Below are positions 1-28,263 of a stretch of DNA of 28,263 nt, piece by piece. The notes below the pieces were generated by a model. The model did not search any database and was not told the DNA's origin. It was given only the letters and a program-made list of their open reading frames with translations. Within the stretch, counting starts at the first letter, position 1, and the number at the start of each line of letters is the position of its first letter. The position numbers and the translations under genes are program-made. The stretch comes from a virus: IMG/VR virus record IMGVR_UViG_3300044522_000575, positions 1 to 28,263 of that record; one strand, written 5' to 3'.

Positions 1-14
1 GTAAGCTAGAGAGC

Positions 15-41
15 CGGGGGGAGCAATCCCCCCGTTTCTTT
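15..41 (+). terminator. Rho-independent-like terminator upstream of tailspike 1
   Basis: An 8-bp GC-rich stem (CGGGGGGA / TCCCCCCG, 15-22 and 27-34) closes a GCAA (GNRA) loop and is followed by TTTCTTTCC. It lies 19 bases before the first start codon. It probably ends or attenuates transcription from the structural genes to the left, so tailspike 1 may be expressed at reduced level. The U-tract is interrupted, so the termination strength is uncertain. Confidence 0.7.
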
Positions 42-59
42 CCACAGTAGGAGTTCGAT

Positions 60-2096
60 GTGCAGCGATATACCAATTTCATAGCATCGACGACTGCTAC
101 CAATTCGACCCTGACTGTTCTCTCCAACGCTAGCTGTGTGGTCTACATTGCCGGCACGCTAGGCGCTGCGACCCTTTACAGCGACAACGGCGTCACGCCG
201 CTAGCCAACCCTTTCTTGTCTTCAGCCACCGGACGCATTGACTTCTACGCAGCCAACGGGCGGTACGATGTTGTGGTGTCTAAGGTTGGCTATTTGACTG
301 TCACGATCAGTGACATCGAACTTGATGATCTGTTAGCGCCTTCTGGCAGCAATAGCGTGGGCTATCTGCCTGCTGGAACTGGCGCGGTTGCCAGCACAGT
401 CCAGACCAAGCTGCGCGAGAGCGTGAGCGTGAAGGATTTCGGGGCTGTTGGGGATGGCACGACGGATGATACGGCTGCGATTCAAGCGGCAATCGACGCC
501 AACGGCGGCAAGGTAATATTTTTCCCGTTGGGAACCTACAAGATTACCGCAACAATTTTAGTATCGGTTACTAACACTAGGTTAGAAGGCAGCGGACAAG
601 TTTCTCGCGTTTACAATGCCGGCTCGGGCGATGCATTTAAGTTCTATTCTGTTTCGACTGCGTTAACATCGTTTTTGTCGAATTGCGGAATTAGCGAGCT
701 TTACATCGATCACGCGCCATCCGCAACGACAACTGGGGCAGCTGTACGGCTCGTTCAATGCAACGGTTTTTGGTTAAACAATATGTACGTTGTTAACCAT
801 CCTGAAGGCATTAAAATTCTAGGCGGGCAGCTAAACAATTTAAGCAATTTTCAGATTTATTCGTCCGCGGCTATGGCAGACATTAGCGGCACCACGGACT
901 CGGCGCTGCTAACATTGTTAGAAACGCCTACAGACGGGGCAACATATCAGCCTTGCTATACAGTGCGTCTAAGCAATTTTGCAATTAGCACAACGTTTCG
1001 AACGCAAACTTGCGTTATGGTTGGCAATGTTGACGGATTAGCGGTTAATACTGCTTATATTAACTTGGCAAAAAACACGCTCTGGCGATTTAAAAACCAA
1101 CGCGACACCTCCTTTATTGCGGGGGTGACAATTAGCAATGTGTATTTTGATTGCGGACCGTATGTTCTCGATTCTGCAATGGATGCTCCGGCAGATGGGT
1201 TTGCATCCTCGTTTTTGTACAATATTAACTTAAGCAATTGTTTTACAAACGGTTGCAAAGAAAGTGCTTTTCTTTTTGCTAAGGCAGCTAACAATTTAGT
1301 TTTTTCTGGTTGTTCTTTTGAGAACCTTAAAAAAAGCGCGATTGATTTGACCGGAACGGTTTCCTTTGGAAACTATATTATTTCTGGGTGCGAAACCAAT
1401 GCTGTGGGCAATGCCGCGCTTGGTTCGGGCATTGTTAAAATTAATGGCGGATTGTCCTTGACGGCTACCGGAAACAAATTTCACGGCGCAGCGGGATGCG
1501 GCGCGGCAATTGATTTAAGCGGCACGATTAATAGCGTCACTATCTCGGGCAACACAATTACGCAAGCCACTACAGACATTGCCAATGCTGCAACGATTGC
1601 TAATCTGGTTTATAGCGGCAATAACAGCGTCAACACGGCGGCGGCAACGTCGTTAGAAGGCCTGCTGATTGGCAACCAACCAAACAGCAACACGTTGGTG
1701 TTGGATTGGTATCAGGAAGGCACATTTACGCCAACCATGGCGTTTGGCGGCGCTTCCGTTGGCGTGACCTACACGGGGCGCAATGGTCAGTACACCCGTA
1801 TTGGCAATCAAGTCACATTTAGCATTTACGTTAACCTTAGCTCCAAAGGTTCAAGCACGGGCATTGCTTCCATTACCGGCTTGCCATTTGCGATTGATTC
1901 TGGCTACCCCGTTGTTGCGTCTTTGCGTTTGAGTGATAGCGCCACCATTGGAACCGAAATGATCAACGCAGCCCTGTCGTCAGGAACAAGTGCGGTTTTG
2001 TACGGCACCGTTGCTGGCACATCTAGCGCGCTGACAGATGTGGCGATCAACAACGCATCCACAATCCAGATTAGCGGCACGTACAAAACAACATGA
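60..2096 (+). CDS. Tailspike / receptor-binding protein 1 (beta-helix)
   Basis: A 678-residue tailspike or tail-fibre protein that likely binds, and may cleave, a host surface glycan. The N-terminal ~95 residues resemble a small virion-attachment domain. Residues ~101-137 (GYLPAGTGAV..., LRESVSVKDFGAVGDG, TTDD) are the linker and first turn typical of pectate-lyase-like right-handed beta-helix spikes. A long Asn/Gly-rich repetitive helix region follows. From about residue 550 (GTFTPTMAFGG, YTRIGNQVTF, ITGLPF) it carries a C-terminal module seen in many phage tail fibres. The start is GTG: AGTAGGAG sits 6 bases upstream, and the ATG at 58 opens a frame that stops after 8 codons. The helix region (about 540-1700) is visibly more AT-rich than its flanks, as expected for an exchanged receptor-binding domain. 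Catalytic residues cannot be assigned by eye. Confidence 0.85.
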   Translation: MQRYTNFIASTTATNSTLTVLSNASCVVYIAGTLGAATLYSDNGVTPLANPFLSSATGRIDFYAANGRYDVVVSKVGYLTVTISDIELDDLLAPSGSNSVGYLPAGTGAVASTVQTKLRESVSVKDFGAVGDGTTDDTAAIQAAIDANGGKVIFFPLGTYKITATILVSVTNTRLEGSGQVSRVYNAGSGDAFKFYSVSTALTSFLSNCGISELYIDHAPSATTTGAAVRLVQCNGFWLNNMYVVNHPEGIKILGGQLNNLSNFQIYSSAAMADISGTTDSALLTLLETPTDGATYQPCYTVRLSNFAISTTFRTQTCVMVGNVDGLAVNTAYINLAKNTLWRFKNQRDTSFIAGVTISNVYFDCGPYVLDSAMDAPADGFASSFLYNINLSNCFTNGCKESAFLFAKAANNLVFSGCSFENLKKSAIDLTGTVSFGNYIISGCETNAVGNAALGSGIVKINGGLSLTATGNKFHGAAGCGAAIDLSGTINSVTISGNTITQATTDIANAATIANLVYSGNNSVNTAAATSLEGLLIGNQPNSNTLVLDWYQEGTFTPTMAFGGASVGVTYTGRNGQYTRIGNQVTFSIYVNLSSKGSSTGIASITGLPFAIDSGYPVVASLRLSDSATIGTEMINAALSSGTSAVLYGTVAGTSSALTDVAINNASTIQISGTYKTT

Positions 2097-2383
2097 CCAA
2101 CCTCCAGCACCTAGCCATCGCCATCGCGCTCCAATGCTTCATTGGCCTAGTCGCCGACAACTGGTGGGCTGGCGCTGCACTCGCTGCTGGCGTCTTCATC
2201 GGTCGCGAGCACGCGCAAGCTGAGTACCGTTGGATCGAACAGTTCGGCGAGCACAAGCGCGCCAACATGAATCCGTGGGACGCGCTAGAGCCGAAGATGT
2301 GGGACTTCCATAGCTGGTTCTGGAACCTGTCGCTGCCCATACTGGCAGTACTCGCAATCGCCGGGACAACTCAATGGCTATAA
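2093..2383 (+). CDS. Small phage membrane protein
   Basis: A 96-residue protein with two hydrophobic segments: residues ~6-36 (LAIAIALQCFIGLVADNWW onward) and the C-terminal ~79-95 (LSLPILAVLAIAG). Between them is a charged, aromatic loop with GREHAQAEYRWIEQFG. Similar short proteins containing a GREHAQAEYR-type motif occur among podovirus tail genes, sometimes labelled membrane protein or holin, but their function is not established. It overlaps tailspike 1 by ATGA and the next gene by 10 bases, which suggests translational coupling inside the tail operon. A holin role is possible, but a better holin candidate lies at 12597. It probably acts in the inner membrane. Confidence 0.75.
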   Translation: MTNLQHLAIAIALQCFIGLVADNWWAGAALAAGVFIGREHAQAEYRWIEQFGEHKRANMNPWDALEPKMWDFHSWFWNLSLPILAVLAIAGTTQWL

Positions 2384-3120
2384 TCGTACCCACCTCTAGC
2401 TTTAGCACGCCAATTACTGCTGGCGACCAGATTAACGGCGCGTTGCGCCTGCTGGGCCAGTTGGCCGAGGGTGAAACACCCTCGCCCGAGACTTCCGCCG
2501 ACGGGCTAACCGCGCTCAATCAGATGCTGGACTCGTGGAGCACTGAGCGCCTGAGCGTGTACAGCACGCAAGACCAGATTTTTACATGGCCGGCTAACAC
2601 CATTAGCCGCACGCTTGGCCCGTCTGGTGACTTTGTGGGCAACCGCCCCGTGCAGCTAGATGATTCGACGTTCTTTCGTGATGCCTCGACCGGCATCTCG
2701 TACGGCATCAAGATAATTAACCAGCAGCAGTACAACGGCATTGCGGTTAAGACAGTGACCTCTACTTATCCGCAAGTCATGTGGATAAACATGGATTACG
2801 CCAACATTGACATGTACATCTACCCCGTGCCAACGCGGGCGCTAGAGTGGCATTTCGTGTCAGTGGTCGAGCTAGCGCAGGCCGTGTCGTTGTTCACCGT
2901 GCTGTCGTTCCCCCCTGGTTACATGCGGGCGTTTCGCTACAACCTCGCCTGCGAGCTAGCGCCGGAGTTTGGTGTCGAGCCATCGCCTACGGTTCAGCGC
3001 ATTGCGATGACCTCCAAGCGCAATCTGAAACGTATCAATGCGCCGGATGACATCATGAGTATCCCGTATAGCATCGTGAGCACGCGGCAACGCTTTAACG
3101 TGTTCAGTGGCAATTACTAA
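2374..3120 (+). CDS. P22 gp4-like tail accessory factor / connector
   Basis: A 248-residue protein resembling the gp4 tail accessory factor family, which in P22-type phages extends the portal ring and starts tail assembly after packaging. Visible features are the N-terminal helix-rich segment (GDQINGALRLLGQLAEGE, residues ~17-34), LNQMLDSWSTERLSVYS (~48-64), and a C-terminal region with FPPGYMRAFRYNLACELAPE (~180-199), a pattern typical of these connectors. It is longer than P22 gp4 (166 residues), as in many non-enterobacterial relatives. It sits directly before the gp10-like gene, the same order as in P22. The assignment is by pattern and gene order. Confidence 0.8.
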   Translation: MAIIVPTSSFSTPITAGDQINGALRLLGQLAEGETPSPETSADGLTALNQMLDSWSTERLSVYSTQDQIFTWPANTISRTLGPSGDFVGNRPVQLDDSTFFRDASTGISYGIKIINQQQYNGIAVKTVTSTYPQVMWINMDYANIDMYIYPVPTRALEWHFVSVVELAQAVSLFTVLSFPPGYMRAFRYNLACELAPEFGVEPSPTVQRIAMTSKRNLKRINAPDDIMSIPYSIVSTRQRFNVFSGNY

Positions 3121-4548
3121 GTGAAGTCTCCTATTCTCGGCCAGTCGTACGTCGCCCGCAGCGTCAACGCTGCCGACAACCGGATGGTCAATCTTTTCCC
3201 CGAGGCCACCCCAGAAGCTGGCAAGACCGCTGGTTTCTTAAACCGTGCGCCCGGCCTGCGTTTGCTCGCTACTGTCGGCACAGGGCCTGTGCGTGGCTTG
3301 TGGGCGCATGGCGGCGAAGCCTACGTCGTGTCTGGCAGCCAGTTCTACAAGCTAAGCTCGGCATACGGCGCGACCTTGATAGGCTCGGTCAGCGGCACTG
3401 GGCCGGTGAGCATGGCCGATAACGGCACCCAGCTGTTTATTGCCTGCAACCCGGACGGATACGTCTACGAGATGGTCACCGGCGCGTTTGGGCAGATTAC
3501 CGACGTAGATTTTGCTGGCGCGCAGGCGGTGAGCTACATCGACGGCTATTTTGTTTTCAATCAGCCTAATTCACAGGTTTTTTGGATAACGTCTATCCTT
3601 GGCACATCCATTGACCCGCTGGACTTCGCCAGCGCAGAAGGCTCCCCCGACGGGTTGGTCACGCTGATCGTAGACCATCGCGAGTTGTGGCTTTTCGGCA
3701 CTGATTCGGTTGAAGTTTGGTACAACTCCGGCAACGCGACCTTTCCGTTTGAGCGCATCCAAGGCGCGTTCAACGAGATTGGCTGTGAGGCGCCCTACTC
3801 GGTTGCCAAGCTCGACAACGGCATTTTCTGGCTAGGCTCTGACACCCGCGGCAACGGCATCGTTTACCGGGCGAACGGGTACACCGGCCAGCGGGTAAGC
3901 ACGCACGCGGTCGAGTTTGCCATCCAAGGCTACGCCGACCTGTCGGACGCAGTGGCCTACACCTACCAGCAAGAAGGACACGCCTTCTACGTCCTGATAT
4001 TCCCTAGCGCGGGCGCGACATGGGTCTATGACGTGGCGACCAACTCGTGGACTGAGCGCGCCGGGTTCGCGGCTGGCGCATTCACCCGCCACCGCTCCAA
4101 CTGCCAGATGAACTTCAACGGCGAGATTGTCGTGGGCGATTTTGAGAACGGCAACGTTTACGCCTTCGACCTAGATGTGTACGCCGACAATGGCGCCGAG
4201 CAGAAGTGGCTGCGCTCATGGCGTGCGCTACCTAGCGACACCAATGACCTAAAACGCACCGCTCAACACAGCCTCCAGCTGGACTGCGAGACTGGCGTAG
4301 GCCTAGCGACCGGCCAAGGCAGCGATCCGCAAGTGATGCTCCGCTGGTCAGATGATGGCGGCCACACATGGTCGAGCGAGCACTGGCGCTCGATGGGGCC
4401 TATTGGCCAGTTCGGGCGGCGCACTATCTGGCGCCGGCTTGGGATGACGACCAAGATTCGTGACAGGGTGTACGAAATTTCCGGCACCGACCCAGTCAAG
4501 GTATCGATTGTCGGCGTCGAACTGAGCGTTACCGCGACCAATGGCTAA
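3121..4548 (+). CDS. P22 gp10-like packaged-DNA stabilisation / tail hub protein
   Basis: A 475-residue protein, close to the 472 residues of P22 gp10, which binds the connector below gp4 and helps plug the portal after DNA packaging. Diagnostic stretches are the N-terminus (SPILGQSYVARSVNAADNR, VNLFPE), RAPGLRLLATVG at ~43-54, and repeated beta-propeller-like strands such as LWLFGTDSVEVWYNSG (~189-204). The start is GTG, placed directly after the stop of the preceding gene with no gap, so translation is probably coupled. No frameshift or truncation is seen. The family call is by eye and is supported by the gp4-gp10 order. Confidence 0.85.
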   Translation: MKSPILGQSYVARSVNAADNRMVNLFPEATPEAGKTAGFLNRAPGLRLLATVGTGPVRGLWAHGGEAYVVSGSQFYKLSSAYGATLIGSVSGTGPVSMADNGTQLFIACNPDGYVYEMVTGAFGQITDVDFAGAQAVSYIDGYFVFNQPNSQVFWITSILGTSIDPLDFASAEGSPDGLVTLIVDHRELWLFGTDSVEVWYNSGNATFPFERIQGAFNEIGCEAPYSVAKLDNGIFWLGSDTRGNGIVYRANGYTGQRVSTHAVEFAIQGYADLSDAVAYTYQQEGHAFYVLIFPSAGATWVYDVATNSWTERAGFAAGAFTRHRSNCQMNFNGEIVVGDFENGNVYAFDLDVYADNGAEQKWLRSWRALPSDTNDLKRTAQHSLQLDCETGVGLATGQGSDPQVMLRWSDDGGHTWSSEHWRSMGPIGQFGRRTIWRRLGMTTKIRDRVYEISGTDPVKVSIVGVELSVTATNG

Positions 4549-5374
4549 CCCGACCAACATTCCGGCGCCTCGTGTCGGGTTCATCGACCCGCGCACCGGA
4601 TTGATGGCGCGGGAGTGGTATCGATTTTTCTTCCAACAGTTTGAGCAGGTGGGCGGCGGCACCGGGCTAACGCACAATGGCCTCACAGGGCTACAGGGAG
4701 GCGCTGGGGGCAACTATTACCACCTAGGGCTAACTGACTACACCGGCAACGGCACAGGCACTCTGGTGCGCTCTACGTCGCCTGTGTTGGTTACGCCAGC
4801 GTTGGGGACGCCGACTAGCGGCATAGTGACCAATTGCACCGGCTCACCCGCGCTGGTTATCACCAACTGCACTGGCTCGCCTACCCTAACAGCACCCCTG
4901 CTAGGCACGCCAGCGTCCGGGGTTATTACCAACTGCACTGGCAGCCCAACGCTCGACATTACGAGCTGCACCGGCTCGCCCACCCTCACGGCCCTGACGG
5001 CCACTGTCAATATCCGCATTAGCGGCAACGGCAGTCTGGGCTACAGCACCGGCTCGGGTGGCGCTGTCACGCAGTTAACTAGCAAGACCACGGGGGTCAC
5101 GCTGAATAAGTCGAACGGCAAGATAACGATGGAGGCTACCACCGCCATTGGTATTGCCGCATCTGTCGTGTTCACGTTGACCAATAGCTTCATTGCGGTA
5201 ACGGACGCCGTTATAGCCAACATCGCCACCGGCGGGACGGCTAACGCTTATACGATCGACGTGCTCACCGTAGCCGCTGGCAGCGTGGGCTTGCGGGTCA
5301 CTAACATTACCGCCGGTATATTGAGCGAGGCCGTTGTGGTAAGTTTTGCAATCATTAAAGCCGTCGCGGCTTAG
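4541..5374 (+). CDS. Phage tail structural protein with TNCTGSP repeats
   Basis: A 277-residue protein that overlaps the gp10-like gene by 8 bases. Its N-terminus (PRVGFIDPRTGLMAREWYRFFFQQFEQ, of which GFIDPRTGLMAREW is most recognisable) is like that of small structural proteins found beside tail fibre genes. Residues ~88-153 consist of two 33-residue repeats containing four TNCTGSP/TSCTGSP units, and related LGTP-SG-TNCTG repeats occur in many phage tail fibres. The C-terminal ~100 residues are beta-rich and hydrophobic (GVTLNKSNGKITM, VVFTLTNSFI), resembling a trimer-forming head domain. Its place after gp10 matches the tail needle gene of P22, but I see no convincing coiled-coil needle, so a short fibre or adaptor is more likely. 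Confidence 0.7.
   Translation: MANPTNIPAPRVGFIDPRTGLMAREWYRFFFQQFEQVGGGTGLTHNGLTGLQGGAGGNYYHLGLTDYTGNGTGTLVRSTSPVLVTPALGTPTSGIVTNCTGSPALVITNCTGSPTLTAPLLGTPASGVITNCTGSPTLDITSCTGSPTLTALTATVNIRISGNGSLGYSTGSGGAVTQLTSKTTGVTLNKSNGKITMEATTAIGIAASVVFTLTNSFIAVTDAVIANIATGGTANAYTIDVLTVAAGSVGLRVTNITAGILSEAVVVSFAIIKAVAA
4802..4999 (+). repeat. Two tandem 99-bp coding repeats
   Basis: Two in-frame 99-bp units (4802-4900 and 4901-4999) each encode 33 residues of the form LGTP-SG--TNCTGSP-L-IT-CTGSP-LTA. Four smaller TNCTGSP/TSCTGSP units start at 4829, 4862, 4928 and 4961. Spacing alternates 33 and 66 bases. The unit is well suited to copy-number change by slippage or recombination, which would alter the length of the structural protein. 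Confidence 0.85.
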
Positions 5375-5383
5375 GTATTTCAC

Positions 5384-7333
5384 ATGACAGCATTTATCAG
5401 CCCGCCGCCTCGGTTGCAGTTCTTCACCAACGCCGGCGTCCCTATGGCCGGCGGGTTCCTGTACACCTACGCTGCCGGCACCACGACGCCTTTAGTTACC
5501 TATACCGACTCAACTGGCTTAGTTGCCAACACCAATCCGGTGATCTTGGATTCGCGTGGCGAGGCTAGCATTTGGCTGGGCGGAGTTGGCTACAAGTTCA
5601 AGCTAGCAACGCCTGCTAATGTGGACATCTGGACGCAGGACAATATTGCGCCCGGCTCTAGCGCCTACATGAGTTACGTCCCGGCCGGCGCGGGTGCTGT
5701 TACCACGAGCGTGCAAGCTAAGCTGCGGGAGTCCGTTTCGGTTAAAGACTTTGGGGCTGTTGGTGATGGGGTGACTGACGATTTTGCCGCCATCACGTTG
5801 GCGTTGGCCGCGTCGTCTGGGCGCGAGCTGTTTTTCCCAGCCGGCACTTACAAAATAAATTTTGCCGGATCAAACGCTCTGACCCCATTGGTCAATTGCA
5901 GCTTGGTAGGTGAAAACAAGCACAGCACAATTTTAGACTTTGTGCCGTCGTCTACTTCGTTTCGAAATTTGTTTAACATTGTAAACAATGGTTTTAGTAT
6001 TTTAAACTTTACCGTGACAGCAACTGCCATTGCCGCATCGGCATTTGCATTTTTTAAAGTAGCTGCAACTTCAACAATTATTGATAATTGCATTATCAAC
6101 GGCGGCGCAACAAACGTCGGCGCGGTTATTTCTCGCAATGCTTATGGAATTCTGTTTCCAGAAGCTGCAAATGCAACCGACCTCTACGTTAAAAATACTA
6201 AACTAACGCGCTTGACGTACCCGTTATTGAAAAACAATGCCGCCACATCAACGCAGACAAATGTCAATTTTATTAACAATTGGTTTACCTTCAATTATTA
6301 CAACGATTTAGGGTTTAATACTCCAAATGGCGTAATCACAAACGTTTTGATTGATGGGAACAAGTTTGACAATAATCAAACCATTGATTCGGTTGGGCCA
6401 ACGCAAGCATTAGGCATTGCACTTGCAAGCGTTTCCAATTTTGTTATCACCAATAATATTTTGCAAAACAAATACACTGACGCTATCCACATTGAAGAAA
6501 ATTCTTACAACGGAACAATTTCAAACAATGTTATTCATGTAGACGGCAACGGCATAGAGTTCAACGGCAACAACATAGGCGGGCCAACAACAGCCCCGTC
6601 CTACATTACAGTTTGCAACAATTCCATTGTAAAAACCGGCACGCTTAGAGAAACAAATAAGTGGGGAATACGGCTCATTTATAACGCATCGCTTCACCCG
6701 CCTGCTAACAATATTGTAATCAGTTCGAACGTGGTAAATAAGTTTGAATGGGGCTTGTACTTGGTGGCGTTGCAAGATACGTCCGTGGTGATTGACGGAA
6801 ATCTATTCAGTGATCACGAAATTGGAATTGTATCGACTGATGCATCCGTCACGCTTTCTAATAACGTAACCTCTAAATGTGACGCTGGCGTTGGTTCTTA
6901 TTTTTTGGTTGTCCCCGGAACTTTGACTGCAAACGAGCATACGTTTATTGATTGCGTCGCCGTGGCTACAAACTCAAGCCTGCCAGTTACATTGCTTAAC
7001 CCAAAGTTTATTTTTGCAATTTTTGACCATCCGGGCACGGGCGCGGTTTACAAAAATATTCTTGTGGCCGGCGCTAACGACCGGGCACACGGGTTTTTTG
7101 AGGAAATTGAAAACTGCTCTGGGGTTTCTGATTATTCAAGGCGGCGCGACTTAATTTTGTGGGACGGCGCAGCTTTTACGGTTACCAATCAAATGAGCAT
7201 TCAACCGGGGGCAGTTACGCTCACCTCGGTTCGCAACGCCGGCATTTTGGCCGTAAATGTAAATTCAGCGGTTGCAAAAACAAGCATGCGACTGCAAGTA
7301 AAGTTAAACGGCATGGCAGTGGTGGCAATCTAA
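5384..7333 (+). CDS. Tailspike / receptor-binding protein 2 (beta-helix)
   Basis: A 649-residue tailspike. Residues 1-~95 (ISPPPRLQFFTNAGVPMAGG, LYTYAAGTTTPL, DSRGEASIWLGG) match the widespread N-terminal head-binding domain of podovirus spikes. At ~101-137 it carries nearly the same linker as tailspike 1 (VPAGAGAV, LRESVSVKDFGAVGDG, TDDFAAI). A long right-handed beta-helix follows, rich in NN, ISNN and ITNN turns up to ~residue 520. Unlike tailspike 1 it lacks the GTFTPT/ITGLP C-terminal module. The beta-helix coding region (about 5860-7320) is AT-rich compared with the N-terminal domain, suggesting domain exchange. The start ATG has AGGT 7 bases upstream. It may have glycan depolymerase activity; no catalytic residues can be assigned by eye. 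Confidence 0.87.
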   Translation: MTAFISPPPRLQFFTNAGVPMAGGFLYTYAAGTTTPLVTYTDSTGLVANTNPVILDSRGEASIWLGGVGYKFKLATPANVDIWTQDNIAPGSSAYMSYVPAGAGAVTTSVQAKLRESVSVKDFGAVGDGVTDDFAAITLALAASSGRELFFPAGTYKINFAGSNALTPLVNCSLVGENKHSTILDFVPSSTSFRNLFNIVNNGFSILNFTVTATAIAASAFAFFKVAATSTIIDNCIINGGATNVGAVISRNAYGILFPEAANATDLYVKNTKLTRLTYPLLKNNAATSTQTNVNFINNWFTFNYYNDLGFNTPNGVITNVLIDGNKFDNNQTIDSVGPTQALGIALASVSNFVITNNILQNKYTDAIHIEENSYNGTISNNVIHVDGNGIEFNGNNIGGPTTAPSYITVCNNSIVKTGTLRETNKWGIRLIYNASLHPPANNIVISSNVVNKFEWGLYLVALQDTSVVIDGNLFSDHEIGIVSTDASVTLSNNVTSKCDAGVGSYFLVVPGTLTANEHTFIDCVAVATNSSLPVTLLNPKFIFAIFDHPGTGAVYKNILVAGANDRAHGFFEEIENCSGVSDYSRRRDLILWDGAAFTVTNQMSIQPGAVTLTSVRNAGILAVNVNSAVAKTSMRLQVKLNGMAVVAI

Positions 7334-8163
7334 TGAAACCAGCCCGCCCCCCCCGCGTCAAAAAGATTGAGAAGATGCTCGCGCTGATTGCGGGCAACGT
7401 GGCCGAAGCCGAGAAAGCGATGCTGACCATCGAGCAGACCGAGTGCCCGGTGTTTCACAACTTTGGACCTGGCATCTACATTCGGGAAGTGCACGCGAAG
7501 GCGGGTTCCTTGATCGTAGGACACCACCACAAGTACGCCCACACCAACGTCCTGCTGAAGGGCCGCATGCTGCTAATGTCGGAGAATGGCGTTCTAGACT
7601 TCAAAGCCCCGCACATGTTTGTGTGGCCGGGCGGGCGCAAGATTGCCTACTTCCCAGAGGACATGATTTTCCAAAACATCTATGCCACCGAGCTGACCGA
7701 CATTGATGAACTTGAAGAATATCTGGTCGAGAAAAGCGAGGCGTGGCAAGAAAACGCGGCGTTGTCGTTTGAAGTTAAAAAGCTACTTTGTGAAGTAGAC
7801 CGCGCTGGTTACCCGGCACCGGAAGAAATCTCGGCGGTGGTGCTGGACGCCATCGACCCGGACGTTGAGCGAGTGCGGCTGGACAGTTCCAGCATTCGGG
7901 TTTGTCCCTCGCCGATCAGTGGGCAAGGCATCTACACGCAAGCGCCAGTAACTCAGGGTGACGTTATCTGCCAACTTAAGATTGCCGGGACGCACACCGA
8001 GTTTGGCGCCCACCTTAACCATTCCCTGTCCCCGACCGCGATGCTTATTTCGCTGCCGGACGGGGGTATCGATTTAGTGGCTCTGCGCGACCTCGATGGT
8101 TGCAAGGGCGGCGACAATGGCACTGAGTTGACGGTCGATTACCGTTTTGCTCTGGCGGCTTAG
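7333..8163 (+). CDS. Cupin-SET domain fusion protein
   Basis: A 276-residue protein whose ATG overlaps the stop of tailspike 2 by one base (TAATG). A longer reading from 7159 would lie inside tailspike 2 and was not chosen. Residues ~45-120 form a cupin: G58, H64, H66, H70 and G77 fit the spacing of cupin motif 1 (His replacing the usual Glu), with PGG at 99-101 for motif 2. Residues ~188-276 show the SET lysine-methyltransferase hallmarks in order: SGQGIY (196-201), HLNHS (227-231) and ELTVDY (265-270). The segment between the first two is short, so the SET-I insert is largely missing. The protein may bind a metal through the cupin and methylate lysines using S-adenosylmethionine, but activity and target are unknown. 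It lies between tailspike and ejection genes. Confidence 0.72.
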   Translation: MKPARPPRVKKIEKMLALIAGNVAEAEKAMLTIEQTECPVFHNFGPGIYIREVHAKAGSLIVGHHHKYAHTNVLLKGRMLLMSENGVLDFKAPHMFVWPGGRKIAYFPEDMIFQNIYATELTDIDELEEYLVEKSEAWQENAALSFEVKKLLCEVDRAGYPAPEEISAVVLDAIDPDVERVRLDSSSIRVCPSPISGQGIYTQAPVTQGDVICQLKIAGTHTEFGAHLNHSLSPTAMLISLPDGGIDLVALRDLDGCKGGDNGTELTVDYRFALAA

Positions 8164-8174
8164 GAGGTTTTAGC

Positions 8175-9110
8175 ATGGCATTTGCAGCAGTGGCGGCAGG
8201 CATAGGCGCAGTTGGCAGCATTGCGGGCGGCATTTCAGGCGCTAACGCATCCAAGCGTGCGGGCAAAAACGCGCTAAACCGCGCGAAAAAAGAAGCCGCC
8301 GCAACGCTAGCCGAAACGCAAAGAGCGCAGGCGCTACAGCAGCAGCAGTACAACCAGAACAAAGACATTCAGTACGCCATTAATGAGCAGAACAAGTCTT
8401 ACATGGAGCCGTACCGGCAGGCTGGCATCACGGGCCAGAACCGATTGCTGACCCTGATGGGGTTGAATGGCGGGGATGGTAACGCGGCGGATTACGGGCG
8501 GTACGCTAAAGACTTCCAGATGTCGGATTATCAGGCAGATCCTGGCTATGCGTTTCGATTGCAGCAGGGCATCGATGCCATGAATAAATCCGCTGCTGCT
8601 CGCGGCGGGCTAATGTCTGGCAGCGCGATAAAGGGCGGCATAAAGTTTGGGCAGGACATGGGATCTGAGGAGTACGGCAACGCTTATGCCCGCTACCAGC
8701 AAAACCGTGCTAACCAGCTAAATCCACTAGGCTCATTTGCCACTGCTGGCATGAACGCAGCCCAAAACACCTCCGCGACCAATGCACTCTACGGTGGCCA
8801 GATGGGTGATGCTTCGCGGGCCTACGCCAACACGCAAAATGAATTGGGGCTAGGCGGGCAACAAAGGGCCAGCGGGTATTTAACCGGCGGGCAGGAAGCG
8901 CAGGCCGCCGGTAGAATGGGCGGGCAAAGCGCCATGAACACCGGGTTCTCGAACGCGGGTAGTTCGCTACAGAATGCGTTGCTGATGAATCGGTTGTTTC
9001 CGAGTGAAAGAGCTGGCAACGCACCGTTTCAAGGTGGGTTTGCCGATGCTCTTCCGGCAATTAGCAACGTGAACCAATACATGCCTCCGTGGGCCAGCGG
9101 GAGACGATAA
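8175..9110 (+). CDS. Putative DNA ejection (transfer) protein 1
   Basis: A 311-residue protein with an N-terminal hydrophobic Gly/Ala segment (residues 2-24, GIGAVGSIAGGISGAN), then a Gln-rich helix, then PYRQAGITGQNRLL (~79-92) and DPGYAFRLQQGIDAMNKSAA (~120-139) followed by ARGGLMSGSA. That pattern is characteristic of podovirus DNA transfer/injection proteins, which leave the virion and help form a conduit through the cell envelope. It is the first of three consecutive genes in the position of P22 genes 7, 20 and 16. A strong AGGAGG lies 7 bases before the ATG. The N-terminal hydrophobic segment fits membrane insertion during ejection. Confidence 0.75.
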   Translation: MAFAAVAAGIGAVGSIAGGISGANASKRAGKNALNRAKKEAAATLAETQRAQALQQQQYNQNKDIQYAINEQNKSYMEPYRQAGITGQNRLLTLMGLNGGDGNAADYGRYAKDFQMSDYQADPGYAFRLQQGIDAMNKSAAARGGLMSGSAIKGGIKFGQDMGSEEYGNAYARYQQNRANQLNPLGSFATAGMNAAQNTSATNALYGGQMGDASRAYANTQNELGLGGQQRASGYLTGGQEAQAAGRMGGQSAMNTGFSNAGSSLQNALLMNRLFPSERAGNAPFQGGFADALPAISNVNQYMPPWASGRR

Positions 9111-9111
9111 C

Positions 9112-10452
9112 ATGTCAGACGCCTTCAACCAGATGCTCGCCCAAGGCCCGACGCCTATTAAGTTTGAGAATCCCGTCAACCAGATGGCGCAACTGATGCA
9201 GCTCAAAAACGCCCAGCAGACGGGCGTTGTTAACCAGATGGCGATTGATAAAGGCAACCGGCAGATTGCCGATCAAGCGACGCTACGCAATATGCTCGGG
9301 CGGACGGGGTTTAACGTGAACGACCCAACTCAGCGGGCGCAATTGCTTGGGTACGAAGGCGGGCCGGATATTGTGTCGGCGCTGGATTCATCCGCACTTA
9401 ACAAATCAAAGCTAACAGAATCAACTAACAAAGCAGTAGCTAGCGGGATTCTTAATTCGCAAAACCTCATGGCTAATGTTGACCCCGACGCTCCAGATGC
9501 CGTGCCAAGACTAAAAGCAATTATTTCGGCAACTTTTCGAAATCCTGAAGTTGCAGGGTTTTTTGCAACGCATGGGCAGACAGAGCAAGGCGCGTTTGAT
9601 TCAATAGACCAAGCGGCAAGCAGCGGGAAATTAAAAGGCTGGTACACAAGCGCAATGTCAAATGCTGAATCTGTTAGAAAAAGCATGGAATTACAGGGCA
9701 CGCCGCAAAGTCCGGTAGCAAAAATGCAAGCCGACTTGGCAAGACTACCGCAGGGGTCGCCAGAACGCGCTGCTTTGGAGGCTGCTATAACCAAAGCGGG
9801 ACAATTTGCGCCTTCCGCTGACGATAAACCAAAACGGCAAATTGTTGTAAATGAAAATGGTGAGTTTGTTTCCGTGGATACTAATACCGGATTAGATCCA
9901 ACTGGCAACCCGGTTGTTGGGCGCCCAACTGCCGCAGAAGAAAAAGACAAATTTGAAAAACAAAATAAAAGTCGTCGAATGGAAGTTGGCCTATTAGCTC
10001 TTAATGAGCTTATTGGAACAGAAGCAACAGACACAACTCCAGCAGTGCCAGGGGTTCTTGACGTTGCGACTTCAAGCGGCGTGGGAACAGCGGTTGATGC
10101 GGCTGCTCAAGTTTTTGGAAAGGAAACTAAAGGCCGGATAGCTACTGGAGAAGCGGAGATATTGGCCGATTCAATTTTGAAAACAATTGATCGTTTTGAA
10201 GGCCCGCAATCTGATAGAGATACATTGTCTTATCAAAAGGCCGCCGGTCAATTAAGCAACCCAAATGTAGGCAGAGAAACAAAAATAGCTGCCGCAAAAA
10301 GGTTAAGAGTGGCTTTTGAAAAGGAAGCTGCTTTCTTAAAAGCAAGGGACGCCGGCAAGTCTAAGCCGCCGCCTAATGGGGGGAAGCCGGCAAAAGCAAC
10401 GCTTTCGCCGGAAGATATGGCAGAGCTTGACGCAATCGTTGGCGCGCAATAA
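9112..10452 (+). CDS. Putative ejection / internal virion protein 2
   Basis: A 446-residue protein with no domain I can name. It is Gln- and Asn-rich at the N-terminus (NPVNQMAQLMQLKNAQQ) and otherwise mostly helical, and it ends with a Lys/Pro linker and EDMAELDAIVGAQ. Because it lies between the first ejection protein and a third hydrophobic protein, it probably corresponds to P22 gp20 by function. GGGAG precedes the ATG by 8 bases, and the gene starts one base after the preceding stop. Codon use changes abruptly near 9400: the first ~95 codons are GC-rich like upstream genes, and the rest is AT-rich, so the protein may be a recombinant joining two lineages. Confidence 0.6.
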   Translation: MSDAFNQMLAQGPTPIKFENPVNQMAQLMQLKNAQQTGVVNQMAIDKGNRQIADQATLRNMLGRTGFNVNDPTQRAQLLGYEGGPDIVSALDSSALNKSKLTESTNKAVASGILNSQNLMANVDPDAPDAVPRLKAIISATFRNPEVAGFFATHGQTEQGAFDSIDQAASSGKLKGWYTSAMSNAESVRKSMELQGTPQSPVAKMQADLARLPQGSPERAALEAAITKAGQFAPSADDKPKRQIVVNENGEFVSVDTNTGLDPTGNPVVGRPTAAEEKDKFEKQNKSRRMEVGLLALNELIGTEATDTTPAVPGVLDVATSSGVGTAVDAAAQVFGKETKGRIATGEAEILADSILKTIDRFEGPQSDRDTLSYQKAAGQLSNPNVGRETKIAAAKRLRVAFEKEAAFLKARDAGKSKPPPNGGKPAKATLSPEDMAELDAIVGAQ

Positions 10453-11996
10453 TGGCTACGGCCGATCAATTGGGCACGTGGATCCTCGCCAACAAAGACA
10501 AAAAAGGAACCCCGGAATTTGCAAAAGTTGTGCAAGGGTATGCCGCGATTAGAAACAGCCAAACGCCGGATGAAGCTACCCCGCCCCCAGCTCCAGTCCC
10601 GGCCCAACCTGAAGCTCCACCAGCCACAGCGATGCAAGAACTTGGCATGGGAACGCGAGATGTAATTGAAGGGTTGGCAACTGTTCCAGCGATGCTTTAT
10701 GACCTTGCGGCTTATCCGCTTAATCAAGGCCCGGTGGGTAACTCGATTTATAGCACTGCGCGCAGTGCCAATATCCCATCAGGCGCATCGCAAGTAAGGC
10801 GTGGATTAACCGCGCTTGGGCTTCCAGAGTCTCGAAACAATCTTGCAAGTGCAATTGTACGCGGTGGCGCTAGCGCGCTCACCCCGATGGGTGCTGCGGG
10901 TCTTTACAAGCCCGCCAGCATGCTAGGAACTGGAATTAAAAATACACTAATTGCACAGCCAGCCGCGCAGATTGTATCCGGCGGCACGTCAGCCGGCTCT
11001 AGCGAACTTGCAAGAGAAGCCGGTTTTGGCCCTGTTGGTCAGACAGTAGCAGGACTCGCCGGTGGCCTTGGTGGCGGTTTGGCCGCTTCCGCAAGGAAGC
11101 CAAAGCCTGCAAGTCTTAGGGATGCTGCTGAAGGAGTAGAAACGGAAGCTAAAGCGTTTTTTAGAGATTCGGAAGCTCAAGGATTGGCTGTTTCGGATTC
11201 ATCGTATAAATCATTTGCCACAAAGCTAAGGGCAACAATTGAAAACGAAGGTTTAGATAAAGATTTAACGCCGTCTTCAAATGCCGCATTGAACAGAATT
11301 TCTGCCGAAATTGACACCGGCCCAATGACGTTGGAAAAAATAAACACGCTTAGGAAAGTTATTGGAGCGGCTGGCGGCAGCACAGCTCCTGCTGATAGAA
11401 GATTAGCTTCTAAAATGAAAGAAGGATTAGACGATTACTTAGATAATCTTGACCCCAACGCAGATATTATTGCCGGGAATGCCTCGGCTGTTGATTCTTT
11501 AAAAACAGCGCGCAAATTATGGACTCGCTTGTCTAAAGCGGAAAAAATTGAAAGCCTTATCAACAGGGCCGATTTATCTGCCTCTGATAAAGCAACCGCA
11601 ATACAACAAGAATTTAGAACTTTAGCTAAAAACCCAAAAAAAATGCGCCAATTTACGCCAGAAGAACAATTTCAAATAAATAAAATTGTTAAAGGCGGCC
11701 TTGGGATGAAAATTCTAGAGGCGCTTGGTACTTTTGCTCCTACAGATTTACGCGGGGTAGGGCAGGTAACGGCAGCGGGAATGGGCGGAGGCGCTACCGG
11801 CGCGGCTGCTGCTGCCGCAGGCGGGATGGCTGCAAAATTTGCCGCAGGCAAACTGGCAGCAAAACAAGCGCGTGAGGCTTTTGAGTTAATGTTAAACGGT
11901 GCTCCGACAAGAGCGCCGCAAAGGTCAGTACCGGGTGGTCTTGGCGCGGTAACTGGAACAATCTCTAATTCTGAACAAGACCAGCTAGGACGATAA
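10452..11996 (+). CDS. Putative ejection / internal virion protein 3
   Basis: A 514-residue protein overlapping the previous gene by one base. After a Pro-rich linker (residues ~40-58) it has several Gly/Ala-rich weakly hydrophobic stretches (~155-215 and ~435-475, for example GLAGGLGGGLAASA and GAAAAAAGGMAAKFA) separated by a charged helical middle (~225-425). Large proteins with alternating amphipathic and hydrophobic parts at this position serve as ejection proteins, the P22 gp16 role, in short-tailed phages. No lytic transglycosylase motif was recognised. The gene is AT-rich compared with the tail genes. The role is inferred from position and composition only. Confidence 0.6.
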   Translation: MATADQLGTWILANKDKKGTPEFAKVVQGYAAIRNSQTPDEATPPPAPVPAQPEAPPATAMQELGMGTRDVIEGLATVPAMLYDLAAYPLNQGPVGNSIYSTARSANIPSGASQVRRGLTALGLPESRNNLASAIVRGGASALTPMGAAGLYKPASMLGTGIKNTLIAQPAAQIVSGGTSAGSSELAREAGFGPVGQTVAGLAGGLGGGLAASARKPKPASLRDAAEGVETEAKAFFRDSEAQGLAVSDSSYKSFATKLRATIENEGLDKDLTPSSNAALNRISAEIDTGPMTLEKINTLRKVIGAAGGSTAPADRRLASKMKEGLDDYLDNLDPNADIIAGNASAVDSLKTARKLWTRLSKAEKIESLINRADLSASDKATAIQQEFRTLAKNPKKMRQFTPEEQFQINKIVKGGLGMKILEALGTFAPTDLRGVGQVTAAGMGGGATGAAAAAAGGMAAKFAAGKLAAKQAREAFELMLNGAPTRAPQRSVPGGLGAVTGTISNSEQDQLGR

Positions 11997-12221
11997 ATGG
12001 ACTATCAGCCTCTAATCAACTACGGATTTGCCTCATTCTTCGCCGTTGCCGGCTGGTTTGCTCGAGAGCACATTGCATCCATGAAAGAAATTAAGGGTGA
12101 CATATCAAAAATGCGCGAAAGCGGGCCGACAACGTATGTGCTCAAAGAAGATTATCGGCGAGACATCCTTGAGATTAAGGCGATGCTGACCAAGCTGTAC
12201 GACCGGATTGATAAGATATGA
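11997..12221 (+). CDS. Small membrane-anchored coiled-coil protein of the lysis cassette
   Basis: A 74-residue protein with one N-terminal membrane segment (~residues 8-24, YGFASFFAVAGWFA) followed by a charged helical tail with heptad-like Ile/Leu spacing (ILEIKAMLTKLYDRIDKI). Similar short proteins (one membrane helix, YVLKEDY-like centre, coiled-coil tail) commonly sit just before phage endolysin genes and are annotated as hypothetical. It could be an accessory holin, a spanin-like component or a lysis regulator; the sequence does not decide. It begins directly after the preceding stop codon. Confidence 0.7.
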   Translation: MDYQPLINYGFASFFAVAGWFAREHIASMKEIKGDISKMRESGPTTYVLKEDYRRDILEIKAMLTKLYDRIDKI

Positions 12222-12253
12222 TCGAGACCTATGATCGGACTGATATTCTATGA
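12218..12253 (+). other. Possible 11-codon linking mini-ORF before the endolysin
   Basis: ATG at 12218 overlaps the stop of the preceding gene as ATGA, and this frame ends at a TGA (12251-12253) that in turn overlaps the endolysin ATG (12250) as ATGA. The mini-ORF starts M-I-E-T, as does the endolysin, because ATGATCGA(G/A)ACC is present twice (12218 and 12250). No clear Shine-Dalgarno precedes 12250, so a reinitiation chain through this mini-ORF is plausible. It may instead be a decayed duplicate of the endolysin start. Confidence 0.35.
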
Positions 12254-12600
12254 TCGAAACCCTCGGCGAAAAGCAGCGCCGCTTCACCCGGCTGGTTGGC
12301 CTGTTGATCGAGTGGGCCTACGCCAACAACTTCGAACTCACGTTTGGGGACGCCTACCGCAGCGTGGAGCAGGCCAAGCTAAACGCCGCGGCAGGCAAGG
12401 GCATTATCAGCAGCCTCCACTGTGAGCGTCTGGCGATAGACTTGAACTTATTCAGGCATGGGGACTACCTGAAGGCTAGCGAGGCGTATGCGCCTCTAGG
12501 GGCCTACTGGGAGTCACTCGGGACTGACTGTGCATGGGGCGGGCGCTTTAGTAAGCCCGACGGTAACCACTTCTCTATCCGATTTGGGGGGCGAGCATGA
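12250..12600 (+). CDS. Endolysin, M15/VanY-type peptidase
   Basis: A 116-residue, single-domain endolysin of the D-Ala-D-Ala carboxypeptidase / L-Ala-D-Glu endopeptidase (M15) type, which cuts peptide stems of peptidoglycan. Zinc ligands are visible in the family pattern: H57 and D64 in SSLHCERLAIDLN (54-66), and H107 in DGNHFS (104-109), with the WGGRF motif at 96-100. The length fits compact phage M15 enzymes. There is no signal peptide, so release would depend on the holin encoded just downstream, which overlaps by ATGA. No good Shine-Dalgarno precedes the ATG; translation may be coupled from upstream. Confidence 0.88.
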   Translation: MIETLGEKQRRFTRLVGLLIEWAYANNFELTFGDAYRSVEQAKLNAAAGKGIISSLHCERLAIDLNLFRHGDYLKASEAYAPLGAYWESLGTDCAWGGRFSKPDGNHFSIRFGGRA

Positions 12601-12773
12601 ATTACTTTATCGACCGGCTAAAAGAACCCAGCACTTGGCGCGGGGTGGCGCTGATGCTGGGTGCGTTAGGCGTTGGCGTGTCCCCTGACATGATCAATGC
12701 AATCGGCAGCGCGGTCATTGCCGCGTTGGGTGCTATCGAGGTTATTCGGCGGGAGCGTCGTCCTCAGCCTTAA
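12597..12773 (+). CDS. Putative holin
   Basis: A 58-residue protein that starts M-N-Y-F-I-D-R-L-K-E and overlaps the endolysin stop by ATGA. It has two hydrophobic segments (~residues 16-30, GVALMLGALGVGVSP, and ~33-50, INAIGSAVIAALGAIEVI) separated by a short turn, and a basic C-terminus (RRERRPQP). The arrangement of a STWRG start, hydrophobic hairpin and basic tail directly after an endolysin fits small phage holins that permeabilise the inner membrane. Its last 32 bases overlap the end of the convergent leftward gene. The family was not confirmed by search. Confidence 0.72.
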   Translation: MNYFIDRLKEPSTWRGVALMLGALGVGVSPDMINAIGSAVIAALGAIEVIRRERRPQP

Positions 12774-12897
12774 GCTCGCAGGCCATGCAACGGCCGTTAT
12801 GTTTGGCAGTCTCCAGCGCGTGCCGGAGCTGCCAAACTTGAGCGCGCAGGCTGTCGTTCTTGGCAATTAGTTCTCTAGTCCATTCTTCGTCTGTCAT
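12742..12897 (-). CDS. Small unknown protein, last gene of leftward operon
   Basis: A 51-residue charged helical protein (MTDEEWTRELIAKNDSLR start) with C38 and C41 in RCMAC, possibly a partial metal site. The ATG at 12897 overlaps the stop of the upstream DUF3310 gene as ATGA, which is why this start was chosen over a longer reading. It converges on the holin gene with a 32-base tail-to-tail overlap. No function recognised. Confidence 0.6.
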   Translation of the reverse strand: MTDEEWTRELIAKNDSLRAQVWQLRHALETAKHNGRCMACELKAEDDAPAE

Positions 12898-13106
12898 GCG
12901 CCCCCCAGCAGTTTGTTGATGTACCAGCGCGCCTTTTCCAAGTCCTGCGCGCCTCCTTTTAATTTCCATCGCCACAAATACTTGATAGCAGCGCCAGTAC
13001 AGACCGCCTCGATGCCATGCAGGCCGGTGGTGGCGGCCTCAATAGCATCGATGCATTCAACGCCGCCTGCGGTGTAGTGGGCGGGGTGGTTTACTTGGTC
13101 GGTCAT
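12894..13106 (-). CDS. DUF3310 family protein (T7 gp1.7-like domain)
   Basis: A 70-residue protein matching the DUF3310 pattern: VNHPAHYTAGGVECIDAI at ~5-22, then IKYLWRWKLKGGAQDLEKA at ~41-59 and WYI. The domain is common in phages and is named for similarity to part of T7 gp1.7, a nucleotide kinase; small versions like this one have no demonstrated activity. The start is set by AAAGGAG 8 bases upstream and by the ATGA overlap with the preceding gene. It belongs to the chain of tiny overlapping genes at the end of the early operon. Confidence 0.85.
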   Translation of the reverse strand: MTDQVNHPAHYTAGGVECIDAIEAATTGLHGIEAVCTGAAIKYLWRWKLKGGAQDLEKARWYINKLLGGA

Positions 13107-13258
13107 TCTGGTTTCTCCTTTGCTGCATCCCACACTTTCCGCGCCGCCGCCAAAATTTCAAATGCTTTATTCTGTTGTTTTTGCCCCTTGAAATATTCAA
13201 TGCGCCACTTACTCAGCGCCGCCTCCCACACGGACTCCGCTTTCTCTAGCTCGGTCAT
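13103..13258 (-). CDS. Small helical protein of unknown function
   Basis: A 51-residue charged, probably all-helical protein (MTELEKAESVWEAALSKW start). It ends in AKEKPE, the residues created by the Shine-Dalgarno and start signal of the next gene (AAGGAGAAACCAGAATGA). It overlaps its neighbours by ATGA on both sides. A GGAG lies upstream at the usual distance. No family recognised. Confidence 0.6.
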   Translation of the reverse strand: MTELEKAESVWEAALSKWRIEYFKGQKQQNKAFEILAAARKVWDAAKEKPE

Positions 13259-13440
13259 TCTGATTTCTCCTTTTCCGCAGCCAGCGCCTTCCATGCCTCA
13301 GCCGCCTTCGCCATAGCCGATGTCCGCGCCTTCTGCGCCACCTCCAACGCCTTCTTAGCCTGCCGCGCCGCCACATCGGCAGCCCATGCCGCCGTCTGCG
13401 CAGCCGCCGATGCCGCTTCCGCTTCTTCTAAAGTTTTCAC
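13255..13440 (-). CDS. Small Ala-rich coiled-coil protein
   Basis: A 61-residue, Ala-rich and probably coiled-coil protein (KTLEEAEAASAAAQTAAWAA near the start). It ends in KEKSE, again produced by the downstream ribosome-binding cassette. It uses GTG, which overlaps the stop of the upstream gene as GTGA; AAAGGAG lies 8 bases before. Composition is low-complexity, so homology would be hard to judge. No function recognised; it could oligomerise. Confidence 0.55.
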   Translation of the reverse strand: MKTLEEAEAASAAAQTAAWAADVAARQAKKALEVAQKARTSAMAKAAEAWKALAAEKEKSE

Positions 13441-13769
13441 TCTGGCTTCTCCTTTGCCAGCCTTAGTACCCGACGCTCGCGCTCTAGCTTGCGGTTCCGG
13501 TTGCGGGGCTTGTCCTCCCGGTAGGCTGGGGGCTTGCGCAACTCAATAATCGGCAACCCCTCAACTTCCCGCTCGTCCTCCGGGCCAGCAGGGGCGTAGG
13601 CTGGCTGCGTGCCGTCGAGGTTCATGCGGACCCGCCATGCCCGCAGCGGGCAGTTGACCGACTCGAGGTAGGCGGCGCGCTCCATTGCTCGGCGGTACTC
13701 GATTGGATCAACGAAGTAGTAACGATAGGATTCGTTACTCGTGCGGGTGGCAAGCCTATCAATTGGCAT
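13437..13769 (-). CDS. Unknown basic phage protein
   Basis: A 110-residue protein beginning M-P-I-D-R-L, with YRYYFVDPIEYRRAMER in its N-terminal third and a strongly basic Arg/Lys C-terminal third (DKPRNRNRKLERERRVLR) ending LAKEKPE. The basic tail could bind nucleic acid. ATG 13769 is preferred because AGGTG precedes it; a GTG at 13790 would add seven residues. It overlaps the upstream small gene by 11 bases. No family recognised. Confidence 0.6.
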   Translation of the reverse strand: MPIDRLATRTSNESYRYYFVDPIEYRRAMERAAYLESVNCPLRAWRVRMNLDGTQPAYAPAGPEDEREVEGLPIIELRKPPAYREDKPRNRNRKLERERRVLRLAKEKPE

Positions 13770-13935
13770 GGGCCACCTCGCACGCAACACCTAGGTATGG
13801 CGGCCACCCGGACTGGCCGTAGGTGGCCTTGTAGATGGCCGTCATGCTGCAATACTGGGCCGTCTGGTCGTCCGTGTTGCCGCGCTCAAGATAGGCGCTG
13901 GCGGCAACTGCTGCGACTATTAAAAATACTTTCAT
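13759..13935 (-). CDS. Small exported phage protein
   Basis: A 58-residue protein with an N-terminal signal-like hydrophobic segment (MKVFLIVAAVAASAYLERG) and two Cys in the rest (C29 and C52), with the pattern QYCSMTAIYKATYGQSGWPPY. Short phage proteins with a signal sequence and a YC-M-----GWPPY pattern recur in other phages as hypothetical proteins. The Cys pair could form a disulfide in the periplasm. Its ATG overlaps the stop of the upstream gene as ATGA, and its end overlaps the next gene by 11 bases. Confidence 0.7.
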   Translation of the reverse strand: MKVFLIVAAVAASAYLERGNTDDQTAQYCSMTAIYKATYGQSGWPPYLGVACEVAHAN

Positions 13936-14180
13936 GTCTTTACTTTCCTTTTTCTTTTTGGTGACACACTCGACCCTCGGTCGGGGTTATCGTCCAGCCC
14001 TTCGCGCAAACCGTCGGCGTGACCGTCGGTGTAGCCCTTGGCGTAACCATAGCCTTCGGCTTTGTCGAACCTATCTTCAATCTCGTCAATTACAACACTT
14101 GTTAGATTGTATATTCCCAACACATACTGCTTTAAATCGTACAACACGTTCACTCTGGTTCCTTCTTTGTCGGCGATCAT
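13932..14180 (-). CDS. Small acidic/Gly-rich unknown protein
   Basis: An 82-residue protein: a helical N-terminal half (NVLYDLKQYVLGIYNLTSV, DEIEDRFDKAEG) then a short repeat GYGYAKGYTDGHADGLREGL and a basic tail KRKRKVKT. GGAG precedes ATG 14180 by 7 bases. A second possible start is GTG 14153 (Val10), because the 20 bases at 14150-14169 match 17 of 20 bases of the ribosome-binding cassette used by the three downstream genes. No family recognised. Confidence 0.6.
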   Translation of the reverse strand: MIADKEGTRVNVLYDLKQYVLGIYNLTSVVIDEIEDRFDKAEGYGYAKGYTDGHADGLREGLDDNPDRGSSVSPKRKRKVKT

Positions 14181-14183
14181 GTC

Positions 14184-14267
14184 TTATCTCCTATGAATTT
14201 CTGGTCGTCGGGGAGACTGCGCGTCCATTTCGGCCCGCGCCTCGCGTTCGTCCTTTAGCTCGTTCAT
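14184..14267 (-). CDS. Very small ORF linking two operon genes
   Basis: A 27-residue ORF (MNELKDEREARAEMDAQ start). Its ATG overlaps the stop of the VRR-NUC gene as ATGA and has GGGAG about 7 bases upstream; its end contains the Shine-Dalgarno of the following gene. It fills what would otherwise be a gap in an unbroken chain of overlaps, so translation is plausible, but the peptide is too short to judge function. Confidence 0.4.
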   Translation of the reverse strand: MNELKDEREARAEMDAQSPRRPEIHRR

Positions 14268-14608
14268 TTATCCGCTCCCGTTGATTCGTGGAAAGTCACA
14301 ATTTGCTTTTTAGCGTCTTCGCAGCCCTTGCCTACGATCACCTCATGGCCAATGCCCGATAGGTAAGCCAGCCAGTCCTTCTGCTCGGCCGACACAACCC
14401 CGCCCCGCTCGCGCTTCATCTCAATCCAAAGGCACCAAGCGGCTACAAACAAGTCAGGCACCCCGGCGCTAGCACCTTCTGCCTTCAGCCTTGCGGCAGT
14501 GGCTAGCCCTCTGGCGCCACCGTTCGGGATGGCGAATATCCGCACCTGGTTAAAGGTTTTTCGAAACCAAGACACCAGTTCGCGTTGTTCCTCATGCTCG
14601 GTTTTCAC
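14264..14608 (-). CDS. VRR-NUC domain nuclease
   Basis: A 114-residue stand-alone VRR-NUC nuclease of the PD-(D/E)XK superfamily. Active-site pattern: G49-V-P51-D52, E63-M-K65 (LWIEMKRERGG) and Q76 (SAEQKDWL), preceded by FAIPNGGARG (25-34), which is usual in phage versions. Such proteins cut DNA junctions or flaps, and in phages they accompany recombination and replication genes, as here, next to a helicase and other nucleases. The start is GTG 14608, with AGGAGG 7 bases upstream and a GTGA overlap with the preceding small gene; the longer reading lacks such signals. Confidence 0.87.
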   Translation of the reverse strand: MKTEHEEQRELVSWFRKTFNQVRIFAIPNGGARGLATAARLKAEGASAGVPDLFVAAWCLWIEMKRERGGVVSAEQKDWLAYLSGIGHEVIVGKGCEDAKKQIVTFHESTGADK

Positions 14609-14766
14609 TTGGCAACCTCCTGTTGCGGGCGTCCGCGCCCGTCGTACTTGCCTTTCTCGGGCGCGTTGGCCGGGTGCAGCACCCACTTTTCGCCGAGAAT
14701 CCCTAGCGCGTTTTGCAGCTTTTCCTGCATGGTCGGCGCTTGCCAGACAACTTCCTCGTTATCCAT
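14605..14766 (-). CDS. Small unknown protein between helicase and VRR-NUC
   Basis: A 53-residue protein (MDNEEVVWQAPTMQEKLQ start; ends GRGRPQQEVAK). It overlaps the end of the helicase gene by 8 bases and the VRR-NUC start as GTGA; its last codons hold that gene's AGGAGG. No family recognised. Reality is supported by the overlap chain rather than by similarity. Confidence 0.5.
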   Translation of the reverse strand: MDNEEVVWQAPTMQEKLQNALGILGEKWVLHPANAPEKGKYDGRGRPQQEVAK

Positions 14767-16369
14767 ATGCTACCTCTTTTATCCAATCTCGCGCAATAAT
14801 GCGATGAAATTTCCCGTCACGCTTGTAATTTATCACACTTGGCGCTGCACAAGCATTCAGCTTCTCAACTATCTCATCCAGACTTAGCTGCCCAAGCCCC
14901 TTGCAGTCAGCCCCGCAGCGAGCCGCGATGGATGCCAGCTCGCGCATGGCCTTGTCGCCGGCATAGCCTAGGTGCGTGATCGCGAAATACTCAGTGATGG
15001 CCTGCTCGCTTAGGCCACCGTAATAGCTCACCTTGAGCATGTACTTCCCGCTGGCTTGCGAGACATGCACCCGCCACATCCAGTCTGTGACGCGCATCTC
15101 GCTATAGCCTTCGAGGTTCAGAATGTCCTCGTTGTGAAGTTCCAATTTTTTTATTTTTGGCGGCGGGAACTGATACCCGCATGCCGGGCACTCCCGCGCT
15201 GATATGCCCACCAGTTCGTGACACTCCGGGCACCCCTTGACCGGCTTCTCGCCTTTGCCGGCTTTTTTGACCCCTGGCACAATCTCAGTAATCGGCCCGT
15301 GCTGGGCTACGACCCCCGCAAAGTCCATGACTAGGCAATGGTCGGTGTGGGATTTAATCCGCATTCCGCGACCGGCCATCTGGACGTACAAGCCCTCGCT
15401 CATCGTGGGCCGCAACATGGCAATGAGGTCAATGTCGGGGTAATCGAACCCGGTGGTGAGCACGTTTGCGTTGGTCAGTGCTCGGATCTTGCCGGCCTTA
15501 AAATCCTCCAATATCTGCTCACGCTCATCCTTGGGCGTAGTCCCTACCACACAGGCCGCGGCTATCCCTCGGCGTATCAGCACGTCCCGAATGTGCGTGG
15601 CATGTTGGACCCCGGCGCAGAAAAACAGCCAAGCCTTGCGCTCGCCAGCGCGGGCGATGACTTCATCTACTACGCCGACGTTCTGGTCTTCCGTGTCTAC
15701 CGCTGCCTGTAGCTCACTCTCAATGTACTCGCCACCGCGCTGATGCACGCCTTCCACGCTCAACTCGGTATCGGTTTGCTTGCTACGCAATGGCGCTAGG
15801 TAGCCGCCCTCGATCAATTCTTTCAGTTTCACCGGTTCGATTAGCGCATCAAATAACCCGCCGTTCTGGGTGATGTAGCCGTGGCCTAAGCGGTATGGCG
15901 TAGCCGTTAGGCCGATGACCCGCAGCTTAGGGTTAATCTCCAGCAGTTCAGCCAGCAGAGTGCGGTAGCCGCCCTCGTCCTTGGTCGAGATCAGGTGGCA
16001 CTCGTCAATAATTGCGATGTCAATAAAGCCAATGAGGTCAGACTTTGTGCGAAGGCTTTGGATCCCACCAAAGGTAATGGCCTCGCCCAAGTGCTTCATT
16101 CCCAGCCCCGCCGAGTAGATGCCCAGCGGTGCATCGGGCCAGTGCAGGCGCAGCTTCTCAGCGTTCTGGGCGATTAGCTCCTTCACGTGCGTCAGCATTA
16201 GCACTTTAGTCTCTGGCCAGTTCTGGATTGCCTCCTTGCACAGGGCCGCGATGATGTGGCTTTTGCCTGACCCCGTGGGCAGGACTAGGCACGGGTTGCC
16301 GGTTTTGTTTTTCTCGAACCAACTGTAGAGCTGGTCGAGGGTGCGTTGCTGGTAGTCACGGAGTTTCAT
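14759..16369 (-). CDS. SF2 DECH-box helicase, RadD-like
   Basis: A 536-residue superfamily 2 helicase. Motifs in order: Q-motif-like LRDYQQR (3-9), Walker A PTGSGKS (31-37), Walker B IIDECH (120-125), TATP motif III (155-158), and motif VI QMAGRGMR (330-337). A zinc-ribbon follows: C380-x2-C383 and C394-x2-C397. DECH plus a C-terminal four-Cys ribbon resembles E. coli RadD (YejH), linked to DNA repair and recombination; the length is close to RadD (586). It probably unwinds or remodels replication or recombination intermediates. It overlaps the methyltransferase end by 14 bases and starts immediately after the stop of the alternative ORF in that gene. Confidence 0.88.
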   Translation of the reverse strand: MKLRDYQQRTLDQLYSWFEKNKTGNPCLVLPTGSGKSHIIAALCKEAIQNWPETKVLMLTHVKELIAQNAEKLRLHWPDAPLGIYSAGLGMKHLGEAITFGGIQSLRTKSDLIGFIDIAIIDECHLISTKDEGGYRTLLAELLEINPKLRVIGLTATPYRLGHGYITQNGGLFDALIEPVKLKELIEGGYLAPLRSKQTDTELSVEGVHQRGGEYIESELQAAVDTEDQNVGVVDEVIARAGERKAWLFFCAGVQHATHIRDVLIRRGIAAACVVGTTPKDEREQILEDFKAGKIRALTNANVLTTGFDYPDIDLIAMLRPTMSEGLYVQMAGRGMRIKSHTDHCLVMDFAGVVAQHGPITEIVPGVKKAGKGEKPVKGCPECHELVGISARECPACGYQFPPPKIKKLELHNEDILNLEGYSEMRVTDWMWRVHVSQASGKYMLKVSYYGGLSEQAITEYFAITHLGYAGDKAMRELASIAARCGADCKGLGQLSLDEIVEKLNACAAPSVINYKRDGKFHRIIARDWIKEVAYG

Positions 16370-17303
16370 TTAATAAACCCCATGCTGTTGCAGCCACTGC
16401 TGGTACTTGTCCATTTCCAATGGCCTTAAGTCTGTCCACCCGAGCGGCCACCCCATGAGCCACTCGACCCACGCCGGGTTCAGCGGCATCCGCTGGATCT
16501 GTGGCCCACCAATTGCCACTGCATTTAAAGTTGGCGTGTTCAACGTAAACTCCGCCGGGTAACCCCCTTCCTTTGAATTGTGCGCTGTCGGAGTTGGCCA
16601 ATTCTTCACCATTGTCGCTAATCCGTCCCCACTGGTTGCGCTCAACCCCTTGCGGTTGTAGTTTCCGCACATTGTCGGCGTTGGAAGCTTCCTGCTCTTT
16701 ACCTGTTTTGGGCGCGTTACAGCCCCCCGTATGCGAGGGTGATTGTTTAGCCCAATCTGGCCATAGTTGGCCGTTGCTGGAATTTTCGACCCCTCTGCTG
16801 CCGTGGGCGTTGGCCACAATCCAAATTCTGTCTCTTTTATGCGGTGCACCAACGTCTGCTGCCGATACGACACCCCATTTTGCATCAAACCCCAGCGCGG
16901 CCAGGTCCCCGAGAACTCTGCTAAGTCCTCGAGTAGTGAGCATTGGGGAATTTTCCACATAAACGTATTGGGGTCGAACTTCGCCAATAATTCGCGCCAT
17001 GTGGTGCCACATGCCTGATTTTTTGCCGTCAATTCCGGCTCTATTTCCCGCTGAACTGATGTCTTGGCACGGAAACCCGCCAGATACCACATCAACAATT
17101 CCTCGCCAAGGGTGGCCGTCAAAGGTTTGAACGTCATCCCAAATCGGGAAAGGCGGGAGAATTTGGTCATTTTGTCGGGCGGCAAGTACGCAAGCTGCGT
17201 AGGGTTCCCACTCAACAGCGCAGATGGTTCGCCATCCGAGCAAATGTCCTCCGAGTATGCCGCCACCAGCGCCTGCGAATAAAGCCAGCTCATTTTTTTT
17301 CAT
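16356..17303 (-). CDS. DNA cytosine-C5 methyltransferase
   Basis: A 315-residue C5-cytosine methyltransferase. Motif I LFAGAGGG (8-15), motif II AVEWEPYA (29-36), motif IV GGFPCQDIS (75-83) with catalytic Cys79, motif VI VENSP (116-120), motif VIII KRDRIWIVA (156-164), and motif X RLKAIGNGQVP (291-301) are all present, so the enzyme looks intact. The target-recognition segment (~165-280) is low-complexity with recurring ANAH/NADN/ANSD units. It probably methylates phage DNA to evade host restriction; no partner endonuclease is visible. The start overlaps the upstream nuclease stop as ATGA. Codons 2-4 contain a run of eight A, and an ORF of 307 codons occupies nearly the whole gene in another frame of the same strand. 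Confidence 0.93.
   Translation of the reverse strand: MKKNELALFAGAGGGILGGHLLGWRTICAVEWEPYAACVLAARQNDQILPPFPIWDDVQTFDGHPWRGIVDVVSGGFPCQDISSAGNRAGIDGKKSGMWHHMARIIGEVRPQYVYVENSPMLTTRGLSRVLGDLAALGFDAKWGVVSAADVGAPHKRDRIWIVANAHGSRGVENSSNGQLWPDWAKQSPSHTGGCNAPKTGKEQEASNADNVRKLQPQGVERNQWGRISDNGEELANSDSAQFKGRGLPGGVYVEHANFKCSGNWWATDPADAAEPGVGRVAHGVAARVDRLKAIGNGQVPAVAATAWGLLNETP
16370..17293 (-). CDS. Full-length alternative-frame ORF inside the methyltransferase
   Basis: A 307-codon same-strand ORF in the +1 frame, running from 10 bases after the methyltransferase start to 14 bases before its end. It starts MSWLYSQALV and contains LWPTPTA (159-165), LPTPTM (203-208), NWPTPTA (231-237) and LNPAWVEWLMGWPLGWTD (271-288). 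I recall similar MSWLYSQALV / LWPTPTA / WVEWLMG sequences annotated as phage hypothetical proteins, but cannot verify this. Its ATG uses the last A of the A8 tract and its TAA abuts the helicase ATG. GGGA lies about 9 bases before the ATG. It could be a true overprinted gene, a frameshift product, or a frame kept open by the methyltransferase's own conserved sequence. No function assigned. Confidence 0.4.
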   Translation of the reverse strand: MSWLYSQALVAAYSEDICSDGEPSALLSGNPTQLAYLPPDKMTKFSRLSRFGMTFKPLTATLGEELLMWYLAGFRAKTSVQREIEPELTAKNQACGTTWRELLAKFDPNTFMWKIPQCSLLEDLAEFSGTWPRWGLMQNGVSYRQQTLVHRIKETEFGLWPTPTAAEGSKIPATANYGQIGLNNHPRIRGAVTRPKQVKSRKLPTPTMCGNYNRKGLSATSGDGLATMVKNWPTPTAHNSKEGGYPAEFTLNTPTLNAVAIGGPQIQRMPLNPAWVEWLMGWPLGWTDLRPLEMDKYQQWLQQHGVY

Positions 17304-18331
17304 CCCACTATCCGTCCGTCAAACTCTTGACGCAACGCAAGCATTGCCTCACTCGGGTGCGCGCAAGCCTGCGGGTTTGCCACCAGTTCTTTCGAACCGT
17401 AGACGCCATCACCGGCCTCGCCATTCCGCACGGCCACCCCGTCAATTAGGTAGGTGGCTTCGTCATCTGTCCCTGACGCCATCATCCACGGCACCATGTC
17501 GGGGTGCAGCACATGGACTTCACAGCCGATTTTCTGAAACTCCACCGGTATTTCGTTGTCCTCATGCCGGCCACATGTCAAAGCACCATTGTTTGCAGGG
17601 GTTGAATGCGCGCAGGTGCGGCAGTTGACCTGCTGAGTGGGTTTCTTGGCGTGGCACATGTCGAACGCGGGGCACCACTTGCACTGATACCAGCTAGGGT
17701 CGGTGCTGACGCCTGGCGGTATCCTATCCGCACGGACAATTCGATTGGCTTTGTCCAACAAATCGTTAGCCGCTGCCGCATCAAAGCGCACCCGCTCTGT
17801 GTAAACGCGGTCGTCATCCTTGCAGACGGCGTAGTACAAGGCGCGGTCAATGCCAGTGCCTAGCATGTAAAGCTGGCACTGCGCCCAGTGCATTGACTTG
17901 CTCTTGAGCAAACCGTCTTTCACTAGGGCGTCAAAGCTCTTTTTGCTGTGCGTCTTGATTTCGAGCACATGCTGTTTGCGCTCGTGCCCCGGCAGGCCGG
18001 ACGTAATCACGCCGTCGAGACTGCCGCCAACATGTGGCGCCAACTCAACCCGGCGCTGGTTATGCTGCCCGCCGTGGCTGATGGTGCAGCCAGCGGCCAG
18101 CAAGTCAGCAATGACGGTCGCCTCCTCATTCTGGCCGCGCCGGAACAGGCGCAGCAGGCGTCCTGAGTGTTTCTCGATAACCGCCCACCGGAACGATAGC
18201 CATAGCCACCGCTCGCAGTGATGGCCAATGACTGAGCACCCGAGGTGCTGGCGCGGGCCGTCTTGCTTCGCCTCGTGGGCACGGTCGATTGCGGCGACTA
18301 TGCCGGCGTTCGGATCTTCGATAGCGGTCAT
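17300..18331 (-). CDS. Cas4/AddB-like iron-sulfur PD-(D/E)XK exonuclease
   Basis: A 343-residue RecB-type nuclease. Catalytic pattern: D106 in GSLDG, E124-I-K126 in LEIKTH, then Q151 in the AQCQLYMLG helix. Cysteines fit the 4Fe-4S arrangement of Cas4 and AddB: one near the N-terminus (C39 in CERWLWL) and C217-x2-C220-x5-C226 in the C-terminal half. A further Cys group follows (C237, C240, C253). It probably resects DNA ends to give single strands for the Sak4/DUF669 proteins encoded in the same operon. ATG 18331 overlaps the upstream stop as ATGA and is preferred over a start 15 bases earlier. Confidence 0.85.
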   Translation of the reverse strand: MTAIEDPNAGIVAAIDRAHEAKQDGPRQHLGCSVIGHHCERWLWLSFRWAVIEKHSGRLLRLFRRGQNEEATVIADLLAAGCTISHGGQHNQRRVELAPHVGGSLDGVITSGLPGHERKQHVLEIKTHSKKSFDALVKDGLLKSKSMHWAQCQLYMLGTGIDRALYYAVCKDDDRVYTERVRFDAAAANDLLDKANRIVRADRIPPGVSTDPSWYQCKWCPAFDMCHAKKPTQQVNCRTCAHSTPANNGALTCGRHEDNEIPVEFQKIGCEVHVLHPDMVPWMMASGTDDEATYLIDGVAVRNGEAGDGVYGSKELVANPQACAHPSEAMLALRQEFDGRIVG

Positions 18332-18549
18332 CGCGGCAACTTCCACGCCGCTTCAAAACCAGCCTTGTAACCGCTGCGGTAGTTGTCAGCGGCGGCATTC
18401 TCGCGCTCAACCTGCGCCGCATTCGCGGCCTTGCGCCGCTCGAATTCTTCGTCAAGGCGCACCGATTCTGCGCGTCGGATTTCGTCTTGCAACGCCCATA
18501 GTTCGCGTTGGCGAAAACGTAACAGGGCTTCTTTAATTTCTGGATGCAT
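18328..18549 (-). CDS. Small charged helical protein
   Basis: A 73-residue Arg/Glu-rich helical protein (MHPEIKEALLRFRQREL start, then EFERRKAANAAQVEREN) with an aromatic C-terminus (YRSGYKAGFEAAWKLPR). It overlaps the Cas4-like nuclease by ATGA. Its leader contains a UUCG-loop hairpin and the sequence ACTGAGACAGC before the ATG; the Shine-Dalgarno is weak. No family recognised. Confidence 0.65.
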   Translation of the reverse strand: MHPEIKEALLRFRQRELWALQDEIRRAESVRLDEEFERRKAANAAQVERENAAADNYRSGYKAGFEAAWKLPR

Positions 18550-18565
18550 TTTTGCTGTCTCAGTT

Positions 18566-18583
18566 AGGTGCCCGAAGGCACCT
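18566..18583 (-). other. UUCG-loop hairpin in operon leader
   Basis: On the minus strand, AGGTGCC and GGCACCT form a 7-bp stem closed by a C(UUCG)G loop, an unusually stable RNA hairpin. No U-tract follows in the leftward direction, so it is more likely an RNA stability or processing element in the 74-base gap before the small gene than a terminator. Read rightward it has a CGAA loop followed by TTTTGATT and could terminate antisense transcripts. Confidence 0.6.
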
Positions 18584-18623
18584 TTTGATTGACTGGGCTG
18601 GTAACAAGCTTAGGACTTACCAA

Positions 18624-19073
18624 CTATTTCCAAGGCGCGTTCGCGGCCACCTTCGGCGCTGGCGCTGGCGCGCTATGGTTTGAGGCGCGGAAGCCTTTCA
18701 CTTCGTTGCTGACTCCCCACTGCGGGTCATCACGCACGGACAACTTAATCTCGAGCACCCCGCCGACAAGCTGGTCGGTGTCCTGAATGGTGGGTAATCC
18801 AATCGCCCGCATCAATTCCCCGAGCTGCTGCCGGCCTATCTCCTGCGCCTTCTCCGAAGCGTTCTTCAGGTTCAGGTTGCCAAACACCACCCGGTTAGCG
18901 TGTTCGCCGCCCACCAAGTCATAGCGCACCTTGATGTATTGGCCGTTGCCGGCCTTGGTCTGCCGGACCTCGGCGCTGTGGATGGTGCTGAGATACCAGC
19001 CTGCCGGCACTGGGGCGAACTCGGTGCGGCCAGTAGGTGCGTCAGCCGCGTTAAAAGTTTCGATAAAAGACAT
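18624..19073 (-). CDS. DUF669 family phage protein (candidate ssDNA-binding protein)
   Basis: A 149-residue protein matching the DUF669 pattern: an N-terminal APVPAGWYLSTIHSAEVRQT (~20-39), GNGQYIKVRYDLVGGEHANR (~43-62) and VFGNLNLKNASEKAQEIGRQ (~63-82), then a Pro/Ala-rich tail ending APWK. DUF669 proteins sit beside phage recombinases and are thought to bind single-stranded DNA, an inference from context here. The gene is two bases downstream of the preceding stop, with GAGAGGG before the ATG. The flexible tail ending in hydrophobic residues resembles SSB tails, which bind partners. Confidence 0.8.
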   Translation of the reverse strand: MSFIETFNAADAPTGRTEFAPVPAGWYLSTIHSAEVRQTKAGNGQYIKVRYDLVGGEHANRVVFGNLNLKNASEKAQEIGRQQLGELMRAIGLPTIQDTDQLVGGVLEIKLSVRDDPQWGVSNEVKGFRASNHSAPAPAPKVAANAPWK

Positions 19074-19075
19074 GT

Positions 19076-19471
19076 CTATTCCCTCTCTGAGATTTTAAAG
19101 CTAGGCCGGTTAGGCTTAGTCGTGATGGCCTGCGCAAACAGGCGAGAAACTTCTGGGTCTAAGGCGTTCCATGCCTTCAAATTCACGCTGGCTTCCCATC
19201 GGAACACCACTGGTAGCAAGGGTTCCAAGCCGTGTTCGGCGCTGATAACGCCCACCATCTCGTGATCAACCTTGCGTGCGATGCGCTGCACGACCCGGCA
19301 GTCATACTTGCCTAAGGCGTACTCCATGGTGCCATCCATCGCTGAAGGCTTGGCGTCAAAAATGGCGTTAAGCTTGTCTTCAACTGCGCGCCTGGCGTCA
19401 ATTGCCTTGGTTTCAACCGCCTTCGCAGCTAACCAAGCCTCAGCCAACGCTTCGACTTTTTCGGTAATCAT
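19076..19471 (-). CDS. Unknown phage recombination-module protein
   Basis: A 131-residue protein: an N-terminal helix (MITEKVEALAEAWLAAKAVE) continuing to about residue 40 and a mixed C-terminal domain (YDCRVVQRIARKVDHEM, LPVVFRWEASVNLKAW, ending FKISERE). It overlaps the Sak4-like gene by ATGA and is followed by the DUF669 gene. I do not recognise its family with confidence. The position between an ATPase recombinase and a DUF669 protein suggests an accessory role in recombination. Confidence 0.65.
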   Translation of the reverse strand: MITEKVEALAEAWLAAKAVETKAIDARRAVEDKLNAIFDAKPSAMDGTMEYALGKYDCRVVQRIARKVDHEMVGVISAEHGLEPLLPVVFRWEASVNLKAWNALDPEVSRLFAQAITTKPNRPSFKISERE

Positions 19472-20142
19472 GGCGTGCCCCTTATTTTCTTGATCATCGC
19501 GCCTAAATCAGGCGGTTCGAGCCGGTCTAGGCGACCAGAGCGGTCCTTAGCGAGCCACAGGGAGTCTGGCTGGCAGAGCAATTCCCGGCGAAGCACACCT
19601 TCTGCGTTTTTCTCAATCCGCAAGGCCAAAACCTCGTCAAAAAAGTAGGGCAGTGACTGCGCTAGTTTCTGCCCCGGCATCCCGGGGCTATAGGTAATGC
19701 GGCCCATCTCATCAGCGCCTTTGTCCAGCTTGGCGATAAACAGGACGTGCAACGGCAGGTCGCGAAAGGCGCGGATAACCTCGCCCATAACCGTGCCCAA
19801 CTGGCCGTATGCCGCACGACCGTCTTTAGTCTTAAGCTGCTCCTCCCCGAGGCAAACCTCAGCTATCTCGCTAATCGAGTCTAGGCAAATAGACTCAAAA
19901 TGCTTCGCCTCTTGGCTGCTCACAAGCCATTTGTAGGCCTCTCTAAGGTCGCCTACGCTGTTTACCTCGATATACTGTAGGTCTAGGCCCTGAAGTGATA
20001 ACAAGCCGCTCTCGGCGCTCAGAATCAGGGGCGTTGGCATGGTGCCGACCAACGTGGTTTTTCCCGTCCCGGCCGCGCCGTACACCAACGTCTTGACGTT
20101 GGCCACGGCCACCCCGCTGGTGCTTTTGAGGTTAATGGCCAT
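19468..20142 (-). CDS. Sak4-like RecA-fold ATPase (phage recombinase)
   Basis: A 224-residue RecA-fold ATPase of the AAA_24/Sak4 type. Walker A is GAAGTGKT (22-29); Walker B is ICLDS (85-89), followed by ISEIAE; LHVLFIAKLDK (131-141) fits the next core strand. Sak4 proteins are single-strand annealing or RecA-like recombinases of phages and usually sit next to ssDNA-binding proteins, as here. ATG 20142 was chosen because the next-upstream gene ends 11 bases inside this start; the longer reading adds a 45-residue extension with unrelated composition. It overlaps the following gene by ATGA. Confidence 0.85.
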   Translation of the reverse strand: MAINLKSTSGVAVANVKTLVYGAAGTGKTTLVGTMPTPLILSAESGLLSLQGLDLQYIEVNSVGDLREAYKWLVSSQEAKHFESICLDSISEIAEVCLGEEQLKTKDGRAAYGQLGTVMGEVIRAFRDLPLHVLFIAKLDKGADEMGRITYSPGMPGQKLAQSLPYFFDEVLALRIEKNAEGVLRRELLCQPDSLWLAKDRSGRLDRLEPPDLGAMIKKIRGTP

Positions 20143-20347
20143 AGTTGGCAATCCATAGGGCTTTGGACAGATTGCGCAACTCGCGCTCAGCGTCACGCGC
20201 TTCGCCAAACTTGCAAAGTGACCAAGCGTCCTCCGCAGCCTCGATTGCGTCAAACAGGTTGTTGATTGCTTTCTCAACGCCGTCCATAGCCTTTTCAGCG
20301 GCTGTCCACTCGGAAAGGTCTAGCTTTGCTAATGCTTCGGCGCTCAT
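20132..20347 (-). CDS. Small helical early protein
   Basis: A 71-residue acidic, helical protein (MSAEALAKLDLSEWTAAEK start; AINNLFDAIEAAEDAWSL in the middle). GGTGG precedes the ATG, which overlaps the upstream stop as ATGA. It ends 11 bases inside the Sak4-like gene. No family recognised. Confidence 0.65.
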   Translation of the reverse strand: MSAEALAKLDLSEWTAAEKAMDGVEKAINNLFDAIEAAEDAWSLCKFGEARDAERELRNLSKALWIANYGH

Positions 20348-20586
20348 AACGCCACCGCCCGCACGCATTTGCCGGTGTAGTAGAACTGGCCGATGCTTTG
20401 CCACCAAGCGTCATGCTTACCAGACTTAACAACATTTAAGGTGTATTTGCCGCCGCGCTGGCACGCCCACCGCTTGGCCTTGGCCAAGCTGGCGGCATCG
20501 GGGTTCTTGATGCCCCAACTTTGATAAAAGGTGGTGCTGTCAAACTCGCAGCCTTCTGGATTAATAAGTGTCGCGCTAATAATCAT
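20344..20586 (-). CDS. First gene of the leftward early operon, unknown
   Basis: An 80-residue protein starting MIISATLINPEGCEFDSTTF with a basic middle (AKAKRWACQRGGKYTLNVV) and GQFYYTGKCVRAV near the end. The start has GAGGA 8 bases upstream. As the promoter-proximal gene of the early operon it may be among the first phage proteins made, a place where host-takeover or anti-defence genes often sit, but no such activity is shown by the sequence. Confidence 0.7.
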   Translation of the reverse strand: MIISATLINPEGCEFDSTTFYQSWGIKNPDAASLAKAKRWACQRGGKYTLNVVKSGKHDAWWQSIGQFYYTGKCVRAVAL

Positions 20587-20636
20587 GGTCTAAATCCTCA
20601 GTTGTAGCCGGTCATGGATCCGCTCGGCGTTGTTGA

Positions 20637-20665
20637 ATCATGCGCCCTCGAAAATTACTTTGCAA
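20637..20665 (-). promoter_or_regulatory. Sigma70-like promoter for the leftward operon
   Basis: On the minus strand, TTGCAA (20665-20660) and CATGAT (20642-20637) are separated by 17 bases and each match 4 of 6 consensus positions. Transcription would start near 20630, giving a leader of about 45 bases before the first gene. It is the best candidate in the 167-base divergent region. Confidence 0.5.
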
Positions 20666-20669
20666 CGCT

Positions 20670-20691
20670 TTTTTTCATCGGATTGAAAAAA
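20670..20691. promoter_or_regulatory. Inverted repeat between divergent promoters, candidate operator
   Basis: TTTTTTCA (20670-20677) and TGAAAAAA (20684-20691) form an 8-bp inverted repeat with a 6-base centre. It lies between the proposed leftward -35 (20660-20665) and the rightward -35 (20694), a position where a bound regulator could block both promoters. The HTH protein encoded at 20754 is the natural candidate to bind it. The A/T runs may alternatively act simply as curved DNA. Confidence 0.4.
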
Positions 20692-20693
20692 GA

Positions 20694-20721
20694 TTGCACG
20701 CGCATAAAAAAAGGCTACGAT
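20694..20721 (+). promoter_or_regulatory. Candidate promoter for HTH and primase genes
   Basis: TTGCAC (20694-20699), a 16-base spacer and TACGAT (20716-20721). The -10 matches 4 of 6 bases, the -35 three of 6. An alternative -35, TTGAAA at 20683, is closer to consensus but has no good -10 at the right distance. The predicted start is near 20728, 26 bases before the HTH start codon. Confidence 0.4.
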
Positions 20722-20753
20722 GCAGGCTCATTACAACCGTTTGGAGTACTAGC

Positions 20754-20936
20754 ATGCTTACCTTAGATCAGATCCGATTGATCCTCGCAGACCGCAATGC
20801 GAGTGCAGTCGCGCGCAGTTGCGGCCTTGGAGTTCGGAAAATTCTGGCCGTTAAGGCTGGTCGCGGGAACCCGTCGCACGCCACAGTCATCAGGATTATC
20901 AAATACTTGGAGGAAAAAGAGCATGACGCCGCTTGA
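20754..20936 (+). CDS. Small HTH transcription regulator (Cro-like)
   Basis: A 60-residue DNA-binding protein. LTLDQIRLILADR (2-14) is followed by a helix-turn-helix: SAVARSCGLGVRKILAVKAGR (~16-36, with the turn at CGLG) and NPSHATVIRIIKYLEE, the layout of Cro/XRE-type phage regulators. ATG 20754 has GGAG 7 bases upstream; the longer reading begins before the likely promoter. It overlaps the primase gene by 14 bases, so the two are probably translated together. It likely regulates the divergent promoters just upstream. Neither a repressor partner nor an integrase is visible. Confidence 0.75.
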   Translation: MLTLDQIRLILADRNASAVARSCGLGVRKILAVKAGRGNPSHATVIRIIKYLEEKEHDAA

Positions 20937-22815
20937 TGCTGCGTTACGCTATGTGTCGTGGGGCTGGGCAGTCTTGCCAATCCAGCCTAATAGCAAGCTC
21001 CCGGCGTCAGCACACGGGGTCAAAGATGCGTCAACTGACCCCGCGCAGATCCGCGCTTGGTTTGATGGGCGTCCCGATCTAAACGTTGCTGTCGCGGCGG
21101 GCAGGGCTAGCGGCCTAATTTGCTTCGATATTGATCCACGAAATTCGGGGGACAGTTCGTGGGGCGCGTGGCTGGCGATGCATGGGGGCCATAATGATGG
21201 CCCGCACGCCCTGACGGCAGGCGGGGGGTCGCACTTTCTGGCCCAATACGATCCAACCTGGCGCTCATCCAAGCTAGCCCAAGGCGTCGACCTACTCAGC
21301 GACGGCCGGTATTTTTTGGTATGGCCTAGCCAAATTGGGGGCAAAAAATACGAGTGGGAAGCTAGCTCAGATCCCAGCGATGGCATCGCGCCTTTTAAAA
21401 TCCCGCCAGCATGGTCGGCGGCCTACGCTGCGCAAGCGGCTAAAAAGCCCGCAAGCACTGGCGATGGCGGGGGGTTGTTGCCAGTTGGCTCTCGAAATGC
21501 TGGGCTGGCTGCGCTCGCGGGTGCAATGCGGCATCATGGGCTGGGACAGGCTGAGATATTGGCGGCCCTAAGCGTGGCCAATGAGCTTAGGTGCAATCCG
21601 CCACTGCCTAGCAGCGAGCTATCGCAGATCGTGGACTCGATTTGTCGCTATCAGCCAGACACTGACACCGCGCTGGCTGCAGCAATCGGCGATGCGGCAG
21701 CCGAAGCTTTATCGATCAAGCCACCCCCCAGCGATTACCACCTTGAGCAGGCGAGCGGGTGGTTATCGCAGCCAGCCGCCCCCCGATGGTTGGTGCGTAA
21801 TTGGCTACCAGATAGCGGGTTGGCCATGCTTTTTGGCCCGTCTGGCGCTGGTAAAACCTTTGCGGCTCTATCTATGGCGGCCAGCATCGCCAGTGGCAAA
21901 GCATGGCACGGCCACAAGGTTGCCCAAGGTGCTGTCATTTACCTAGCGGGCGAGGGCCATTACGGTTTGCGCATGCGCGTTGCAGCATGGGCGCAGCAAC
22001 ACGGCCCGGAGGGGCTAGAAAATTTGTATATCAGTAACCGGGGGATAGACCTTGACGCGCCACAGGCGGCCGCTGAGGTTATACGCGCGATTAAAGAACC
22101 ATCGCCCGATAGGGTGGCGCTGGTCGTGGTTGATACTTTGGCTACCCATTTCGGGGGCGAAGAAAACAGCGCACGCGATACGCGCCAATTACTATCGGCG
22201 GCCCAAGTTATCGGGCGCGCCTACGGGTGCGTGGTGTGTCTCATCCACCACACTGGCCTAGGGCCAGCCGATAGGGCGCGAGGGTCTAGCAGCCTCAAGG
22301 CGGCCATGGATTGGCAGATGCTATTAGCCAGCGCGGATGATCAGATCACTCTGTCATGCACCAAAGCAAAGGACAGCGAACCACCCCAGCCTCTAGCCTG
22401 CCGATTGCAGCGCGTTACCCTCACTGGCTGGCAGGATGAGGATGGCGAGGAGGTTTCGGGCGCGGTGTTTGAAGTCATTGGCCATGCCGACCCCAAAACC
22501 AAAGCGAAAAAAGATAAGCCACCATCTAAGCATGCCAAAAATCTAACGTTGCTTGAAGCAGCCTGGCGAGCGGGGGGGTGCGCGCTGGGGGCCGATGGGC
22601 GGGCTGTGGTGGCGAGGCAGGCGATGATCGACACGTTGCTGGCGGAGGAGTATTCAACACGATCAGCTAGCGAGATGGTTAAAAAATCCGGCACGCTATC
22701 TAGTGCACTGGTGGCGGCGGGCGTGATTGAGCTAGGGGACGCAATCTGGACTGTTTGCGATGTTGGATTAGCAGGATCGTGGGCGTTGCAAATAGGGAAA
22801 AAAAATGACGTCTAG
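20923..22815 (+). CDS. Primase-polymerase / RepA-like helicase fusion
   Basis: A 630-residue replication protein. N-terminal PrimPol domain (~3-165): GWAVLPIQPNSKLP (14-27), catalytic FDIDPRN (68-74), GGGSHF (100-105) and GVDLLSDGRYFLVWPS (121-136). A PriCT-1-like helical domain follows (~187-243). Residues ~285-530 are a RecA-fold AAA_25/RepA-like helicase with Walker A GPSGAGKT (305-312), Walker B VVVDT (401-405), IHHTG (441-445) and GSSSLKAAMDW (454-464). A C-terminal winged-helix-like region (~540-610) may bind DNA. It would make primers and unwind the origin. GGAGG is 9 bases before ATG 20923. The adjacent downstream repeat cluster is its probable origin. Confidence 0.9.
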   Translation: MTPLDAALRYVSWGWAVLPIQPNSKLPASAHGVKDASTDPAQIRAWFDGRPDLNVAVAAGRASGLICFDIDPRNSGDSSWGAWLAMHGGHNDGPHALTAGGGSHFLAQYDPTWRSSKLAQGVDLLSDGRYFLVWPSQIGGKKYEWEASSDPSDGIAPFKIPPAWSAAYAAQAAKKPASTGDGGGLLPVGSRNAGLAALAGAMRHHGLGQAEILAALSVANELRCNPPLPSSELSQIVDSICRYQPDTDTALAAAIGDAAAEALSIKPPPSDYHLEQASGWLSQPAAPRWLVRNWLPDSGLAMLFGPSGAGKTFAALSMAASIASGKAWHGHKVAQGAVIYLAGEGHYGLRMRVAAWAQQHGPEGLENLYISNRGIDLDAPQAAAEVIRAIKEPSPDRVALVVVDTLATHFGGEENSARDTRQLLSAAQVIGRAYGCVVCLIHHTGLGPADRARGSSSLKAAMDWQMLLASADDQITLSCTKAKDSEPPQPLACRLQRVTLTGWQDEDGEEVSGAVFEVIGHADPKTKAKKDKPPSKHAKNLTLLEAAWRAGGCALGADGRAVVARQAMIDTLLAEEYSTRSASEMVKKSGTLSSALVAAGVIELGDAIWTVCDVGLAGSWALQIGKKNDV

Positions 22816-22818
22816 TGT

Positions 22819-23026
22819 CGCGCAATGAATTTTTGTTGCGCGCAATAACAATAATTGCGAGGTGGCAAAGGCGATGGCGCACGCGCAATAAACGCCCCCT
22901 TACTATAGTAAGGGCGTATTGCGTTGCGTCGTTGCGCGTCAGTTTATGCGTTAAAAAACGCAATAAATGCATGATGAAATTTAAAATCGTTGCGTGGTGG
23001 GATTAGATTATTTTTAAATCGTTGCG
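22819..23026. other. Candidate replication origin with iteron-like TTGCG repeats
   Basis: This 208-base non-coding stretch has eleven TTGCG/CGCAA motifs (starts 22821, 22836, 22841, 22855, 22884, 22919, 22924, 22932, 22959, 22990, 23022); well under one would be expected by chance. Two occur in the longer direct repeat ATCGTTGCG (22986 and 23018), 32 bases apart, about three helical turns, each preceded by an AT-rich tract. TTGCGCGCAA (22836-22845) is a perfect palindrome. AT-rich segments suitable for melting lie between 22940 and 23020. Position directly after the primase/helicase gene supports an origin. No gene is seen here. The same motif also occurs four times within the gene at 24490-24708. 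Confidence 0.6.
22884..22923. repeat. 40-bp imperfect inverted repeat inside the candidate origin
   Basis: CGCAAT (22884-22889) pairs with ATTGCG (22918-22923), ACG (22892-22894) pairs with CGT (22915-22917), and the centre 22897-22914 is a perfect 18-base palindrome (CCCTTACTA/TAGTAAGGG), with AA and CC unpaired on the left arm. It could extrude as a cruciform or bind a dimeric initiator. A smaller hairpin, GCGTT-AAAA-AACGC, lies at 22948-22961. Confidence 0.7.
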
Positions 23027-23036
23027 CTAGCGGTTC

Positions 23037-23063
23037 AAAAAAAAGCCCCTCGAAAGGGGCTTT
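23037..23063 (-). terminator. Terminator at the end of the leftward small-gene block
   Basis: A 9-bp stem AAAGCCCCT / AGGGGCTTT (23042-23050 and 23055-23063) with a UUCG loop on the minus strand is followed leftward by a run of eight T. It would stop leftward transcription before the candidate origin. Read rightward it ends in TTTATAT and could also terminate the primase transcript, though more weakly. Confidence 0.85.
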
Positions 23064-23082
23064 ATATAGGGCTGGTGAATGT

Positions 23083-23184
23083 CTAGTGCAGAAAATAGTA
23101 CAAGGCCGGCATCATCAGGTAGGTGATGAAAAGCACATGGACTAGGATTGACTGCCACAGGGCAACTTTGGGGCGGGTGGTCAT
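23083..23184 (-). CDS. 33-residue membrane peptide
   Basis: A 33-residue ORF whose ATG overlaps the stop of the preceding gene as ATGA. After a basic start (MTTRPK) nearly all remaining residues form one membrane segment (ALWQSILVHVLFITYLMM). It ends just before the terminator at 23037-23063. Single-span phage micropeptides often act on host membrane proteins, but nothing here shows a function. Compact size and overlap support translation. Confidence 0.5.
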   Translation of the reverse strand: MTTRPKVALWQSILVHVLFITYLMMPALYYFLH

Positions 23185-23402
23185 GCGCCTAACCCCGCAT
23201 TCTGGGCGATCGTGGGGTGGTTAGTTTTTAGCCACTTGGCAAACTTCAAAGTCTGCGCTGCTTTGGCGTAGCTATTCGGCCATGCACGCGAGGGTGCGCG
23301 GATATCGTCAAAGTAGCCCGCGATTGCTGGTATGGGATACCAGCGGTTGCCGTTGTCGGTTTTTCCAAGGTTGCGCAGGGACGTCCAGTCTAGCTTTTTC
23401 AT
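23181..23402 (-). CDS. Small unknown phage protein
   Basis: A 73-residue protein (MKKLDWTSLRNLGKTDNGNR start) with an aromatic centre WYPIPAIAGYFDDIRAPSRAW and a helical C-terminus. GAGGA lies 7 bases before the ATG within the leader CTGAGGATCTGACA, preceded by a GC hairpin. No family recognised. It is followed by the 33-residue membrane peptide with an ATGA overlap. Confidence 0.65.
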   Translation of the reverse strand: MKKLDWTSLRNLGKTDNGNRWYPIPAIAGYFDDIRAPSRAWPNSYAKAAQTLKFAKWLKTNHPTIAQNAGLGA

Positions 23403-23420
23403 TGTCAGATCCTCAGATTA

Positions 23421-23436
23421 GCCCCCCGTGGGGGGC
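23421..23436 (-). other. Intergenic GC hairpin 1
   Basis: GCCCCCC and GGGGGGC form a tight hairpin about 19 bases before the start of the 73-residue gene, just ahead of its Shine-Dalgarno. No U-tract follows in the leftward direction, so RNA processing or protection is more likely than termination. It is one of three similar elements in this block. Confidence 0.55.
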
Positions 23437-23443
23437 ATGTTGA

Positions 23444-23650
23444 TTAGTTACGGGTGAGCGTACGTGCGTGCTCAGTGGCCAGTTGCTCGCCTAACGAGCC
23501 GGAGCCGAATCGAGCCGCTGGCCAGTCGCGGCGTTCGACCAAACCGCCGGAATCTGAATCGTGGTACCGGCACCACCAGTGGCCATCATCATCAGATTGG
23601 CCGATGGTGGCGTGCATGCCGAATTCAGTGTCGAAAAAGGTTTTGGTCAT
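23444..23650 (-). CDS. Small unknown phage protein
   Basis: A 68-residue protein (MTKTFFDTEFGMHATIGQSD start) with DGHWWCRYHDSDSGGLVERR in the middle, rich in Trp, His and Asp, suggesting a compact beta domain that could bind metal or nucleotide; this is a guess from composition. The leader ends AATCTGACA before ATG with GAGAA upstream, resembling that of the 73-residue gene. No family recognised. Confidence 0.6.
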   Translation of the reverse strand: MTKTFFDTEFGMHATIGQSDDDGHWWCRYHDSDSGGLVERRDWPAARFGSGSLGEQLATEHARTLTRN

Positions 23651-23667
23651 TGTCAGATTCTCGGTTT

Positions 23668-23690
23668 GCCTAGCCCTTGGTGGGCTAGGC
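23668..23690 (-). other. Intergenic hairpin 2
   Basis: GCCTAGCCC and GGGCTAGGC form a 9-bp stem with a 5-base loop, between the 247-residue gene and the 68-residue gene, just before the latter's ribosome-binding site. No U-tract follows leftward. Different stem sequence but same position as hairpin 1, which suggests the structure is what is kept. Confidence 0.55.
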
Positions 23691-23703
23691 GTTGGTTGGT
23701 AGG

Positions 23704-24447
23704 TTAGGCCGCTATTGCACTAGCTTTCCGCTTAGAAGCCCCGTGGGCTGGGAACACGGGGATGACGCGGGTTTTAGCCTGACTGATTCGCCCCATGTTT
23801 TGGCACAATCGGCACGTATTGCACGTCGTGCTGCGGCCTTTGATGGTAGCTGGGCACTGGACGCCAATGTGGCCGCCATCAAGCTTGCGTGTTCCGATCC
23901 AATCCATGGGGGCGACTGACGCAACGTCAAACCCCATGCTGGCCAGTTTGGCCGCGTGCTTGGGGCTGTTGGCGCTGACGTTGATGGCGAAACCAAGCTT
24001 TATTGCGTCGCGGATGACTGCCCGATTGTGGCGTGCTATCGCACGACGTAGGGCTGGATTAGTGGTGGCGCGCACATCAGCGGCACGAACCGGGTAATGA
24101 CAGAACGTAAACCATTTTGCTTTGGCTTTCTTGTTCGCTTGAGCAAGGCGGATTACTTTCTTTCGGTCTAGCTTATCTTTCTTGCCCGGCAAGTCTCCCG
24201 CAATATTCCAGCGGCCTAGCGTGTTTTCTGGGGTTGATTCAACAAATTTAATCGCCTGGGCGAAACTTCCGCCCGTTTCGTGGCGCGAAACGGCGCGAAA
24301 ATGCATCGCGACGTTGCCGCCCTCGGCATAGCAGCCTTTGCCCCAAAAAGGGCAAGCATCAGGGCAAGTTTTGTGTTCCGAGTAAGTGGCCGGGATGCCA
24401 CCTAGCTTTGATGCGCGTGAGAGGGTGATCGTGTGTACTTGTGTCAT
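23704..24447 (-). CDS. Cys-rich phage protein (DUF7227-like)
   Basis: A 247-residue protein with two cysteine groups: C28-x3-C32-x6-C39 in KTCPDACPFWGKGCYAEGG, and C198 plus C209-x2-C212-x2-C215 near the end (CNTCRLC). NIAGDLPG (81-88) and an alternation of strands and helices lie between. The CP-ACP-----GCYA pattern recurs in phage proteins of unknown function, and resembles that of families placed near radical-SAM-like or Fe-S proteins (DUF5131/gp37 type), though the classic CxxxCxxC motif is absent. It probably binds zinc or an Fe-S cluster. A GGAGAACGAG leader precedes the ATG. Confidence 0.65.
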   Translation of the reverse strand: MTQVHTITLSRASKLGGIPATYSEHKTCPDACPFWGKGCYAEGGNVAMHFRAVSRHETGGSFAQAIKFVESTPENTLGRWNIAGDLPGKKDKLDRKKVIRLAQANKKAKAKWFTFCHYPVRAADVRATTNPALRRAIARHNRAVIRDAIKLGFAINVSANSPKHAAKLASMGFDVASVAPMDWIGTRKLDGGHIGVQCPATIKGRSTTCNTCRLCQNMGRISQAKTRVIPVFPAHGASKRKASAIAA

Positions 24448-24465
24448 TTTCTCGTTCTCCAGGTT

Positions 24466-24481
24466 GCCCCCCGAAGGGGGC
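24466..24481 (-). other. Intergenic GC hairpin 3 (UUCG loop)
   Basis: GCCCCC and GGGGGC, with a C(UUCG)G loop on the minus strand, lie 18 bases before the start of the Cys-rich gene. It is the third hairpin placed just ahead of a ribosome-binding site in this leftward block. Confidence 0.55.
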
Positions 24482-24489
24482 GGTTTGGT

Positions 24490-24708
24490 TTAGATGTTGA
24501 GGACGCGAGCGTCATTTAATGCTTTGAGCGCGGCACGCATCGCGCAATCAAATTGCGCCTCAGCTTCGGCTGAGGCTTTGTTTTTCTCTTCGCGCGAGAG
24601 CGAATTGGCGCACGCGCAAAACATTGCAACTGCGTATTGTTCATCTGCCGCGTGTTCTGCTGCGTCGTAGGCTTCGCAAACTAATTCAAATGCTTGTTCT
24701 TGATTCAT
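24490..24708 (-). CDS. Small Ala-rich helical protein, first gene of leftward block
   Basis: A 72-residue acidic, Ala- and Cys-containing helical protein (MNQEQAFELVCEAYDAAEHA start; VAMFCACANSLSREEKNKAS in the middle). No family recognised. The Shine-Dalgarno is weak (GAGTGAAG). Its coding sequence contains four TTGCG/CGCAA motifs, including a 7-bp inverted repeat GCGCAAT-CAA-ATTGCGC (24542-24558), the motif found in the candidate origin. An upstream TATAGT (24761-24756) could be its -10, but no -35 at proper spacing is seen. Confidence 0.6.
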   Translation of the reverse strand: MNQEQAFELVCEAYDAAEHAADEQYAVAMFCACANSLSREEKNKASAEAEAQFDCAMRAALKALNDARVLNI

Positions 24709-24778
24709 GCTTGCTTCACTCTTTAATGGCGTTCGGAAAATCCGGCTGCTGTGGGACTATAAGAACACAAGTAATTTT

Positions 24779-24790
24779 CGCTTGCAAGCG
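24779..24790. repeat. 12-bp perfect palindrome in a divergent intergenic region
   Basis: CGCTTGCAAGCG lies in the 174-base gap between the leftward small-gene block and the rightward packaging genes. It overlaps the region where promoters of the leftward block are expected and may be a regulator site. Apart from this and the promoter at 24823, nothing else is seen in the gap. Confidence 0.4.
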
Positions 24791-24822
24791 GTTTGGGTAA
24801 ATAATTTACACTTTCGCTCGAT

Positions 24823-24852
24823 TTGATTTGGTGGGGTGATGGGGGCTAAAAT
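24823..24852 (+). promoter_or_regulatory. Candidate promoter for packaging genes
   Basis: TTGATT (24823-24828), an 18-base spacer and TAAAAT (24847-24852); matches are 4 of 6 and 5 of 6. The predicted start is near 24859, about 24 bases before the start of the small TerS-like gene. Confidence 0.45.
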
Positions 24853-24882
24853 TATTTGCCACAATAAAAAGAGTACGCCCAG

Positions 24883-25266
24883 ATGACTTTACCGGCACAT
24901 GCGCCCACGGACATCACACGCAAGCAGGCGCAGCAGGCAGCAGGCTTTGGGCTGCCGCAAGATCAGATAGGCGCACTGCTAGGCATTAGCGATGTCACCC
25001 TGCGCAAAAATTATCCCGAGGAACTGGCGCTTGGTCGCGCTATGGCCAGTGCTGCTGTAGGTGAGTCTCTCTTCCGGCGCGCTATCAGCGGCGAGGACAC
25101 TACTGCCGCGATATGGTGGAGCAAGTGCCAGATGCGATGGTCGCCGCCTCCCGCTCTCGTAGAGGTGTCTGGACTAATCAGCATCAGCGCAGCCCTCGAG
25201 TCTGCTACTGCTCGCTTGGTCAGCGATGCGATAGATGGCGAGTGTGAGGATGTGCCAGAATCCTGA
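24883..25266 (+). CDS. HTH protein, possible small terminase subunit
   Basis: A 127-residue protein with a helix-turn-helix at ~12-45 (TRKQAQQAAGFGLPQDQIGA, then LGISDVTLRKNYPEEL) followed by a helical segment AVGESLFRRAISGEDTTAA and IWWSKCQMRWSPP. This pattern, HTH with LGIS--TLRK-Y--EL and W-K----W, is common in phage proteins encoded near the terminase and often annotated as DNA-binding or small terminase subunits, which recognise the packaging site. It would act with the large terminase 1.9 kb downstream, although an unusual gene lies between them. The Shine-Dalgarno is weak. Confidence 0.65.
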   Translation: MTLPAHAPTDITRKQAQQAAGFGLPQDQIGALLGISDVTLRKNYPEELALGRAMASAAVGESLFRRAISGEDTTAAIWWSKCQMRWSPPPALVEVSGLISISAALESATARLVSDAIDGECEDVPES

Positions 25267-25406
25267 GCAATATCAATGACTTGCAGTCAGTCAGCGTGAG
25301 CGAGTGCAGTGCAGCATGAGGCCCCCGGGTAGGGCCTTGGCAGGGCCGTGACTGTTACAGTAGGCCCCACACAGAATTTTTTTTTTAAATTCGATAAACT
25401 AAAAAA

Positions 25407-27131
25407 ATGCCAACTAACAATCTATCGCCAAAAGCCAAAAACAAACTAGGCATCGCCAGTTCGATTCCGCCAAACATGGCCGAACGGTTTGGCGCTGCGG
25501 TGTCGCCATATCTGCAAGGCGCGCAAGCGTTGTTTCCGCCAACCAACCCATACGGGCAAGTGGTGAGTAATTTCTTGCTAGGCCAAGCCCCACAAGCCGC
25601 CCAACAGATGGCGGCTGGCTATCCTAATGTGCTGTTCAACACCAGCAACCCGCTAGGTGGCAATCGGATTGTCAATCCGGTGGCGCTGGACATGGCGTTT
25701 GCTTTGCCAGTGGCCACGGGTCTTAAGGGCGCGGGAGCACTGGCTAAAAGCGCCCCATTGGTTGGGGGAATTACCGCATGGCACGGCTCGCCGCACTTAT
25801 TCCCGCCTACCCCCCTAAATGACCTCGGCGAGTTTAATGCTGCCAAGATAGGGAGTGGGGAAGGCGCGCAGGCGTATGGGCATGGGCACTATACGGCGGA
25901 GGCGCGGGGGACGGGGGAGGGGTACAGAAGACAACTATCTGGAACTGTTCAACGTCCTAATGTTGAGTACAAGGGGAAAAATTATTTAAGTGGGCATATT
26001 AGTGGAATTGAAGGGCAGGCCGTTTCAACAATCGCAGATGCTTTGGCAAAAGATATACCAATTGCAGATGCAATTAAACAAGCAAGGGAAATAGCTAAAG
26101 CAAGATTTGCGAGGGATGTAAAACAAGTTCGCTCTGCGGGAATGGGGGTAGATGAGTTTTTGCAATCTCCCGAAGAGTACAAAGCACTTCTCAAGCAAAT
26201 AAAAGCTACAGATCCGTCTAGCCTTAAACGTATTGGCGATCCTATAGATTCGGGCCACCTCTACAAAGTAGACATCCCCGACGAGCAGATTGCTCGCATG
26301 CTGGACTGGGATAAGACGTTGAGTGAGCAGAGCAAGCATGTGCGCGATGCGCTTGCAAAATCAAAAAACAAGCAAGTTAGCGCCATGCTTGAATATGCAC
26401 AAACCCCATATTCTGCCGATATTGGCGGCGAAGCTAAAACTATGGGGGAAGCATTCCGATTGCTTAACCTAAATTTACACGGCAGATCAGCGGCAGATTC
26501 AGCGAAAGCGTCTGCATTGCTTGCTAAACAAGGCATCCCCGGCGTTCGCTACCTAGACGCTGGTTCACGCGGGGCCGGAGAAGGAACCTCCAACTTCGTC
26601 GTCTTCCCCGGCAACGAAAACATGATGACCATCTTGGAGCGCAACGGGCAGGCTAGGAGCGTGCCAACCCAAGCAAATACACTTAACTCACGCCAAATAC
26701 GCGAGCTAATTGATAAAAATTCTCCAAACGAATCGTTAGACTTTGACGCGTTGCGCTCGGCTATTGGCGGCAATTCTTACGAACTTACAAATTACGATAT
26801 TAGCAAACTACACGCAGGCGATTTATCGGTAGACGCCAGCAAAGCCATGCCGTCAAAAGGGGCTATCGTAATTGGCAAGGATGGGGAGATTATTGATGGT
26901 AGGCATCGTGCAGCATTAGCCAAGAGCGCGGGAAATACCCACATACAAGCCTATACCCCTGTGGCAGCATCCCCCGAGTCCCAAGCCATCGCCCGCTACC
27001 GCGAGGTCAAAGGGCCTAAGTCAGTGGTTAGGATGGAAGCAGCACTTCGCACAGCTGGCGTGCCACTGCCTAAGAACGAGCCGGTGGCGTACATTCAGCG
27101 TCTTGTCGATCAAGCGCATCGGAGGAATTAG
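25407..27131 (+). CDS. Polyvalent-type protein: ART domain plus ParB-like domain
   Basis: A 574-residue protein. Residues ~1-120 are an Ala/Pro/Gly-rich leader. From ~122 to ~410 it resembles the ADP-ribosyltransferase domain of polyvalent proteins: TAWHGSPHLF (123-132) with H126, AKIGSGEGAQAYGHGHYTAE (146-165) with Y162, GHLYKVDIPDEQIARMLDWD (283-302), GVRYLDAGSRG (379-389) and TSNFVVFPGNE (394-404). Residues ~425-530 resemble a ParB-like nuclease fold with GEIIDGRHRAALAKSAG (493-509). It might modify a host protein with ADP-ribose from NAD and be injected with DNA, as proposed for polyvalent proteins; this is inference. The segment 25930-26240 is AT-rich. It lies between the small HTH gene and the terminase, and its 3' end holds the latter's GGAGG. 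Confidence 0.7.
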   Translation: MPTNNLSPKAKNKLGIASSIPPNMAERFGAAVSPYLQGAQALFPPTNPYGQVVSNFLLGQAPQAAQQMAAGYPNVLFNTSNPLGGNRIVNPVALDMAFALPVATGLKGAGALAKSAPLVGGITAWHGSPHLFPPTPLNDLGEFNAAKIGSGEGAQAYGHGHYTAEARGTGEGYRRQLSGTVQRPNVEYKGKNYLSGHISGIEGQAVSTIADALAKDIPIADAIKQAREIAKARFARDVKQVRSAGMGVDEFLQSPEEYKALLKQIKATDPSSLKRIGDPIDSGHLYKVDIPDEQIARMLDWDKTLSEQSKHVRDALAKSKNKQVSAMLEYAQTPYSADIGGEAKTMGEAFRLLNLNLHGRSAADSAKASALLAKQGIPGVRYLDAGSRGAGEGTSNFVVFPGNENMMTILERNGQARSVPTQANTLNSRQIRELIDKNSPNESLDFDALRSAIGGNSYELTNYDISKLHAGDLSVDASKAMPSKGAIVIGKDGEIIDGRHRAALAKSAGNTHIQAYTPVAASPESQAIARYREVKGPKSVVRMEAALRTAGVPLPKNEPVAYIQRLVDQAHRRN

Positions 27132-27133
27132 GC

Positions 27134-28263
27134 TTGCAAAAGCCCATATACAGCGCCGCTGACGAGCAGACTCTGATGTCACGCATCTGGTCGCCGCAGG
27201 TTAAGGACGATCCTGAGGCGTTTGTGCTGTTCTCGTTCCCGTGGGGCCAAAAGAACACCCCGCTGGCAAAGTTCAGCGGGCCGCGGGCTTGGCAACGCGA
27301 ACTGCTGCGAGACCTAAAGGCGCACATCAAGAAAAACAACGGCACGCTGACCATGGACACGCTGCGCTCGGCCATCGCCTCGGGCCGCGGCATTGGTAAA
27401 TCTGCCATGGTGAGCTGGTTAATTCTGTGGATGCTCTCCACGCGCATTGGGTCGAGCGTAGTGGTCAGCGCCAACTCCGAGGCCCAGCTACGCTCCGTCA
27501 CTTGGGGCGAATTGGCCAAATGGTCAGCGATGCTGATTAACTCCCACTGGTGGGAGATTAGCGCCACCAAGCTGGTGCCCGCTGTGTGGCTCACAGAGCT
27601 AGTTGAGCGTGACCTAAAGCTTGGCACGCGCTATTGGGCGGCCGAGGGCAAGCTGTGGAGCGCGGAGAATCCCGATTCCTACGCCGGCGTGCACAATCAC
27701 CAGGGCATGATGCTGATATTCGATGAGGCGTCCGGTATCCCCGACCCTATTTGGTCGGTAGGTTCCGGCTTCTTTACCGAGAACATTCCAGACCGCTACT
27801 GGATGGCGTTCTCTAACCCGCGGCGTAACACCGGTTATTTCTTCGAATGCTTTAACGCCAAGCGTGAGTTTTGGAAGACCAAGCAGGTTGACGCCCGCAC
27901 GGTCGAGGATACCGATAAACAGGTCTACGAGCAGATTATCGCCGAATACGGCAAGGACTCCTCCGAGGCGCGAATTGAGGTGTATGGGGAGTTCCCGACC
28001 GAGGGCGAAGACCAGTTCATCTCGCCCCAACTGGTCGATGACGCCTTTGCCCGCGACAAGTACAAGGACGAAACCGCCCCTCGCGTGATGGGCATCGATC
28101 CGGCGCGTGGCGGCGCCGACTCCACCGTGATTGTCGTGCGCCAAGGGCGGGACTTAATCTCAATCAAGCGATACCACGGCGAGGATACGATGGCCATTGT
28201 CGGGCGTGTCATTGACGCGATGGATGAGTTTAAGCCCACTATGACCGTGATTGACGAGGGCGG
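27134..28263 (+). CDS. Terminase large subunit (partial, runs off window)
   Basis: The first 376 codons of a terminase large subunit, the motor that packages DNA into the prohead and cuts it. ATPase: Walker A SGRGIGKS (83-90), Walker B MLIFDEAS (193-200), and a coupling-type FSNP (226-229). Nuclease: D322 in GIDPARGGADST, with D374-E375 in the last codons shown. The start is TTG at 27134: GGAGG lies 8 bases upstream, inside the end of the preceding gene; ATG 27176 is in frame but has no such signal and would remove 14 residues. The 3' end lies beyond the window, where portal and capsid genes would be expected. Confidence 0.93.
   Translation, partial: MQKPIYSAADEQTLMSRIWSPQVKDDPEAFVLFSFPWGQKNTPLAKFSGPRAWQRELLRDLKAHIKKNNGTLTMDTLRSAIASGRGIGKSAMVSWLILWMLSTRIGSSVVVSANSEAQLRSVTWGELAKWSAMLINSHWWEISATKLVPAVWLTELVERDLKLGTRYWAAEGKLWSAENPDSYAGVHNHQGMMLIFDEASGIPDPIWSVGSGFFTENIPDRYWMAFSNPRRNTGYFFECFNAKREFWKTKQVDARTVEDTDKQVYEQIIAEYGKDSSEARIEVYGEFPTEGEDQFISPQLVDDAFARDKYKDETAPRVMGIDPARGGADSTVIVVRQGRDLISIKRYHGEDTMAIVGRVIDAMDEFKPTMTVIDEG

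Follow-up and report, generated by a model that had tools for sequence, protein, structure and literature searches.

The closest described systems are C5 cytosine-DNA methyltransferases that consist of two chains. M.EcoHK31I, which was reportedly first described by Lee et al. in 1995, is encoded by two genes, a small one inside a large one in another frame, the small gene giving rise to a beta polypeptide of 176 aa, and in enzymes of this type both polypeptides are needed for activity. M.EcoHK31I is a two-polypeptide methyltransferase for YGGCCR, in which motif IX is contributed by the smaller polypeptide, whereas the predicted recognition domain is found on the larger one along with motifs I-VIII and X (PMC3404938). 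M.AquI has two subunits as well, with the motifs split into I-VIII and IX-X (PMC3404938).

In the window (the whole stretch of 28,263 nt that was analysed), two ORFs, here termed alpha and beta, show a more extreme form of such an arrangement, with 97% of alpha being double-coded by beta (Table 1). Very probably, this one DNA segment codes for both subunits of a split C5 cytosine-DNA methyltransferase of the M.EcoHK31I kind, whose assembly and activity we infer. Both frames are open, conserved and under selection, and the beta start codon is preserved.

Comparison with known split and single-chain enzymes

Compared by description, the pair shares with M.EcoHK31I the nesting of the second gene in another frame, which is found in the window and in 160 loci selected by alpha, and the placement of motifs I-VIII and X on the large chain and of motif IX on a second polypeptide. 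The latter would correspond to LNPAWVEWLMGWPLGW in beta, the likeness being to the segment that precedes motif X in single-chain enzymes. Unlike its counterpart in M.EcoHK31I, the window beta covers almost all of alpha and starts 10 nt after the alpha start. The recognition domain, which is predicted to belong to the large subunit in M.EcoHK31I (PMC3404938), here appears to reside in beta as judged from sequence, whereas alpha residues 169-296 contain no predicted folded domain. M.AquI-type enzymes resemble alpha/beta in that catalytic motifs and recognition/motif IX region are on two chains, but a split of exactly this type is ruled out for the window pair, as motif X (RVDRLKAIGNGQVP) is on alpha and M.AquI has both IX and X on the second subunit. 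The split architecture as such has a precedent from 1995, of which the near-total overlap is most likely an extended form. A search of literature outside subscription journals gave no paper on phage cytosine methyltransferases in overlapping frames, and no description of the near-total overlap or of its ubiquity was found there.

Among phages, several further arrangements can be compared. In Drake94 (gp76/gp75), Firecracker (gp6/gp5) and Andrew (gp43/gp44), two genes overlap partially in the +1 frame and the second chain is homologous to beta; these actinophage pairs differ in having motif X on the second chain, whereas the window pair overlaps almost completely and keeps motif X in alpha. Both genes are called DNA methylase in these three phages, and their M.AquI-like split is related to the nested form. 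The Paenibacillus phage pair Bloom_56/Bloom_57 is a nested +1 ORF pair of the alpha/beta architecture, and both are annotated as DNA cytosine methyltransferase, but its beta is shorter and begins about 200 nt into alpha, whereas the window beta reaches the alpha start. Shauna1 gp67 and Geralt gp64 of Mycobacterium phages, in contrast, combine motifs I-VIII, PTPxARD-rich repeats, EWMMGWPAGW at the motif IX position and motif X in one chain. All modules of these single-chain genes are in one frame, and their +1 frame is closed by 10-13 stops.

Layout of the gene pair and its surroundings

The 307-codon second frame had already been noticed in the first-pass annotation, and its position as well as the details given for it are borne out, with both ORFs on the minus strand: the sequence MSWLYSQALV, three PTPT motifs (beta 160-165, 203-207 and 232-237) and LNPAWVEWLMGWPLGW all occur in beta, the two ATGs are spaced as claimed (in most relatives the distance is 4 nt), and the beta stop (16372-16370) adjoins the helicase ATG at 16369. 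The motif IX-like segment of beta shares its DNA with alpha codons 274-292, which form the lead-in to motif X and partially overlap it.

Table 1. Features of the alpha/beta locus and adjacent genes (positions in the window)
Feature	Position	Strand	Length	Remarks
alpha ORF (P0001)	16356..17303	minus	315 aa	putative catalytic subunit of a C5 cytosine-DNA methyltransferase
beta ORF (P0002)	16370..17293	minus	307 aa	+1 frame inside alpha; putative target-recognition/motif IX subunit
beta start codon ATG	17291..17293	minus		made of alpha Asn(AAT) + Glu(GAG)
alpha motif IV GGFPCQDIS, catalytic Cys79	17055..17081	minus		G75, G76, F77, P78 and C79 invariant; Q80 and D81 nearly so
alpha motif X region RVDRLKAIGNGQVP	16401..16442	minus		in most alpha homologues; predicted helices (AF2) 288-295, 300-312
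beta motif IX-like segment LNPAWVEWLMGWPLGWTDL (beta 271-289)	16427..16483	minus		nearly invariant among 96 beta proteins
beta first PTPT motif WPTPTA (beta 160-165)	16799..16816	minus		G158, T162 and P163 invariant or nearly so
beta third PTPT motif WPTPTA (beta 232-237)	16583..16600	minus		T234 and P235 nearly invariant
superfamily 2 helicase, downstream	14759..16369	minus		PF04851/PF00271; ATG abuts beta stop
upstream gene, weak Cas4-like (PD-(D/E)XK) match	17300..18346	minus		PDLC01447, E 2.3e-5

The locus is set in a phage replication/recombination region with the helicase, the Cas4-like gene, DUF669 and AAA_24, and a Prim-Pol primase lies in the same region on the opposite strand. The TGA of the Cas4-like gene overlaps the alpha ATG (ATGA), and this gene uses the same reading frame as beta. 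No restriction endonuclease was recognised beside alpha/beta, and an orphan methyltransferase that protects the phage's own DNA would be the natural guess. Elsewhere in the window, two separate large genes (60-2096 and 5384-7333) have N-terminal matches that are tail-spike-like, which suggests two receptor-binding or depolymerase proteins, and a 574-aa ORF at 25407-27131 has neither a Pfam nor a PADLOC match.

Alpha resembles a catalytic chain

Alpha has the characteristics of a C5-methyltransferase of family PF00145, as the profile matches residues 7-172 (E 1.7e-31; 110.3 bits, gathering cut-off 22) and both the PCQ and the ENV motif are present, the latter in the window's own version ENS; phrog_363 matches as well (E 1.8e-66). 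GGFPC and E117-N118 are invariant among alpha homologues. Up to about residue 168 the AF2 model is mostly confident, and some 166 residues of it match the structures of M.HaeIII/M.HhaI (Foldseek E 6.6e-14). Residues 169-216 and 218-296 have a pLDDT below 50, and no domain is modelled at 169-296 except for the beginning of a C-terminal helix.

A complete single-chain enzyme would possess a recognition domain and motif IX, and in alpha the profile match stops before the region where these would be expected and the model shows no order there. The extent of the Pfam match and the predicted disorder thus point to a large catalytic domain without target-recognition domain or motif IX, and alpha holds motifs I-VIII and X with no predicted folded target-recognition domain. 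It had been stated that the methyltransferase frame has every C5 motif; this is wrong, since motif IX and the target-recognition region appear to sit in the other frame.

Beta is a conserved second gene

Loci were gathered by alpha alignment only (80 viral and 80 bacterial/prophage loci), blind to beta, because a selection on beta had to be avoided. Every one of these loci has a beta-like ORF in the +1 frame. In the viral set, 79 loci keep this frame open along alpha with a full-length beta, and the +2 frame has 7-26 stops. The sole exception (L113, about 1700-2750) has one in-frame stop after MRAGV, and its beta is otherwise normal, with the rest conserved and still terminating in LNPTWVEWLMGWPLGW. 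The beta profile finds a match in exactly the +1 frame in all 80 bacterial/prophage loci, which span Proteobacteria, Verrucomicrobia, Planctomycetes, Bacteroidetes, Cyanobacteria, Firmicutes and others, down to an alpha identity of 28%. Many distant members have a shorter beta of about 180-250 aa that starts some 60-100 codons into alpha.

A control by synonymous codon shuffling, as had been proposed with the initial observation, was carried out with the window alpha: the longest +1 opening had a mean of 111 and a maximum of 283 codons in 10,000 shuffles, none of which matched the observed opening of 309 codons. With the viral alphas shuffled locus by locus, the observed +1 length was reached in 135 of 24,000 trials, and for the +2 frame no excess openness was seen in the same comparison of the 80 viral loci.

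The beta start is particularly well preserved. The alpha Asn codon that supplies the AT of the beta ATG is AAT in 74 of 74 homologues, and AAT makes up 37% of Asn codons elsewhere in alpha. The alpha-frame triplet 4 nt upstream of the beta ATG is ATG, GTG or TTG in most homologues but not a start codon at all in seven, and the beta ATG is kept even where this triplet varies. In four distinct lineages (L009, L018, L071 and L091), M(S/P)WLxSxA(L/M) precedes alpha motif I by 29-41 nt and has nevertheless been conserved, and therefore this N-terminal beta motif is not a by-product of motif I. These features argue for an independent initiation of beta at its own ATG, from which it would be translated as a separate protein.

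Selection in both frames

The synonymous sites of alpha vary little where beta is conserved. Four-fold synonymous divergence between homologues is as low as 0.019-0.025 at alpha codons 274-293, despite 19-30% difference of the alpha amino acids at these codons, and it is here that the +1 frame encodes the beta sequence LNPxWVEWLMGWPLGWTDL. Other dips at alpha codons 114-123, 134-143 and 234-243 (0.18 at the last) coincide with beta's SLLEDL and TWPRWG segments and its third WPTPT, respectively.

In an OLGenie-like count, for which flanking genes read in a pseudo +1 frame served as control, NN/NS was 0.65 (0.52-0.77) in the overlap and 0.94 (0.79-1.09) in the flanking genes, and the NN/NS value is to be read against these controls only, because single-frame genes can give values below 1 owing to their more constrained second codon positions. 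SN/SS was 0.31 (0.27-0.36) in the overlap and 0.67 (0.57-0.83) in the flanking genes, and alpha is also under purifying selection (NN/SN 0.35). Purifying selection thus acts in both frames beyond the level of single-gene controls, and this dN/dS comparison, also proposed at the outset, places selection on beta above that on the pseudo-frames of its neighbours.

What beta may be

To which protein family does the second frame belong? No convincing Pfam family was obtained for beta and 96 relatives, and neither beta nor the single-chain profile retrieved anything convincing from the PDB by sequence. AF2 predicted beta alone with low confidence (pLDDT 57.9, pTM 0.28), and BFVD matches of this model were set aside for that reason. 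Information came from phage proteins. The beta profile matches a profile of single-chain/gp75-type proteins (Shauna1 gp67, Geralt gp64, Polka14 gp75, Drake94 gp75, Firecracker gp5 and Andrew gp44) with a probability of 98.7 and E 1.5e-16; this match covers beta 134-257 and ends short of motif IX. Firecracker gp5, which carries motif X too, aligns to beta 104-306 with motif IX included. Moreover, phrog_1008 matches beta (E 2.4e-28) up to profile position 281 and also matches Shauna1 gp67 residues 245-451 up to position 323, motif X included. In Shauna1 gp67 and Geralt gp64, EWMMGWPAGWVT directly before motif X in the one chain is the counterpart of the beta motif IX segment.

These alignments show homology between the second half of beta and the recognition/motif IX region of phage methyltransferases already known, and the equivalence to motif IX rests on the position in single-chain proteins and on pairwise alignment. 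Shauna1/Geralt and alpha/beta thus differ in a complementary way: a recognition/motif IX module in the methyltransferase frame goes with a closed +1 frame, and an alpha devoid of the module goes with an open +1 frame that encodes it.

Alternative explanations

How else could the open second frame be explained? It had been left undecided whether beta is a widely conserved overprinted gene or a mis-annotated shadow, that is, a +1 frame that is open merely through the composition and the conserved motifs of alpha. Part of beta indeed overlies alpha motifs that are strongly conserved, and openings of the mean length given above remain in the +1 frame after synonymous shuffling. Homologues with ordinary synonymous variation and frequent stops would be expected of such a shadow, and on examination neither was found. 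The shuffles and the +2 control speak otherwise, as do the synonymous constraint and the two-frame selection relative to flanking genes, the invariant AAT together with the displaced MSWL motif, and the many stops in the +1 frame of single-chain relatives, so that a shadow ORF is extremely unlikely. The conservation of start and frame, the suppression of synonymous change, the selection in two frames beyond that of the flanks and the displaced N-terminal motif clearly favour a real, conserved second gene. The +1 frame might also be reached by ribosomal or transcriptional slippage from alpha, resulting in an alpha-beta fusion or an MKK-beta variant with no independent initiation. An A8 run after the alpha ATG of the window (17293-17303, ATGAAAAAAAATGAGC) could permit such a shift, and in L010 and L022 rearrangements join an alpha N-terminal part to a beta C-terminal part in one frame. 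The run is, however, not conserved in relatives, most of which have (A/G/T)TGAATGAG with beta's own ATG, and slippage at A8 was therefore rejected as a general mechanism; conservation moreover extends over the whole of beta as far as its N-terminus, and a late frameshift would have no need of this. We regard slippage as highly improbable. In the rearranged copies (L010 at about 3485-3838, and L022), the alpha part is followed by the beta frame as far as motif IX, and motif X is in another frame; these copies may be genuine chimeras or may result from errors in assembly or sequencing.

A real and selected beta could still be an unrelated phage protein, such as a regulator or an anti-restriction factor, that was overprinted by chance. 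The missing Pfam match and the poor fold predicted for the solitary chain would agree with this, and the association of alpha with beta is deduced from sequences and models. Single-chain and gp75-type methyltransferases have a recognition/motif IX part homologous to beta 134-307, alpha lacks exactly the part that beta resembles, and the two co-occur in every sampled locus; these findings render an unrelated protein unlikely. Of the original suggestion that the segment encodes a modification enzyme and a second phage protein, the real second protein thus stands, but it is most likely the other subunit of the same enzyme, given that alpha is without the motif IX and recognition region that beta would supply.

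Proposed split enzyme and its implications

In the split-enzyme mechanism that we prefer, the alpha frame would give the large catalytic domain with motifs I-VIII including the PCQ nucleophile, an unstructured linker and motif X, and the +1 frame would give beta, from its own conserved ATG, with motif IX and a variable region that is target-recognition-like. Assembly of the two chains is expected; alpha would then bind AdoMet and carry out catalysis, and beta would touch the target bases and close the active site. Such a complex may methylate the phage DNA with a specificity set by beta, probably for self-protection.

It is rather likely, though less so than for the window pair itself, that a large subfamily in phages and prophages spanning phyla consists of obligate two-subunit C5-methyltransferases with catalytic and specificity chains in two frames that are up to 97% double-coded. 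If this is true, specificity can change only in ways that the catalytic chain tolerates as well. The locus offers statistically strong, near-complete dual coding on the same strand in dsDNA phages, and the products would be subunits of one enzyme. Many single “DNA cytosine methyltransferase” entries would then be half-enzymes with a partner gene hidden in the +1 frame, with consequences for REBASE-type annotation, for failed recombinant expression of codon-optimised orphan methyltransferases, where one frame is lost when the other is recoded, and for tests of the constraints that gene overlap places on the evolution of DNA specificity.

Phages and prophages very commonly carry this arrangement, and the second protein is routinely missed or mislabelled. 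Independent annotators have labelled both frames in Bloom and both partly overlapping genes in several actinophages; for nested pairs, annotations often list only one gene, and sometimes the wrong one. In Acidovorax phage Alfacinha3, gp46 (L138, 1409-2575) is annotated as “cytosine-specific methyltransferase” and represents the beta frame alone, and the catalytic alpha frame, with VALHSIELCAGVGML...GFPCQDIS...GNGVVP, is present in the DNA as an unannotated ORF.
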